A stretch of 64,000 bases of DNA. Origin: Demequina activiva (GTDB lineage Bacteria; Actinomycetota; Actinomycetes; Actinomycetales; Demequinaceae). Both the position numbers and the translations under genes were made by a program. The notes under the pieces were generated by a model, which worked only from the letters and a program-made list of their open reading frames with translations, made no database searches and had not been told where the DNA came from. The stretch is taken from NCBI RefSeq assembly GCF_016862815.1, contig NZ_BONR01000001.1:806001-870000 (forward strand), in the 5' to 3' direction. Shown here in pieces: positions 1 to 64,000 of the stretch. The stretch's first letter is position 1. Each line of letters opens with the position of its first letter.

Positions 1-1091
1 CGCTCGAACCAGGCACGGTCCGCGTCCACGGTCGCGTGAGGCAGCGCGTAGACGTGGTCGAACATCGTGGTGGTGGCCGGGCGCTCCCACCCGCGCACGG
101 ACTCACGCGTGCGCTGGCCCAGCGCCTTGGCCTCGGCGGTCACCAGGGCGCGGAACTCGTCGGAGAGCTCGCCGCGCTGGGTGAGGTGCGCGTCGAGGCG
201 GGCGATGGGGTCGCGCTCGGCCCAGTACGTCTCCTGGGCCTTCGAGCGGTAGCGCGTGGGGTCGTCCGAGGTGGTGTGCGCGCCCATCCGGTAGGTGAAG
301 GCCTCGATCAGGACCGGCCCGTTGCCGCTGCGGGCGTGCTGCAACGCCCACTGGGTGACGGCGTGGCACGCGATCACGTCATTGCCGTCGACGCGCACGC
401 TGGGGATGCCGAAGCCCTTGCCGCGGTCCGCGATCGGCACGCGCGACTGGCGCGTCGCCGGCTCGGAGATCGCGAACTGGTTGTTCTGCACGAAGAAGAC
501 CACGGGCGCCTGGTGCACGGAGGCGAAGACCATCGCCTCGCTCACGTCTCCCTGCGAGGTGGCGCCGTCGCCGAAGTAGCAGACGGTCGCGCCGTCGCGC
601 TCCGGGTGACCGCTGGCGACCAGCCCGTCGCGGTCCATCGCCATCGCGTAGCCCGTCGCGTGGAGTGCGTGGGTGCCGATCACCAGCGAGTACAGGTGGA
701 AGCCGTGGTCCTGAGGGTTCCAGGCGCCGTGCTGGAGCCCGCGGAAGATGCGCAGGATCTCGACGAGGTCGACGTCGCGAGTCATCGCCACGCCGTGCTC
801 GCGGTAGCTGGGGAACACGAAGTCCGGCTCCCGCAGCGCGTGGCCGGACCCGATCTGCGCGGCCTCCTGGCCCAGCGACTGGACCCACAGGCCCAGCTCG
901 CCCTGCCGCTGCAGGCTGGTGGCCTCAAGGTCCCAGCTGCGCAGCACGGTCATGTCGCGCCAGAACGCCCGCAGGTCATCGGGGGTCAGGTGCGCGGCAT
1001 AGGGGCTGTAGACGTCATCGCCGACGGCGTTCCCCTGGTGGTCGAGCAGTTGGACCAGGCCGTCGGAGGAGAGCGGACCAGTCGCGTCCAC
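1..1091 (-). CDS. 2-oxo acid dehydrogenase E1 component, alpha subunit (3' end outside window)
   Basis: Thiamine-diphosphate-dependent E1 alpha subunit of a pyruvate or branched-chain 2-oxo acid dehydrogenase complex; it decarboxylates the oxo acid and passes the acyl group to E2. About 363 residues are present and the C-terminus runs off the left edge. The ThDP motif is visible as GDG at residues 174-176 followed by NN at 203-204. The N-terminal block HLTPDDLRAFWRDM and the stretch GQEAAQIG with FPSYREHG are typical of the family. A GTG start at 1091 is chosen because it is preceded by GGAGG and begins the homologous region. The E1 beta and E2 genes would be expected just left of the window. 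Tandem palindromes at 1143-1170 lie upstream and may control it. Whether the substrate is pyruvate or branched-chain oxo acids cannot be decided here. Confidence 0.88.
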   Translation of the reverse strand, partial: MDATGPLSSDGLVQLLDHQGNAVGDDVYSPYAAHLTPDDLRAFWRDMTVLRSWDLEATSLQRQGELGLWVQSLGQEAAQIGSGHALREPDFVFPSYREHGVAMTRDVDLVEILRIFRGLQHGAWNPQDHGFHLYSLVIGTHALHATGYAMAMDRDGLVASGHPERDGATVCYFGDGATSQGDVSEAMVFASVHQAPVVFFVQNNQFAISEPATRQSRVPIADRGKGFGIPSVRVDGNDVIACHAVTQWALQHARSGNGPVLIEAFTYRMGAHTTSDDPTRYRSKAQETYWAERDPIARLDAHLTQRGELSDEFRALVTAEAKALGQRTRESVRGWERPATTTMFDHVYALPHATVDADRAWFE

Positions 1092-1113
1092 GGGGCCTCC
1101 AGGATGTTCTCGG

Positions 1114-1129
1114 GGACGCTCAAGCGTCC
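1114..1129. promoter_or_regulatory. 16-bp perfect palindrome in the E1 alpha leader
   Basis: GGACGCT-ca-AGCGTCC, with 7-bp arms around a 2-nt centre. It lies between the E1 alpha start and the tandem operator-like sites. It could be a further protein-binding site, or a short hairpin ending the ABC exporter transcript that comes from the right. No U-run follows, so terminator function is doubtful. Confidence 0.3.
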
Positions 1130-1142
1130 GCCTTCGCTAACT

Positions 1143-1170
1143 TACGCAAGCGTAGGCTACGCAACCGTAG
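1143..1170. promoter_or_regulatory. Tandem TetR-type operator-like palindromes upstream of E1 alpha
   Basis: Two imperfectly repeated palindromes stand side by side: TACGCAAGCGTA (1143-1154) and CTACGCAACCGTAG (1157-1170), with centres 15 bp apart. The arms TACGC/GCGTA and CTACG/CGTAG are exact. The form, TACGC-nn-GCGTA, resembles operators of TetR-family regulators of acyl-CoA and branched-chain metabolism in actinobacteria. The sites lie in the 91-bp gap from which E1 alpha must be transcribed leftward. No regulator gene is visible next to them. Confidence 0.45.
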
Positions 1171-1182
1171 GTTGCAAGCGCA

Positions 1183-1935
1183 TCAGTTCTTCGACGCCTG
1201 GTACGCGTCGACGACCTCCTGCGGGTCCCCGTCCATCTTGAGGTTGCCGTGATCGATCCACAGCACTCGCGAGCAGGTGTCGAGGATCGAGCGCATCGAG
1301 TGGCTCACCAGGAAGACCGTGCCCGCCTGCTCGCGCAGCTCGCGGATGCGCGCCTCGCTCTTGGCCCGGAACTCCTTGTCGCCCACGGCGAGCGCCTCGT
1401 CCACCAGCAGGATCTGGTGGTCACGGGACACCGCGATCGAGAAGCGCAGACGTGCCGCCATGCCGGACGAGTAGGTCTTCATGGGCAGGTCGATGAACTC
1501 CTCGAGACCGGAGAAGTCCACGATGTCCTGGTACACCGCGTCCGCCTGCGCCCGGGAGTTGCCCAGCGCGAGCGAGCCCAGGATCACGTTCTTGGAGCCG
1601 GACAGGTCGCCCAGCAGCGCAGCGTTGACGCCCAGCAGCGCCGGCTGGCTCGAGGCGAACACGCTGCCCGATGCGGGGCTCTGCAGACCCGCGATCGCCC
1701 TCATCAGGCTCGACTTGCCGGAGCCGTTGTGGCCGATGACGCCGATGCTCTCGCCCTCGTGGGCGACGAAGGTCATGCCCTTGACCGCGTGCACCACCCG
1801 GATGCCGCGCTGGCGCTGCAGCAGCGCGCGCGTGCCGCTCGCGGCCTTGCCGGAGGCGAAGGTCTTGTACTTGATGTGGAGATCGTCCACCACCACCGTC
1901 GGATGGCCGGTGCGCGTCGCGGAGCCCTCAGTCAC
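1183..1935 (-). CDS. ABC transporter ATP-binding protein, polysaccharide/teichoic acid exporter type (Wzt/TagH-like)
   Basis: 250-residue nucleotide-binding subunit of an ABC-2 exporter that moves undecaprenyl-linked cell-surface polymer across the membrane. Walker A GHNGSGKSS is at residues 68-76, the signature YSSGM follows about 90 residues later, and Walker B ILLVDEALAVGD ends the core, as in the Wzt/TagH/RfbB subfamily. There is no C-terminal carbohydrate-binding extension, so it resembles the short TagH-type form. The start codon overlaps the end of the permease gene by 8 bp, implying a single operon and translational coupling. The exported glycan cannot be identified because no glycosyltransferases are adjacent. 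Confidence 0.9.
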   Translation of the reverse strand: MTEGSATRTGHPTVVVDDLHIKYKTFASGKAASGTRALLQRQRGIRVVHAVKGMTFVAHEGESIGVIGHNGSGKSSLMRAIAGLQSPASGSVFASSQPALLGVNAALLGDLSGSKNVILGSLALGNSRAQADAVYQDIVDFSGLEEFIDLPMKTYSSGMAARLRFSIAVSRDHQILLVDEALAVGDKEFRAKSEARIRELREQAGTVFLVSHSMRSILDTCSRVLWIDHGNLKMDGDPQEVVDAYQASKN

Positions 1936-2785
1936 GGCCGTACCTCTCCTCGCCCTTCCAGAAGAACACGAGGCCGAACGAGGACGTCACCACCGCCGCT
2001 CCGATGGCGATCCACCACATGAACGGCTCGATCGGGTTGCCCGTGACCATGTAGCCGCGCACCAGCGCGATGAAGTCGTGCACCGGATTCAGTCGCGCGA
2101 GCGTGAGCAGCTCCTGCCGGTCCGCGAGCACGCGCTCAAGGTCGAAGAAGATGCCGCTGGTGTAGAACACCACGCGCGACACCAGCGGGATGATCTGCGA
2201 CAGGTCACGCACGTGCACCGTGAGCCGCGCCGTGATGAGCGCGATGCCCAGGTTGAACAGCGTCATGAGCATCATGACGGGCACGAGCATGAGCCATGAC
2301 CACTGGATGGGCTCACCCACCACGAGCAGGATGACCATCATGACGAGCAGCATGGGGATGAGCTCGACGAACTGCCGGATCACGATCGCGATGGGCAGCA
2401 GGATGCGCGGGAAGCTCAGGCTGCGCACCAGAGACTTGGACCCGACGATCGAGTTCGCGCCGCCGGACATGGTCTTGGTGAAGTACTCGAAGATGAACAC
2501 GCCCACCACGAGGAAGGCGACGAAGTTGTCGGGCCGCGTGTCGCTGGGCATGATGACGCCGAAGATCGTGCCGAACAGGATCGCGTTGAGGATGGGCCGC
2601 AGCACCACCCAGCCCATTCCCAGCCGGTTCTCGCTCATGGCGGCCTGCAGCCGGTAGCGCGCGAGAGTGCTCGCGAAGTCGCGGCGGCGCCACGTCTGCA
2701 CGATGTACGCGCGCAACGGGGGCCGAGCGCCTACGCGCTCCAGGCCGTTGTCGCTCGCGAGCGCCTCAAGATCGGTGGGCGTCAC
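1928..2785 (-). CDS. ABC-2 type permease, polysaccharide exporter (Wzm/TagG-like)
   Basis: 285-residue integral membrane subunit pairing with the downstream ATPase. About six hydrophobic segments can be seen after a roughly 50-residue cytoplasmic N-terminal part, including LNAILFGTIFGVIMPS and IPMLLVMMVILLVVG. The stretch FYTSGIFFDLERV is characteristic of ABC2_membrane permeases of the Wzm/TagG group. It overlaps the ATPase gene by 8 bp. The preceding 110 bp hold the likely promoter; the upstream aminotransferase is in the same direction but separated by that gap. Confidence 0.9.
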   Translation of the reverse strand: MTPTDLEALASDNGLERVGARPPLRAYIVQTWRRRDFASTLARYRLQAAMSENRLGMGWVVLRPILNAILFGTIFGVIMPSDTRPDNFVAFLVVGVFIFEYFTKTMSGGANSIVGSKSLVRSLSFPRILLPIAIVIRQFVELIPMLLVMMVILLVVGEPIQWSWLMLVPVMMLMTLFNLGIALITARLTVHVRDLSQIIPLVSRVVFYTSGIFFDLERVLADRQELLTLARLNPVHDFIALVRGYMVTGNPIEPFMWWIAIGAAVVTSSFGLVFFWKGEERYGRD

Positions 2786-2896
2786 TCTTCTCCTCGGGAC
2801 AGGTCTGCGGCGGAGGCTGCGGACAGGACACCGGCGCGACCAAACTTATCAGCGCCGCTGGCGCGGTCTGGATGCAGCGTTCTCAACGCTCGTGCG

Positions 2897-3967
2897 TCAG
2901 CGAATGCTCCCCAGCGCGGCGAGCAGCGCGTCGTTCTGCTCCGGGGTGCCGATGCTCACGCGCATGCCTTCGCCCGCGAAGGGCCGCACCAGCACCGCAG
3001 GCTCGAGGTCCGCGAGCGCGCCGGCGATCTGCGCCGTCCGCTCACCCGCTGCGAGCCACACGAAGTTGCCCTGCGGCTCCGGTACGTCCCAGCCGAGCTC
3101 CGCGAGCGCGGGCACCACACGCTCCCGCTCGGCGACGACGAGCTCCACCCGCTCGAGGAGCTCGTCCTGCGCGTCGAGGGACGCGATCGCGGCGGCCTGA
3201 GCGGGCGCTGAGACGGAGAACGGGGTGACGCACGAGCGCACGGGAGCGATGAGTTCCGGATCGCCCGCGACGTAGCCGACGCGCAGTCCGGCCAGGCCGT
3301 ACGCCTTCGAGAAGGTCCGGGCGATCAGCAGGTTGCGGTGGCGGTCCAGCGCCGCCCGTCCGTCGACCACGTCCGGATCGCGCACGAACTCGACATACGC
3401 CTCGTCGAGCCCCACGAGCACCCGCGAGGGCACGCGGGCCAGGAACGCCTCCACCTCCGCCGAGCGCAGCGCGGGACCGGTGGGGTTGTTGGGCGAGCAC
3501 AGCACGATCACGCGGGTGGCGTCGGTGATCGCACCGGCCATCGCATCGAGGTCGTGGCGCCCGTCCTGGCCAAGCGGCACCTGGACGGGCGTCGCCCCTG
3601 TGATCTGGGTGAGGATGGGATATGCCTCGAAGCTGCGCCACGCGAAGATGACCTCGTCGCCCGGCCCGGCGTACGCCTGGAGCACGTGCTGCAGCGCCGC
3701 GACCGATCCACCGCCCACGGCGACGGAGGCGGCGGGAAGACCCAGGAACGCGCCGATGCGCTCGTGCAGCTCCACCGCGAACATGTCGGGATAGAGATGG
3801 GCGAGCTGCCCCTGCGCTCCGATCGCCTGCGCGACCGAGGGCAGCGGCGGGTAGGGGTTCTCGTTCGAGGACAGCTTGATGGGAGGGAGGCGCTCGGCGC
3901 TGCCTCGTGCGCCGGGGACGTAGCGGGGCATGGCGGCGATGGCGGGCCGCGGCTGGGGTCGATCCAT
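2897..3967 (-). CDS. HisC/Pat-like PLP-dependent aminotransferase
   Basis: 356-residue class I/II aminotransferase of the histidinol-phosphate/aromatic aminotransferase group. Visible landmarks are KLSSNENPYPPLP near residue 31, SPNNPTG at 158-164, DEAY at 188-191, and the Schiff-base lysine K221 in TFSKAYGLAGLR. It is not next to other his genes, so it may be the stand-alone phenylalanine-type enzyme (Pat) that many actinobacteria carry, rather than the histidine-pathway HisC; sequence reading cannot separate the two. The start is taken at ATG 3967, with the divergent holin-like gene beginning 36 bp away. Confidence 0.82.
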   Translation of the reverse strand: MDRPQPRPAIAAMPRYVPGARGSAERLPPIKLSSNENPYPPLPSVAQAIGAQGQLAHLYPDMFAVELHERIGAFLGLPAASVAVGGGSVAALQHVLQAYAGPGDEVIFAWRSFEAYPILTQITGATPVQVPLGQDGRHDLDAMAGAITDATRVIVLCSPNNPTGPALRSAEVEAFLARVPSRVLVGLDEAYVEFVRDPDVVDGRAALDRHRNLLIARTFSKAYGLAGLRVGYVAGDPELIAPVRSCVTPFSVSAPAQAAAIASLDAQDELLERVELVVAERERVVPALAELGWDVPEPQGNFVWLAAGERTAQIAGALADLEPAVLVRPFAGEGMRVSIGTPEQNDALLAALGSIR

Positions 3968-4002
3968 GCCTCAAGGATGGCAGGTGTGGGAGACTCCCGG
4001 GC

Positions 4003-4389
4003 ATGAAGTTCCTCCTCAACACCGTCGCCATGGCCGTGGCCCTCTGGATCGCCACCCTGCTCCCGTTGGACCTCGCGGTCACGGGAGGCGAGGCCGAGTG
4101 GTGGCAGCGCGTGCTGGTGTTCCTGGCCATCGGCGCCGTGATCGTGCTGCTGAACATGATCGTCAAGCCCATCGTCAGTCTGCTCGCACTGCCCATCACC
4201 ATCCTCACGCTGGGCCTGTTCGCCCTGGTGATCAACTGGTTCATCCTGTGGCTCACCGCCTGGATCTCGGAGCAGGTCGACTTCGTCAACCTCACCGTGG
4301 GCGGGTTCTGGCAGACGCTGCTGGCGGCGCTGGTGATCTCGATCGCCTCCGCGATCATGGGCGCAGTTCTGGGATCCCGCCGGGACTGA
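4003..4389 (+). CDS. Phage-holin-family small membrane protein (YvlD-like)
   Basis: 128-residue protein with four hydrophobic segments, beginning MKFLLNTVAMAVALW. The pattern NMIVKPIVSLLALPITILT is the hallmark of the DUF360/phage_holin_4_2 family, common as a chromosomal membrane protein of unknown function and not evidence of a prophage. The ATG at 4003 is chosen over in-frame upstream codons because the hydrophobic N-terminus begins there and GAGACT lies 7 nt before it, consistent with leaderless expression. Its 3' end overlaps the convergent hydrolase gene by 35 bp. Confidence 0.82.
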   Translation: MKFLLNTVAMAVALWIATLLPLDLAVTGGEAEWWQRVLVFLAIGAVIVLLNMIVKPIVSLLALPITILTLGLFALVINWFILWLTAWISEQVDFVNLTVGGFWQTLLAALVISIASAIMGAVLGSRRD

Positions 4390-5884
4390 TTCCCGGCACC
4401 GGCCGTGGGTCGCGCGGTGGCGACGGCGGCGCGTTCGGACCAGGGGACGGCTCGGTCGCCCGCGATGGGGTGACCGCAGGCGCGTACTCGGTGCGGGCCA
4501 TCTCGCCTGACCCCAGGAACGCCGATGCGCCGGAGCGCCACGCCGTCAGCGAGGGCCGCAGCGAGGCGTCCGCGGCCCGGCCGATCGCGGCGTAGGAGCC
4601 GAGCGCATGGGCGCCCAGGACACTGGCGCCAGCCGCCGCCACGGCCGGGTCGCCTGACTGCTCGAGGTCCGCGACCACGGAGATGACGTTGGCGGCGTCG
4701 GGAGTGCGCACGCCATCCAGCTGATGAACGGTCTCCTGCAGGCTCGACAGGTGGATGTACTCGACGCCGTCGATGGGCGCGTTGCGGTCGATGGGCGAGC
4801 CCGCGGTGACGACGTGGGTGATCGCCAGCCTGTCCGCGGCCTCGGACGCCGCGATGGTCGCGGCCACGATCCCGCCCTGGCTGTGCCCCACGAGCATCAC
4901 GGGCTCGGTCGCGCGGATTCCGTGGCGCTCGAGCGCGAGCGCGACCAGGCGCGCAGTGTCGGACGTCCTGCCCACCACCGCCTGACCGTTGCTGAGCCAG
5001 TCGAAGGGCGATGCATCCCACAGCGTGTGGTCCGCCGTGCCGGGGATCGACACGATGTGCGAACGCGTGCCGTCCGCGTGCGTGAGGGTGTCGATGGCGA
5101 CGGCGCCGTGCTCGCCGTAGGGGACGGCCGCCACACCGTCCACGAGGTCCTCGAGTCCGAGTGGGCTCGCCCGCTCCGCGCCGCTGCCGGGGCGGACGTG
5201 CACTCCCACCAGCGCTGGCTCGCCGGCCAGCCGTTCGAGCGCGTCCGCCGCCGCCGTCGCGGCCCCCACGGCCGCCTCGTACTGGCTGGGGAGCGGGCCG
5301 CGCGGGATGTCGTGGGCGGCGATCGCCGCGCCTGCGGTGTCGCCATTGAGGTAGCCGGTGGTGGGCGGGGGCCCGTCCGGCATCAGGGCCTCGCCCACCG
5401 GGTCGTCGCCGGTGATGCGCATCGCCGTGCCGAGAGGCGTCACGCTCCACGCCGCGCCCGCGACCACCCGTGAGGGGAACGCGACCGTCAGCGCCAGGTC
5501 CCGCACTGCGCGCCTCGTCCGTTCGAGCACGCTCACGTGGTGGTTCGCCGCCTGCTCGGCCGCCAGGAACCCGTGCGCGACCTGGCTCAGCCGTGCGCTC
5601 ACGTCGTCGAGCTCTCGCTCGAGGGCGAGGGCCCCGTGCGGTCCGTGGGAGGCGTCCTGGGCGGCGTCCCTCGCGTCGAACACGTAGGGAGCGACCTCCG
5701 GCAGCGACCGCGAGTAGGCATCCTCCGCGTTCCACTGCGCGATGCGCAGGGCCTTGGCCGCCTCGCGAAGCTCCTGGGCGGCGCTGGCCAGCACCGCCGC
5801 GGCTCGCTCCAGGTCCTCCGTGACCGCACGCTCGCCGCCTGCGCCACCGTGCACGCTGATGGGAGGGGGCGCCGGATCGCTCAC
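4355..5884 (-). CDS. Alpha/beta-hydrolase-fold protein linked to a WXG-like gene
   Basis: 509-residue protein. Residues 1-120 are Ala/Glu-rich and helical, like a WXG100/LXG-type coiled region. The middle and C-terminal half carry an alpha/beta hydrolase with nucleophile elbow GHSQGG near residue 335. The C-terminal tail is Pro/Ser-rich. No signal peptide is obvious. GTG 5884 is chosen because its GTGA overlaps the stop of the small upstream gene, a common coupling pattern. The pairing with a WXG-like protein suggests export through a type VII-like route or a cell-surface lipase/esterase role, but no secretion genes are nearby. It overlaps the convergent holin-like gene at its 3' end. Confidence 0.68.
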   Translation of the reverse strand: MSDPAPPPISVHGGAGGERAVTEDLERAAAVLASAAQELREAAKALRIAQWNAEDAYSRSLPEVAPYVFDARDAAQDASHGPHGALALERELDDVSARLSQVAHGFLAAEQAANHHVSVLERTRRAVRDLALTVAFPSRVVAGAAWSVTPLGTAMRITGDDPVGEALMPDGPPPTTGYLNGDTAGAAIAAHDIPRGPLPSQYEAAVGAATAAADALERLAGEPALVGVHVRPGSGAERASPLGLEDLVDGVAAVPYGEHGAVAIDTLTHADGTRSHIVSIPGTADHTLWDASPFDWLSNGQAVVGRTSDTARLVALALERHGIRATEPVMLVGHSQGGIVAATIAASEAADRLAITHVVTAGSPIDRNAPIDGVEYIHLSSLQETVHQLDGVRTPDAANVISVVADLEQSGDPAVAAAGASVLGAHALGSYAAIGRAADASLRPSLTAWRSGASAFLGSGEMARTEYAPAVTPSRATEPSPGPNAPPSPPRDPRPVPGISPGGIPELRP

Positions 5885-6144
5885 AGCTGCCCGCTCCCGT
5901 GCGCGGCGATGCGCGCACTGGCCAGGCGGTCGCGCGCATGCTCGACGGCGGCCGCGAGCGCTCCCACCGACGCGGCGAGGGCGTCGATCTCCGCCCGGTA
6001 CCCGCGTGCGGCCGTGGACGTCCACTCGACTCGCTCGGCCTGGGCGAGCAGGCGCCGGACGTCCTCGACGCAGTCCGCGGCCTGCGCAAGCGGGTGTGGC
6101 GGCAGGTAGAGCACGGGTGGCGTCAGGACGGGCACGTCGGTCAT
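5881..6144 (-). CDS. Small WXG100-like helical protein
   Basis: 87 residues, predicted as two helices. The motif WTSTAARGY (W41) resembles the W-x-S-x-A-A-x-x-Y turn region of actinobacterial WXG100/Esx-like proteins that precede hydrolase or toxin genes. The flanking parts, VEDVRRLLAQAERVE and ALAAAVEHARDRLASA, are amphipathic helices. It starts 6 nt from a -10 box (TAGCGT on the minus strand), so its mRNA is probably leaderless. It overlaps the hydrolase gene by 4 bp. The function is unknown; it may be a partner or secretion chaperone of the hydrolase. Confidence 0.65.
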   Translation of the reverse strand: MTDVPVLTPPVLYLPPHPLAQAADCVEDVRRLLAQAERVEWTSTAARGYRAEIDALAASVGALAAAVEHARDRLASARIAAHGSGQL

Positions 6145-6150
6145 GGCTCG

Positions 6151-6156
6151 ACGCTA
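6151..6156 (-). promoter_or_regulatory. -10 box of leaderless promoter (WXG-like gene)
   Basis: TAGCGT on the minus strand ends 6 nt before ATG 6144, the spacing at which transcription would begin at or next to the start codon. No Shine-Dalgarno sequence is present in between. Confidence 0.45.
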
Positions 6157-6236
6157 GGAAACCCGGACCACCACCGCATCGGCCCGCCGCGATCTGTGGA
6201 AAACTCACGGACGGACGGCCGGGGCGCCGTGGAACA

Positions 6237-7670
6237 ATGGTCGCCGTGACCGCCTGGAACCCCGCCGCCCTCGTGTCCTTCGCCGCCCTCGAGCCCGCCA
6301 TCGCGCTGGGCCCGCTGGACGGCCGCTACCGCGCCGCAGCCGCGCCGCTCGTGGACCACCTGTCCGAGCCGGCGCTCAACCGCGCGCGCCTGCACGTCGA
6401 GGTCGAGTGGTTCATCCACCTGTGCGAGCGCGCCGCGGTGCCGGGCGCCCGCGCGCTCACCGAGGACGAGACCGCACTGCTGCGCGCCATCCCCGCCGAG
6501 TTCGGCGCGGAGGGGATTCGGGAGCACGCGGAGATCGAGAAGGTCACCGTCCACGACGTCAAGGCGATCGAGTACTACATCAAGCGCCGCATCGAGGGCA
6601 CCAGCCTGTCGCCGCTGGCGGAGCTGGTGCACTTCGCGTGCACCTCGGAGGACATCAACAACCTGTCCTACGCCCTCATGGTGAAGGGCGCCGTGGAGCA
6701 GGTATGGCTGCCGGCGGCCGATGCGCTGGCGGGGCAGATCGCCGAGCTCGCCCACGCGACGGCCGGGGTCGCGATGCTCTCCCGCACCCACGGTCAGACC
6801 GCGACGCCCACGACCCTGGGCAAGGAGCTCGCCGTGCTGGCGCACCGCCTGCGCCGCCAGCTGCGTCGCGTCGAGAGCCAGGAGTACCTGGGCAAGATCA
6901 ACGGAGCCACGGGAACGTTCGGTGCCCACACCGCCGCGGTCCCGGACACGGACTGGGTGGCGGTGTCGCAGAGCTTCGTGGAGGGGCTGGGCCTCACGTG
7001 GAACCCGCTCACGACGCAGATCGAGAGCCACGACTGGCAGGCCGAGCTGTACGCGGACGTGGCCCGCTTCGGTCGCATCCTGCACAACCTCGCCACCGAC
7101 GTGTGGACGTACATCTCGCTCGGCTACTTCGCGCAGGCGGCCGTGGCCGGCGCGATCGGCTCGAGCGCGATGCCGCACAAGATCAACCCCATCCGCTTCG
7201 AGAACGCGGAGGCCAACCTCGAGATCTCCGCGGCGCTGTTCGACACTCTCGGCTCGACGCTGGTGACCTCGCGGCTGCAGCGCGACCTCACGGACTCGAC
7301 CTCCCAGCGCAACATCGGTGTGGCGTTCGGTCACTCGCTGCTCGCGATCGACAACGTCCGCCGCGGCCTGGGTGCGCTGTCCGTGAACGAGGCGGCGCTG
7401 GCCGCGGACCTGGACGCGTCGTGGGAGGTGCTCGCGGAGCCCATCCAGTCCGCGATGCGCGCGGCGGCCGTCGCCGGGGTGCCTGGCATGGAGAACCCTT
7501 ACGAGCGGCTCAAGGACCTCACGCGAGGGCAGACCATCGACGCCGGGGCCATCCAGGAGTTCGTGGGCGGGCTGGAGCTGCCGGAGGACGTGAAGTCGCG
7601 GCTCTCCGCCCTGACGCCGGGCACCTACGTGGGCCTGGCCGAGGCCTTGGTGGACCGCTACCTCGCCTGA
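6237..7670 (+). CDS. purB: Adenylosuccinate lyase
   Basis: 477-residue fumarase/aspartase-superfamily enzyme that splits adenylosuccinate and SAICAR in purine synthesis. The superfamily signature GSSAMPHKINP is present near residue 310, with LDGRY close to the N-terminus and SRTHGQTATPTTLGKE in the middle, matching the longer PurB type with the CTSEDINNL block. The start is either ATG 6237 or GTG 6246; ATG is kept because neither has a clear ribosome site. A TTTTCCACA-like DnaA-box variant at 6195-6203 lies upstream. It is a monocistronic gene followed by a 186-bp gap. Confidence 0.93.
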   Translation: MVAVTAWNPAALVSFAALEPAIALGPLDGRYRAAAAPLVDHLSEPALNRARLHVEVEWFIHLCERAAVPGARALTEDETALLRAIPAEFGAEGIREHAEIEKVTVHDVKAIEYYIKRRIEGTSLSPLAELVHFACTSEDINNLSYALMVKGAVEQVWLPAADALAGQIAELAHATAGVAMLSRTHGQTATPTTLGKELAVLAHRLRRQLRRVESQEYLGKINGATGTFGAHTAAVPDTDWVAVSQSFVEGLGLTWNPLTTQIESHDWQAELYADVARFGRILHNLATDVWTYISLGYFAQAAVAGAIGSSAMPHKINPIRFENAEANLEISAALFDTLGSTLVTSRLQRDLTDSTSQRNIGVAFGHSLLAIDNVRRGLGALSVNEAALAADLDASWEVLAEPIQSAMRAAAVAGVPGMENPYERLKDLTRGQTIDAGAIQEFVGGLELPEDVKSRLSALTPGTYVGLAEALVDRYLA

Positions 7671-7856
7671 CACGCCCCTCCCCAGAATTTGGCACCATTT
7701 TCATCGCCTAAGGCCGGTGATGAGGAAGAACTCTCCACCGTGGGCGCCGCCACCGGGCGCTCATCGCCACCCGCGCATCGGCCGTACGTTCCAGCAGTGC
7801 ACGAAGGTACGTTTCGGGTCGGAACGCACCGCGATGCACTGACGGCTCTCTCGCGT
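7671..7856. other. Intergenic gap purB-MOSC with a 9-mer copy and weak inverted repeats
   Basis: Convergent gap without a gene. It contains the 9-mer GCATCGGCC at 7775-7783, directly followed by GTACGTTCC. A partly complementary GGAACGCAC stands about 40 bp further, and CAGTGCA/TGCACTG form an inner inverted pair. No clear U-tailed terminator is visible. Confidence 0.4.
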
Positions 7857-8537
7857 TCAGAGACTGACGCCGTCTCCCACTGACACGAAGCCCGGCGTGA
7901 TCACGTCCAGGTAGATCGCGACGCGCAGGTCGCGCGTCTCGCCCAGCGCCTTGAGCCACCTGGTCTCGCTGTCGACGCCGTCCTGGGCAAGATCGATCGT
8001 GCGGCATCGCTCGACGCGGCCGGCGGTCTCGAACACCGCGGAGCCGATGCGCACCTCGCCGTCCCACTGCTCCTCCTCGAACGGCTCGGTGGTCTCGACC
8101 ACGAGGTTCGCGCGCAGGCGGCGGGCGTCCGCGTCGACACCCAGCTCGCGGGCGCACCAGTCCAGGGTCGCGGTCCCGATGAGCGAGACGGGCTTGTCGT
8201 CGAAGTGCTTCACGTCCGTCTCCGGAGCGATGGCGACGTCCGCGACCAGCGCATCGGACAGCCACGCGTCCAGCTCCGGCTCGCCTACGAGTCCATGCCG
8301 AAACCCCGGCCCCGTCACGACCACTCCGCGGTCCTCGGTGTGGGCGCGGAACTCGAACACCCCGTCGCGGCGCGCATGACGTTTGCCGTTCTTGCCTGCG
8401 GCGAGCTTCGAGTCGAGGTCACGTACGGCGAACTCCCGGTCGCCCACCAGGCCGCGGGCGTCGACCTCGACGGTCTCGAGGGACTCGCCCCCCATCGACT
8501 TCACGGGGTAGCGGCGGATGGACACGACGTGGGCCAT
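7857..8537 (-). CDS. MOSC-domain protein
   Basis: 226 residues with a beta-barrel N-terminal region (MAHVVSIRRYPVKSMGGE) and a MOSC domain carrying the family cysteine C178 in RVERCRTIDLAQ. MOSC proteins bind molybdenum-cofactor-linked sulfur or act as small molybdoenzymes such as MarC/YiiM relatives, reducing N-hydroxylated compounds. No molybdopterin synthesis genes are nearby, so the partner is unknown. It is convergent with purB and lies 9 bp downstream of the sensor gene, so it may be read through from the sigma operon. Confidence 0.85.
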   Translation of the reverse strand: MAHVVSIRRYPVKSMGGESLETVEVDARGLVGDREFAVRDLDSKLAAGKNGKRHARRDGVFEFRAHTEDRGVVVTGPGFRHGLVGEPELDAWLSDALVADVAIAPETDVKHFDDKPVSLIGTATLDWCARELGVDADARRLRANLVVETTEPFEEEQWDGEVRIGSAVFETAGRVERCRTIDLAQDGVDSETRWLKALGETRDLRVAIYLDVITPGFVSVGDGVSL

Positions 8538-8546
8538 GCCCCCAGG

Positions 8547-10337
8547 TTACGGCCGACCCATGGTCTCCCACGCGTACTGAACCTCGATGGCGCCCTCGTC
8601 GTCTCGCGCTGCCGCGGCGGTGACGGCCACGATGTCGGCCTCAGCAACCTGATCAGGGGAGACCGACGGGCACGGCACCAGGGCGGACGCATCCAACAGG
8701 ACCGCTGAGGTAGGAGCATCGGCCTCGTTCTTGTCGACGAGCATCCCGGACGGCTGTGGAGTCGGATCCGCGACCGCGATCACCCGGCCGTCGAGCGCCG
8801 CCACGAAGGTCAGCGATTGGGAGCCCATCCCGTCGTACTGCCAGACGTCGTGGAAGATGCCGTCACCGGAGTCGCTGCCGAGCCCTCCGTTGCCAGGCAT
8901 CGCTCCACGCGCATCGAAGAACGTGCCATCCGCGTCGAAGGTGGCGGCGGGCCCGGACGGCTCGACGAGGAACGAACGCAGCGAACCTCCGTACCAATCC
9001 TCGAGCATGGTCCACACCGCGTCGCCGTCACGCCACTGCGCGTTGGTGACTGCCCACTCGCTCGTGCGTCGCTCAGCCGTCTCGAACACGTACCCGCACT
9101 GGTAGGGGGACGATGCGGCGGCCGGGTCGATGCCCGGGCTCGGCGAGGGCGCCGGGCTGGGAGAGGTGGTCGCACCGTCGGTGCCGTCGTCGACGCTTCC
9201 AGCCGCGTCGCACACCCACGGCGATTCGGGCCACTCGAGATCGAAGTCGTCGGCGAGCTCGCGCGCGAGGTCCGTCCAGGCCAGACCATCGTCAGGTGCG
9301 GCCGATGCGGACACCGCGCGCGGCATCTGCCCGGACAGCGCCACGACGTCCTGCCCGTTCCACGGGCCGTCGTCGTCGGTCACCGTCATCCACCGACCGT
9401 CGAGGAGCTGGAAGGCGAAGGTTCCGTCGCCGTTCTTCGCCACGCGGAGCGCGTCGCCCTCCGACAGCCTCACCAGCAGCTCCTGCTCGGGCTCGGCCGC
9501 CTCCAGCATCGCCAGCGGCTCGCCGGTCCCCGCATCCAGCACCACGGTGATGACGCGCTGGTCCAGCAGCATCGGCTGGATCGCCACTCCCGGCGTGCTG
9601 CTGGCCTGCGAGTCCGGGTCCTCGGTGTTGGTGACGCCGTACACGAGGTCAGGGCGCAGCACCTCCGCATCGATGTGCCAGCGTCCGTCGACGCAGGCGT
9701 TCACGGCCGCCTCGGACGGAGGGCTCGGCTCTGGCGTCACGCAGACCACGTCGGGCGCCGCAGCGTCGACCTCGATCACCGCGGAGGGAGCGTCCTCGCC
9801 ATCCGCCCAGGCGATCAACTCGCCGGAGTCAGTGTCGAGCTCCGCGCGCACCAGCATCCCATCGGACAGCTCGATCGTGTAGGTGCCGTCCTGCTCACGC
9901 AACTCGGACTCGCCGCCGAGATCGCTCACGCTGAGCCGTCCGTCCTCGACGAACAGCTCCGCCGAGGCGCCGGACGTCGACGACACCGTGTAGGTCTTGC
10001 CGTCGAACTCCACGCTCACGGGTGGAGCGACCGACCACTCCAGTGCGGGCGCGCCGGTCGCACCGGCGCTCGCGGACGACGCGACCGTCCCCGGTGGGCA
10101 GTCGCCGGAGGACAGGGGTCCCGCATCGGTCATTCCCGGCAGGCGCACTGCGCCAAAAGCGATCGCTCCCACCGACACCGCGGCCACGGAGCCTACGCCG
10201 GCTGCGCGCACGGCCCTGCGCCGCCGCACCCGGCCACGCACGGCGTCCCCGAACGCGCCGTGGAAGTCCTCGCGTCGAGCCGCGCTCGCCTCGTCGCGGC
10301 CGGCCCGCGCCAGCAGGTCTCGCAGGTCATCGGTCAT
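8547..10337 (-). CDS. Membrane-anchored putative anti-sigma/sensor protein of an ECF operon
   Basis: 596 residues. About 40 charged cytoplasmic residues precede one transmembrane helix (around 44-65, AAGVGSVAAVSVGAIAFG). A large acidic extracytoplasmic part of about 530 residues follows, with a Pro/Ser/Thr linker near residue 400 (PSPAPSPSPG) and several cysteines. The start overlaps the ECF sigma stop by 4 bp, so it very probably controls that factor. There is no H-x3-C-x2-C zinc motif of classical ZAS anti-sigma factors, so the sigma-binding part would be a different short N-terminal segment. It has the same architecture as the protein at 29381-30529. The ligand is unknown. Confidence 0.65.
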   Translation of the reverse strand: MTDDLRDLLARAGRDEASAARREDFHGAFGDAVRGRVRRRRAVRAAGVGSVAAVSVGAIAFGAVRLPGMTDAGPLSSGDCPPGTVASSASAGATGAPALEWSVAPPVSVEFDGKTYTVSSTSGASAELFVEDGRLSVSDLGGESELREQDGTYTIELSDGMLVRAELDTDSGELIAWADGEDAPSAVIEVDAAAPDVVCVTPEPSPPSEAAVNACVDGRWHIDAEVLRPDLVYGVTNTEDPDSQASSTPGVAIQPMLLDQRVITVVLDAGTGEPLAMLEAAEPEQELLVRLSEGDALRVAKNGDGTFAFQLLDGRWMTVTDDDGPWNGQDVVALSGQMPRAVSASAAPDDGLAWTDLARELADDFDLEWPESPWVCDAAGSVDDGTDGATTSPSPAPSPSPGIDPAAASSPYQCGYVFETAERRTSEWAVTNAQWRDGDAVWTMLEDWYGGSLRSFLVEPSGPAATFDADGTFFDARGAMPGNGGLGSDSGDGIFHDVWQYDGMGSQSLTFVAALDGRVIAVADPTPQPSGMLVDKNEADAPTSAVLLDASALVPCPSVSPDQVAEADIVAVTAAAARDDEGAIEVQYAWETMGRP

Positions 10338-10912
10338 GGTCGTGCTCCTTTCAGAGCGGGCGCCTGCACGGGCACCGAGTCAGAGCTGTCGCGCCAGTCG
10401 GCGACGGCGTCGAGGTCCGCCGCCAGCCGGGCCGATGCGTCGGAGAGGTAGCGCTTCACGGTTCCCTCGGCGATGCCGAGCCGCGCCGCGATGGCCGGCA
10501 CCGTGAGGTCCTCGTAGAACCTGAGGACGATGCACGCTCGCTCGCGCGGGCCGAGCCGGGCGAGCGCGTCACGCACGTCGAGCACTGCCGCACGGTCCGT
10601 CTCGTGGGGCGGCACCTCGACCACACGATCGTGCGCACGCTGCCGGGACGCTCGCTTGCGGAGACGGTCGATGAAGACCGTGGGGATCGCGCGGCGCACG
10701 TATGCCTCGGCGCGGTTCACGTCGTCGAACGCGCGGCCGCGAGAGAAGCTGCGCACCAGCGCGTCTTGGAGCACGTCCTGCGCCTCGGCGTCGTCGCCTC
10801 CGGTGAGCAGTCGCGCATAGGCCAGCAGTCCGGCGGCACGCTCGCGCATCACCTGGTCCAGGACCGGCTCCCATCGCGCCACGTGCTGCTCCCTCCGCTG
10901 GGCTTCCCGCAT
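10334..10912 (-). CDS. ECF-family RNA polymerase sigma factor
   Basis: 192-residue group 4 sigma factor. The region 2 signature is AEAQDVLQDALVRSFSR, and region 4 has LGPRERACIVLRFYEDL followed by the helix-turn-helix AARLGIAEGTVKRYLSDA. ATG 10912 is taken because the sigma-2 domain begins there; the in-frame codons further upstream would add a basic tail running to within about 30 bp of the divergent gene. It is the first gene of a two-gene operon with the membrane sensor. It is a paralogue of the sigma at 30526-31098, sharing the GTVKRYLSD/GAVKRYLSD recognition helix. Confidence 0.9.
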   Translation of the reverse strand: MREAQRREQHVARWEPVLDQVMRERAAGLLAYARLLTGGDDAEAQDVLQDALVRSFSRGRAFDDVNRAEAYVRRAIPTVFIDRLRKRASRQRAHDRVVEVPPHETDRAAVLDVRDALARLGPRERACIVLRFYEDLTVPAIAARLGIAEGTVKRYLSDASARLAADLDAVADWRDSSDSVPVQAPALKGARP

Positions 10913-10997
10913 TCTCGCCCACACAACGCGGCCCGGCCTGGAAACCGTTGGGGCGCCGCGGCGAAGACGCCGGGCACGCACGCCGCGGCTGCCTCGT

Positions 10998-11003
10998 TAG
11001 AGT
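10998..11003 (+). promoter_or_regulatory. -10 box upstream of the CPBP protease gene
   Basis: TAGAGT in GTTAGAGTGACC lies 4 nt before GTG 11008 and 10 nt before ATG 11014. Nearly the same string (CGTTAGAGTGA) occurs before the Nudix gene at 38487, supporting it as a promoter element. Confidence 0.4.
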
Positions 11004-11013
11004 GACCGTGACC

Positions 11014-11835
11014 ATGGACCAGCCCGCCGCGACCCCCGCCCCGGAGACCGACGCACCCCCCGCATCGGCCGTTCCCAGCCGGCGTCGCCTGCGCGCGGAG
11101 ATCGTCATCGTGCTCGGGCTGTCCCTGGGCTACTACGCCATCACCGCGGCGCTGCGCCTCATCGAGCGATACCTCGCGGAGCCGGCGATCGGCAACCAGT
11201 CCACCACGATCAACCCGTCGCGCTCGAGCATCGACTACGTGGACCTCGCGCTCCAGGTGATCCGTCAGCTGTACCTGCTGATGCCGGTGTTCCTGGTCCT
11301 GTACCTGCTGAGCGAGGGCGGCAGGAGCGCACTGCGACGCCTGGGGCTGACCGGACACGACCACCACTGGTGGAAGGACGTGGGCGTGGGGCTCGGCCTC
11401 GCGGCGGTGATCGGGCTGCCGGGGCTCGCCCTGTATGCGGCGGGGCGGGCCATCGGGCAGAGCGTGCGCATCGACACCTCTGGACTGCCCGAGGCGTGGT
11501 GGGCGGCGACCATCCTGCTGCTGTCGGCCGCCGTCGCGGGCGTGCTGGAGGAGACCATCGCCGTGGGCTACCTCATGACCCGCCTCAAGGACCTGCGGTG
11601 GTCGCCGTACGCAGCCATCGCCGCATCGGCCCTGCTGCGCGGCGCCTACCACCTCTATCAGGGCTGGCCCATGGCGGTGGGCAACGTGGTGATGGGCGTG
11701 GTGTTCGCCTCCTGGTTCCATCGCACCGGCCGGCTGGGACCCCTGATCGTCGCGCACTGGACGCTGGATGCCGTCGCGTTCATCGGGCCGGAGATCGTGG
11801 GCCAGGAGACGCTCGCGAGCTGGGGTATCAAGTAG
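11014..11835 (+). CDS. CPBP-family intramembrane glutamic endopeptidase
   Basis: 273-residue membrane protein with about seven to eight hydrophobic segments. The CPBP/Abi motifs are visible: EE in AGVLEETIAVGYLMTRL (motif 1 glutamates), the SALLRGAYHLYQG block (motif 2, with H in place), and VAHWTLDA with a conserved histidine near the C-terminus. Relatives process prenylated or membrane-bound peptides and sometimes give bacteriocin self-immunity. The substrate is unknown. GTG 11008 is a possible alternative start. It is divergent from the ECF operon and followed after 74 bp by the flippase-like gene. Confidence 0.85.
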   Translation: MDQPAATPAPETDAPPASAVPSRRRLRAEIVIVLGLSLGYYAITAALRLIERYLAEPAIGNQSTTINPSRSSIDYVDLALQVIRQLYLLMPVFLVLYLLSEGGRSALRRLGLTGHDHHWWKDVGVGLGLAAVIGLPGLALYAAGRAIGQSVRIDTSGLPEAWWAATILLLSAAVAGVLEETIAVGYLMTRLKDLRWSPYAAIAASALLRGAYHLYQGWPMAVGNVVMGVVFASWFHRTGRLGPLIVAHWTLDAVAFIGPEIVGQETLASWGIK

Positions 11836-11897
11836 TGGCTGCGCCGGGCCGATGCGGGGGTGGCCCGGTGCTCCCGTCGCGCCGCCGCGCGACCTCC

Positions 11898-11903
11898 TAG
11901 ACT
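11898..11903 (+). promoter_or_regulatory. -10 box of leaderless promoter (flippase-like gene)
   Basis: TAGACT ends 6 nt before ATG 11910 and no ribosome-binding site lies between. A 9-mer copy (11847-11855) sits about 45 bp upstream. Confidence 0.45.
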
Positions 11904-11909
11904 CGCCTC

Positions 11910-14387
11910 ATGGCCGCGGACAGCTCGTTGCAGGAGGCGCCTGCGGAGAATCCTCTGCGCGGCGTGTCCATCATCGACGAGCCCGAGCAGCGGGTGCATC
12001 GCGTGACGGATCTGCTGGCCGCGGCGGGCACCCTCGTGGGGATCGTGCTGACGCTGCTGCTGGGGGCGTACGCCCACGGCACCACGCAGGGCTTCACCGA
12101 GGACGTCGAGGGCATCTCCGCGCTGCTGCAGCGGCTGCTGGTGTTCCCGGTCAACATCTTCTCCGGCATCGTCACCCTGGTGGTCCCGGCCGCAGTCATC
12201 ATCGACCTGGGCATCCGCCGTGAGCCCCGACGCATCCTGGAGGTGCTGGGCGCCGCGGTGCTGGCGTTCATCGTCACCGTGGTCGCGGCGCTCACCACGC
12301 TCGAGTGGGGCGCGGATGAGCTGGTCGAGAGCCTGTCGGTGCGCGGCGCCGAGGGCGAGATGGTGGTGCAGCTGCCTGCGTACCTGGCTGCCGTCGCCGC
12401 GATGCTCACCGCCGCCGGCCTGCGCACCACGCGCCGCGTGCTGTCCGTGTCCTGGACGCTGCTGTGGATCGCAGCGGCGGTCGCGGTGATCTCCGGCATC
12501 GTCACGCTGCCCGCAGCGATCACGGTGGTGCTGATCGGCCGCGCCACGGGCCTCCTGCTGCGCTGGCTGCTGGGATCCAGCGCGGACCGGGCGTACGGCG
12601 AGTCGCTCGTGGACGGCATCCGCCGTGCCGGCTTCCAGCCACGACGCCTGGTGAGGGCCGATGCGCACGACGGCTACGAGCCCACGGAGCTCGACGAGGT
12701 CTCGGCGGCCATCGGTCGCACCCGCTCGGGCCGCGTCTACGACGTCACCACGGTCGAGGGTCACCACCTGGTGGTCCACGCGCTCGATGGCGATCGTCAC
12801 GCGGCGGGGTTCCTCGCGAAGCTGTGGAACACGCTGCGCTTTCGCGGCGTCGATGCGCGCGCGGAGGTGAGCCTGCGGCACTCCGCGGAGTCGACCGCGC
12901 TCGCTTCGCACGCCGCCCGAACAGCAGGAGTCCGGACCGCGCGCGTGCTGGGGATGAGCCAGGCACGCGACACCATGATCACCGTGTATCAACGGCCCCT
13001 CGCGACCAAGGTGCTGACCGACATTCCGGCGGACGAGATCGACGACGCGCTGCTGGACGCGATCTGGGCAGAGGTGGTGCGCGCGCACGACGCTGGCATC
13101 GCTCACCGTTCGATCAGCACGGACGCGATCCTGGTGGGCGAGGAGGACGGCTCGGGCTCGCCGGTGGTGTGGCTGACGACGTGGGAGATGGGCGAGGTCG
13201 CCTCGTCGACCCTGTCCCGCCGGCTCGACAACGTGCAGATGCTCGCGACCACCGCCGTGGCCGTGGGCGCGGAGCGAGCCGTCGCCGCCGCCTTCCGCGC
13301 GCTGGGCGAGGACGCCGTCGAGCAGGTCGCTCCGCTGCTGCAGACCATCGTGCTGCCGCGCGGCACGCGCCAGGCCGTCAAGAAGGACAGGCTGCTGCCG
13401 GACATGCGCCAGCGCATCGTCCAGCGCCTGCCCGATGCGGAGATCGAGCAGCAGAACATCGTGCGGTTCGGGTGGCGCACCGTCGCCACCCTGGTGCTCG
13501 CCATCGTCGCCGTGGGACTCGTGCTCGCGTTCTTCAACACCCAGGACGTGGTGAGCGCCCTCCAGCAGGCGAACCTCTGGTGGCTGCTGGGCGCGCTGGT
13601 GTGGGCGATGTTCACCTTCGTGGGAGCCGCGCTCGCGATGATCGCGTTCTCGCCCATCCGCCTGCCGTGGATACGGGTGCTCCTGGTGCAGGTCGCGGCG
13701 GCCTACATCGCGCTCGCTGTGCCTGCCGGCATCGGACCGGCCGCCTTGAACCTGCGCATGCTCACCAAGCGACGCGTGCCGGGTCCGCTCGCGGTGGCCA
13801 CCGTGGCGCTGGTCCAGGTGAGCGCGATCGTGGTCACCGTGGGCGCGCTGCTGGCCCTCACCCTGGTCACGGGCTCCGAGGGCACTCTCGCCGCGCTGCC
13901 CTCCAGCACCGTGCTGCTGGGCGTGGCCGTGATGGTCGCGGTGGTGGTCGCCTTCATGCTCGTGCCCAAGGTTCGCCGTTGGGTCCTGGCGAAGGTGATG
14001 CCGCCGCTGCGCCAGACGTGGCCGCGCCTGGTGCAGGTGCTGGGCCAGCCCCTGCGACTGCTGCTGGGACTCACCGGGAACTTCATCCAGACCATCGCCT
14101 ACGTGGGTGCGTTCTACTGCACCCTTCAGGCGTTCGGCCAGGAGCTCGCGATCATCGACGTCGCGGTGCTCTACTTCATCTCCAACGCGGTGGGCGCCGT
14201 GGTGCCCACGCCCGGTGGCCTCGGCGCCGTCGAGGCGGCGCTCATCACCGGCCTCACCACGTCCGCGGGCCTGTCCCTGGGCCTGGCGACCTCGGTGGTG
14301 ATCATCTACCGCGTCATCACCTACTGGCTGCGCATCCCGCTGGGGTACGTGGCGATGAACTACCTGCAGCGCAAGGGCGAGCTGTAG
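11910..14387 (+). CDS. Flippase-like (UPF0104/LPG-synthase TM type) membrane protein with internal pseudokinase
   Basis: 825 residues in three parts. Residues about 30-215 form several transmembrane helices. Residues about 230-520 resemble an aminoglycoside-phosphotransferase/kinase fold. The C-terminal 300 residues are the MprF/UPF0104 flippase-like domain with the signature PTPGGLGAVEAALITGL. In the kinase-like part the catalytic loop reads AHRSISTDAILV, where a catalytic Asp would be expected after HR, and the DFG position reads LTTWEMG, so it is probably catalytically dead. The likely role is lipid or lipid-linked precursor translocation, with the pseudokinase as a regulatory domain. It is expressed from a leaderless-type promoter. 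Confidence 0.8.
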   Translation: MAADSSLQEAPAENPLRGVSIIDEPEQRVHRVTDLLAAAGTLVGIVLTLLLGAYAHGTTQGFTEDVEGISALLQRLLVFPVNIFSGIVTLVVPAAVIIDLGIRREPRRILEVLGAAVLAFIVTVVAALTTLEWGADELVESLSVRGAEGEMVVQLPAYLAAVAAMLTAAGLRTTRRVLSVSWTLLWIAAAVAVISGIVTLPAAITVVLIGRATGLLLRWLLGSSADRAYGESLVDGIRRAGFQPRRLVRADAHDGYEPTELDEVSAAIGRTRSGRVYDVTTVEGHHLVVHALDGDRHAAGFLAKLWNTLRFRGVDARAEVSLRHSAESTALASHAARTAGVRTARVLGMSQARDTMITVYQRPLATKVLTDIPADEIDDALLDAIWAEVVRAHDAGIAHRSISTDAILVGEEDGSGSPVVWLTTWEMGEVASSTLSRRLDNVQMLATTAVAVGAERAVAAAFRALGEDAVEQVAPLLQTIVLPRGTRQAVKKDRLLPDMRQRIVQRLPDAEIEQQNIVRFGWRTVATLVLAIVAVGLVLAFFNTQDVVSALQQANLWWLLGALVWAMFTFVGAALAMIAFSPIRLPWIRVLLVQVAAAYIALAVPAGIGPAALNLRMLTKRRVPGPLAVATVALVQVSAIVVTVGALLALTLVTGSEGTLAALPSSTVLLGVAVMVAVVVAFMLVPKVRRWVLAKVMPPLRQTWPRLVQVLGQPLRLLLGLTGNFIQTIAYVGAFYCTLQAFGQELAIIDVAVLYFISNAVGAVVPTPGGLGAVEAALITGLTTSAGLSLGLATSVVIIYRVITYWLRIPLGYVAMNYLQRKGEL

Positions 14388-14419
14388 CGAGTCTCGCGTG
14401 GTGATGCTGCGCCGCGGGC

Positions 14420-14442
14420 CTGACCGCCCACGGCGCGGTCAG
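14420..14442. terminator. Bidirectional hairpin between convergent genes
   Basis: CTGACCGC (14420-14427) pairs exactly with GCGGTCAG (14435-14442) around a 7-nt loop, in the 57-bp gap between the flippase-like gene and the convergent epimerase-like gene. No strong U-run follows on either side. Confidence 0.55.
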
Positions 14443-14444
14443 CC

Positions 14445-15245
14445 TCAGGTGCCGGCGAGCATCTCGCGGTAGCCGTCGCGGTAGCTGGGGTAGTCGAGAT
14501 GTCCCAGCAGCTCGATCACAGCCGTGCCGTCGAAGATGTTGCCCCCGTGAGCCTGGTCCTTCACCTCCGGGGGCGACTCCGTGCCCAGCAGGCCCGCGAT
14601 GAACGCGGTGACGTCGCCCAGGCGCGCAGGCTCCTGGTCCACGGCATGCAGCATCGAGGCCGGTTGTTCGCTGCGCAGGAGCTCATGCATCGCTCGCACC
14701 AGGTCCTTCTGGTGGATCCGGTTGGTGCGCCGCGTCGCATCGATGGGCCGGCCGTCCCGCACGGTCCGCACCAGGAAGTCCCGGCCCGGGCCATAGATGC
14801 CTGCAGGACGGACCACCACCGCCCCGAACAGGTCGATCGCGGCGAGCTCCCCCTCGCGGATTCCTCGCGCTCGCTCGGTCTGGGGCAGGGGGATGTCGCT
14901 CTCGGTGATGGGCTGGCGCCCCGTCCACCCCTCGAACACCCCCGTCGAGGAGACGAACACCGTCCGCTCGGGGATGGCCGGCAACGCGTGCCGCAAGCGG
15001 TCGAGCACGGCGGGATAGCCCTCGGGATCCACGGACGGAGGCAGCGTGACGACCAGCGCGTCCACGTCAGGGAGCGGCTCGGGAAGCGGCTGTCGCAGGT
15101 CCGCGCCGATCGCTGCGACGGCGTCCGGCACAGCCGCGGCGTCGCGGCGCAGCGCGATCACCTCGCCGCCGTCCTCGATGAGCAGGGTGGCGAGGTCAGC
15201 GCCGAGCTTTCCGAAGCCAACCAGCAACGTCCGGCGGGGGCTCAC
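14445..15245 (-). CDS. NAD(P)-binding epimerase/dehydratase-like protein (YeeZ-type)
   Basis: 266-residue Rossmann-fold protein. The N-terminal VGFGKLGADLATLL is a G-x-G-x-x-G dinucleotide site. The body (TVFVSSTGVFEGW, VVRPAGIYGPGRD) follows the extended SDR pattern, but the usual Y-x3-K pair is not evident, as in YeeZ-like members. The start GTG 15245 overlaps the stop of the aldose-epimerase gene by 4 bp, so the two are co-transcribed and probably coupled. A sugar or sugar-nucleotide substrate is likely from context, but none can be named. Confidence 0.78.
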   Translation of the reverse strand: MSPRRTLLVGFGKLGADLATLLIEDGGEVIALRRDAAAVPDAVAAIGADLRQPLPEPLPDVDALVVTLPPSVDPEGYPAVLDRLRHALPAIPERTVFVSSTGVFEGWTGRQPITESDIPLPQTERARGIREGELAAIDLFGAVVVRPAGIYGPGRDFLVRTVRDGRPIDATRRTNRIHQKDLVRAMHELLRSEQPASMLHAVDQEPARLGDVTAFIAGLLGTESPPEVKDQAHGGNIFDGTAVIELLGHLDYPSYRDGYREMLAGT

Positions 15246-16144
15246 ACCAACCTCATGCCCCACGTCAACGCGTGGGACTCGCCCGGCTCGAGGGTGACCA
15301 GCCGCTCGCCGGTGCGGAACGCATCGGCGATGCAGCTCATGGGTTCGATCGCGATGCCTGCACGCCTCACCCCGGGGACCTCGTCGCCGGTGCAGATCTG
15401 CCACGCCGTGGCCGCGGCATCGGCCCAGATCTCGATGGTCGAACCGTCCGTCCACCACAACCGGCACCACGACTTGCCCTCGGCATCGGCGATCGGGTCC
15501 ACCCAGGCGTCGTCGAAGGCGATGCCGTCGAGCGGGCGCGGCGACCGCAGGTCGAAAGCACCGTCGACGGGTGCGTCCATCACCGGCAGCAGCCGCTCGT
15601 CCACCGTGACCCGCGATGCGGCGCCCAGCTGCAGCGTGCAATGGTCGAGGTCGGAGCCGCCGGGGGAGAACCATGGGTGGAAGCCCACGCCATACGGCAA
15701 CGCGTCTGCGCCCGCGTTGCGGGCCACCGTCGTGACGGTCAGGCCGTCATCACCCAGCGCGTAGGTGGTCGCGAGCGCGAGGCGGAACGGATACCCGGGG
15801 CTCGGTGCCAGATCGAGGGCCATCGTCACCGCGGACTCGGTGTGCGACTCGACGGTCCACTCCTGCCAGCACACCAGGCCGTGCAGCGCGGTGCCACGAT
15901 CGGGCTCGGACACGGGCACCTGGAGCTCCTGCCCGCCGAACGAGTACTGACCGTCGCGAAGGCGGTTGGGCCACGGCGCGAGCACCATGCCGTGGTAGGC
16001 AGCCGGGAGCTCGTCCGCCGCGAAGGGGAGCACCACATCGCGGCCGCCCACGGTGTACTCGCGCAGCGCTGCCCCCAGGGCGGCGATGGTGGCGTGCTGG
16101 TCTCCGTGGGTCAGGGTGGTCTGCTGGCCTGTGAACGTGCGCAT
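15242..16144 (-). CDS. Aldose 1-epimerase family protein
   Basis: 300-residue beta-sandwich mutarotase-like protein that interconverts alpha and beta anomers of hexoses or hexose-6-phosphates. Family motifs are LAPWPNRLRDGQYSF (substrate-binding Arg), ALHGLVCWQEW (catalytic-type His), and YGVGFHPWF (second His). A C-terminal glutamate is expected in AIEPMSC. It is the first gene of a two-gene operon with the epimerase-like gene. The hairpin at 16185-16225 insulates it from the lipoprotein transcript upstream. Confidence 0.88.
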   Translation of the reverse strand: MRTFTGQQTTLTHGDQHATIAALGAALREYTVGGRDVVLPFAADELPAAYHGMVLAPWPNRLRDGQYSFGGQELQVPVSEPDRGTALHGLVCWQEWTVESHTESAVTMALDLAPSPGYPFRLALATTYALGDDGLTVTTVARNAGADALPYGVGFHPWFSPGGSDLDHCTLQLGAASRVTVDERLLPVMDAPVDGAFDLRSPRPLDGIAFDDAWVDPIADAEGKSWCRLWWTDGSTIEIWADAAATAWQICTGDEVPGVRRAGIAIEPMSCIADAFRTGERLVTLEPGESHALTWGMRLV

Positions 16145-16184
16145 GGTGGCACGCTACCGCCTCGCCATGCGGGGCAGCACCGGA

Positions 16185-16225
16185 AGGGCCCGGCCCTGCC
16201 GCGCGAGGCGACTGAGCCGGGCCCT
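16185..16225 (-). terminator. Hairpin terminator downstream of the AztD-like gene
   Basis: AGGGCCCGGC (16185-16194) and GCCGGGCCCT (16216-16225) are exact complements separated by 21 nt, just past the lipoprotein stop when read leftward. The loop is long and no U-run is evident, so termination strength is uncertain. Confidence 0.55.
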
Positions 16226-16249
16226 GTGAGAGAAGGCTGACTGATCAGG

Positions 16250-17566
16250 TCAGCCAGTCGCGGCGGTGAGCTCGTTCATCTCGACGCCCACGTCCGCGGA
16301 CTTCCAGACCTCGCCGCCGGCGTAGTCGACGGCGTGCACGGTGCCGGTCGCGGGGTCGGTGACGTAGGCCATGCCCTCGACCACGGTGAGCGCCGGGTGG
16401 GCGGTCTGCCACTCCTCTGGCACCTCCCACTGCGCGATCACCGGGATGGTCGCGGTGACCTCTCCGGTGGCCGCGTCGAGCACGCGCAGCGCACCGTCGG
16501 TGCCGAGCACCAGGGCCTCGCCGTCCGTGCCGCGCGCGATGCCGCGCCACGTGTACGTCGCGTCGTCGCCCACGAACGGGTCCACCACGGTCGAAGTCTC
16601 GGCCGCGACGTCGACGAGCAGCACCTGCGACAGGCCGAGGCCTCCCTCGGGGTCGGTCTTGTAGTCGCCCAGCACGATGTCGCTGCCGTCTACAGAGTGC
16701 ACGTTGCCGGTCCGCACGTAGTCGCCTTCGGCCTGGAGCTTGTGAGCGTGGTCGCCGTGCATCACCAGCACGCCGTCCTCGCAGCCGAACACCACGTACT
16801 CGTCGCCGCTCGCGCCGGCGAATGCGGTCTCCCCGTGCACGCCGGGGCACTCGTCGCTGCTAACGACCGTCTCACCGTCAGCGTCGATCGCCATCGCGCC
16901 AGAGCGCGACTCTTCGTCGCCGCGCGTCACGTACAGGAGGCCGCCCTCGGTGGCGACGGCCACACCGTGATGGGGCGCATCTGCCGTGTAGTCGCGAATC
17001 GAGTGGACATGCGCGTGCTCGACCATGTCCTCCCACTCGCTGATCTCGACGACGGTGACCTCGCCCGTGCCGTCATCCCACAGCGCTGCCAGGTCGCCGT
17101 GGGGCACCACGTGGCCCGGAGACTCTGCCTCGATGATCACGTCCGTGAGCGCTGGCTCGCTCGTGAAGTGGTGCGCGTGCTCGCCGTGCGCCTCAGACCA
17201 CGTTCCGGCGTCCAGCACCGCCCAGCCGCCGGTGGTCGACACCGCGACGTGACGGCCGTCGCCTGCCGGGCTCAGGCGGTTGAAGCCGTCCAGCGGCAGG
17301 TCCGCGACGGTCTCGAGAGTGGCCGCGTCGAGCACCACGATGCCGCCGTCGTAGGTCATGACCAGGCGCGGGGTGGCCGCAGCCTGTTCGCTCGCCTCGG
17401 TGGCCTCGTCGCCGTGACCGTCATGGTCGTGGTCGTCGTGCGCCTCGTGGGTGGTCGAGGCTGCGGGGTCCGCGTCGGCGGGATCCTCGGTCGCGCACGC
17501 GGCGAGCAGCAGCGCGGCGGCTCCCGCTGCTGCGGTGGCGCGGATGGTGGTGGAGAGGGTGGACAT
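16250..17566 (-). CDS. His-rich lipoprotein, AztD-like zinc metallochaperone
   Basis: 438 residues. A lipoprotein signal ends in LLAAC with C24. A short metal-binding stretch follows with H40, H43, H46, H48 and H51 (HEAHDDHDHDGHGDE). The remainder is a repeating beta-propeller of about 45-residue blades with more His clusters (EHAHHF, EHAHVH, HGDHAHK). This matches AztD, the periplasmic zinc chaperone that normally serves the AztABC zinc transporter. No AztABC genes are in this window. ATG 17566 is chosen as the first codon giving a proper signal peptide. A Zur-like site at 17672-17688 lies upstream, so induction under zinc starvation is likely. Confidence 0.75.
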   Translation of the reverse strand: MSTLSTTIRATAAAGAAALLLAACATEDPADADPAASTTHEAHDDHDHDGHGDEATEASEQAAATPRLVMTYDGGIVVLDAATLETVADLPLDGFNRLSPAGDGRHVAVSTTGGWAVLDAGTWSEAHGEHAHHFTSEPALTDVIIEAESPGHVVPHGDLAALWDDGTGEVTVVEISEWEDMVEHAHVHSIRDYTADAPHHGVAVATEGGLLYVTRGDEESRSGAMAIDADGETVVSSDECPGVHGETAFAGASGDEYVVFGCEDGVLVMHGDHAHKLQAEGDYVRTGNVHSVDGSDIVLGDYKTDPEGGLGLSQVLLVDVAAETSTVVDPFVGDDATYTWRGIARGTDGEALVLGTDGALRVLDAATGEVTATIPVIAQWEVPEEWQTAHPALTVVEGMAYVTDPATGTVHAVDYAGGEVWKSADVGVEMNELTAATG

Positions 17567-17656
17567 GAGTGAACCTGGCCCGTGGGGCCGACCTTTCAAT
17601 GCGGGGATCGACTGCGGACCTGCGGTCCGCGAGAGCGCTGCCGTGCGCTCAACCGC

Positions 17657-17662
17657 GACACT
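17657..17662 (-). promoter_or_regulatory. Possible -10 box for the AztD-like gene
   Basis: TAGTGT on the minus strand, about 90 nt before the start and just downstream of the Zur-like site in the direction of transcription. A bound repressor would block the promoter. No clear -35 was identified. Confidence 0.35.
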
Positions 17663-17671
17663 AGCGCATCG

Positions 17672-17688
17672 TGAGAATGATTACCACT
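17672..17688. promoter_or_regulatory. Zur-box-like site
   Basis: TGAGAATGATTACCACT is close to the actinobacterial Zur consensus TGAAAATGATTTTCA and lies in the gap shared by the AztD-like gene (leftward) and ccdA (rightward). It is positioned just upstream of a possible leftward -10 box. Confidence 0.55.
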
Positions 17689-17776
17689 TGCATAAAGACT
17701 CTCGCCCGTCCGTCCCTCGCTCGGCTCCGAATCTCTCCTGACGCCAGGCCTAGACTCGCTCTCGAGAGGAGCGCCG

Positions 17777-18766
17777 TTGCTTGATCCCACCGCCGCCGCC
17801 TACGCCCTGCTGCTGGGCGCTGTCGCCGCGTTCAACCCGTGTGGCTTCGCGCTGCTCCCTGCCTACATCACCGTGATCGTCACCGGCAGCGCCGATGCCG
17901 GCGTCACCCGGGCGGCGGCTCTGCGCCGCGCCGTAGGGTTCGGGCTCGCGATGACGGTGGGGTTCATGGTGATCTTCACCGGGTTCGGGCTGCTGTTCGG
18001 CGCGGTCAACATCGGCCTCCAGGGCTCGATCCTCCCGTACCTGTCCTACGTCACCGTCGCGATCGGCGCGGTGCTGATCTGGCTGGGCATCGTGCTGCTG
18101 CGCGGCGGAGAGCTGCGCGGCCCGGGCATGCGCATCACCGGCTCCGCGCCCACGCGCGCATTCTGGTCGCAGGTGGGCTACGGCGCCACGTTCGCGCTGG
18201 CCTCCATGAGCTGCACCATCGGCTTGTTCCTCGCCGTCGTGGCCCAGGCGCTCGCAGCGCCCGGGCCCGTCGGCGCGGTCGCACCGTTCCTCATCTACGG
18301 CGCCGGCATGGGCGCCTCGGTGCTCGCGGTGTCGATCCTCGCCGCCGTCGCCGGCTCCTCCGCGGCCGCCGCGCTGCGCTCCAAGACGCCGGTCCTCATG
18401 CGCATCGGCGGCGGGCTCATGGTGCTCGCCGGCATCTACGTCCTGCTCTTCGGCCTCGCGGAGGTGCTGCCCCGCTACGGCATCGACGCCCTCAATGAGG
18501 TGCTCCACACCACCGCGCGCTGGCAGGGCGCCGTCGCCCAGTGGATCGAGTCGTGGGGCACGGTCGCCCTGATCGTGTTCGTCGCCGTGGTGGCGATCGC
18601 CACGGTGGTCATCCTGCTCCTGGGGCGCCGGGCCGATGCGCGAGCAGCAGCCACGAAAGCGGAAGCAGAGCCGGTCGAGCCTGTCGCATCGGCCGCTCCC
18701 AGCCGCATCCAGGTCGCCGACAAGGCGACGCTGGACGCGCTGCGCGCGTCCACCAAGAAGGACTAG
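17777..18766 (+). CDS. ccdA: Cytochrome c biogenesis/thiol transporter CcdA
   Basis: 329 residues. Six transmembrane helices carry electrons from cytoplasmic thioredoxin to extracytoplasmic thiol proteins. The two redox cysteines are C22 in FNPCGFALLPAY and C146 in MSCTIGLF. A hydrophilic C-terminal tail of about 50 residues follows a seventh hydrophobic segment and is longer than in plain CcdA. The start is TTG 17777, justified by GAGAGGAG 6 nt upstream. Neighbouring thioredoxin-fold lipoproteins are the likely electron acceptors. The last codons share bases with the stop of the convergent gene (ctag at 18763-18766). Confidence 0.88.
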   Translation: MLDPTAAAYALLLGAVAAFNPCGFALLPAYITVIVTGSADAGVTRAAALRRAVGFGLAMTVGFMVIFTGFGLLFGAVNIGLQGSILPYLSYVTVAIGAVLIWLGIVLLRGGELRGPGMRITGSAPTRAFWSQVGYGATFALASMSCTIGLFLAVVAQALAAPGPVGAVAPFLIYGAGMGASVLAVSILAAVAGSSAAAALRSKTPVLMRIGGGLMVLAGIYVLLFGLAEVLPRYGIDALNEVLHTTARWQGAVAQWIESWGTVALIVFVAVVAIATVVILLLGRRADARAAATKAEAEPVEPVASAAPSRIQVADKATLDALRASTKKD

Positions 18767-19323
18767 CTCTCCGCCAGCCGCTCGGCCTGCGCCAGGATGT
18801 CCTCGGTGGTCAGGCCGGCGCCACCCTTCTCGTAGGTGCCGTCGTCATTGACGAACAGGAAGGCTGGCTGCAGCGCGACGCCGAAGTCCGCCCACAGAGT
18901 GCCGTCCTCGTCCAGCACGTGGGTCGCGTCGCCGGTGCCGGTGAAGTCCAGGAACTCGCCCACCTCGTTCTCGTCGGTGATGCGGCCCGCGATGCCCACC
19001 AGCTCGACGCCCTCGGGCATCTGGGCGATCGCATCGGCGACGTAGTCCTGGCCCTCGACCAGACAGGTAGGGCACCACGGCGCCCAGAACCACAGGATCA
19101 CGTCGCGGTGCTTGAGGGACTCGCCCTCGAGCGTGCCGCCTGCCGCGGTCGCAGCCGTGAAGTCGAAGGGTCCCGGCTGGGCGGGCGGGGACGACTCGGC
19201 TGGACGCTCAGCCGATCCCGTCGTCGCATCCGTCGTCGCGGTGGTCGCGCTCTCGCTCGAAGCCGTGCAGCCCGCGAGCACCAGGCTCGTCACCGCCGCC
19301 GCACCCAACATCCGTAGTCTCAT
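18763..19323 (-). CDS. TlpA/ResA-like thioredoxin-fold lipoprotein (WCPTC)
   Basis: 186 residues. The lipobox LAGC gives lipid-modified C19, a Ser/Thr/Pro linker follows, then a thioredoxin fold with active site W83-C84-P85-T86-C87. The cis-proline is in ALQPAFLF. It would act outside the membrane as a thiol reductase or oxidase, fed by the adjacent CcdA. It resembles the next gene (19397-20029) in layout, spacing of DEDGTLWADFGV/TEDGSLWSNFGV and C-terminus, so the two are paralogues. Their stops and starts are 73 bp apart. Confidence 0.86.
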   Translation of the reverse strand: MRLRMLGAAAVTSLVLAGCTASSESATTATTDATTGSAERPAESSPPAQPGPFDFTAATAAGGTLEGESLKHRDVILWFWAPWCPTCLVEGQDYVADAIAQMPEGVELVGIAGRITDENEVGEFLDFTGTGDATHVLDEDGTLWADFGVALQPAFLFVNDDGTYEKGGAGLTTEDILAQAERLAES

Positions 19324-19396
19324 CGGTCCTCCTCGACCATGTGAACGTTCATTCTACGCTCGGAGGGGATTCGGAGACAGAGCGAAACCGGATGGG

Positions 19397-20029
19397 TCAG
19401 GACGCGGCGAGCTGCTCCGCGGCCTCGATGATCTGAGCCTCGCCCGAGGAGCCGGGCATGGTCTCGAACGTGCCGTCGTCGTTGATGAGCACCAGTGCGG
19501 GCTGGTAGGAGACACCAAAGTTGGACCACAGCGAGCCGTCCTCGGTGAAGATGTGCTCGATGTCGCCCAGACCGTATTCCTCGACGAACTGCTGCGAGGA
19601 CGCGAGGTCCGCGTTGCCAGGCAGGCCATAGATGGTGACCCCGTCCGGAAGCTGCTCGTTGGCCGCGGCGACTGCCGGTGCCTCCGACTGGCAGATCGGG
19701 CACCATGACGCCCACACCCACACGATCGCGTCCTGACCCACGAGCGAGGCGCCGTCGAACTCGGCGCCGGCGAGCGTGGTGGTGGTGAACTGCAGGGCCT
19801 CGGGGACCTCGACGGACTCCATCGAGTCGTCGCTCATCGCGTCGTCCTCCATGGCGTCCGCCTCGTCGGTGGGCTCCTCCATGGCGTCGTCCATCGCGTC
19901 GTGCGTGGCGGACATCTCGGGCTCGGGTGAGGCGCCCGGCGACTCGGGCTCTGCGGCGGTGGCGCAGGCGGTGAGGGCGAGAGCGGACGCTCCCGCGAGG
20001 ACGGCAAGGCGTGCGGCAAAGGTCGTCAT
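19397..20029 (-). CDS. TlpA/ResA-like thioredoxin-fold lipoprotein with Met/Asp-rich linker (WCPIC)
   Basis: 210 residues. The lipobox LTAC gives C22. Residues 39-70 form an acidic linker with six methionines and one histidine (M39, M46, M50, M60, M65, M70), which could bind copper(I) or other soft metals or simply be flexible. The thioredoxin domain follows with C110-P-I-C113 and the cis-proline segment YQPALVLI. It is a paralogue of 18763-19323. Acting outside the membrane with CcdA is inferred from neighbourhood. Reading leftward it precedes the other lipoprotein gene. Confidence 0.84.
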   Translation of the reverse strand: MTTFAARLAVLAGASALALTACATAAEPESPGASPEPEMSATHDAMDDAMEEPTDEADAMEDDAMSDDSMESVEVPEALQFTTTTLAGAEFDGASLVGQDAIVWVWASWCPICQSEAPAVAAANEQLPDGVTIYGLPGNADLASSQQFVEEYGLGDIEHIFTEDGSLWSNFGVSYQPALVLINDDGTFETMPGSSGEAQIIEAAEQLAAS

Positions 20030-20074
20030 GCTGAGGATTCGGAGTGCTGACGAGGGCGGATGGGTGGCGCTGAC

Positions 20075-21442
20075 CTACAGGTCCGGGGCCATGTCCGCGA
20101 AGTGCGCGTAGTCCTTCTTGAACGCGACCGCGATGGTGTCGGTGGGGCCGGCGCGGTGCTTGGCGACGATGAAGTCAGCCTCGCCCGGACGGTTGTCGCG
20201 GTCGTAGGCATCGTCGCGATGCAGCAGGATCACGATGTCCGCGTCCTGCTCGATCGCGCCGGACTCGCGCATGTCGGACAGCATGGGCTTCTTCTCCGTG
20301 CGCTGCTCGGGACCACGGTTGAGCTGCGAGATCGCGATGACCGGGACCTCGATCTCCTTCGCGAGCAGCTTGAGCGCACGCGAGAACTCGGAGACCTCCT
20401 GCTGGCGGGACTCGACCTTGCGGCCCGAGCTCATCAGCTGGAGGTAGTCGACCACCACGAGCTGCAGGTCGTGCTGCTGCTTGAGGCGGCGGCACTTCGC
20501 ACGGATCTCCATGAGCGACATGTTGGGCGAGTCGTCGATGTAGAGCGGCGCGCTCGAGACCTTCGCGGCGGTCTGCGCGAGGCGTTCCCAGTCGTTCGGG
20601 CCCATCGGTCCCTTGGTCAGGCGCGAGAGCTTCACGCCCGCCTCCGCGGACAGCATGCGCTTGGTGATCTCCTCGCGGCTCATCTCGAGCGAGAAGATCA
20701 CGGAGGCCTTGCCGTGCTTGATCGACGCCGCGCGCGCGATGTCGAGGCCGAGCGTGGACTTTCCGATGGCCGGACGCGCTGCGAGCACGATCATCTGGCC
20801 GCCCTGCAGGCCGCCCGTGAGCTCGTCGAGCTGCGTGAAGCCGGTGGGGATGCCCAGCATCTGACCGTCGCGAGCGGACGCCATCTCGACCTGCGAGAGC
20901 GTCTGCTCCATCACGTCGCCGATGGACAGGTAGTCCTGCGAGTTGCGACGCTCGGTGACGGCGAAGATCTCCGCCTGAGCGCCGTCGACCACCATGTCGA
21001 CCTCAGCGCCGTCGGAGTCGTAGCCCATCGACGCGATGCGCGTGCCGGCCTCGACCAGGCGCCGCAGGATGGACTGCTCGCGCACCAGGCGCGCGTAGTA
21101 GCCGGCTGAGGCGGCGGACGGCACGATCGCGATGAGCGTGTGCAGGTACTCGGCGCCGCCGATGCGGCTCAGCTGGTTGGTGCGCTGGAGCTCGGCGCTG
21201 ACAGTGAGGGCGTCCACCGGGTCGCCGGAGTTGTAGAGCTTGACCGCGACGTCGAAGATGATCTCGTGCGCGGGCTTGTAGAAGTCATCCGCGCGGACGG
21301 ACTCGATGACGTCCGCCATCGCGTCCTTCGACAGCAGCATGGAGCCGAGCACGGACTGCTCGGCCTCGAGGTTCTGAGGGGGCAGACGGTCATAGGTGCT
21401 CGGCTCAGGTCCGTAGGACGCCTCGAGCTCCTCGACTGACAT
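20075..21442 (-). CDS. dnaB: Replicative DNA helicase
   Basis: 455-residue hexameric helicase that unwinds DNA at the replication fork. The N-terminal DnaB domain begins at LPPQNLEAEQSVLGSML. Walker A is ARPAIGKST, Walker B LQLVVVDYLQLM, and the C-terminal QLNRGPEQR loop is intact. The length is normal, so there is no intein. ATG 21442 is chosen because GGGAG stands 5 nt upstream and the conserved region starts soon after. It follows the rpsF-ssb-rpsR-rplI operon as in many Gram-positives, but across a 561-bp gap containing several DnaA boxes. Confidence 0.95.
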   Translation of the reverse strand: MSVEELEASYGPEPSTYDRLPPQNLEAEQSVLGSMLLSKDAMADVIESVRADDFYKPAHEIIFDVAVKLYNSGDPVDALTVSAELQRTNQLSRIGGAEYLHTLIAIVPSAASAGYYARLVREQSILRRLVEAGTRIASMGYDSDGAEVDMVVDGAQAEIFAVTERRNSQDYLSIGDVMEQTLSQVEMASARDGQMLGIPTGFTQLDELTGGLQGGQMIVLAARPAIGKSTLGLDIARAASIKHGKASVIFSLEMSREEITKRMLSAEAGVKLSRLTKGPMGPNDWERLAQTAAKVSSAPLYIDDSPNMSLMEIRAKCRRLKQQHDLQLVVVDYLQLMSSGRKVESRQQEVSEFSRALKLLAKEIEVPVIAISQLNRGPEQRTEKKPMLSDMRESGAIEQDADIVILLHRDDAYDRDNRPGEADFIVAKHRAGPTDTIAVAFKKDYAHFADMAPDL

Positions 21443-21610
21443 GACACTCCCTTTCTGTCCCGGTGAGACGAGTGTCTCTCCGGGGACTGACACGCCAAGG
21501 TAGGGGCTGCGGCGAGCCCGCACAAGTCGAGTTCTCGCTCCCCCGTGGACAGCCCGTGGATACACGCCGTGTGCACAGTGGAGGAACTGTGCAGAACCCC
21601 GGGGGCGCAC

Positions 21611-21757
21611 TGTGGACAGGTGTGTGGATTGCGTGTCGCAAATGTCGCGCCCACTACTGCTACCTGGACTGATACTGCTTTCAACGCTGTGGACAACGCT
21701 TGGGAGAAAGTCGTCGGCGTGTCGGCTCCCGGCGTGTCGGGTGTTCAGTTATCCACA
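21611..21757. promoter_or_regulatory. DnaA-box cluster upstream of dnaB
   Basis: TGTGGACAG (21611-21619), TGTGGATTG (21623-21631), TGTGGACAA (21688-21696, a perfect minus-strand TTGTCCACA box) and TTATCCACA (21749-21757, perfect). Weaker CGTGGA-core sites occur near 21545. Their position suggests DnaA acts on dnaB transcription or is titrated here. Confidence 0.55.
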
Positions 21758-21826
21758 CCCGCGCGTCGTCCCTGGTGGAAGCCTCCTGCTCCCCTGAGCC
21801 GCGCATCGGCCGTCCAGAGCCTGCCA

Positions 21827-21932
21827 CTCCCGGACAGCCCGAACCAATCCGGACGGGACGCGCCGGCTCGTAGCTCGACATCCCGGATATCGCACCGCGT
21901 GTCTCACCGAGGATGGTTCGAACTGTCGGGAG
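21827..21932. repeat. Inverted-repeat element, family A copy 1
   Basis: Left arm 21827-21846 (CTCCCGGACAGCCCGAACCA) and right arm 21914-21932 (TGGTTCGAACTGTCGGGAG) are near-complements separated by 67 bp. A 9-mer GCATCGGCC ends 15 bp before the left arm. The same layout recurs at 24786-24884. Confidence 0.6.
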
Positions 21933-21955
21933 GGCCGGACCCCGCGCACGCGAAA

Positions 21956-21985
21956 GGCCCGGCCCCGCCTGAGCGGGACCGGGCC
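21956..21985 (-). terminator. Rho-independent terminator of the rpsF-rplI operon
   Basis: Read leftward, a 13-bp G+C-rich stem (arms 21956-21968 and 21973-21985, one mismatch) with a 4-nt loop is followed by TTTCG. It lies 19 bp past the rplI stop. Confidence 0.85.
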
Positions 21986-22003
21986 TGACGGCTCAGTGAA
22001 GAG

Positions 22004-22450
22004 CTACTTCGCAGCCACCACGTTGACCTCGACGGCAGCCGAGAGGTCGTCGTGCAGGGAGACCTGCACCGTGTAGGTGCCCAGCGCCTTGATGGGCTGA
22101 GCGATGTGGATGCGGCGCTTGTCGACCTTGGCGCGGTCGCCGATCGCCGCGGCGATGTCCGCCGGCGTCACGGCACCGAAGAGGCGGCCGGACTCGCCCG
22201 CCTTCGCCTCGACGGTCACCGAGTTCGCCTGGAGCGAGTCGCGGGCGGCCTGGGCCTCCTCGACGCTGGCGATCTCCTTGTCGCGACGCGACTTGCGCAG
22301 CGTCTCGATCTGCTTCTCCGCACCAGCGGACCACGGGGTGGCCAGCTTGCGGGGAACCAGGTAATTGCGTGCGTAGCCGTCCTTGACGTCGACCACGTCG
22401 CCGGCGATGCCGAGGCCGGAGACCTCGTGGGTCAGGATGAGCTTTGCCAT
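22004..22450 (-). CDS. rplI: 50S ribosomal protein L9
   Basis: 148 residues, the normal length. The N-terminal rRNA-binding signature G-x2-G-x4-V-x2-G-Y-x2-N-x-L is present as GLGIAGDVVDVKDGYARNYLVP. A long connecting helix and the C-terminal domain ending EVNVVAAK follow. It is the last gene of the rpsF-ssb-rpsR-rplI operon and is closed by the terminator at 21956-21985. Confidence 0.97.
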   Translation of the reverse strand: MAKLILTHEVSGLGIAGDVVDVKDGYARNYLVPRKLATPWSAGAEKQIETLRKSRRDKEIASVEEAQAARDSLQANSVTVEAKAGESGRLFGAVTPADIAAAIGDRAKVDKRRIHIAQPIKALGTYTVQVSLHDDLSAAVEVNVVAAK

Positions 22451-22463
22451 GTCTGACCCCCGA

Positions 22464-22700
22464 TCAGCGGCCGGAGCCGGCGTAGGGGAGAAGGGCCATC
22501 TCGCGGGCGACCTTGATCGCGCGCGCGATCTCGCGCTGCTCCTGGACCGAGACGCCGGTGACCCGACGCGAGCGGATCTTGCCGCGGTCCGAGATGAACT
22601 TGCGCAGCAGCGCGGTGTCCTTGTAGTCGACCGTGGTGACCTTGGCCGCCTTGAGCGGGTTCACCTTCTTGCGCGGCTTGCGAATGTCGTGCTTAGCCAT
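22464..22700 (-). CDS. rpsR: 30S ribosomal protein S18
   Basis: 78 residues with the S18 core [18 protein letters not shown] and [26 protein letters not shown]. It lacks the zinc-type cysteines near the N-terminus ([16 protein letters not shown]), so it is the cysteine-free form often expressed irrespective of zinc. It lies 13 bp before rplI and 27 bp after ssb. Confidence 0.97.
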
Positions 22701-22727
22701 GTGTGGAACTCCTGAAGTGGAAAAGTA

Positions 22728-23204
22728 TTAGAACGGGGGCTCGTCCGACGCGGGGGCCGAGGCCCACGGGTCGTTCGAGGATCCGCCTGCCGGCGCGGAG
22801 GCGCCGCCGCCGAAGCCGCCCTGGCCGCCGGAGCCGCCCTGACGCTGCGTACGGTTCACCTTGGCGGTGGCGTATCGCAGCGAGGGACCAACCTCGTCGG
22901 CCTGCATCTCGACAACGGTGCGCTTCTCGCCGTTCGACTCGAACGAGCGCTGCACGAGGCGGCCGGTCACGATGACCCGCATGCCCTTGGTGAGCGACTC
23001 GGCCACGTTCTCCGCGGCCTCACGCCACAGGGAGCAGCGCATGAACAGGGTCTCTCCGTCCTTCCACTCGTTCGACTGGCGGTCGAACGTGCGGGGGGTG
23101 GACGCCACCGTGAAGTTGACGACCGCGGCGCCGGACTGGATGAATCTCAGCTCCGGGTCGCCGGTGAGGTTGCCGATCACGGTGATCTGAGTCTCGCCTG
23201 CCAT
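22728..23204 (-). CDS. ssb: Single-stranded DNA-binding protein
   Basis: 158 residues. An OB fold (about residues 1-110, beginning [21 protein letters not shown]), a Gly-rich linker and the acidic interaction tip DEPPF, a slight variant of the usual DDIPF. ATG 23204 is chosen because homology begins there and GGGGA is 7 nt upstream. It lies between rpsF and rpsR, the standard arrangement. Confidence 0.96.
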
Positions 23205-23257
23205 GTGTGTCCCCTTAGGTGTCGTGTCGTGTCGTTGGTTGCAGTCGGGAGCAGTCG

Positions 23258-23548
23258 CTACTTGGCGTCGGGACGCAGCAGCTTGGTGCGAAGAATGGAC
23301 TCGTTGAGGCCGAGCTGACGCTCGAGCTCCTTGGCCGTGGCGGACTCGGAGGTGAAGTTGATCACCGCGTAGACGCCATCGTTCTTCTTCTTGATGGGGT
23401 ATGCCAGGCGACGGCGGCCCCACACATCGACCTTGTCGACGGTGCCCTTGTCGCTGGTGACCACGTTCAGGTACTTGTCGAGCGACGGCTGGACCGTGCG
23501 CTCATCCACCTCGGGGTCGAGGATGACCATCATTTCGTACTGACGCAT
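23258..23548 (-). CDS. rpsF: 30S ribosomal protein S6
   Basis: 96 residues, beginning [20 protein letters not shown] and carrying [19 protein letters not shown], the S6 core that pairs with S18. It is the first gene of the operon; AGGAGGTGG stands 6-8 nt before the start. Confidence 0.97.
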
Positions 23549-23695
23549 CGATTACCCACCTCCTCTGGACTCATGCGGCCACGGACGTTCCGTGGCAGGA
23601 GGGTTGTGATGCAAGCGGTCCCGGGTGCCGGGAGGCGTCGGGACCACCGACAAGGATACCTTGCGCGGCCTGCCGCCGCGATCCCTGTCCACAGG

Positions 23696-23701
23696 TAGCC
23701 T
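23696..23701 (+). promoter_or_regulatory. -10 box of leaderless promoter (FemX-like gene)
   Basis: TAGCCT ends 7 nt before GTG 23709, with no ribosome-binding site in between. A near-consensus DnaA-type CTGTCCACA overlaps the region just upstream (around 23685-23693). Confidence 0.45.
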
Positions 23702-23708
23702 CGTACGC

Positions 23709-24743
23709 GTGAGCGAACTGCGGGTGGAGCACTGGGAGAACGACCGTTTCATGGACGCCGCGCGCGCCTTCGGCGAGCCTGTGCCCATCGAGCAGGCACC
23801 GGCGTGGGACGCGTTCGACGAGGCGGTCGAGGGCCGGACGCCGTGGCGTCGCCTGGCCATCCTGGACACGGCCGATGCCGTGGTCGCGCTGATCGCGCTC
23901 ACGGAGTTCGAGGGGCGCGGCTTCACCTACCTGTGGGCCAAGCACGGCCCGATGTGGCCGTCGCGTCCCACGGCCGATGCGGAGGCCGCGGTGCGCGCGG
24001 CGGTGGTCGACTACGTGCGGGCCGAGGCTCCGTCGGTCGCCTTCGTGCGCCTGCACGCCTGGCACGAGGCAGCGGACCTCCACGAGCTGCTGCAGACGGT
24101 CACGTACGACACCACGGTCGTGATCGACCTGACCCGCTCCGAGGACGAGATCCTCGCGTCCTTCACCAAGCGCGGCCGCTACAAGACCCGCAAGGTCCTC
24201 AAGGACGAGGACATGACGGTCACGGATGAGTCCGGGATGAGCGCGGAGGGCTTCCGCGAGCTGTACGAGATCTACCGGGAGACCGCCGAGCGCGACGGGT
24301 TCGGCATCTTCCCCATGGACGTGTACACGACGATGCTCGCGTCGCTGGGCGAGCACGCGCGGGTATTCGTGGCCCGCCGCCACGACACCGGGCCGGAGGG
24401 GGACCTCGAGCCGGGCCGCGCGGTCTCCTGGGTGATCTCGCTGGTTCACGACGGCGCTGGCGTGGACTTCTACGCCGGTGGCAACCGCGAAGCGCGCGAC
24501 ACGAACGCCGCGATCCTGCTCAAGTGGAGGATCTTCACGACCCTGAAGGCGGAGGGCGTGACCCGCTACGACCTCATGGGCGTGGGCTCGGACCGGGCAC
24601 CCCAGCTGGCGGGCGTGGGGGAGTTCAAGCACCAGTTCGGGGACGACGTCGCGGTCGACGGCGCGTGGGACGTGCCGGTGAAGCCGCTGCGCTACCGCGC
24701 GCTGGTCGCAGCGCTGAAGGCCAAGCGCGCGCTGCGCCGGTAG
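23709..24743 (+). CDS. FemX/FemAB-like peptidoglycan interpeptide transferase
   Basis: 344 residues with the double GNAT-like fold of FemABX enzymes, which use aminoacyl-tRNA to add amino acids to the lipid II stem peptide. Typical stretches are FTKRGRYKTRKVLKD in the centre and YDLMGVGSDRAPQLAGVGEFKHQFG near the C-terminus, where the latter matches the FemX G-x-x-x-F-K-x-x-F-G motif. The start is GTG 23709, 7 nt after a -10 box. It is a stand-alone gene convergent with the PBP gene, which fits a cell-wall role. The amino acid added cannot be told. Confidence 0.87.
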   Translation: MSELRVEHWENDRFMDAARAFGEPVPIEQAPAWDAFDEAVEGRTPWRRLAILDTADAVVALIALTEFEGRGFTYLWAKHGPMWPSRPTADAEAAVRAAVVDYVRAEAPSVAFVRLHAWHEAADLHELLQTVTYDTTVVIDLTRSEDEILASFTKRGRYKTRKVLKDEDMTVTDESGMSAEGFRELYEIYRETAERDGFGIFPMDVYTTMLASLGEHARVFVARRHDTGPEGDLEPGRAVSWVISLVHDGAGVDFYAGGNREARDTNAAILLKWRIFTTLKAEGVTRYDLMGVGSDRAPQLAGVGEFKHQFGDDVAVDGAWDVPVKPLRYRALVAALKAKRALRR

Positions 24744-24785
24744 ACGCCCCAGCCCGCGCATCGGCCATGCGCCGCCGCGCTGCTG

Positions 24786-24884
24786 CGGACAGTTCGCACC
24801 ACATCAGCGGCGACACGCCGCGCGCGCAGCGGCGTCGCGCCCCTGCGGCCGGCGCCTCGACCGCGACTTGGTTCGAACTGTCCG
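24786..24884. repeat. Inverted-repeat element, family A copy 2
   Basis: Left arm 24786-24801 (CGGACAGTTCGCACCA) and right arm 24869-24884 (TGGTTCGAACTGTCCG) pair with one bulge or mismatch across 67 bp. A 9-mer GCATCGGCC (24758-24766) precedes it by 19 bp, as in copy 1 at 21827-21932. It lies between two convergent genes. Confidence 0.6.
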
Positions 24885-24910
24885 TGGGGCGGGGGCCGCG
24901 CGCTGCGCCG

Positions 24911-27346
24911 CTAGGGCAGCGCGGGACTGACCGTCGGCGCCGGTGACGGCGGCGGCGTGGGCTCGGGGTCGGGCTCCTCGGTGGTCTCCTCGGGCTCCGG
25001 CTCGGGCTCCTCGGTGGTCTGCTCCGGCTCCGGCTCGGGCTCGGGCGCCTCCGTGGTCTCCGTGACCTCAGGGGTGGGTGACGGCGAGGGGGAGGGCTGA
25101 CGGATGGGGATGTCCTCGCCCACGTTCGCTCGTGCGGGGAAGTCGACGATCTCCATGGGCTCGAGGATGGGGCCCATCATCGCGGTCCACACGGCTGCTG
25201 GCACCGTCGAGCCGGTGATCTGAGAGAAGCCGCCAAAGGGAGTGATCTGCTCGGCGGAGCCGTCCTCGCCCACCTGGTAGAGCGCCACGGCACCGACGAT
25301 CTGCGGGCTGAAGCCCACGAACCACGCCGAGCGGTTGTCGTTGGACGTTCCCGTCTTGCCGGCGAGCGGTCGACCCAGCTCCTTGGCGGTCTGCCCCGAA
25401 CCGAAGTTGACGACCTGCTGCATCGCGAACGTCGTGTCAGCCATGACGTCCTCGGCGAAGATGCGCTCGGGCTCGACCTCCTGCTCGAACACCGGCTCTC
25501 CCGCGACGTCCGTCACGGACGCGACCAGGTACGCCTCCGTCCGCAGCCCGCCGGACGCGATGGTCGCGTACGCGGAGGCCATGTCGAGCGGGTGCGGCGA
25601 GGCCGAGCCCAGGACGTTCGCAGGGTTCGCGTCCAGGTCCAGGGTGTCCTCCGGCAGGCCCGCGGCGATGGCGGTCTCCATGGTCACCTGCGGGGTGACG
25701 TCCTCGTTCAGGCCCACATAGGCGGTGTTGATGGAGTCCTGGGTGGCCTTGACCAGGTCCACGACCCCGTAGTCGACTCCCCCGAAGTTGCGCACGGGGC
25801 GCTCGAAGCCCTCGAACTCCATCTCGTTGTTGGCGAGGTACTCGCTGCCCAGGCCGATGCCGCGCTCGAGGCCCGCGATGAGCGCGAACGGCTTGAACGT
25901 GGAGCCCGCCTGCGCGATGTCCTGGGTGACGGCGTTGCGCTGGATCTCGAGGTAGTCCGGGCCGCCGTACATGGACGTGATCGCGCCCGTCGCGGAGTCC
26001 ACGGTCACGGCGGCGACGCGCAGGTTGTCCGCGTGGTCGTCCGGCATGGTGGCGACGGCCTCTTCGGCCGCGTCCTGGTGCTCGGGGAGGATCGTGGTCG
26101 TGATGCGATAGCCGAGCGACTCGATCTCCTCGCGCGTCACGCCGGTCTTCTCCACCACCTCATCGATGGCCGCCTGCAGGATGTAGCCCTCGGTGCCGGC
26201 GAACACGTCCTCCTGCTGATAGTCGATGGGCTCCGGGAACTCGGTGATGTCGTCGCGCTCGGCCTGCGTCAGGAAGCCGGCGTCGACCATGCCGTCGAGC
26301 ACGTAGTTCCAGCGCTCCTCCGCCTTGTCGTGGTCCACGCGCGGGTCCCACGCGCTGGGCGCGGGGATGAGTCCCGCGAGCATCGCGGACTCGGACAGGG
26401 TGAGGTCCGCCGCGTCCTTGCCGTAGTACTGCTCGGCGGCGGCCTGGATGCCGTACGCGCCGCGCCCGAAGTAGATGGTGTTGAGGTAGTTCCCGAGCAC
26501 CTCCTCCTTGGACTGCTCCTGGTCGATCTTGAGCGCCAGCAGGGTCTCGTCGATCTTCCCCTGGATCGAGGTGGTGGTCTCGCCCACGTAGTAGCGCTCG
26601 ACGTACTGCTGGGTGATCGAGGAGCCACCGCGCGGCTGGTTGAGCACCACGGTCTCGAACATCGCGCGGCTCATGCCGAGGATGTTGATGCCGGGGTTGG
26701 TGTAGAAGCTGCGGTCCTCCGCCGCGACCACCGCGTCGCCCACGTACGTGGGGAGGTCGTCGTAGTCGACGACCTCGCGGTCCACGACGCCGATGCGCCC
26801 CATCTCCGTCTCGCCGTCCGCGAAGTAGAAGATCGAGGACTGCGCCTGCGCGAAGTCGTCCGGGTCGGGGACGTCCAGCTGCGTGTAGCGGATGAACAGC
26901 GCGATCGCGCCGATCAGGCTGACGGCCAGCAGTGCGATGAGCGCCCAGATGCCGATGCGCCACAGCCACCGGCGCCAGGTGGGCCAGTCGTCGCGCTTGG
27001 AGCCCTTGCCGCCGCCGTTGCCGCTGCCACCGCCCTTGGCCGTGGTGCTGGGCTTGGATGCGGCCGATGCGCCGGTCGCCTTCGCGCCGGCGGCTCGCGT
27101 GGAGGTGCGAGGCTTGGCGCCGGTGGACCGGCGGGTGGGCTGCGCGCCGGTGGGCCGGCGCGTGGGCTGCTTGCCCGTGACGGGTGCGCCGGTGGCGCTC
27201 CACGGCGGGATCCCGTTGGCCATCGCGACGGTGCCCGCGCCAGGTGCGGACGCCGTGCGCTGGATGCCGGTGGAGGGGCGCACGGGAGCCGCCGCGGAGG
27301 CGGGGCTCGCGCTGATGCGCGGAGTGTTCATGCCGGTATCGCTCAC
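24911..27346 (-). CDS. Bifunctional class A penicillin-binding protein (transglycosylase/transpeptidase)
   Basis: 811 residues. A cytoplasmic N-terminus rich in Pro/Arg/Thr repeats (TGAQPTRRPTG and variants) precedes one transmembrane helix near residue 135-160. The GT51 glycosyltransferase (AEDRSF near 207, GGSSITQQY near 240) is followed by a transpeptidase with active-site S-T-F-K near residue 480, S-I-N and KTG near 665. The C-terminus is a long Glu/Pro/Thr-rich tail. The start is GTG 27346. It polymerises and cross-links peptidoglycan. A -10 box (TAGGGT, 27356-27361 on the minus strand) is 9 nt upstream. Confidence 0.94.
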   Translation of the reverse strand: MSDTGMNTPRISASPASAAAPVRPSTGIQRTASAPGAGTVAMANGIPPWSATGAPVTGKQPTRRPTGAQPTRRSTGAKPRTSTRAAGAKATGASAASKPSTTAKGGGSGNGGGKGSKRDDWPTWRRWLWRIGIWALIALLAVSLIGAIALFIRYTQLDVPDPDDFAQAQSSIFYFADGETEMGRIGVVDREVVDYDDLPTYVGDAVVAAEDRSFYTNPGINILGMSRAMFETVVLNQPRGGSSITQQYVERYYVGETTTSIQGKIDETLLALKIDQEQSKEEVLGNYLNTIYFGRGAYGIQAAAEQYYGKDAADLTLSESAMLAGLIPAPSAWDPRVDHDKAEERWNYVLDGMVDAGFLTQAERDDITEFPEPIDYQQEDVFAGTEGYILQAAIDEVVEKTGVTREEIESLGYRITTTILPEHQDAAEEAVATMPDDHADNLRVAAVTVDSATGAITSMYGGPDYLEIQRNAVTQDIAQAGSTFKPFALIAGLERGIGLGSEYLANNEMEFEGFERPVRNFGGVDYGVVDLVKATQDSINTAYVGLNEDVTPQVTMETAIAAGLPEDTLDLDANPANVLGSASPHPLDMASAYATIASGGLRTEAYLVASVTDVAGEPVFEQEVEPERIFAEDVMADTTFAMQQVVNFGSGQTAKELGRPLAGKTGTSNDNRSAWFVGFSPQIVGAVALYQVGEDGSAEQITPFGGFSQITGSTVPAAVWTAMMGPILEPMEIVDFPARANVGEDIPIRQPSPSPSPTPEVTETTEAPEPEPEPEQTTEEPEPEPEETTEEPDPEPTPPPSPAPTVSPALP

Positions 27347-27514
27347 AGTGTCTTCACCCTAGAGAGTTCAGGGGCGGGTGCGGCGCAGGTGGCCGGGGGC
27401 GTCGAGCTCCCCGGGGCGTGCAGCCGGACCGCGCCGTTGCTTGTGTCACCAACGCTCGAGCGGCTTCAGACGTGCCCGCGACCCTCGGTGAGTCCGACTT
27501 CGAACGGTACTCGA

Positions 27515-27546
27515 TGTATCGCCGCGATACAACAAGGTGCTAGTGT
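27515..27546 (+). promoter_or_regulatory. padR-ino1 promoter with operator palindrome
   Basis: TGTATCG (27515-27521) and CGATACA (27525-27531) form a perfect 17-bp palindrome with a 3-nt centre. The -10 box TAGTGT is at 27541-27546, so the palindrome covers the -35 region. It is the expected place for autorepression by the PadR regulator encoded 43 bp further. Confidence 0.6.
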
Positions 27547-27588
27547 TGACGTCTGATCCACCAGCCGTCACAGAAGAGAGGAGAGCCC

Positions 27589-28179
27589 GTGGCCAAGACC
27601 GATGTCCTGTCGCTGGCGATCCTCGGCATGCTCGCGGAGCAGCCCCTGCACGGCTACCAGATCCGCAAGCGCCTCGGCAGCGAGCTGGGCCCCTTCCGTG
27701 CCCTCAGCTACGGCTCGCTGTACCCCTGCCTCAAGCGCATGGTGGCCTCGGGCCTCATCGCCGCTGACGAGACTGACGCATCGGCCGTCCGCACCGCCGG
27801 CTCCAGGCGCTCCAAGATCGCCTACGGGCTCACGGCCGAGGGCGAGTCCCGCCTCGCCGAGGAGCTGGCCAACGCCGGCGCCTCGTCCTGGGACGACGAC
27901 ACCTTCGACGTGCGCTTCTCCCTGTTCACCAAGACGGACTCCGCGACCCGCCTGCGCATCCTCGAGGGCCGCCGCTCGCGGCTGTCCGAGCGGCTCGAGG
28001 AGGTCGCCGAAGGACTCCAGCGCGTCCGCGAACGTCACGACGCCTACACCACCGAGCTTCACCGCCACGGACTCGAGCGCGTCGAGCGCGAGGTCGAGTG
28101 GCTCGACCGACTCATCGAGAACGAACGATCCGCGACCCGCGGAGACAACCCCAGCACCGCTCCCGCGGGCAACAACTGA
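27589..28179 (+). CDS. PadR-family transcriptional regulator
   Basis: 196 residues. The winged helix at residues 1-85 (VLSLAILGMLAEQPLHGYQIRKRL, then YGSLYPCLKRMVASGLI) is the PadR family DNA-binding domain, followed by a C-terminal coiled dimerisation region. It starts at GTG 27589 after GAGAGGAG. It precedes ino1 by 12 bp, a neighbourhood conserved in actinobacteria (for example Rv0047c-Rv0046c in M. tuberculosis), so it probably regulates inositol phosphate synthesis and itself. Confidence 0.9.
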   Translation: MAKTDVLSLAILGMLAEQPLHGYQIRKRLGSELGPFRALSYGSLYPCLKRMVASGLIAADETDASAVRTAGSRRSKIAYGLTAEGESRLAEELANAGASSWDDDTFDVRFSLFTKTDSATRLRILEGRRSRLSERLEEVAEGLQRVRERHDAYTTELHRHGLERVEREVEWLDRLIENERSATRGDNPSTAPAGNN

Positions 28180-28191
28180 AGGAGACACACC

Positions 28192-29283
28192 ATGGCTGCA
28201 CTTCGCGTCGCCATCGTCGGCGTCGGCAACTGCGCCACGTCGCTCATCCAGGGCGTGGAGTTCTACAAGGACCGCGCCGCAGGCGAGACGGTCCCGGGCC
28301 TCATGCACGTCCAGTTCGGCGACTACCACATCTCGGACATCGAGTTCGTGGCCGCCTTCGACGTGGACTCGCTCAAGGTGGGCAAGGAGCTCGTGGAGGC
28401 CACCGAGTGCTCCGAGAACAACACCATCAAGATCTGCGACGTCCCCAAGACGGACATCCAGGTGCAGCGCGGCCACACCCTCGACGGCCTGGGCAAGTAC
28501 TACCGCGAGACCATCACCGAGTCCGACGACGCGCCCGTCGACGTGGTCCAGGTGCTCAAGGACTCCGAGGCTGACGTGCTCGTGTGCTACCTGCCCGTGG
28601 GCTCCGAGGAGGCGGCCAAGTTCTACGCGCAGTGCGCGATCGACGCAGGCGTCGCCTTCGTGAACGCCCTGCCCGTGTTCATCGCCTCCGACCCCGTGTG
28701 GGCCAAGAAGTTCGAGGACGCCGGGATCCCCATCGTGGGCGACGACATCAAGTCGCAGGTGGGCGCCACCATCACCCACCGCGTGATGGCGAAGCTGTTC
28801 GAGGACCGCGGCGTCGCGCTGGACCGCACGTACCAGCTGAACGTGGGCGGCAACATGGACTTCAAGAACATGCTCGAGCGCGACCGCCTCGAGTCCAAGA
28901 AGATCTCGAAGACCCAGGCCGTGACCTCGAACCTCGAGGGCTCGCTCAAGGGACTGAAGGACTCGCGCGACGTGCACATCGGCCCGTCGGACTACGTCGC
29001 CTGGCTCGACGACCGCAAGTGGGCGTACGTCCGCCTCGAGGGCCGCGCGTTCGGCGAGGTGCCCCTCAACCTGGAGTACAAGCTCGAGGTGTGGGACTCC
29101 CCCAACTCCGCCGGCATCATCATCGACGCGATCCGCGCCGCGAAGATCGCCAAGGACCGCGGCGTGGGCGGCCCCATCCTCTCGGCCTCGACCTACTTCA
29201 TGAAGTCGCCGCCGGTCCAGATGGAGGACACCAAGGGCCGCGCGCAGCTCGAGGCGTTCATCGCCGGAGACATCGAGCGCTGA
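28192..29283 (+). CDS. ino1: Inositol-3-phosphate synthase
   Basis: 363 residues. It converts glucose-6-phosphate to 1L-myo-inositol-3-phosphate with catalytic NAD, the first step to phosphatidylinositol and mycothiol. The NAD site is [13 protein letters not shown] near residue 9. The conserved stretches [15 protein letters not shown] and [12 protein letters not shown] belong to the actinobacterial/archaeal type. GGAG lies 9 nt upstream. It is co-transcribed with padR and ends at the hairpin 29309-29336. Confidence 0.95.
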
Positions 29284-29308
29284 TCCCCACGCTCAGCTGA
29301 GCGACGAG

Positions 29309-29336
29309 GGCCGGGTCACCACACGGTGACCCGGCC
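29309..29336 (+). terminator. Terminator of padR-ino1
   Basis: GGCCGGGTCACC and GGTGACCCGGCC are perfect 12-bp complements with loop acac, followed by ttcg. It begins 25 nt after the ino1 stop. Confidence 0.85.
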
Positions 29337-29380
29337 TTCGCGCTGTCCGGGCAGCGGCGCATCGGCCTTCGAGCCCGCGC

Positions 29381-30529
29381 CTAGATGTCCGGGCACACCC
29401 ACAGCCCCGCATCGTTGCGTTCGCATCCGTCTGCTTCGCGGATCTCCGCCTCGGAGGGGGAGCGGTAGCCCTCGTCCGCCAGCGACCACGAGGCGACCTC
29501 GGGGTCCGGGCGGTACGCCTCCGGCGCGATGGCGTACGCGAGGACTCCTTCGCCCTCGACGGCGTCGAACACGCGCGTGGCGACGTTGTCCGTGTTCAGG
29601 GGGCCGATCATCTCGACGAGCGACGAGCCCTCGACGCCCCATGCGAAGCCCAGGATCTCGAACGTGTCTGCCACGCGGCCGCTGTCCGCGGCATCGCAGT
29701 AGACGCCCGTCACGGTGGGTGTGGAGTCCTGCACCGCCACGTGATAGCGGCACACCGCCCAGCGCGGCTGCTGCGAGAGCTCGTCCGTCTCGACCGCCGC
29801 CATCACCCACGCGCCCGCGGTCAGACCGTCCACCTGATAGGTGACGGGCGCATCCGTGATGGCCGTGTAGTCCGCCTGGACCCCTGCGGTTCCGGCACTG
29901 ACCGGAGCCTCGGGATCCAGCGTGAAGGGCCGCACGGAGTCGAACCACGGCGGGGCGAGGTCGCTGTACTCGGAGATGAGGAGGCCCTCCGGCATGGTGG
30001 TGGTGACCGCACCCGGGTACTCGCCGTCGGGAGTGAAGGGCGGCGGCGTCCCCTCCCGCGCGGAGTCGAACGTGTCCATGTCGAGCGTGGTGCGGAACCA
30101 CCCCTCCCAGTCGAGGTTCTCCGGAGTGGTGATGACGAGATCGGACAGTTCCATGGCCTCGAGGATCCGCGCGTTCTCCTGGGCGATCTCCGCGGGGCTC
30201 ATCGCGGTCGGCGACGGGCTCGAGGTCGGCGTCACGTCGGGGCTCGGCGACGGGCTCGGCGACGGTGACGAGGACTCGTCGACCGAGGGCGTCGTGATCG
30301 GCATCGCCGGGTCCGGATCGACCAGCCACGCCGGCGCCGCCCACGCGGCCGCCCCCACCAGGACCAGGGCGACCGCTGCGGCTGCCGACAGGCCCGCAGC
30401 CCGGCCACGCCGCGCACGCCGAGCACGCATCACCACGGAGTCAAGCACCTCTGGGTCGAGCGCACGGCCGTGCGCGCCGTCCCTCAGCCGCGCCTCTCGC
30501 GCGGCGACCAGGTTTCGCTCGAGGCTCAT
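29381..30529 (-). CDS. Membrane-anchored putative anti-sigma/sensor protein of a second ECF operon
   Basis: 382 residues. A basic cytoplasmic N-terminus of about 43 residues is followed by one transmembrane helix (about 45-68), then a Ser/Pro linker (SPSPSPSPSPD) and an acidic extracytoplasmic domain with cysteines (WAVCRYHV, GVYCDAAD, GCERN, WVCPDI). It overlaps the sigma gene by 4 bp. As in the 596-residue counterpart at 8547-10337, no zinc anti-sigma motif is seen. The extracytoplasmic part is unrelated by eye to the other copy. Confidence 0.62.
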   Translation of the reverse strand: MSLERNLVAAREARLRDGAHGRALDPEVLDSVVMRARRARRGRAAGLSAAAAVALVLVGAAAWAAPAWLVDPDPAMPITTPSVDESSSPSPSPSPSPDVTPTSSPSPTAMSPAEIAQENARILEAMELSDLVITTPENLDWEGWFRTTLDMDTFDSAREGTPPPFTPDGEYPGAVTTTMPEGLLISEYSDLAPPWFDSVRPFTLDPEAPVSAGTAGVQADYTAITDAPVTYQVDGLTAGAWVMAAVETDELSQQPRWAVCRYHVAVQDSTPTVTGVYCDAADSGRVADTFEILGFAWGVEGSSLVEMIGPLNTDNVATRVFDAVEGEGVLAYAIAPEAYRPDPEVASWSLADEGYRSPSEAEIREADGCERNDAGLWVCPDI

Positions 30530-31098
30530 GACCGGCCCCCTTCGTTCGAGATGACCGGGACGCTGTCATCGGCCTCACCCAGCGCATCGTCGCCCAAGAG
30601 TGCGCGCAGCTGTGCGCGCCCGTCGGACAGGTACCGTTTCACCGCACCCGCGGAGAGGCCGAGCTGGTGCGCGGTCTCGTCCGTCGAGAGGTCCTCGACA
30701 TAGCGCAGCACCACGCAGGCCCGCACCCGGGGACTCAGCGACAGCAGCGCGGCCTCGACGTCCAGCTGCGATCCCACGCCCTCGGCGGGATCGCCGGTGG
30801 ACGGCGACCGCAGCGCCGACTCCCGCCGCCACTTCACCCGATCGCGGGTGGTCCGCGACGCCCGGTCCAAGAACACCGTCGTGATCGCGCGACGCACGTA
30901 CGCCTCGGCCGCGGCCATCGACTCGAAGTGGCGCCGGCGGGAGAACGTCTTCACGAGCGCGTCCTGAACCACGTCCTCCGCATCCGCATCCGAGTGCGTC
31001 AGCATGCGCGCTCGGGCAAAGAGCGCGGGGTAGCGCTCGCTCGCGAGGGTCGAGGCGACCTGCTCCCACGCAGGGGATCGACCGGTGGTGCCTTCCAT
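30526..31098 (-). CDS. ECF-family RNA polymerase sigma factor
   Basis: 190 residues. Region 2 is ADAEDVVQDALVKTFSR and region 4 is LSPRVRACVVLRYVEDLSTDETAHQLGLSAGAVKRYLSDGRAQL. It starts at ATG 31098. It is closely similar in layout and motif spacing to the sigma at 10334-10912, so the two operons are likely duplicates that diverged in their sensors. Confidence 0.9.
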   Translation of the reverse strand: MEGTTGRSPAWEQVASTLASERYPALFARARMLTHSDADAEDVVQDALVKTFSRRRHFESMAAAEAYVRRAITTVFLDRASRTTRDRVKWRRESALRSPSTGDPAEGVGSQLDVEAALLSLSPRVRACVVLRYVEDLSTDETAHQLGLSAGAVKRYLSDGRAQLRALLGDDALGEADDSVPVISNEGGRS

Positions 31099-31182
31099 AC
31101 TCGTAGAACCCTCGCACAGGCCCGATCGGTTGGGGTGGTGGCGCGAGAATCTCGCCGCGCGGCGCTTCAGGTCACAGCGAAC

Positions 31183-31869
31183 TCAGCGCGAGGCGCCCTC
31201 CAGCGCCATCGGGATGGGCGTCTCACCACCGACGACCTCCCACTGCGCACCCGCAGTGTCCGGGCGGTCCAGGCAGTCCGCCAGCACGTGAGCGACGTCC
31301 GCGCGCGAGATCTGGCCGCGCTCGACCTCCGGAGCCAGGGACACCCGCCCGCTCGCGGGCTCGTCGGTCAGCCCACCCGGCCGAATGATGGTCCAGTCCA
31401 GGCCCGACTCTCGCAGCGCCGCATCGGCATCGCGCTTGGCCTCGACATACGCCTTCCACACGGGCTCGACGTCATCGGGCAGCTCGCTGTCCACGCCGAT
31501 GGCGGACACCTGCACCAGCCGGGAGATCCCAGCCTTCTTGGCACCCGCGATGGACTTGGTCGCGCCCTCCAGGTCCACCGTGCGCTTGCGCTCGATGTTG
31601 CCGTCCGGGCCTCCACCCGCGGCGAACACCACCGCGTCGCAGCCCTCGAACACCGCGGCGAAGTCGGACTCGCTCGCCGCCTCGATGTCGAGACCACGCG
31701 GCTCCGTGCCCAGCGCGGCGAGCTCGATCAGCTGATCCTGCTTCCGGGCGAGCGGGACCACGGTGTGGCCGCGACCCGTGAGGATGGGGATGAGCTGGAG
31801 CGCCACCTTCCCGTGCCCTCCCACGATCGCGATGCGCTTGCTGTCCTTGGTCTGGGTGTCGGTAGTCAT
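31183..31869 (-). CDS. NAD(P)H-binding SDR-like protein (YhfK/YwnB-type)
   Basis: 228 residues, atypical short-chain dehydrogenase fold. The dinucleotide site is IVGGHGKVALQLIPIL near residue 13, and the segment DAVVFAAGGGPDG plus WTIIRPGGLTDEP is typical of the NAD(P)-binding-like family (PF13460). The substrate is unknown; many relatives are stress-induced. It is a single gene between the sigma operon and a LysE-type gene. Confidence 0.85.
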   Translation of the reverse strand: MTTDTQTKDSKRIAIVGGHGKVALQLIPILTGRGHTVVPLARKQDQLIELAALGTEPRGLDIEAASESDFAAVFEGCDAVVFAAGGGPDGNIERKRTVDLEGATKSIAGAKKAGISRLVQVSAIGVDSELPDDVEPVWKAYVEAKRDADAALRESGLDWTIIRPGGLTDEPASGRVSLAPEVERGQISRADVAHVLADCLDRPDTAGAQWEVVGGETPIPMALEGASR

Positions 31870-31936
31870 GTCTCCACCATGCCTGTCGCACGCCCGCGAT
31901 GCACGCTCGTTCGCGCTCAGGTGAAGAGGGAATGCC

Positions 31937-32599
31937 TCACGCCGCCCGGCGCGACAGCATCAGCGCCACCCCCAGCGCGGCCATCATCGCGCCGCCGGTC
32001 GCACGCATCCGAGCCACACGCGTGGGCGAGGACGCGAACCAGCTGCGCGCCCCCGATGCCAGCAGCGCGTAGGCGCCGTCCGAGATCACCGCCACCACCG
32101 CGAACACGAGACCCAGCAGCAGGATCTGCGCCCACGCCGGGCCGCGCGACGGGTCCACGAACTGCGGCAGCACCGCGGCGACGAACACCAGCGTCTTGGG
32201 GTTCGTCACGCCTACCGTGAAGGACTCGGCGAGCACCCGCCGGGACGTCAGGGGAGGCGAGGTGAGGACGTCGGCCGCCTGCGCATCGGCCGTCGGCATG
32301 GCCAGCCCGTCGCGGCGGTGCCGGACCGCCTGGATGCCCAGGTAGACGAGATACGCGCCGCCCGCGATCTTCAGCACGGTGAACGCCGTGGCGGAGGCGG
32401 CGATGAGCGCGCCGATGCCGACCGCGACCAGCACCGCGTGCACCACCTCGCCACCGGCGTTGCCGACCACGGACAGCAGGGCCTCGCGGCGTCCATGCTG
32501 CAGCGCCCGCCCCACGATGAACAGCACGCTGGGGCCGGGGATCACGATGATCACGAAGGACAGCGCGACGAACGCGGCCAGGGTGTCCCAGGAGATCAT
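31937..32599 (-). CDS. LysE/RhtB-family amino-acid exporter
   Basis: 220 residues with six hydrophobic segments; the N-terminal FVIIVIPGPSVLFIVGRAL contains the family P-G-P motif. It probably exports an amino acid or small metabolite. The substrate cannot be read from sequence. It ends with the common basic patch MLSRRAA. It stands alone, about 54 bp from the DUF805 genes. Confidence 0.87.
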   Translation of the reverse strand: MISWDTLAAFVALSFVIIVIPGPSVLFIVGRALQHGRREALLSVVGNAGGEVVHAVLVAVGIGALIAASATAFTVLKIAGGAYLVYLGIQAVRHRRDGLAMPTADAQAADVLTSPPLTSRRVLAESFTVGVTNPKTLVFVAAVLPQFVDPSRGPAWAQILLLGLVFAVVAVISDGAYALLASGARSWFASSPTRVARMRATGGAMMAALGVALMLSRRAA

Positions 32600-32652
32600 G
32601 CGCTCAGGCTAGACCCCACGGCGGCGCCTGCGGCCAGCCGATGCGCGCCGCG

Positions 32653-33285
32653 CTACCGCTGCTCGTCCGGCTGCGCGGGGGGCTCAGGGCTCGGCTGGGC
32701 CCACGGGTTGTCGCCCGTCGGCGGGGGCGGAGGCGGAGGGGTCACCTGCCCGGGCTGGTGCGGCGCGGGCGCTGAGCCCGGAGGGATCTGGCCAGGCTGC
32801 GCACCGGCGTAGCCCGCCGGCGCTCCATAGCCGGCCTGCGCGTAGCCGTAGGGGACCGCGGGACGCTCGGCGGCCTTGGGGTCAGGGCCCCACCGGTTCG
32901 GGCCGGGCTCGGAGTCCATGAACGCCATGATGCCCGGCACGATCCCCAGGCTCACCAGGTTGAGCCACAGCCAGTGACCCGTCTGGCCCATGTCGTGCAG
33001 ACGCCGCGCCCACACCGCGAGGAACGGGAGGTACAGCACGAGCATCCCGAGGAACCACAGCGCGATCACCACGAGGTAGATCGCGATCGCCACGCCCGAG
33101 GGCTCGCCGTCGCCGGCGCTCGACAGCCCGATGGTCAGCAGGGCGACCACGAGGACGATGGCGCCACCCGCGAGTCCCGCGAGACTGAGGAAGAGGTAGA
33201 AGAACCAGAACTCGCTGCGACGAGCGCGGCCCTCGAAGGTCGCGAAGTTGCGAAAGCTGTGGCGCACCGCGTCCGTGAAGCCCAT
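32653..33285 (-). CDS. DUF805 membrane protein with Pro-rich C-terminus
   Basis: 210 residues. The DUF805 core begins NFATFEGRARRSEFWFFYLF and contains AVWARRLHDMGQTGHWLW, with about four membrane segments. The last 70 residues are cytoplasmic or extracytoplasmic Pro/Gly/Gln-rich (PPPPPPPTGDNPW). ATG 33285 lies 1 nt after the stop of the neighbouring DUF805 gene, so the two are co-expressed. The function of the family is unknown. Confidence 0.85.
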   Translation of the reverse strand: MGFTDAVRHSFRNFATFEGRARRSEFWFFYLFLSLAGLAGGAIVLVVALLTIGLSSAGDGEPSGVAIAIYLVVIALWFLGMLVLYLPFLAVWARRLHDMGQTGHWLWLNLVSLGIVPGIMAFMDSEPGPNRWGPDPKAAERPAVPYGYAQAGYGAPAGYAGAQPGQIPPGSAPAPHQPGQVTPPPPPPPTGDNPWAQPSPEPPAQPDEQR

Positions 33286-33286
33286 C

Positions 33287-33706
33287 TCAGGCCACCCCCG
33301 GCCGCTCGAGCTCCTTGGGATCCGGCCCGTACCGATTGGGCGCAGGCGTGCCGTCAAAGCACGCGAAGATCCAGATCAGCAGCGGGAAGAACAGCAGGAA
33401 CAGCGCCCACCAGCCGGAGTGGTCGGTGTCGTGCAGGCGACGCACCGTGACCGCCCAGTACGGGACCACGAGGAGCAGCGACACAGCCATGGTGCCGATG
33501 CCCATGATCCATGTGGAGATGCCCGCCTCGTCCGCATCCAGCGTCGAGCCATCCCACGCGTTGTTCAGCGTCACCAGCGTAAATCCCACGAGGATCACCT
33601 GCACTGCGTACGCCGTGGCCACGAACCACCAGAACTCGCGGCGCCTGGCCCGCTGATGGAAGTCCGCATACTGCGTCAGAGCCTTGAAGAACCACCCGAC
33701 AGTCAT
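33287..33706 (-). CDS. DUF805 membrane protein
   Basis: 139 residues. It begins MTVGWFFKALTQYADFHQRARRREFW and includes VTVRRLHDTDHSGWWAL, the DUF805 signature R-R-L-H-D. It is shorter than its downstream partner and lacks the Pro-rich tail. The pair probably arose by tandem duplication. The function is unknown. Confidence 0.86.
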   Translation of the reverse strand: MTVGWFFKALTQYADFHQRARRREFWWFVATAYAVQVILVGFTLVTLNNAWDGSTLDADEAGISTWIMGIGTMAVSLLLVVPYWAVTVRRLHDTDHSGWWALFLLFFPLLIWIFACFDGTPAPNRYGPDPKELERPGVA

Positions 33707-33801
33707 GTCCCTACCTCCTGCCGGACACTGTAGCGGCGGGCGCCGGATCCCACCCCGCCACCCGCGCATCGGCCGCCCTCCCGCCCGTCGTGCCTGCGCC
33801 C

Positions 33802-33807
33802 TAGGCT
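33802..33807 (+). promoter_or_regulatory. -10 box of leaderless promoter (MFS gene)
   Basis: TAGGCT ends 6 nt before ATG 33814. A 9-mer copy at 33766-33774 sits 27 bp upstream. Confidence 0.45.
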
Positions 33808-33813
33808 GTCGCC

Positions 33814-35124
33814 ATGTCCTTCGCGCGCGATCTGTCCCGGCTGTGGCGCGCGCGAGGGTTCCGCCGCCTCGCGTACGTGCGACTGCTGTCCCAGGGCGGC
33901 GACGGGATGTTCCAGGTGGGCATCGCGGCGGCCTTCTTCTTCGACCCCACCACCGCGACCACGCCGCAGGCCATCGCGGCTGGCTTCGCCGTGCTGCTCG
34001 CGCCGTTCACCATCGTGGGGCCGTTCGTGGGGCCGCTCATCGACCGGTGGCAGCGCCAACGCATCCTGCTCATGGGGAACCTGGTGCGGGTGGGGCTGGT
34101 CGCTGCGATCTGCGGGATGCTCGCCATCGACGGGCCCGAATGGTCGCTGTACGTGCTCGCACTGCTGACGCTGTCCGTCAACCGCTTCCTGCTCGCCGCC
34201 ATGACCGCGGGCATCCCCCGCGTGGTCGAGCCCCAGGACCTGCTCACGGCCAACGCGATCCTTCCCACCCTCGGCACGGTCGCGGCGGCCATCGGAGGAG
34301 CGGTGGGAGGCATCGCGACGTTCCTCGCTCCGGATGCGAGCGACGCGGGGCTGGCCTTCGCGGCGCTGGCCTGCTCGGGCGCCACGTTCGCGCTGTCTTC
34401 CTGGACCACCGTGCTCATCGGGCGGCGCGAGCTGGGACCGGAGGACCCCCTGGAACGGCTCCGCTTCGTCGCTCAGGTGCGCGAGCTGGGCGGGGAGCTC
34501 GCCGAGGCCGTGCGCTATCTGCACGCCAGGGTCACACCGCTTCAGGCGCTGCTCGTGATGGCGGCGCAGCGGTTGCTCTACGGGATCATGTTCGTCGCGT
34601 CGATCCTGATCTCGCGGCACGTGCTGGGCGACCCGGACAAGCCGGAGGAGGCACTCGGTCGCTTCACGATCGTGGTGGGCTTCGCCGCGGTGGGCTTCGG
34701 CCTTGCCGCTGTGCTGACACCGGTGTTCAAGGAGCGCTTCTCGCGACATGCGTGGATCGTGCTGTGCCTCCTGATCGGGGCCGCGGGCCAGACCATGCTC
34801 GCGATCTCCTCCGCGCCGTGGGCGCTGTTCGCCGCCGCGGTGGTGGTGAGCTTCGCGGTGCAGGGCGCCAAGATCGCGGTGGACACCATCGTCCAGCGCG
34901 ACACGGAGGACCGCGTGCGGGGGCGCGCGTTCACGCTCTACGACATGGCCTACAACGTGGCGTTCATCCTGTCCGCGGTGATCGGCGGGCTGGTGCTGCC
35001 GGACAACGGGTACTCGCAGCCGTTCATGGCGGCGCTGGTGCTGCTCTACGTCGGGTCGGCTGCGGTGTTCGCGCGTGCTCCCCGCGAGCCGGCGCCGGCG
35101 CCGGTCCCCCGCTCCCTGAAGTAG
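33814..35124 (+). CDS. MFS transporter
   Basis: 436 residues, about twelve hydrophobic segments, with the loop DRWQRQRILLMGNLVRV after helix 2 resembling the MFS D-R-x-x-R-R motif. The family looks like actinobacterial efflux-type MFS_3 permeases (EntS/tetV-like). The substrate is unknown. The promoter is leaderless-like. A repeat element (35121-35180) begins directly at its stop codon. Confidence 0.85.
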   Translation: MSFARDLSRLWRARGFRRLAYVRLLSQGGDGMFQVGIAAAFFFDPTTATTPQAIAAGFAVLLAPFTIVGPFVGPLIDRWQRQRILLMGNLVRVGLVAAICGMLAIDGPEWSLYVLALLTLSVNRFLLAAMTAGIPRVVEPQDLLTANAILPTLGTVAAAIGGAVGGIATFLAPDASDAGLAFAALACSGATFALSSWTTVLIGRRELGPEDPLERLRFVAQVRELGGELAEAVRYLHARVTPLQALLVMAAQRLLYGIMFVASILISRHVLGDPDKPEEALGRFTIVVGFAAVGFGLAAVLTPVFKERFSRHAWIVLCLLIGAAGQTMLAISSAPWALFAAAVVVSFAVQGAKIAVDTIVQRDTEDRVRGRAFTLYDMAYNVAFILSAVIGGLVLPDNGYSQPFMAALVLLYVGSAAVFARAPREPAPAPVPRSLK

Positions 35125-35180
35125 GCAACTCATGTACACGTCTCGCGCGCATGGGTCGTTGGCGAGGCACATCACGTACT
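35121..35180 (-). repeat. Dispersed repeat family B, copy 1 (inverted)
   Basis: Read on the minus strand it has TGCCTC and, 42 bp further, GTACATGAGTTGCCTAC. The half-site consensus is GTGacCATGAGTTGCCT. It contains the stop codon of the AbiEi/DUF559 gene and begins at the MFS stop. It is inverted relative to copies 36191-36254 and 38357-38420. Confidence 0.6.
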
Positions 35181-36080
35181 CAGACGACGCGCCTCCAGCG
35201 TGTCGCGGACCATGTCTCGACACCAGTCGGGGCGTTGCTCCACGTCTCCGTACCCGAACCGCAAGGTAAGGATCCCGATGGTCGCGAGCGTCGCGTCCCG
35301 ACGGATGTCCCGCACGCGCTGCGCCGGCTCCGCGTGAAACTCGGAGCCGTCGAACTCGACCGCCGTCCTTGTCTGCGCGTCATACGCGTCCAACCGGAAC
35401 AGCTCGCCGCGGACCCGTAGCCGATGCTGCCGGACGATGGACTCGAAGCCCCGGCCCACGAGGATCTCCTCCGCGCCGCGCTCCTCGAGGTAGCTCTCCA
35501 CGCCGTCCTGAGCCAACGCGCACCGGCGCAACAAGGACGCGCGGCCGCGTGCGCGAGGCAAGGAGTCCAGATGCAGGCGCACCGCTTCTGGATCGACGAG
35601 GTTCGAACGCGTGAGGCGGTACACCAGCTCCGCGCGCTCGCGCTCAGGCGCTCGGCCGTAGGCGTGGACAAGCGCGAGAGCGCTATCGACGAGCGTCGCA
35701 CCGTCGGGCCGCGTGAGCACCACCGGTGGCACGTAGGTGGTGCTGGTGATGCGCAGCCACGGGGCCGACGGTCGGTGCCGCCAGCGTGGAACCCGAAGGT
35801 CCACGACGGCGGGCGGCAACGGTAGGAGACCGGCGTCGAAGAGCGCTCCGGCGCCCGTGAGAGCGCAGCCATCCGGTCCCCACATCGCGGCGGCATGCGA
35901 ACGAACGGCCCAAGACTCCGCGTGCAGCGATGCCGCGTAGCGGTCCGGAAGCACGCGAGTGATCTCACCGCGGGTGATCGCGGCCCGGACCCCACCTCGA
36001 CTCGCGCCCCGCATGAGCTCCGCGAGAGAGAAGCTCGCGGGCGTCGACTCCAGGAAGGAGACCAGATCTGCAAGCGACAT
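35172..36080 (-). CDS. AbiEi-type helix-turn-helix protein fused to a DUF559/Vsr-like nuclease domain
   Basis: 302 residues. The N-terminal 50 residues (SLADLVSFLESTPASFSLAELMRG, then VRAAITRGEITRVLPDRYAA) match the AbiEi antitoxin winged helix. The C-terminal 100 residues carry VEFDGSEFHAEPAQRVRDIRRD and a Phe-Gly-Tyr segment, the E-F-D-G core of the DUF559 restriction-endonuclease-like fold. No toxin gene is adjacent, so it may act alone. Such genes are common and highly mobile in Micrococcales. It is flanked by inverted copies of repeat family B. ATG 36080 is chosen where homology begins. Confidence 0.75.
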   Translation of the reverse strand: MSLADLVSFLESTPASFSLAELMRGASRGGVRAAITRGEITRVLPDRYAASLHAESWAVRSHAAAMWGPDGCALTGAGALFDAGLLPLPPAVVDLRVPRWRHRPSAPWLRITSTTYVPPVVLTRPDGATLVDSALALVHAYGRAPERERAELVYRLTRSNLVDPEAVRLHLDSLPRARGRASLLRRCALAQDGVESYLEERGAEEILVGRGFESIVRQHRLRVRGELFRLDAYDAQTRTAVEFDGSEFHAEPAQRVRDIRRDATLATIGILTLRFGYGDVEQRPDWCRDMVRDTLEARRLST

Positions 36081-36190
36081 GGGTGCGGTGTACCGCGGCC
36101 GAGCGCGTCCTCGCGAGCGATAGCCCACGTGCCCGTGCAGAGCAGCGTCCTCCGACGCGGCTGTGGAGAGTGCCGACCAGGGCCTGCGAC

Positions 36191-36254
36191 GGAGTGACCA
36201 TGAGGTGCCTCGTCAGCCGTGGCAGGAGCAGATCGTGAGCGTGAGTTGCCTAGT
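36191..36254 (+). repeat. Dispersed repeat family B, copy 2
   Basis: GTGACCATGAGGTGCCTC is followed 41 bp later by GTGAGCGTGAGTTGCCTAG. It lies upstream of the AbiEi/DUF559 gene, in inverted orientation to copy 1 and in direct orientation to copy 3. Confidence 0.6.
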
Positions 36255-36863
36255 TCAGAGGGGTGGGGTCGACGGCGGCGGTGGCGACGGCAGCTCGGTG
36301 GTGACGGCGGCCGATGCGGCCGTGCGGCGAGCGTCCCGGCGCGCCTGGCGGGCTTCCTGAGTGGGGCGCGCGAGCAGGGCGTTCGCGATCGAGCCCACGG
36401 CGAGGACCATGCCGACGAACCCACTGACGGCGTCTCCCACCATGATGAAGGCCGCCGTGCCGTACAGCACGCCCGCGATGGGCACGGCGGCGACGGACAG
36501 CATCGCGAAGCGCGGCCAGGGCCCCCGCCGCGAGCGCAGATGGCCCATCACGATGACGAGGACGCCGAGCACCACGGTCGCGAGGCCCAGCACCGGCAGC
36601 ACCAGCTGCTCAAGGCTCCGCAGCGCGCTACCGGATGACGCGCCCGAGTCGAACGTGGGCTGGAAGGCGACTCCCATCAGCACAGCGGCGCCGGCGTAGA
36701 GCGTCATGGGCAACGCGATGATCCAGGTGAGCAGGGGCAACGGGTAGCGAGCAGCCAACGACGCCCGCGTCGCCCTCGACGAGAGCCAGACGATCCCGTA
36801 GACCAGCGCCACCGCGGCGCCCAGCGCAGGCACCGCGAAGAACACCAGCACGCCCGGCGTCAT
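36255..36863 (-). CDS. Uncharacterised four- to five-helix membrane protein
   Basis: 202 residues starting MTPGVLVFFAVPALGAAVAL, with about five hydrophobic segments and a C-terminal tail rich in Arg and Ala, then Pro/Ser (ELPSPPPPSTPPL). I do not recognise the family. It overlaps pcnA by 4 bp (ATGA at 36860-36863), so it is the last gene of a pcnA operon. Confidence 0.75.
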   Translation of the reverse strand: MTPGVLVFFAVPALGAAVALVYGIVWLSSRATRASLAARYPLPLLTWIIALPMTLYAGAAVLMGVAFQPTFDSGASSGSALRSLEQLVLPVLGLATVVLGVLVIVMGHLRSRRGPWPRFAMLSVAAVPIAGVLYGTAAFIMVGDAVSGFVGMVLAVGSIANALLARPTQEARQARRDARRTAASAAVTTELPSPPPPSTPPL

Positions 36864-38329
36864 GAGCCCTGCCCCTTCCACCAGGCGAGGAGCTCCTCGC
36901 GCGCGCGCTCGAGCGGCAGCGGGCCGTGCTCCATCCTGACCTCCAGCATGTGCCGATATGCCATGCCCACCTCCCGGCCGGGCCCGATCCCGAGGATTTC
37001 CATGATCTGGTTGCCGTCGAGGTCCGGGCGGATGGAGTCGATCTCCTCCTGCTCCCGCAGGTCCGCGATGCGCTGCTCGAGGTCGTCGTAGGCGAAGGAC
37101 AGTCGCTCGGCCCGGCGCCGGTTGCGCGTGGTGACGTCCGCGCGCGTGAGGCGGTGAAGCCGTTCGAGCTGGTCGCCGGCGTCGGTCACGTACCGGCGCA
37201 CCGCGGAGTCGGACCAGCGCGCGTCGACGTAGCCGTGGAAGCGCAGGTGCAGCTCGACGAGGTGGGAGACGGCCTTGATGGTGTCCTTGTCGAAGCGCAG
37301 CTCCTTCATGCGCCGCCGCGTCATCTTGGCGCCCACCACCTCGTGGTGGTGGAACGAGACGCCCCCGCCGGGCTCGTGGCGCTTGGTGGGGGGCTTGCCG
37401 ATGTCGTGCAGCAGCGCCGCCAGGCGCAGGATGAGATCGGGGGCGGGAACGGCCCCGTCGGGACCTGTCTCCAGGTCGATCGCCTGCTCCACCACGGTGA
37501 GCGTGTGCTCGTACACATCCTTGTGATGGTGGTGCTCGTCCACTTCGAGCTTCAGCGCGGGCAGCTCGGGCAACACATGCTCCGCGACGCCGGAGTCCAC
37601 GAGCCCCGCCAGCCCGGCCCTGACGTGCGACCCCAGCAGGAGCTTCGTGAGCTCGTCTCGCACGCGCTCGGCGCTGACCATCGAGATGCGCTCGGCCAGT
37701 CGCGACATGGCGGCGAAGGTCACCGGCTCGATCTCGAAGCCCAGCTGCGACGCGAAGCGCGCCGCGCGCATCATCCGCAGCGGATCGTCGCCAAAGGACA
37801 CCTCGGCCTCGACCGGCGTGCGCAGCAGTCCGCCACCCAGGTCCTCGAGCCCGCCGTGAAGGTCCACGAACTCCTTGGACGGCAGCCGGACGGCCATCGC
37901 GTTGACGGTGAAGTCCCGCCTCGCGAGATCGCCGTCGAGCGAGTCTCCGAACGCGACCACGGGCTTGCGCGTCACGCCGTCGTACTCGTCCGCGCGAAAG
38001 GTGGTGATCTCCACGACGAGGTCCCCGCGGCGCCCGCCGATGGTCCCGAACTCGCGACCCATGTCCCAGGTGGAGCGGGTCCACTGACGCAGCAGCGCCT
38101 CGGTGTCATTGGGCCGCGCGGACGTCGCGAAGTCGAGGTCCGAGCTCGAGCGCCCCAGGAACGCGTCGCGCACGGGGCCGCCGACGAGCGCGAACTCGTG
38201 ACCCGCGCCGTCGAACAGGGCGGCGAGGTCGAGGACCTCGGCCGGGAGGGCATCCCAGAGGTGCTCGGCGCGCTGGCGCAGCACGTCCATCGACGGCAGG
38301 GCGGGGGTCTGGGTCACGCCCACCAGCAT
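36860..38329 (-). CDS. pcnA: CCA tRNA nucleotidyltransferase / poly(A) polymerase-family protein
   Basis: 489 residues. Nucleotidyltransferase head ALVGGPVRDAFLGR near residue 48 and SDLDFATSA (catalytic Asp pair). The RNA-binding neck contains FGDDPLRMMRAARFASQLGF. A C-terminal HD domain (LLHDIGKP near residue 315, HHHEVVGA) follows. It completes the 3' CCA end of tRNAs. The gene is usually found near the origin in actinobacteria, as here, divergent from the Nudix-murJ operon. Confidence 0.94.
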   Translation of the reverse strand: MLVGVTQTPALPSMDVLRQRAEHLWDALPAEVLDLAALFDGAGHEFALVGGPVRDAFLGRSSSDLDFATSARPNDTEALLRQWTRSTWDMGREFGTIGGRRGDLVVEITTFRADEYDGVTRKPVVAFGDSLDGDLARRDFTVNAMAVRLPSKEFVDLHGGLEDLGGGLLRTPVEAEVSFGDDPLRMMRAARFASQLGFEIEPVTFAAMSRLAERISMVSAERVRDELTKLLLGSHVRAGLAGLVDSGVAEHVLPELPALKLEVDEHHHHKDVYEHTLTVVEQAIDLETGPDGAVPAPDLILRLAALLHDIGKPPTKRHEPGGGVSFHHHEVVGAKMTRRRMKELRFDKDTIKAVSHLVELHLRFHGYVDARWSDSAVRRYVTDAGDQLERLHRLTRADVTTRNRRRAERLSFAYDDLEQRIADLREQEEIDSIRPDLDGNQIMEILGIGPGREVGMAYRHMLEVRMEHGPLPLERAREELLAWWKGQGS

Positions 38330-38356
38330 CTCAGATGGGCGGCGGGAGGAGCACGC

Positions 38357-38420
38357 GTGACCATCAGTTGCCTCTCGAGGGACGATGCGCGCAGGAACGT
38401 GGACATGAGTTGCCTACGTC
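38357..38420 (+). repeat. Dispersed repeat family B, copy 3
   Basis: GTGACCATCAGTTGCCTC is followed 42 bp later by GTGGACATGAGTTGCCTAC. A weaker inverted third half-site, AGGGCAATTCGGACAC, is at 38429-38444. It lies in the divergent gap between pcnA and the Nudix gene. Confidence 0.6.
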
Positions 38421-38488
38421 GGGGAGGGAGGGCAATTCGGACACGCCAGGTGCCGGGCGGGGCGACTCGGCTCCCGGCCCCGGCTCGT

Positions 38489-38494
38489 TAGAGT
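38489..38494 (+). promoter_or_regulatory. -10 box of leaderless promoter (Nudix-murJ operon)
   Basis: TAGAGT ends 6 nt before ATG 38501, with no ribosome site between. The same CGTTAGAGTGA string precedes the CPBP gene. Confidence 0.5.
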
Positions 38495-38500
38495 GAGCGC

Positions 38501-39046
38501 ATGTCTCGTCCGTCCGATCCGCGTCCCCACGCGACCCCGCGGCCACCCGCGGGTCACGTGATGCGACAGCGGCGAGACTCGGCTGCGCGGCGCTCCGCAC
38601 AGCTCCCCGTCTCCAACGAGACGTCCGCGGGCGGCATCGCCGTCCGGGTCGAGGACGGTGTCGCCTACGCCGCGTGCATCGGCCGCCGCAACCGTGCAGG
38701 GCGGCTCGAGTGGTGCCTGCCCAAAGGGCACATCGAAGGCGACGAGACGCCCGAGCAGGCGGCGATCCGCGAGGTCGCGGAGGAGACGGGCATCGATGCG
38801 GACATCATTCGCCCCATCGGGGTGATCGACTACTGGTTCACCGGCGACGATCGACGCGTGCACAAGGTGGTTCACCATTTCCTGATGGAGGCCAAGGGGG
38901 GCATCATCACCACCGAGAACGATCCCGATCACGAGGCGGAGGTCGCGGAGTGGATCCGCGTGAGCGACCTCGGCGGCAGGCTCGCCTTCCCGAACGAGCG
39001 CAAGATGGCGCAGGTGGCCGCCGACCTGCTCGCGATCGCGCCGTGA
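38501..39046 (+). CDS. Nudix hydrolase
   Basis: 181 residues. The complete Nudix box runs from G76 to I98 (G-x5-E-x7-R-E-V-x-E-E-x-G-I). The motif [12 protein letters not shown] precedes it, and the long basic N-terminus (about 40 residues) is not part of the domain. It resembles MutT/Ap4A-hydrolase-type members, but the substrate is unknown. It opens the Nudix-DUF6049-murJ-pseudokinase operon, overlapping the DUF6049 start by 4 bp. Confidence 0.9.
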
Positions 39047-41106
39047 AGCGCTCGATCGCGGCCGCAGCAGCGGCCATGGCGGTGGCGCTGCTCGCACCGG
39101 CGATGGCGGCGGCCGCGGCACCGGCGCGAACGCCGCTGGCCACCGAGACCGAGGCTCCGGTCACGGCGACCGTCTCGTCCTTCGGGTCCGCGGTGGTCGA
39201 GCCCGGCGGTGCTGTGGGCGCCTCCGTGTCCGTGCACAACCCTGGAGCGCTGCCGGTGGACCAGGTCGTGGTCTCGATGCACGTCACCCAGCAGCCGCTC
39301 GAGTCGTTCGAGTCCCTGGACGCGTTCCTGGAGGACCCGCGCAGCGCGCCGCTGGACCGCGTGACGCAGGAGCCTGAGCCGCCAGCGCCGCCCGAGCCCG
39401 ACGCCGGCGACGACGACGCGGACCCAGCCGCGCCCGAGGACGGGGCGCCAGACGGGACAGGGCCGCCGGAGCCCGAGCCCGCGGGACTGACCATCGATCC
39501 CGGATCGCGCGTGTCGCTGATGGTGTCCTCGTCAGCGGCGAGCCTGGGCCTGCCGGACGGCGAGTGGGGCGTGTACGGCGTGGTGCTCGAGGTCGAGGTG
39601 GGCGCAGACGCCTACCTGGTGGACGCGATGCCCATCACGTGGGCCGGCGCCCCGGTTCCGGAGCTCCCGCTGACCGTGCTCGCGACCGCGCAGGGCCAGC
39701 CCACCCGCGTCGACGCGGTGCTGCGCGCATCGGCCGTGCCCGGCGTCGCGGTCGCACTGGACCCCACCGAGCTCACCACTGCCCAGGTGTTCGACCAGGA
39801 GCTGCTGGGCCGTGAGGTGTTCCGGCTGCCCTCGGGTGATCCCGACCTGACATCGCTCGCGCACGCGCAGGACGAGAACCTGATCGCGCTGGCGCTCGAC
39901 ACTCCCGCCGGCACCACGCTCGGAGCCTTCGGCACGGCGCCGTGGCTCGCGCAGCCCGCCGCGGTCGACGCCTCGACCGCGGCCTGGGCCGACGCCAACG
40001 GCGCCGCCGCGACCCTCGCCCACCCAGGCTCCCCTGGCCACTCCGATGCCGCGGCCGGCGCGGGTGCGCTGGCCGTCGCGGACGGTGGCGGCCCACTGCT
40101 GGTGGCGGACGAACGGCTGAGCACCACGCTGGCCGAGTACCGTCCCGGCTCGGACGCCGCCCGCACGGTGCTCGTCGCACAGTCGGCGCTGACGGCCGAT
40201 GCGGGCGGTGGCGCTCCCGTCCTGGTCGCGCCGGGGCGCTCGTGGCAGCTGGGCGGGACGCAGACATCGGAGGCTCTCGAGGCCCTCGTCGAGGCGCCCT
40301 GGGTGCAGGTGCGGTCCGTGGAGGAGCTGCTGGGCGACGCCGCCACCGCGGTCGCCTTGGAGGCCACCCTCGACACGGACAATGACCTCCCGCTCGCGGA
40401 GATCGAATCCCTCGAGCGGCGTCTCGCGGAGCTGTGGACCCTGTCGACCACGGCCGCGAGTCCCGCGCAGGCCTTCCGGGAATGGGGAGCGCCGGTGGCG
40501 CAGGCGATCCCCACCGCGCTGCGCGGCGACCCCGCGGCCAGGGACGCGGCCGTGGTGGCGGGACTGGAGATGGCTGACGCCACCCTGACCGGCGTCCGGA
40601 TCGCCGAGAGCTCGGACCTGAACCTGCTCGCGGACGCGGGCGACATCCCCATCACGGTGGTCAACGACCTGGATCGTCCCGTCACGGTCACCGTCGAGCT
40701 CACGAGCCTGTCTCCCACGCTCCAGGTGGAGAACCGGCCCGTGGTGACGGTGCCGGCGGGGCGGGAGGTCGTGGCCCCCGTGACCGTCGAGGCCGTGTCA
40801 TCGTCGAACGTCGAGCTCCGTGCGGTGCTGAGGAGCACCACCGGCGTGGCCGTCAGCGATGTGCAGCAGTTCTCCGTGCGCGTGCGGGCGGACTGGGGGA
40901 CCGCGGCGACCGCGATCTTCTCCGTGCTGCTGGTGATGCTCATGGTCGCGGGCATCGTGCGCACCATTCGACGCGGGCGCAAGGACACTCGCACCAGCCC
41001 AGGCGCCGCGCCGGCGACCGCACCGCCCGAGCCGGAGACAGAGGCCGAGCACGAGTCCTACGCCGCGACCGACTCCGAAGGCGGAGACCATGACGGACGC
41101 CGCTGA
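39043..41106 (+). CDS. DUF6049-family secreted/membrane-anchored protein
   Basis: 687 residues. Signal peptide ([22 protein letters not shown]), a large Ala/Pro-rich extracytoplasmic region with an acidic Pro-rich insertion at about residues 105-150, one C-terminal transmembrane segment ([18 protein letters not shown]) and a short basic/acidic cytoplasmic tail. The family is always located just before murJ in actinobacteria, and its function is unknown but presumably envelope-related. GTG 39043 overlaps the Nudix stop by 4 bp. Confidence 0.88.
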
Positions 41107-42778
41107 GCCCAAGCCTGATCCCGAGCTCACCGTGACGGGGAGGCGGCGCCGGTCGTTGCGCAGCTCGACCGCGATCATGGCGGCCGGCACAGGAACCTCG
41201 CGCATCCTGGGCCTGGTGCGCAACGCGATGCTCATCGCCGCGATCGGCGCCAACGCTCCGGCGGCGAACGCCTACGACATCGCCAACAAGCTGCCCAACG
41301 CGATGTTCGCGATCCTCGCCGCCGGCGTGCTCAATGCGGCCCTGGTGCCCCAGATCGTCAAGGCGTTCCAGCGCAAGGGCGGAGAGCGCACGGTCGACAG
41401 GATCCTCACCGTGGGCGGCGTGCTCACGTTGGGCGCGACCATCGTGCTGACGCTGTCCGCCCAGCTGTGGGTGGTGCTCTACACCCGCGACTGGCCGCCG
41501 GAGATGATCGCCTTGGCGACGGCGTTCGCGTTCTGGTGCATCCCGCAGCTGTTCTTCTACGGGCTCTACACCCTGGTGGGTGAGGTGCTCAACGCGCGCG
41601 AGCAGTTCGGGTGGTTCATGTGGGCGCCCGTGCTCAACAACGTGGTCGCGATCGCGGGACTCGGCGCCTACCTCGTGCTGTTCGGGCCCTTCGACGCCGC
41701 GTCACCCGTAGATCCGGAGGACTGGACCGCCGGAGCGATCGCGCTCGTGGGCGGCGTCGCGACCCTGGGCGTGGCGTCGCAGGCCCTGATCCTGATCATC
41801 CCGATGGTCAGGGGCGGCTACCGCTGGCATTGGCGGTGGCGCGGCCCCAAGGGCGAGCTCACCACCATCGGGCGCATCGCCGGCTGGGCGCTCGCCGCGG
41901 TGCTCGTCGAGCAGGTCGCTGTGCTGCTCACCACGCAGGTCGCGGCAGCCGCCAATCCTGACGGCTCGGAGCTGGACATCGCGGGAAACGCCGCGTACTT
42001 CTACGCCTTGTCGCTCTATCTGGTGCCGCACTCGCTGGTGACGGTGTCGATCGCCACCGCGATGTACACCGCGATGGCACGCCATGCCGCGAGCGACGAT
42101 GTCGCCAGCCTGCGCGCCGACCTGTCCCGCGGACTGAGATCCGTGGGGGTCTTCACGGTGTTCGCCACCGTCGCGATGATCGTCATGGCGCCCTATGTGG
42201 TCCGGGTGGTCTACCCGACGACCAAGCCCGCGGAGGCGGCGTCCATCACCGAGGTGCTCATCGCGATGCTGCTGGGCCTGGTGCCCCTGGGCGCCACGGT
42301 GCTGTTCAAGCGCATGTACTTCGTGCTCGAGGACGCCCGCTCCATCTTCTACATGCACATCCCGATGGCCATCGCCTGGGTGGGCGTCGCCTACGGCGTG
42401 ATGGCCCTGACGGAGCCCCGCTGGTGGACGGTGGGCGTGGGCCTGGGGCTCGCCGCGTCCAACTGGGTGGGTGTGATCCTGCGAGCCGGTGGGCTGCGCC
42501 GGCGACTCGACGGACTGGACGGCCGGCGGGTGCTCGTCACCCACGGCAAGGCGCTGCTGGCCGCGGGCGCCGCCGGCGGCATCGGCTGGCTGCTGCTGCA
42601 GCTCGCACCGCCCGCCAGCGAGCTCACGGGCGTGCCAGGCGCCGGCGTGTCCCTGCTCATCGTGATGGGCGTCGGCACGGCCATGATCGCTGTCTACGCC
42701 GCGGGCCTGTGGGCCCTGCGCGTGCGCGAGGCACGCGATGCGGCGGCGCCGCTGCTGCGGCGCCTCGGGCGCCGCTGA
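41090..42778 (+). CDS. murJ: Lipid II flippase MurJ
   Basis: 562 residues with about fourteen hydrophobic segments. The MOP-superfamily features TGTSRILGLVRNAMLIAAIG and ANAYDIANKLPNAMFAILA are near the N-terminus. It moves lipid II to the outer membrane face for cell-wall synthesis. It overlaps the DUF6049 gene by 17 bp and is followed by a separate pseudokinase gene 47 bp later, whereas in mycobacteria that domain is fused to MurJ. Confidence 0.95.
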   Translation: MTDAAEPKPDPELTVTGRRRRSLRSSTAIMAAGTGTSRILGLVRNAMLIAAIGANAPAANAYDIANKLPNAMFAILAAGVLNAALVPQIVKAFQRKGGERTVDRILTVGGVLTLGATIVLTLSAQLWVVLYTRDWPPEMIALATAFAFWCIPQLFFYGLYTLVGEVLNAREQFGWFMWAPVLNNVVAIAGLGAYLVLFGPFDAASPVDPEDWTAGAIALVGGVATLGVASQALILIIPMVRGGYRWHWRWRGPKGELTTIGRIAGWALAAVLVEQVAVLLTTQVAAAANPDGSELDIAGNAAYFYALSLYLVPHSLVTVSIATAMYTAMARHAASDDVASLRADLSRGLRSVGVFTVFATVAMIVMAPYVVRVVYPTTKPAEAASITEVLIAMLLGLVPLGATVLFKRMYFVLEDARSIFYMHIPMAIAWVGVAYGVMALTEPRWWTVGVGLGLAASNWVGVILRAGGLRRRLDGLDGRRVLVTHGKALLAAGAAGGIGWLLLQLAPPASELTGVPGAGVSLLIVMGVGTAMIAVYAAGLWALRVREARDAAAPLLRRLGRR

Positions 42779-42825
42779 GACCCGATTAGGATGAGACTCC
42801 GGCTACATCAATCGGGGGTTACGAC

Positions 42826-44193
42826 GTGCATGAAGGAGCGACGCTGGGTCGCCGCTTCACGACACTGCGCGCTGAGCCGCACGACGTTCCCGGTGTCGAT
42901 CGCTGGGTAGCGCTCGACGCCCGCCGCGACGTCGAGGTGACGGTCGACATCCTCACGTCCCTCGCTCCGGGCGCGGTCCGCCAGGCCGCCGTCCGTGCCG
43001 CCCAGGTGCGCGATGCGCGCTTCGCCCGAGTGCTCGCCTCCGGGCGCGAGAACGTGGGCTCCGACCGAGTCACCTACGTGGTGACCGAGCGGCCTCACGG
43101 CGTCCGCGCATCGGACCTCATTCACGAACGCGTGGTGCCGCCGCGCGTCGCGGGCGCGATCGTGGGAGAGGCCGCCCGCGCCCTCCAGGTCGCCGCCGGG
43201 CAGGGGATCCATCACGGATTCCTCCGGGCCCGCGCGATCACCGTGGCGGACGGCGGCCGCGTGGTGGTCAGCGGTCTCGACGCCGAGGGCGAGCTGGCCA
43301 CCCAGGCGGGACTGGGCCGTGGCCGCACGGAGCAGGCCGATGCGGCGGCGCTGGCTCACCTCTACCTCGCCCTGGTCACGGGGATGGAGTCGGAGCAGGT
43401 GACCGTGCCGGACCTGCCCGATGCGCTGTCGCTGGGCGCGGCCAACCTCGCGCGCGCCGCGATCGCCGGAACCGGCCCCGACACCCTCGCGCAGGTGGCC
43501 GCTGCGATGGGGCCACCCGACCCCGCCGCGCTGCGCGGCCTGCGAGGCTCTCTCCCGAGTCTGCCCGCCGTCGCACACGAGGAGCCGCAGGAGCCTCACG
43601 CTCCGATCGCCGTCTCGCCTGAGACGCTCGCGGCCGCCGAGCACCAGACCGAGCTGAGCATCGCCGCTGCGGTCGCCGCTCCGGGCGTGGCTGCCGAGGT
43701 GGCCGCCGAGCGCATCGTCGCTCCAGAGCTCGAGCCCGGTGCCGCCGTCGACCGCTCGCTGTACGCCTCGCCGGAGGAGGCGGCCCAGTTCTCGCGGCGC
43801 ACGCGCAAGGCGGTCGAGCGCGAGCGGGACCAGCCGCTGGCGCTCGACACGTTCGAGGAGATCAACGAGGAGCAGAACGCGGGCGACGATCGCTCCGTGG
43901 TGCAGGCCACGCTCGAGTTCGCGCAACGCCATCTGCCGCGCAATGCCCCCCTCGACGCCGCGGTGGAGCGCGCCCAGGACAGGGCAGGCAGGTCCGGGCC
44001 GCTGTCCACGGGCCCGCTGCTCGTGGGACTGTTCGCGACGGCGCTGCTCATCGTGGGTCTGGTGGCGTTCAACATGCTGGTGTCTCCTGTGCCGATGGAC
44101 GGCCTCTCCACACGGGAGCCCGACTACCCCGCCTACACGTTCAGTCCTGCCCCGCTGCCATCCGCGTCGCCCAGTGCGACGAACACCGAGTGA
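42826..44193 (+). CDS. MurJ-associated membrane pseudokinase
   Basis: 455 residues. Residues 1-220 are an N-terminal kinase-like domain with a degenerate catalytic loop, [14 protein letters not shown], lacking the catalytic Asp, and no DFG (VSGLDAEG instead). A Glu/Ala-rich linker and one transmembrane segment near residue 402 follow, then a short Pro/Ser-rich outer tail. It corresponds to the intracellular pseudokinase part of mycobacterial MviN/MurJ (Rv3910), here as a separate gene. It starts at GTG 42826 in the operon order after murJ. In mycobacteria the phosphorylated domain recruits an FHA protein; whether this one does is unknown. Confidence 0.75.
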
Positions 44194-44232
44194 ACCCGCA
44201 TCGGCCGTGGTGGAGCCGGGAAGAACGACCCC

Positions 44233-44238
44233 CTACGA
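44233..44238 (+). promoter_or_regulatory. Possible -10 box for trxB-trxA
   Basis: TACGAT, 55 nt upstream of GTG 44294. No clear -35 seen. The 9-mer copy at 44198-44206 lies 26 bp upstream, just past the pseudokinase stop. Confidence 0.35.
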
Positions 44239-44293
44239 TTCGTTACCAAGCCGGGCGCGACACGCGCCTGTCACCGCAACAGAAGGATCGACC

Positions 44294-45625
44294 GTGAGCG
44301 ACACCCGCAGCGTCATCATCGTGGGCTCAGGCCCCGCCGGCTACACCGCCGCCATCTACGCCGCCCGAGCGGGCCTGCAGCCCCTCGTGGTCGCCGGCTC
44401 GATCACCGCTGGCGGCGCCCTCATGAACACCACTGAGGTCGAGAACTTCCCCGGCTTCGTCGAGGGCATCCAGGGACCGGAGCTCATGGAGACCCTGCAG
44501 GGCCAGGCGGAGCGGTTCGGCGCCGAGGTGCTGTTCGACGACGTCACCGCGATGTCCCTCGAGGGCGACGTCAAGACCGTCACCACGGGCATGGGCAAGG
44601 AGTTCTCCGCCAAGGCTGTCATCCTCGCCACCGGCTCCGCGTATCGCGAGCTGGGCCTCGAGGACGAGAAGCGACTGTCCGGTAAGGGCGTGAGCTGGTG
44701 CGCGACCTGCGACGGCTTCTTCTTCCGCGACCAGGAGGTCGTGGTCGTGGGCGGCGGCGACTCCGCGATGGAGGAGGCGACGTTCCTCACCCGCTTCGCC
44801 TCGAAGGTCACGGTGGTCCACCGGCGCGACGAGCTGCGCGCGTCCAAGATCATGGCGGATCGCGCCAAGAACGATCCCAAGATCGAGTTCGCGTGGAACT
44901 CCGAGGTCGCCGGGCTCGACGGTGACGGCAAGCTGTCCTCGGTGCGCCTGCGCGACGTCAACACCGGCGAGGAGCGCGTCGTCCCTGCTACGGGGCTGTT
45001 CGTGGCGATCGGCCACGTCCCGCGCTCCGAGCTGGTCACCGGCGTGATCGACACCGACGCCGAGGGCTACGTGCAGGTTCAGGGCCGCACCACCGCGACC
45101 AACGTCGAGGGCGTGTTCGCGTGCGGCGACCTCGTGGACAACCGGTACCGCCAGGCGATCACCGCCGCGGGCTCGGGCTGCGCCGCCGCGCTGGACGCGC
45201 AGCACTACCTGGACGCGCTCGCTGACGCCGAGGGCGCCGCGGCCGCGGACGGCGTGGACGAGGTCATCGCGGTGGAGGAGACGCCCGCCGCGGCCGCTCC
45301 CGCCGAGCCCGTGCCCGCGACCGAGGACACGTTCCAGGACGAGGTCATCAAGTCCGACATCCCCGTCGTGGTGGACTTCTGGGCGACGTGGTGCGGCCCG
45401 TGCCGCGCCGTGGCGCCGCTGCTGGACGAGCTGGCGCAAGAGTACGCCGGCAAGCTCAAGGTGGTGAAGGTCGACACCGACGCGAACCCGCAGCTGGCTG
45501 CGGCGTATGGCGTCACCTCGATCCCCACCATGAACTTCTTCAAGGGCGGCGAGGTGGTCAAGTCGGTCGTGGGCGCCAAGCCCAAGCCCGCGCTGGCAGC
45601 ACTGTTCGACGAGGTCCTCGCCTGA
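44294..45625 (+). CDS. trxB: Fused thioredoxin reductase-thioredoxin
   Basis: 443 residues in a single reading frame. Residues 1-320 are thioredoxin reductase: FAD site [10 protein letters not shown], redox pair C136-A-T-C139, NADPH site GGGDSA. After a 25-residue Ala/Pro linker, residues 345-443 are a complete thioredoxin with active site W366-C367-G-P-C370 and cis-proline SIPTMNF. Such fusions are known in Mycobacterium leprae; most relatives encode the two separately. GTG 44294 is preceded by AAGGA 6 nt upstream. It maintains the cytoplasmic thiol pool and feeds CcdA and ribonucleotide reductase. Confidence 0.93.
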
Positions 45626-45642
45626 CCGCAGCTCATTGACGG

Positions 45643-45671
45643 AAGGCCGGGACCGCACAGGTCCCGGCCTT
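45643..45671 (+). terminator. Terminator of trxB-trxA
   Basis: AAGGCCGGGACC and GGTCCCGGCCTT are perfect 12-bp complements with a 5-nt loop, followed by CTTGTTT. It begins 18 nt after the stop. Confidence 0.88.
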
Positions 45672-45697
45672 CTTGTTTCCACCCCCCTCGCACATGG

Positions 45698-45703
45698 GAG
45701 ACT
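45698..45703 (+). promoter_or_regulatory. Possible -10 element of a leaderless promoter (aminotransferase gene)
   Basis: GAGACT ends 7 nt before ATG 45711; GAGACT also stands 7 nt before ATG 4003. The first base deviates from the TAnnnT form, so this is weak. Confidence 0.3.
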
Positions 45704-45710
45704 TGCCCAC

Positions 45711-47012
45711 ATGACCAGCCCTGACAGCCCCGGAACTCGACTCGACCCCTGGTTCGACTCGTACGCCGCACGCGCGCATGCGATGCGCGCCTCGGAGATC
45801 CGCGCGCTGTTCTCGGTCGCCAACCGTCCCGAGGTGGTGTCGCTGGCCGGTGGCATGCCGTACATCGGCGGCCTCCCGCTCGAGGAGCTCGCAGAGATGC
45901 AGCGGCGCCTCGTCATGGAGCAGGGCGAGGTCGCGCTGCAGTACGGCTCCGGGCAGGGCGACGAGGGCCTGCGGGAGCACATCACCCAGGTGATGGCGCT
46001 CGAGGGCATCAGCGCGCATCCGGACGATGTCGTGGTCACCACCGGGTCGCAGCAGGCGCTGGACCTGGTCACCAAGATCTTCATCGACCCCGGCGACGTG
46101 ATCGTCGCCGAGGCGCCCTCGTACGTGGGAGCCCTGGGCGTGTTCCGGGCACATGAGGCCGACGTGGTGCACGTGGCCATGGACGAGAACGGGCTCGTGC
46201 CCGCTGCGCTGGAGACGACCCTCGCGAGGCTCGCGTCCGAGGGCCGCCGGGTCAAGTTCCTCTACACCGTGCCGAACTTCCACAACCCCGGGGGAGTGAC
46301 GCTCGCGCTCGAGCGACGCCCGCAGGTGCTCGAGATCTGCCGGCGCTACGGAGTGCTGGTGCTCGAGGACAACCCGTACGGGCTGCTCGGATTCGACAGC
46401 GAGCCCCTGCCCGCGTTGCGGTCGATGAGCGAGGAGGGCGTCATCTACCTGGGGTCATTCTCCAAGACATTCGCTCCCGGCTATCGCGTGGGCTGGGCAG
46501 TCGCTCCCCACGCCGTGCGCGAGAAGCTCGTGCTCGCATCCGAGTCCGCGATCCTGTGCCCGTCGAACGCCTCGCAGCTGGCGATCCGCACGTATCTGGA
46601 GCACGCCGACTGGCAGGGTCAGATCAAGAAGTTCCGCGAGCAGTACCGGGAGCGTCGCGACGCGATGATCTCCGCGCTCGAGGAGCACATCCCCGAGGCG
46701 TCGTGGAACGTCCCCGAAGGGGGGTTCTACGTGTGGCTCACGCTGCCGGAGGGCCTGGACGCGAAGTCCATGCTTCCGCGTGCCGTCACCGCCCGCGTCG
46801 CCTATGTGCCCGGCACGGCGTTCTACTACGACGGCTCCGGCGCGGGCCACATGCGGCTCTCGTACTGCTACCCCACGCCCGAGCGCATCCGCGAGGGCGT
46901 GCGTCGACTCGCCGGTGTGATCGAGGCGGAGCTCGAGACGGTGCGGATCTTCGGCTCCGGCGCCCAGGGCCCGGGCGACAGCGTGGACTTCCCCTCGCCA
47001 GACTTGGCATGA
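45711..47012 (+). CDS. MocR/LysN-type PLP-dependent aminotransferase
   Basis: 433 residues, fold type I aminotransferase without the GntR DNA-binding part of MocR regulators. Landmarks are VSLAGGMPYIGGLP near residue 43, PNFHNPGG, EDNPYG, and the PLP lysine in YLGSFSKTFAPGYRVGW. It is akin to 2-aminoadipate or alanine-glyoxylate-type aminotransferases; the substrate cannot be fixed. In many Micrococcales it stands between trxB and the ddl-like gene, as here. ATG 45711 is the first codon after the trxB terminator. Confidence 0.85.
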   Translation: MTSPDSPGTRLDPWFDSYAARAHAMRASEIRALFSVANRPEVVSLAGGMPYIGGLPLEELAEMQRRLVMEQGEVALQYGSGQGDEGLREHITQVMALEGISAHPDDVVVTTGSQQALDLVTKIFIDPGDVIVAEAPSYVGALGVFRAHEADVVHVAMDENGLVPAALETTLARLASEGRRVKFLYTVPNFHNPGGVTLALERRPQVLEICRRYGVLVLEDNPYGLLGFDSEPLPALRSMSEEGVIYLGSFSKTFAPGYRVGWAVAPHAVREKLVLASESAILCPSNASQLAIRTYLEHADWQGQIKKFREQYRERRDAMISALEEHIPEASWNVPEGGFYVWLTLPEGLDAKSMLPRAVTARVAYVPGTAFYYDGSGAGHMRLSYCYPTPERIREGVRRLAGVIEAELETVRIFGSGAQGPGDSVDFPSPDLA

Positions 47013-47054
47013 CCTTGGCTCAACTGTGACCGACACTGTATCTGGAGGATACCC

Positions 47055-47987
47055 ATGGATGTGCTGATCCTCGCTGGAGGGCTCTCTCACGAGCGCGACG
47101 TGTCCGTGCGATCCGGGCGGCGGGTGGCCGAGGAGCTGCGCGACCGCGGCCTGAAGGTCGAGGTCCGGGACGTCGACACGGGGCTCCTGCCGGCGTTGCG
47201 CGAGCATGCGGACGCAGTGGTATGGCCGCTCCTCCACGGCGCCTCAGGCGAGGACGGCTCGCTGCAGGCGCTGCTCGAGCTCACCGGCGCACGCTACGTG
47301 GGCACGCGCTCCAAGGAGGCCCGCGTCGCCTGGGTGAAGCCGGTCGCGAAGGCCGTCTATGGTGGCGAGGACGCAGCCACCCCCGACTTCGTCACGCTGC
47401 CTCAGTCCCTGTTCCGCGAGGTGGGAGCGGACCAGGTCCTCGACGCGATCGTCCAACGGTTCGGGCTGCCGCTGGTGGTGAAGCCTGCGCGCGGCGGATC
47501 AGCCCTGGGCGTCTCCTTGGTCCGCGAGCGGGACCAGCTCGCGCGGGCGATGGTGCACTGCTTCGCCTACGGCGACAACGCGATGATCGAGACCGCCGTG
47601 GATGGCACGGAGATCGCCGTGTCCGTGATCGGCACCGGGGATGGCGCCCGCGCCCTCGCACCGGTGGAGATCGTCTGCGACGGTCCGTACGACTACGACG
47701 CCCGCTACAACCCCGGCCGGGTCGAGTACTTCACCCCTGCGCGTCTCGACGAGTCAGCGACGGCCACCGTGACGGATGCGGCACTCGCCGTCCACCGGAG
47801 GCTGGGTCTGCGTGACCTGTCCAGGGTCGACATGATCCTCGACGGTCAGGGCCGCGCTCAGGTGCTCGACATCAACATCGCTCCTGGCCTCACGGAGACG
47901 TCCCTGCTGCCCCAGGCGGCGGCGGGATCCGGTGAGGACCTGGGTGCGCTGTACGAGAGCATCGTGCGCGGGGTCACCGCGCACTGA
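47055..47987 (+). CDS. D-alanine-D-alanine ligase family protein (ATP-grasp)
   Basis: 310 residues. ATP-grasp ligase with LAGGLSHERDVSVRSG near residue 6, the ATP-loop KPARGGSALGVS and the metal site VDMILD...DINIAPGLTETS. Shorter than biosynthetic Ddl, so it may be a paralogue rather than the main ligase; the position between the aminotransferase and parB is conserved in Micrococcales. GGAGG lies 7 nt upstream. Convergent with parB across a 59-bp gap. Confidence 0.85.
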   Translation: MDVLILAGGLSHERDVSVRSGRRVAEELRDRGLKVEVRDVDTGLLPALREHADAVVWPLLHGASGEDGSLQALLELTGARYVGTRSKEARVAWVKPVAKAVYGGEDAATPDFVTLPQSLFREVGADQVLDAIVQRFGLPLVVKPARGGSALGVSLVRERDQLARAMVHCFAYGDNAMIETAVDGTEIAVSVIGTGDGARALAPVEIVCDGPYDYDARYNPGRVEYFTPARLDESATATVTDAALAVHRRLGLRDLSRVDMILDGQGRAQVLDINIAPGLTETSLLPQAAAGSGEDLGALYESIVRGVTAH

Positions 47988-48046
47988 TCAGCGTCGTTCC
48001 TGCTAGATGGGCACCTTGCCGGGCCAGGCGACGGTGGCGCTCGGGC

Positions 48047-49069
48047 TCAGGCCTGCAGGATCCCCGGGTCCTCGGGGTCGATCACCGCGACGATGCGATT
48101 GAGGTCCTCCACGGACGCGAAGTCGATGGTGATCTTGCCCCGCGCACGGCCCAGCTGGACCTTCACCCTGGTGTCGAAGCGATCGCCGAGCCGTGATCCC
48201 AGCTCGTCGAGTGCGGCCGTTCGGGCGCCGGCACGCACCTGCCCTCGCTTGGGCTTGGGACCCTCGACGCCCAACGTGACGGCCTCCTCGGTGGCGCGCA
48301 CGGACAGGCCCTCGGCGACGATGCGCTGGGCGAGGATCTCCATGTCCGCGGCATCCTCGAGGCCCAGCAGCGCGCGGGCATGGCCTGCGCTGAGCACACC
48401 TGCCGCGACGCGCTTCTGCACAGGGGCCGGCAGGCGCAGGAGCCGCAGGGTGTTCGAGATCTGCGGGCGTGAGCGGCTGATGCGCTCGGCGAGCTGCTCG
48501 TGGGTGATCCCGAAGTCGTCGAGCAGCTGCTGATAGGCAGCCGCCTCCTCGAGCGGGTTGAGCTGACTGCGATGCAGGTTCTCCACCAGGGCGTCGCGCA
48601 GCAGGTCCGTGTCGTCCGTGTCGCGCACGATCGCGGGGATGACCTCGAGGCCAGCCTCCTTGGAGGCACGCAGGCGACGCTCGCCCATGATGAGCTCGTA
48701 GCCGTCGCCGGAGGGGTGCGGGCGCACCACGATGGGCTGGAGGACGCCGATCTCCTTGATGGATCCCACCAGCTCGGCGAGCGCCTCGGGATCGAACACG
48801 TCGCGCGGCTGACGCGGGTTGGGCGTCACGCTGTGGGGGTCGATGCTGGCGAACCGCGCGCCGGGCACGGGAACGAGCTCCGGCCCGTCCTCGCGCCCGT
48901 TCGACGTGGAGCCGGAGAAGAACATGTCGTGCGGACGCTCCCGCGTGGCGGTGCCCGTCGCGCGACCGCCCGAGTCCTGCTGTGCACCGGCGTCGCCCGC
49001 CTGCTCTTCTGGCTCGCTGGGGATCAGGGCTCCGAGGCCCCTTCCTAGTCCACGCTTGGGCTTGCTCAC
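48047..49069 (-). CDS. parB: Chromosome-partitioning protein ParB
   Basis: 340 residues. The N-terminal RGLGRGLGALIP is the ParA-interacting tag. The CTPase/ParB domain contains NPRQPRDVFDPEALAELV and GERRLRA. The helix-turn-helix region (HEQLAERISRSRPQISNTLRLLRLP) binds parS. The C-terminal dimerisation part is GKITIDFASVEDLNRIV. It loads as a sliding clamp at parS. It overlaps parA by 4 bp, forming the parA-parB operon, and ends convergent to the ddl-like gene. Confidence 0.96.
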   Translation of the reverse strand: MSKPKRGLGRGLGALIPSEPEEQAGDAGAQQDSGGRATGTATRERPHDMFFSGSTSNGREDGPELVPVPGARFASIDPHSVTPNPRQPRDVFDPEALAELVGSIKEIGVLQPIVVRPHPSGDGYELIMGERRLRASKEAGLEVIPAIVRDTDDTDLLRDALVENLHRSQLNPLEEAAAYQQLLDDFGITHEQLAERISRSRPQISNTLRLLRLPAPVQKRVAAGVLSAGHARALLGLEDAADMEILAQRIVAEGLSVRATEEAVTLGVEGPKPKRGQVRAGARTAALDELGSRLGDRFDTRVKVQLGRARGKITIDFASVEDLNRIVAVIDPEDPGILQA

Positions 49070-50100
49070 TGGTGCTCTCCTTGGGCCGGCGCTCCGGCCA
49101 TGGCAATCTCGCGGGCGACGGCGGTGTACGCGACCGCACCGCTCGAGTGGGGGTCATGGGTGATCACGGTCTGGCCGTGGGATGGCGCCTCGGAGACGCG
49201 CACGCTGCGCGGAATGGTCTGCTCGAGCGTCTGCGTGGGGAAGTGGGCACGGACCTCGTCAGCGACCTCGCGTGCCAGGTTGGTGCGGGCGTCGAACATC
49301 GTGAGCACGATGGTCGAGACCTCGAGCTCCCGATTGAGGTGCTTGCGCACCATCTCGACGGTCTTGATGAGCTGCGTGAGGCCCTCGAGCGCGTAGTACT
49401 CGCACTGGATGGGGATGAGCACCTCCTGAGCGACGACCATGGCGTTGAGGGTCAGCAGGCCCAGGCTGGGGGGACAGTCGATGAAGACGTAGTCCAGGTC
49501 CTTGCCGGGACCCTCGAGCAGATCGCGCAGCGCATCGTGGAGCCGGAACTCGCGGCGCACCACGGACACCAGCTCGATGTCGGCACCCGCAAGGTCGATG
49601 GTCGCGGGGATGCACCACAGGGAGGAGATCTCCGGGCATCGCTGGGCGACCTTGGCCATCGGGACGTCGTCCAGCAGCACGTCATAGATGGAAGGCGTCC
49701 CCGAATGGTGGTCGACCCCAAGCGCCGTGGAGGCGTTGCCCTGCGGGTCCGCGTCGATCACCAGCACGTTGGCGCCGCGTTGCGCCAATGCGGCGGCGAC
49801 GTTGACCGTGGTCGTGGTCTTGCCCACGCCGCCCTTCTGGTTCGAGACCGCGAACACCCGAGTCTCGCGAGGCCGCGGGAAGTCCGAGCTGTCGAGCTCG
49901 CGGCGCAGCCGTTCCGTGGCGATGAGTTCGTTGGCCAAGGGGCTACCTTCGTCCTCGCCAAGCGCGTCGTAGGCGTCCTGTGTTTCACGTGAAACAGGAG
50001 CGCTGAGAGCGTCCATAGACGGGACGCCGGCGCGTGGGGAGACCCGTGGCGAGGTTGACGTCGAGGACACTTGTCCGTCCTGACCCGTCGTCTCGGTCAC
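49066..50100 (-). CDS. parA: Chromosome-partitioning ATPase ParA (Soj)
   Basis: 344 residues. The deviant Walker A KGGVGKTTTTVN is near residue 90 and the ATPase core follows (LVIDADPQGNAST, VFIDCPPSLGLLTLNA). The N-terminal extension of about 80 residues is longer than in most ParA and contains the parS-encoded peptide PVSRETQD. It drives origin segregation with ParB. ATG 50100 is close to the parS at 50115-50130. Confidence 0.95.
   Translation of the reverse strand: MTETTGQDGQVSSTSTSPRVSPRAGVPSMDALSAPVSRETQDAYDALGEDEGSPLANELIATERLRRELDSSDFPRPRETRVFAVSNQKGGVGKTTTTVNVAAALAQRGANVLVIDADPQGNASTALGVDHHSGTPSIYDVLLDDVPMAKVAQRCPEISSLWCIPATIDLAGADIELVSVVRREFRLHDALRDLLEGPGKDLDYVFIDCPPSLGLLTLNAMVVAQEVLIPIQCEYYALEGLTQLIKTVEMVRKHLNRELEVSTIVLTMFDARTNLAREVADEVRAHFPTQTLEQTIPRSVRVSEAPSHGQTVITHDPHSSGAVAYTAVAREIAMAGAPAQGEHQ
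49981..49996. promoter_or_regulatory. parS site 1, inside parA
   Basis: TGTTTCACGTGAAACA, a perfect 16-bp parS palindrome, located within the 5' part of the parA coding region and read as PVSRETQ in the protein. Confidence 0.95.
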
Positions 50101-50114
50101 ACGGACTCCTTCCT

Positions 50115-50130
50115 TGTTTCACGTGAAACA
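50115..50130. promoter_or_regulatory. parS site 2, upstream of parA
   Basis: TGTTTCACGTGAAACA, a perfect palindrome 15 bp before the parA start. ParB bound here may regulate the parAB promoter. Confidence 0.95.
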
Positions 50131-50324
50131 GCCCCCGTCGGGGACTGCGCTCCGCACGACTCTACCGTCTCGAGTCGCGCGGCTCCTCCTGTGGACAACT
50201 TCGGGGGAGAACCGCCATTCCCCGTATGAACTGCCTGTGGACAACGCTGTTGATGAACCGGCTGCCTCGTGCTGGCCTCCATGTCTCGGGTGCAGCCGTG
50301 ACACAAGGTCCGAGCGATGAGGGC
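50131..50324. other. parA-rsmG gap with paired DnaA boxes
   Basis: Contains two perfect minus-strand DnaA boxes, TGTGGACAA at 50190-50198 and 50236-50244, 46 bp apart. A short stem CCCCGTCGGGG near 50134 may serve as a weak terminator. No gene is supported. Confidence 0.5.
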
Positions 50325-51002
50325 CTAGGACGGACGCTGCAGACGGACCACCGTCGTGGGCTCGAGTCCAGCCAGGGTCGGGGCCGCGTGGACGCTTCCC
50401 ATCAAGTTGAACTTGCGCAGCACGTACTTCGCTCGCTCCAGCTCGTCCGGTGCCGAGCGGCCCTTGAGCAACGCCATCTCTCCCTTGTCGCTCAGCAGGG
50501 GCGCGCTCCACTTCACGAGCTTGTCGATGGACGCCACGGCGCGCGCGGTGATGACGTCGGCTTCGACCACGTCGCGCACCTCCTCGGCACGGCCTCGCAC
50601 CACGGTGACGTTGTCGATGCCGCACGCCTCTGCCGCCTCGAAGAGCCACGCCGTGCGACGCTCCATGGGTTCGACCAGCACTACCTGCCGCCCAGGAACC
50701 ATTGCCGCGACCACGAGTCCCGGAAGTCCCGCTCCGGAGCCCACATCCACGATGGTCCCGGTGCCCAGGAAAGGAGCCACTGCGGCAGAGTTGAGGATGT
50801 GGCGCTCCCACAGGCGTCCCACCTCACGCGGACCGATGAGCCCGCGAAGAACGCCTTGGTCGGCGAGCAGCGACGCGAACGCCTCGACCCGTGGGTAGAC
50901 GTCGCCAAAGAACTCACGGACCTCGGCGGCGCCGTGCAGCGGGTCGTCGGCGAGGGTGGCCACGACCGCCTCCGCCTCCGGCTCTGTCTGCTCGTCGCTC
51001 AC
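50325..51002 (-). CDS. rsmG: 16S rRNA (guanine-527-N7)-methyltransferase
   Basis: 225 residues. SAM-dependent methyltransferase with IVDVGSGAGLPGLVVA as the cofactor loop near residue 86 and RAVASIDKLVKWSAPLL as the family motif. The C-terminal extension is short. Conserved between parA and jag in actinobacteria; loss of the methyl group confers low-level streptomycin resistance in other species. Preceded by a parS site. Confidence 0.95.
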   Translation of the reverse strand: MSDEQTEPEAEAVVATLADDPLHGAAEVREFFGDVYPRVEAFASLLADQGVLRGLIGPREVGRLWERHILNSAAVAPFLGTGTIVDVGSGAGLPGLVVAAMVPGRQVVLVEPMERRTAWLFEAAEACGIDNVTVVRGRAEEVRDVVEADVITARAVASIDKLVKWSAPLLSDKGEMALLKGRSAPDELERAKYVLRKFNLMGSVHAAPTLAGLEPTTVVRLQRPS

Positions 51003-51014
51003 GGGATGCTCCGT

Positions 51015-51030
51015 TGTTTCACGTGAAACA
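51015..51030. promoter_or_regulatory. parS site 3, between jag and rsmG
   Basis: TGTTTCACGTGAAACA, a perfect palindrome in the 32-bp gap between jag and rsmG. The three sites span about 1 kb. Confidence 0.95.
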
Positions 51031-51034
51031 GGGA

Positions 51035-51517
51035 TCAGGACGCGGGTCGCACCACGACGTGGCGGTTCGGGTCCTCGCCCTCCGACTCGGAGACCAGACC
51101 GGCCTCCAGGACCACGTCGTGAACCACCTTGCGCTCGAAGGCGTTCATGGGGGACAGGGACACGGCAGCGCCGGTCTCCTGAACGGTGGCGATCGCCTCC
51201 CGGGCCTGCTCGGCCAGGCGCTCGCGCCGGCCCGCGCGGAACTCCGCGATGTCCAGCATCAGGCGGCTCATCTCGCCCGTCTCCGCCTGCACCGCGAGCC
51301 GAGCGAGGTCCTGCAGTGCATCGAGCACCTCGCCGTCGGGGCCCACGAGCCGCTTGAGGTCCTGGCTCGGTCCCTCGGCGAGCACCGCCACCTTCGCGCG
51401 TCCAGCCTCGACCGAGATGTCGATGTCGCCGTCCATGTCGAGGATGTCGAGAAGCTCCTCGAGGAAGTCCGCGGCGACGTCTCCCTCAGCCTCGAGCGCC
51501 TTGTTCTGCTCAGTCAT
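51035..51517 (-). CDS. jag: KH/R3H-domain RNA-binding protein Jag (KhpB)
   Basis: 160 residues. A KH domain (GRAKVAVLAEGPSQDLKRLVGPDGEVLDALQDL) and an R3H domain (SLSPMNAFERKVVHDVV) are visible; the N-terminal Jag domain is absent, as usual in actinobacteria. It probably binds structured RNAs with a partner KhpA. It lies 8 bp from yidC in the same operon. Confidence 0.92.
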   Translation of the reverse strand: MTEQNKALEAEGDVAADFLEELLDILDMDGDIDISVEAGRAKVAVLAEGPSQDLKRLVGPDGEVLDALQDLARLAVQAETGEMSRLMLDIAEFRAGRRERLAEQAREAIATVQETGAAVSLSPMNAFERKVVHDVVLEAGLVSESEGEDPNRHVVVRPAS

Positions 51518-51525
51518 GGTGGTCC

Positions 51526-52581
51526 TTACTTCTGGGGCTGGTCGTCGGTGGAACCGGCGTCGTCGGAGGGGGCGGCTTCATCGCCGCCCTCCGATGAACC
51601 CGCCCTGGGGGCCTGCCCCGGAGGGTTCTTGCGCTTCGAGCGCGGCTGGTTCTTCTTGGGCTGCTGGCGCTGACCGCCGGACTTGGGGGCCTCGAGCTCG
51701 GTGACGTCCGTCCCGGTGCCCTCGATGGTCAGTCCCTTGCGCTTGGCCTTCTCCGCCTGGCGCAGCTTCAGCTGCTTCTCCGCCTCGGAGCCGGGAGTGG
51801 GGTTGCGCCGGATCACGTAGAACTGCTGACCCATGGTCCACAGGTTCGTGGTGGTCCAGTAGATGAGCACACCCACCGGGAAGTTGGGGCCGGTGATGAC
51901 GAAGATGAACGGCAGCGCGTACATGAGGATCTTCTGCTGCTGCGCCATGGGGCCCTCGAGCGCAGCCGCCGGCATGTTCTTCTGAGTGAGCTGGCGCTGC
52001 GTCAGGAAGGTGGTGGCGACCATCGCGATGATGAGGACTGCAGACACGATCTTGGCGGAGGCGCCCTCGGAGCGCAGGAAGGTCTCCGACAGCTGGGCAC
52101 CGAAGATGGTCGCGTCGTAGGCCTCACCGGCGAGCTCAGCGGTCAGAAGGCCGATGGGGTTGGCCTCGTCGGCCGGCCGGATGCGGTAGTTGAGCACCCT
52201 GAACAGCGCGAAGAAGATGGGGGCCTGCACGAGGATGGGGAGGCACGAGGCGAAGGGGTTCGTCTTGTGCTTGGAGTACAGCTCCATGGTCTCGCGGCTC
52301 ATCGCCTCGCGGGAAGCCTGGTCCTTCTTGCCCTTGTACTTGGCCTGGACGGCCTTCAGCTCGGGGGCGATCACCTGCATCGCTCGGGACGCCTTGATCT
52401 GCTTGACGAAGAGCGGGATCAGGATGATGCGGATCGTGACCACGAGACCCACGATCGACAGGGACCATGCCCAGCCCGAGTCGGACTCCATGCCCAGCGC
52501 AGTGAACAGCCAATGCCAGCCAACCATGATGTTGGCGACCACCCATTCGAGGGGGAAGAGGATCGTGTCGAGAAAGCCCAC
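51526..52581 (-). CDS. yidC: Membrane protein insertase YidC
   Basis: 351 residues of the short, Gram-positive-type YidC with about five membrane segments. The hydrophilic-groove segment SIVGLVVTIRIILIPLFVKQ holds the conserved Arg. The C-terminus is very basic and Pro/Gln-rich (QPKKNQPRSKRKNPP), as in forms that bind ribosomes. It inserts membrane proteins, alone or with SecYEG. It lies between yidD and jag. Confidence 0.95.
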   Translation of the reverse strand: MGFLDTILFPLEWVVANIMVGWHWLFTALGMESDSGWAWSLSIVGLVVTIRIILIPLFVKQIKASRAMQVIAPELKAVQAKYKGKKDQASREAMSRETMELYSKHKTNPFASCLPILVQAPIFFALFRVLNYRIRPADEANPIGLLTAELAGEAYDATIFGAQLSETFLRSEGASAKIVSAVLIIAMVATTFLTQRQLTQKNMPAAALEGPMAQQQKILMYALPFIFVITGPNFPVGVLIYWTTTNLWTMGQQFYVIRRNPTPGSEAEKQLKLRQAEKAKRKGLTIEGTGTDVTELEAPKSGGQRQQPKKNQPRSKRKNPPGQAPRAGSSEGGDEAAPSDDAGSTDDQPQK

Positions 52582-52589
52582 GTCGGTCC

Positions 52590-52910
52590 TTACGTAGAGA
52601 GGGCGGAGGCGGGCGCCTCCGTGGAGATTCGGGAGGAGCGGAACAGCGGCGCACCGCGCTCGGGCACGTCATCGACGCCACCGTTGCTCCACGGATTGCA
52701 GCGCAGCACTCGCCAGCCGGCGAGAGCGAAGCCCTTGATGGCGCCGTGGCGGCGCACCGCCTCGAGCCCGTAGTGCGAGCACGACGGGTAGTACTTGCAG
52801 CGGGGCCCCAGCAAGGGGGAGACGAGCAGCTGGTACGCGCGAATCAGGCCGATGAGCAGCAGCCGCGGCGCAGAGGCGATCGCGTGCACTGCCCGGCGCG
52901 CGGCGCTCAC
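52590..52910 (-). CDS. yidD: Membrane-protein-insertion efficiency factor YidD
   Basis: 106 residues. The conserved core [26 protein letters not shown] contains the cysteines and the family signature C-R-Y-x-P-S-C-S-x-Y. It helps YidC. It overlaps rnpA by 4 bp. Confidence 0.94.
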
Positions 52911-53254
52911 GCGAGTGCCGCCTTGCGACGGGCGGTGTCGACGGCGTCGGTGACGTCCGCGCGCAGGCGTGCGAAGTCGACCTCGGCGGAGCGAGGAAGG
53001 GCGCGGATCACCACCGCGGTTCCGTGGGGGAGGGTCGGCAGGAGCGCAGCCATGATCGCGCGCAGACGGCGCTTCACACGGTTGCGCATCACCGCACCTC
53101 CCACTGCCTTGGAAACAGCGAAACCGGCCATGCTCTCAGCATCGCCGGTTTGCACCACGTAGACGACTACGGTGGCCCGCCCGCTCCGAGATCCCTGACG
53201 CATGGCGGACCTGAAGTCCGCCGCGTCCGTCATCCGGGAGCGAGCCGGCAGCAC
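52907..53254 (-). CDS. rnpA: Ribonuclease P protein component
   Basis: 115 residues, beginning at GTG 53254 ([21 protein letters not shown]). The RNR motif region [15 protein letters not shown] is intact. It binds RNase P RNA to mature tRNA 5' ends. The start is 1 nt after the rpmH stop, so the two are translationally coupled. Longer upstream in-frame codons would run through rpmH and are rejected. Confidence 0.92.
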
Positions 53255-53255
53255 C

Positions 53256-53393
53256 TTACGCCGACAGCTTGCCGCGGCCCTTGCGGCGGCGCGACGCGAG
53301 GATCGAGCGGCCGGCGCGGGTGCGCATGCGCAGGCGGAAGCCGTGCGTCTTGGCACGCTTGCGGTTGTTCGGCTGGTAGGTCCGCTTGCTCAC
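53256..53393 (-). CDS. rpmH: 50S ribosomal protein L34
   Basis: 45 residues beginning [19 protein letters not shown], with the L34 signature [22 protein letters not shown]. Start GTG 53393. It heads the rpmH-rnpA-yidD-yidC-jag-rsmG-parAB block. It is short enough to be missed by length cut-offs. Confidence 0.97.
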
Positions 53394-53442
53394 GGGTCAC
53401 TCCACAGAAAGTCATTTTGGGTACGGTCAGAACAGCGCACTA

Positions 53443-53471
53443 ACGTTACGCGCGTGGGACCTCGCGGTCAA
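53443..53471 (-). promoter_or_regulatory. rpmH promoter
   Basis: On the minus strand TTGACC (-35, 53466-53471) and TAACGT (-10, 53443-53448) are separated by 17 bp. The -10 is 49 bp before the rpmH start. Confidence 0.6.
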
Positions 53472-53572
53472 ATCGCACGTCTCGCATTGGATGGGCGCTC
53501 CGAACAGGATAGGCTCGCCCATCACCGATGCACCACCCGGGAGCGACACGCCGCTGCGGTGGTAACGAACTG

Positions 53573-53613
53573 ATGACACTGTCTCAACCGGCTGTGTAGA
53601 ACTATGTGGAGAA
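53573..53613 (+). promoter_or_regulatory. dnaA promoter with DnaA-box-like site
   Basis: ATGACA (53573-53578) and TAGAAC (53597-53602) are spaced by 18 bp. TGTGGAGAA (53605-53613, complement TTCTCCACA, one mismatch from the consensus) lies directly downstream, so DnaA autoregulation is possible. A good ribosome site GAGGAGG precedes the start. Confidence 0.45.
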
Positions 53614-53631
53614 CGCCGCAGAGGAGGGTCG

Positions 53632-55029
53632 ATGGCTGCCGAGACAGGCACCGAGACGATGGACGACGTGTGGACCAGAACCCTCGCCGTCCTCCGCGCG
53701 GATGACGCCGTCACCGCACAGCACCGCAGCTTCATCCGTCTGATCAAGCCTCTCGCGATCGTCGAGGACAACGTGTTCCTCGCGGTGCGCGAGGACTTCA
53801 CCAAGAACTACGTCGAGACCACGATCCGCACGCTCATCACGCGAGCGCTGTCCCAGGTGCTGGGGCGCGAGGTCCGCATCGCGGTCACCGTCGACTCGTC
53901 GGTGAACTCGCCCGAGCCCAGCGACTCACTCGACGATGACTTCGAGACCGCCCCGGTGCAGCGACGGCCTCAGGCCCCGCCGCCGGCGACCTACGAGGAT
54001 CCGCACCTCAACCCGCGGTACACCTTCGACACCTTCGTCATCGGTGCATCGAACAGGTTCGCCCATGCGGCGGCGCTGGCCGTCGCCGAGTCGCCCGGCA
54101 AGACGTACAACCCGCTCTTCATCTACGGGGACTCGGGGCTCGGCAAGACGCACCTGCTGCACGCGATCGGTCACTACACGCGCCACCTGAAGCCGCAGAC
54201 CCGCGTGCGCTACGTGAACTCGGAGGAGTTCACCAACGACTTCATCAACTCGATTCGTGACGATCAGTCGCTGAGCTTCAAGCGCCAGTACCGCGAGGTC
54301 GACGTGCTGCTCATCGACGACATCCAGTTCCTGCAGGGCAAGGAGCAGACGCTCGAGGAGTTCTTCCACACCTTCAACGCGCTGCACAACGCCGGCAAGC
54401 ACGTGGTGATCACCTCGGATGTGAGCCCACGCAACCTCGACGGCATCGAGGAGCGCATGCGCACCCGCTTCGAGTGGGGCCTGATGACGGACGTGCAGCC
54501 GCCTGACCTCGAGACGCGCATCGCGATCCTGCGCAAGAAGGCGGCCGCGGATGACGTCCAGGCGCCGTCCGATGTGCTGGAGTACATCGCCTCGAACATC
54601 ACCAGCAACATCCGCGAGCTCGAGGGCGCGCTCATCCGCGTCACGGCGTTCGCCGCGCTCAACAAGCAGCCGGTCGACCTCAGCCTCGCCCAGGTGGTCC
54701 TCAAGGACCTCATCTCCGACGACGACTCGGAGATCACCGCATCGGCGATCATCGGCACCACCGCCGACTACTTCGGCATCTCGATGGAGGAGCTGACGGG
54801 CACCAGCCGCAGCCGGGTCTACGTCACCGCCCGCCAGATCGCGATGTACCTGTGCCGCCAGCTGACGGACCTCTCGCTGCCCAAGATCGGCGAGCACTTT
54901 GGCGGCAAGGACCACACCACGGTCATGTACGCGGTCAAGAAGGTCGAGGACCAGATCGCTCAGCGCCGCCAGATGTACAACCAGGTCAACGAGATCCACG
55001 CGCGCATCAAGCAGCAGTCGCGCGGCTGA
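53632..55029 (+). CDS. dnaA: Chromosomal replication initiator protein DnaA
   Basis: 465 residues. Domain I is at residues 1-90, a short acidic/Pro-rich domain II about 95-125, and domain III holds Walker [10 protein letters not shown] near residue 166, Walker [10 protein letters not shown] and the arginine-finger stretch [10 protein letters not shown]. Domain IV has the DnaA signature [17 protein letters not shown]. It is upstream of dnaN across the putative oriC. Confidence 0.97.
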
Positions 55030-55423
55030 CCGCTCTGCCCCCTCCTCACGCACCACCACTGTGTCGCTCACAGCTGTGGATAAACCTGTGAATTGCCGTG
55101 GACAGAGGGCTCATCCACAGGGACGGAGCTGTGGGCAATCGTGGACGGGCTGTGCATGACACGGCCTCGTCCACGGGCACCCTGGTCGAATCACACGTTC
55201 CGTCCCGAGCTTTCTCACAGGCAAGAGTGGGGAAATAGCAGGAACTCTTGTGGTTCTCCCCAGTTTCCACGGTGCCTATGACGACTACCTACTCTTGTCA
55301 TTCAGCATCAAGCCCGATGGACCTTCATGACGTTTCGACCTCGATCAGGCGCTGGCGCGCCAACGCCCTTCCGCTGCCGTGGCGTTGGCGTAGTCTGTGC
55401 GACAGAACCTGAGGAGCAGTTCC
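55030..55423. other. oriC candidate, dnaA-dnaN intergenic region (394 bp)
   Basis: DnaA-box-like sequences run from 55075 to about 55175: TGTGGATAA (55075-55083, complement of TTATCCACA), CGTGGACAG, TCATCCACA (55111-55119), TGTGGGCAA (55130-55138), CGTGGACGG. A somewhat AT-richer stretch follows (about 55225-55330). This is the standard actinobacterial oriC position. Confidence 0.8.
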
Positions 55424-56551
55424 ATGAAATTCACCGTCGATCGCGACGTGCTGGCTGACGCCGTCGCATGGACCTCGCGCGCCGTCCCGGCGCGCCCGCC
55501 CGTTCCCGTCCTCGCCGGAGTGCGCATCACGGCGCAGTCCTCGGGGGAGGTGGCGCTGGCCAGCTTCGACTACGAGGTCTCCGCTCGAGGCACCTTCTCC
55601 GCTGACGTGGACCAGGCCGGCGAGGTGCTCGTCTCGGGCCGTCTTCTCAAGGAGATCGCGAACGCCCTGCCGCACAAGCCCGTGGACTTCGCACTCGAGG
55701 GAACCAAGGTGTCCGTCACGTGCGGTGCGTCGCGCTTCACCCTGGCGACCATGCCCGTCGATCAGTACCCCGCGCTCCCGGAGCTGCCGGCCCAGTCCGG
55801 CACCATCGACGGGTCCGAGTTCCAGCGCGCCGTCGGTCAGGTGACGGTCGCGGCCTCGCGCGACGAGACCCTTCCCATCCTCACCGGCGTGAGGATGGAG
55901 ATCGAGGGCTCGAGCATCTCGCTGCTCGCCACGGACCGCTACCGGCTCGCGCTGCGTGAGCTGTCCTGGAAGCCGTCATCCTCGGACGCATCGGCCGTCG
56001 CGCTGGTGCGAGCTCGTACGCTCAACGACACCGCGAAGGCGCTGGGCGCCGGTGATGTCACCGTCGCGCTCAGCTCGGGTCAAGGCGTGGACCTGGTGGG
56101 CTTCGAGGCGGGCGGTCTCACCACCACGTCGCTGCTCATGGACGGCGACTATCCGCAGGTGCGTCGGCTGTTCCCGGAGGAGAGCCCCGTCACGGCCGTG
56201 GTGAAGACAACGGAGCTCATCGAGGCCACGCGCCGCGTGTCCCTGGTCGCGGAGCGCAACTCGTCGGTGCGACTGGCGTTCTCCGAGGGTGAGCTCACGC
56301 TCGACGCCGGCCAGAGCGACGATGCCCAGGCGTCCGAGGCCATCGAGTGCGTGCTGAACGGTGACGCGATCACCGTCGCCTTCAACCCGCAGTACCTGCT
56401 CGACGGCCTCGGCGCGTTGTCGAGCGAGTACGTGCAGCTGGGCTTCACGCAGGAGACCAAGCCGGTCGAGTTCGTGGGGATCGACAAGCCCGGCGGCGAT
56501 GTGGTGGCCGACTTCCGCTACCTGCTGGTGCCCATCCGCATCCAGTCCTAG
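55424..56551 (+). CDS. dnaN: DNA polymerase III beta sliding clamp
   Basis: 375 residues with three repeated clamp domains. It starts MKFTVDRDVLADAVAW after GAGGAG and ends VADFRYLLVPIRIQS, the usual C-terminus (PMRI/PIRI). It tethers the polymerase to DNA. It lies 8 bp before recF. Confidence 0.97.
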   Translation: MKFTVDRDVLADAVAWTSRAVPARPPVPVLAGVRITAQSSGEVALASFDYEVSARGTFSADVDQAGEVLVSGRLLKEIANALPHKPVDFALEGTKVSVTCGASRFTLATMPVDQYPALPELPAQSGTIDGSEFQRAVGQVTVAASRDETLPILTGVRMEIEGSSISLLATDRYRLALRELSWKPSSSDASAVALVRARTLNDTAKALGAGDVTVALSSGQGVDLVGFEAGGLTTTSLLMDGDYPQVRRLFPEESPVTAVVKTTELIEATRRVSLVAERNSSVRLAFSEGELTLDAGQSDDAQASEAIECVLNGDAITVAFNPQYLLDGLGALSSEYVQLGFTQETKPVEFVGIDKPGGDVVADFRYLLVPIRIQS

Positions 56552-56559
56552 TCCGGCCG

Positions 56560-57714
56560 ATGCGCGTCACCCACCTGCATCTGGTCGACTTCCGCTCGTA
56601 CTCCGATCAAGAGATCGAGTTCGGGCCCAGGGTCACCACCCTTGTGGGGCGCAACGGTCAGGGCAAGACCAACGTGGTCGAGGCCGTCCGGTACCTGTCG
56701 ACGCTGTCCTCGCACCGCGTCGCGGCAGACGCCCCGCTCATCAGGCAGGGAGCAGAGCGGGCGGTGGTGCGCGCGCGGGTCGAGAAGTCCGGCCGCTCCC
56801 TGGCGATCGAGGTCTCGCTCAACCCTGGCAAGGCCAACACCGCACGCATCGGACGTTCCGCTGCCAAGCCTCGCGACCTGCTGGGCGCGCTGCGCACGGT
56901 GGTCTTCGCTCCGGAGGACCTCGCTCTGGTCAAGGGCGACCCGGCCGGAAGGCGGTCGTTCATGGACGAGCTGTGCGTCGCGTTGCAGCCCGCGCTCGCC
57001 GGCGACCTCGCGGACTACGACCGCGTGCTGCGCCAGCGATCCTCGATGATCAAGACCGCGAAGAACGCCCGCGGCGACCTCACGATGCTCGACATCTGGG
57101 ACGAGAAGCTGGCCGGACTGGGAGGCCGCCTGCTCGCCGCCCGACTGCGCGCGGTGCGGGCTCTCGGACCGCATGTGACCGAGGCCTACGCGGCCGTCGC
57201 CCCGGACGGCGGCGAATGCTCGGTGTCGTATGCGACGTCGCTGAGCTCGCACGAGGAGTGGGACGAGACGGCCGATGCGGCGGCGCTGTCGATGATGATG
57301 CTTGAGCGCTTGCAGGAGGTCAGGCCCAAGGAGCTCGACCGCGGCGTGACGCTGGCCGGACCTCACCGCGACGACCTCGACATCCACCTGGGAACGATGC
57401 CCGCCAAGGGGTATGCCAGCCACGGCGAGTCGTGGTCGTGCGCACTCGCGCTGCGACTGGGCACGTATGCGCTGCTCACCGACGAGGGCGGTCCGGATGG
57501 CGACGAGGACGGCGAGCCCGTGCTGATCCTGGACGATGTGTTCGCGGAGCTCGACTCAGGACGGCGCGCGGCTCTGGTCGAGCGCCTCGCGGACGCGAGC
57601 CAGGTGCTCATCACGGCAGCGGTCGCCGAGGACGTCCCGGAGGCGCTGCGCGGAAGGGTGCTCGTGGTGGCAGATGGCCAGGTCACGGGAGGCGAGGGCG
57701 GCGCGGATGACTGA
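56560..57714 (+). CDS. recF: DNA recombination/repair protein RecF
   Basis: 384 residues, SMC-like ATPase. Walker A GRNGQGKTN is near residue 32; the signature region LAGPHRDDLDI and the Walker B LILDDVFAELDSGRR are in the C-terminal half. It helps load RecA at gaps. The start codon lies inside a 9-mer copy (56555-56563). It overlaps the DUF721 gene by 8 bp. Confidence 0.96.
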   Translation: MRVTHLHLVDFRSYSDQEIEFGPRVTTLVGRNGQGKTNVVEAVRYLSTLSSHRVAADAPLIRQGAERAVVRARVEKSGRSLAIEVSLNPGKANTARIGRSAAKPRDLLGALRTVVFAPEDLALVKGDPAGRRSFMDELCVALQPALAGDLADYDRVLRQRSSMIKTAKNARGDLTMLDIWDEKLAGLGGRLLAARLRAVRALGPHVTEAYAAVAPDGGECSVSYATSLSSHEEWDETADAAALSMMMLERLQEVRPKELDRGVTLAGPHRDDLDIHLGTMPAKGYASHGESWSCALALRLGTYALLTDEGGPDGDEDGEPVLILDDVFAELDSGRRAALVERLADASQVLITAAVAEDVPEALRGRVLVVADGQVTGGEGGADD

Positions 57715-58225
57715 CGACGAGCCCACTCGCTCAGCGCAGGACCTCGCGCGTGAGGCGATGGAGCGAGCCCGCGCATCGGCCCGTCAGCGCGGCGCCTCCC
57801 GGACCACGCCCAAGGCCGGTCGCCGCCAGCGCGAGGACAAGCGACGTCAGTCGCAGCCGTACTCGAACGGGCGCGATCCCGCGGCGATGTCGGAGGCGGT
57901 CGACGCGCTTCTGCGGCGCATGGGCTGGACCGAGCAGATCGAGGTCTCGGGCGTCACCGGCCGTTGGCGCGAGGTCGTGGGCGACCAGATCGCGGATCAC
58001 TGCGAGCCGGTCACCTTCGAGGAGGGCGTCCTCACCGTCAAGGCGAGCTCCACCGCGTGGGCGACGCAGCTGCGCATCATGTCCGGACAGATCCGCCACC
58101 GCATCAACGAGGAGTTCGGACGGGACATCGTGCGCGAGCTCACGGTGCTGGGCCCCACCGCGCGCACCTGGCAGCGCGGCCAACGACGGGTGCCCGGTCG
58201 AGGTCCGCGGGACACCTATGGGTGA
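57707..58225 (+). CDS. DUF721 (DciA-like) protein
   Basis: 172 residues. An N-terminal basic, disordered part of about 60 residues, then the DUF721 KH-like core (LLRRMGWTEQIEVSGVTGRWREVVGDQIADHCEP). Members include DciA, the helicase operator or loader that acts with DnaB in bacteria lacking DnaC. Its position between recF and gyrB is conserved in actinobacteria. It overlaps recF by 8 bp and the next gene by 8 bp. Confidence 0.85.
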   Translation: MTDDEPTRSAQDLAREAMERARASARQRGASRTTPKAGRRQREDKRRQSQPYSNGRDPAAMSEAVDALLRRMGWTEQIEVSGVTGRWREVVGDQIADHCEPVTFEEGVLTVKASSTAWATQLRIMSGQIRHRINEEFGRDIVRELTVLGPTARTWQRGQRRVPGRGPRDTYG

Positions 58226-59015
58226 CGCGGTGTGGGTCGAGGGAGCTCAGATCGCGAGGGGAGCCACGGCGGTCGTCACGTACGGCGCTCCGGGAACTGT
58301 CGTGAAGACGTTGCTGCCGGGAGTGCCGAGCATCGTGGTGACTCTGGAGGCAGACGCTCTCCGCGCTGCTCGAACCGGCGGACTCCCCGTCCCCGAGCTG
58401 CTCGGCACGGATGTCGAGGGGCAGCCGCCGTCCCTCACTCTCGCCTACGTCGATGGTCCCGAGCTCGGGACGATGCTGGAGACCCGTGGTGCGGAATGGA
58501 TCGGACGAGAGCTCGCGGAGATTCAGCATCAGATCCGTAGCGTGAAGGCGCCACCGCCACTCATCGGACTCCAGACGTACCTGCTCGAGGTGATTGCCCG
58601 AGGGCCACTGGACGGGCGCGTGCGCCACGCAGTGCTCGATCGCATCTCCGCCCTTCCGGGTGGCACCGCGTTGTGCCACCTCGACCTCCACCCTCGCAAT
58701 GTGATCTGGAACGGCACATCGACGGTGATCGACTGGAACAACGGCTCCCGCGGTGACCCCGCTGCCGACGTCGCACGCACGCGACTCCTGCTCCGATCGA
58801 TCATCCACTTCCTCCCGCGTCGCGAACGCAGCCACATGCGTCCCATCCTCATCGACGCGGAGACGTCCTTCGCCGCGGCGACGGAACGGCTCGCTCCCGG
58901 ACTTCTGGATGCCTCTCGCGCGTGGGAACCCGTGATCGCCGCGATGCGCTGGGGCGAGAGCCCCCCGGCTGCCGAGCGCCGCAGTCTCGAGCCCATTCTG
59001 GAGCAGATTCTCTGA
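58218..59015 (+). CDS. Phosphotransferase-family (APH-like) protein inserted before gyrB
   Basis: 265 residues. The catalytic loop CHLDLHPRNVIW has the H-x-D-x4-N form and VIDWNN the metal-binding D, so kinase activity is plausible. The N-terminal lobe has VVKTLLP with the ATP-binding Lys. The likely substrates are small hydroxylated compounds; aminoglycoside resistance cannot be inferred. It overlaps DUF721 by 8 bp, so it is part of the recF operon; the insertion between DUF721 and gyrB is unusual. ATG 58218 is the first codon of the homologous region. Confidence 0.75.
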   Translation: MGDAVWVEGAQIARGATAVVTYGAPGTVVKTLLPGVPSIVVTLEADALRAARTGGLPVPELLGTDVEGQPPSLTLAYVDGPELGTMLETRGAEWIGRELAEIQHQIRSVKAPPPLIGLQTYLLEVIARGPLDGRVRHAVLDRISALPGGTALCHLDLHPRNVIWNGTSTVIDWNNGSRGDPAADVARTRLLLRSIIHFLPRRERSHMRPILIDAETSFAAATERLAPGLLDASRAWEPVIAAMRWGESPPAAERRSLEPILEQIL

Positions 59016-59086
59016 CGGCTGCGAGCGCACCCGACGGTTTCTCCCCAAATACCCCTGAATCGCGCCAGATCGGCCCTAGAACCGAC

Positions 59087-59092
59087 TAGAAT
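59087..59092 (+). promoter_or_regulatory. Possible -10 box for gyrB-gyrA
   Basis: TAGAAT, 59 nt upstream of GTG 59152, in the 136-bp gap after the phosphotransferase gene. No convincing -35 at 16-18 bp. Confidence 0.4.
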
Positions 59093-59139
59093 GACGTGCA
59101 GTACACCGCGTCCCGTCCGAGGCCGCGAGAGTCCCGTGA

Positions 59140-63769
<4,630 letters not shown>

Positions 63770-63842
63770 GGCCTCGACGCCGGGTTCTCGCTCTACCATC
63801 GGCATGTCGGCAGCTGTGCCGAGACGCGGAGACGGGGCTCGA

Positions 63843-64000
63843 GTGGAGATCAGTGCGGCCGTGACCTGGGCGGTGGCAGCCCTGGGGTTCGTGGCGTTCC
63901 TGGCGAGCGCGGTCTGGTGGGTCTCCCGCTATGACCGGCCCCGACGCGCGCGCCGGACGGTGGTCGCGATCCTCGTGGCGCTCGGCATCGTGGTGCTGGT
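63843..64000 (+). CDS. Membrane protein, 3' end outside window
   Basis: Open from GTG 63843 to the window edge (about 52 codons): VTWAVAALGFVAFLASAVWW, then an Arg-rich turn (YDRPRRARRTVV) and a second hydrophobic stretch. ATG 63804 in the same frame, preceded by TACCAT, is an alternative start. The family cannot be recognised; in many actinobacteria a DUF3566 membrane protein follows gyrA, but this is not shown here. Confidence 0.5.
   Translation, partial: MEISAAVTWAVAALGFVAFLASAVWWVSRYDRPRRARRTVVAILVALGIVVL

Follow-up and report, generated by a model that had tools for sequence, protein, structure and literature searches.

Genes for replication proteins in Actinobacteria keep a cluster order, dnaN–recF–dciA–gyrB, that is usually taken as fixed, which raises the question of why a gene of the aminoglycoside phosphotransferase (APH) family lies inside this cluster in Demequina activiva. 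The window analyzed here, a 64,000-nucleotide stretch of that genome, displays the gene order dnaA–dnaN–recF–dciA–APH–gyrB–gyrA. The initial annotation had described an intact APH-like gene that overlaps the DUF721 gene by 8 bp, lies before gyrB and interrupts a dnaN–recF–DUF721–gyrB order; the order with the APH gene in place holds in the window, and the open reading frame (ORF), PF01636 and PF05258 agree with the rest of the description. We consider it probable that the gene encodes an accessory APH-fold small-molecule O-kinase, coupled to dciA in a minority of Demequina species, lost or swapped in a variable slot and evolving with a raised dN/dS.

All features of the cluster described below lie on the forward strand (+). 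The ORFs at 55418..56551 (with an alternative upstream GTG start at 55397), 56560..57714, 59152..61155 and 61124..63769 correspond to what we take to be dnaN, recF, gyrB and gyrA, respectively. The name recF presumably holds given the gene order and matches among relatives, gyrB also has matches among relatives, and the gyrA coordinates use the ORF start, the true start possibly lying a few codons later. The dciA (DUF721) gene (57707..58225) matches PF05258 with an E-value of 2.6e-25. The kinase gene (58218..59015), delineated by its ORF, Pfam match, alignments and a structure model, is an intact frame of 265 codons (265 aa) with an ATG start and a TGA stop. Its ATG lies 8 bp inside the dciA 3′ end, yielding the 8-bp overlap, and its 3′ end is separated by 136 bp from the gyrB start. 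An in-frame GTG at 58230 is an alternative start that matches the N-termini of homologues and with which the kinase would not overlap dciA.

The dciA stop codon is overlapped by the kinase start codon in 7/7 intact Demequina copies, by 8 bp in the window and by 4 bp (ATGA or GTGA) in the six others. Judging from these start/stop overlaps, the kinase is apparently coupled to dciA: it would be co-transcribed with dnaN–recF–dciA, its translation being coupled to the dciA stop codon on the shared transcript, and we infer co-expression with the replication genes. Downstream of the kinase and before gyrB, a stretch with a putative promoter-like function (59075..59151), designated from its position and conservation, contains a TAGAAT motif found 64–66 bp upstream of gyrB in 42/42 Demequina genomes whose examined stretch includes gyrB, which suggests that the likely gyrB promoter is retained downstream of any insert. 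The overlaps and the downstream TAGAAT fit the operon-resident half of the metabolite kinase proposed in the initial annotation; its other half, the metabolite as substrate, we retain as plausible.

The kinase frame is open in seven of the eight Demequina copies detected. In the eighth, from D. litorisediminis (G060), the kinase is split over two aligned pieces; dnaN, recF, dciA, kinase, gyrB and gyrA of this genome (L198/L076) are each split into several aligned pieces, which indicates an assembly or sequencing error rather than gene decay. Likewise, dnaN, recF and dciA each fall in two aligned pieces in G009 (L197), where the kinase frame is open, indicating a sequencing error in that assembly rather than gene decay. 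A chance ORF is excluded by the homologues found at the same site in seven other genomes and by the visible purifying selection described below.

A search of 59 genomes with the single sequence and one of 44 Demequina genomes with a profile gave a strong kinase match (3e-71 or better with the profile) in eight genomes, 8/44 of those from Demequina: that of the window, G009, G011, G019, G031, G033, G036 and G060. The next-best match in the genus (G018, 9.7e-19) lies on another contig than the G018 dciA gene. As dciA was found in 43/44 genomes (G006 has no dciA match and was left out of site counts), the synteny check called for by the initial annotation gives a kinase directly after dciA in 8/43 genomes, comprising 8/8 carriers, and none at this place in the remaining 35. 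A gyrB match lies downstream of dciA in 42/43, and the kinase is absent from 34 of these 42.

The Demequina dciA–gyrB interval is a variable slot that is empty or holds the kinase, another ORF or both. Among the 43 loci (L156–L198), 25 have short gaps of 140–361 bp, eight carry the kinase (followed by a further ORF in G011 and G019), nine contain an insert of ~1.1–2.0 kb without kinase and one (G032) shows no gyrB match in the stretch examined. Four of the non-kinase slot ORFs, which occur in 11 genomes (the nine without kinase, G011 and G019), were scanned for families. Those of G034 and G022 match DUF4190 below the cut-off, that of G061 (L167) contains a triple Lipoprotein_Ltp repeat (3.7e-54) and that of G011 has no family match. 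Ltp is a phage-exclusion lipoprotein. The slot ORF of G002 (L182) resembles the G061 Ltp-repeat ORF by appearance. By our reading, the non-kinase slot ORFs would be membrane-anchored or secreted.

The gyrase genes beyond the slot appear to be mosaic in the window strain. Sixty positions separate two Demequina gyrase types (each represented by 17 reference genomes picked on the gyrB–gyrA tree), all within gyrB 435–642 and gyrA 25–508, and the window strain has the type 2 residue at 51/60 and the type 1 residue at 6/60 of them. Trees of dnaN–recF–dciA (support 99, starred) and of gyrB 1–360 (support 87, not starred) place the window with type 1 strains, and the type 1 grouping is not rejected for gyrA 491–end (p = 0.478). 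The block between gyrB 1–360 and gyrA 491–end rejects the type 1 grouping, with a lnL difference of 282 (p-AU = 1.5e-35). The gyrase core is ~80% identical between types (G031 versus G022), near the level to other families. These quick trees are consistent with the replacement by recombination of ~2.4 kb of the window gyrase core; the mosaic block spans ~60232–62645 (gyrB codons 361–end and gyrA codons 1–508). At GyrA position 93 (window numbering), which we take to be E. coli S83, glycine is present in 4/20 type 1-core strains (L157 (G031), L159 (G029), L181 (G012) and L197 (G009)) and serine in the other 16; serine is also the residue of 17/17 type 2 strains and of the window.

One alternative explanation builds on this plasticity: the dciA–gyrB interval would be a cassette slot in which lineages, recombining via the conserved dciA and gyrB flanks, swap between no insert, the kinase, a membrane or lipoprotein gene (in some cases of Ltp type) and both genes together, the gyrase core would have been exchanged too, and the kinase would share a defence or surface function with the ORFs that replace it. 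A common slot does not imply a common function, and we consider this reading unlikely. In our preferred reading of an accessory small-molecule kinase, the slot that separates dciA from the gyrB promoter would have seen several losses of the gene, or swaps of it among lineages, possibly through exchange via the conserved flanks.

The product belongs to the APH family by its PF01636 score (E = 1.3e-15, 58.3 bits versus a cut-off of 23.2). The 7/7 Demequina copies in the alignment (which is without G060) show no variation in K30, E44 or the H-x-D-L-H-x-x-N and I-D-W motifs, bearing out the earlier claim that the catalytic residues are intact. Residues E44, H154, D156, N161 and D172 are invariant in 31/31 homologues, and K30 is conserved in at least 90% (alignment without L090, L093, L106, L113 and L145). 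From the APH fold we take HxDxxxxN to be the catalytic loop and assign the metal-binding aspartate and the ATP lysine. With these presumed roles, ATP would be held between the lobes via K30 and E44, D156 would act as the catalytic base, N161 and D172 would hold magnesium and the helical C-lobe would bind a small molecule whose hydroxyl is phosphorylated. The enzyme is probably an O-kinase that uses ATP and acts on a small hydroxylated molecule.

An APH/choline-kinase fold is well supported by the AlphaFold2 model of the window protein (pLDDT 96.7, pTM 0.92). The model matches the 50 structural entries listed with Z-scores of 16.7–19.9, including APH, choline, MTR and homoserine kinases; entries within 1 Z unit count as tied, and further families may be present among PDB rows beyond those listed. 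The best scores are to APH(3′)-VIII (4h05; Z = 19.9, 3.3 Å r.m.s.d. over 227 residues, same fold at 18% identity), APH(3′)-Ia (4few; Z = 19.6, 3.2 Å r.m.s.d. over 220 residues, same fold at 16% identity), Rv3168 (19.5), PsiK (19.1) and the LicA choline kinase (4r7b; 18.8), which shares the fold. The first Foldseek rows are Cph001 (1.4e-8) and methylthioribose kinase (1.5e-8). In structure, the model is about as close to APH(3′) as to choline kinase and to further small-molecule kinases.

A resistance gene encoding an aminoglycoside or other antibiotic phosphotransferase would agree with the APH fold, with the leading Z-scores to two APH(3′) enzymes, with Cph001 (a viomycin/capreomycin-type kinase by names) as the top Foldseek row and with a wider-family profile search that ranks aminoglycoside kinases first. 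The structural scores of metabolite kinases are nearly as high, though, and no family model reaches its cut-off in an NCBIfam scan of the window protein: viomycin Vph scores 14.9 versus 400, capreomycin Cph scores 14.1 versus 390 and the APH(3′) model is not among the six families listed (E ≤ 1). Only 5/72,556 plasmid records matched the kinase, none above 33% identity, and the close clade is limited to one genus and one site. Literature searches combining aminoglycoside phosphotransferase with Demequina, or with recF, gyrB and dnaN, found no reports. We regard a resistance function as very unlikely, and our data do not show the kinase to be a known antibiotic-resistance gene.

At the loci inspected outside Demequina, no kinase was found at the site. 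A dciA search of 69 genomes of the order matched 66, and among the 25 non-Demequina loci inspected, from other families of the order, 0/25 had a kinase match at dciA (gyrB being outside the stretch in five); gyrB starts 220–941 bp after dciA in the other 20. Together with the 34 of 42 Demequina genomes that do not carry it, this disposes of the possibility, named in the initial annotation as a refutation, that all Micrococcales have the gene at this site as members of a known family. In samples of 396 genomes of the order and 394 of the class, which include Demequina and the window genome, profile searches scored six candidates per genome, so that weaker relatives may be missed; they returned non-Demequina matches in 7/396 order genomes (E ≤ 1e-12) and 1/394 class genomes (E ≤ 1e-15), none of these eight loci having dciA or gyrB within ~1.5 kb. 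Among 80 named loci with a kinase relative, only six from Demequina have dciA or gyrB nearby, and the stretches examined at the 74 non-Demequina loci contain no match to dciA, gyrB or gyrA. The wider relatives share 22–42% identity with the window protein by tblastn, over the full length or ~residues 9–192, and their hosts include Bacillota, Chloroflexota, Alphaproteobacteria, Acidimicrobiia and others. TIGR02172 is matched by 25/31 aligned members (E ≤ 1e-3), the window protein not being among those tabled. Clustering by BLASTP the ORFs of at least 80 aa around 77 distant homologues revealed no informative neighborhood: kinase aside, the largest shared group (13/77 loci, ABC-transporter-like by reading) is too common to inform on substrate, and the other groups comprise at most six loci, some being plainly antisense ORFs.

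The eight Demequina kinases form one clade relative to 28 other homologues (support 100/100; the tree covers 28 of the 74 named loci from outside Demequina and leaves out L090 and L113). They share 35–79% identity, the window copy being 41–52% identical to the other seven, and the products of the flanking dnaN, recF, dciA, gyrB and gyrA genes in the same strains are 68–91% identical to those of the window. The window kinase groups with G060 (97/88) in the tree including other homologues and with G060 and G036 (100/99) in a tree of the eight kinases alone, and its grouping with G031/G033 is rejected (AU p = 0.0012). The dnaN–recF–dciA tree described above places the window with G031, G033, G029, G034 and G014, and gyrB 1–360 yields the same grouping. 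The kinase grouping differs from that of the flanks, indicating a partly separate history, either by exchange within the genus or because old variants were lost differentially. On the flank trees, kinase presence requires at least six changes (the G021 slot, with a 1.1-kb insert and an ORF, was scored as empty in this count, leaving the kinase counts unaffected), and the presence pattern is barely more clustered than chance (50/500 shuffles as low), so gain and loss are indistinguishable. These trees describe replication-cluster genes rather than a whole-genome species tree; the flank tree has gappy rows for G018 and G032, the upstream tree is without G007, the downstream and core trees are without G018 and G032, and the segment trees are without G007, G018, G032 and G060.

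The second proposal of the initial annotation, a recent insertion, considered here as horizontal entry into the replication operon, draws on the codon use that it had suggested comparing with the neighbors: GC3 is 0.774 for the kinase versus 0.87–0.95 in dnaA, dnaN, recF, dciA, gyrB and gyrA, a hint that the recent past of the window copy differs from theirs. The absence of the kinase from the near flank-tree relatives G029, G014 and G034, and its discordant tree position, point the same way. These observations are outweighed by the presence of a homologue at the site in seven other species, six of which show the same kind of overlap, and by the 41–52% identity to the window copy, which indicates long residence in the genus. 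We give recent insertion little credence: arrival from outside the genus is largely refuted, and an in-genus allele swap at the site is possible and forms part of our preferred explanation. As judged from these sequence comparisons, the kinase is an old genus resident that has been patchily kept or swapped.

We attach equally little weight to a protein kinase of the Bud32/PRPK type with a replication protein, for instance DciA, as its target, which the gene overlap with dciA, a weak match to the Bud32/KEOPS model TIGR03724 (6.8e-5, 22.4 bits) and a Z-score of 17.3 to human PRPK would suggest. The Bud32 cut-off is 125 bits, the listed small-molecule kinases align over 217–259 residues versus 182–183 for PRPK, and dciA is retained in the 35 genomes without a kinase after it.

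The gene could also be a decaying, near-neutral remnant, as its patchiness, the G060 copy in two pieces and its substitution rates might suggest. The kinase dN/dS is 0.218 (G011–G019) and 0.315 (G031–G033), approximately 3 to 8 times the flanking-gene values of 0.03–0.09 in these two pairs (the flank range covers five genes in G011–G019 and, with gyrA left out, four in G031–G033). Both kinase values are nevertheless well below 1, the catalytic residues are invariant in the seven aligned copies, seven of eight frames are open and the G060 flanking genes are split too, as expected of an assembly error. These dN/dS values indicate a functional, weakly constrained kinase and leave a remnant scarcely probable, although such a patchy distribution and elevated dN/dS are also compatible with a dispensable gene that is being lost.

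Least likely of all is that the kinase serves in defence or in modifying the cell surface, as one of a set of accessory genes that replace one another in the slot: this reading is motivated by the other slot ORFs, by the Ltp repeats in one of the four scanned and by a distant homologue from Niallia (L082) that matches PD-T4-6 kinase models (best 9.4e-7), but in the PADLOC 2023 library neither the window protein nor L077 and L078 matched any family (E ≤ 1), and a phage collection yielded three weak partial matches. In the same scan, L083 matched only MkoA (0.087). The L082 match suggests that a kinase of another kind may be conceivable for the wider family.

Our analysis describes an ordinary, genus-restricted and fast-evolving enzyme of a well-known fold in a mildly interesting place. 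A cluster usually regarded as fixed has an accessory-gene slot in one actinobacterial genus, and the finding cautions against taking any APH-like gene next to gyrB for a newly inserted resistance gene. Assigning the substrate would resolve one of the many APH-fold kinases that lack one.

Compared with known systems, the window protein shares the score, catalytic motifs and fold of PF01636, which is a broad family and uninformative on substrate. Its similarity to ThiK (TIGR02721) is confined to a catalytic-loop match over residues 148–187, with 23.5 bits versus a cut-off of 299.45. The wider APH subfamily is related to the window protein by tblastn but is devoid of replication-gene neighbors, and the Demequina kinases form their own clade on a long branch relative to it. 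A parallel for a metabolic passenger in the replication region is found in Mycobacterium smegmatis, where MSMEG_0002 (a predicted 6-phosphogluconate dehydrogenase) lies in the oriC region, its M. tuberculosis counterpart being located elsewhere (PMC5720831). MSMEG_0002 is thereby a metabolic gene within this replication region, as the Demequina kinase would be, but it encodes another enzyme and occupies another position in the cluster.
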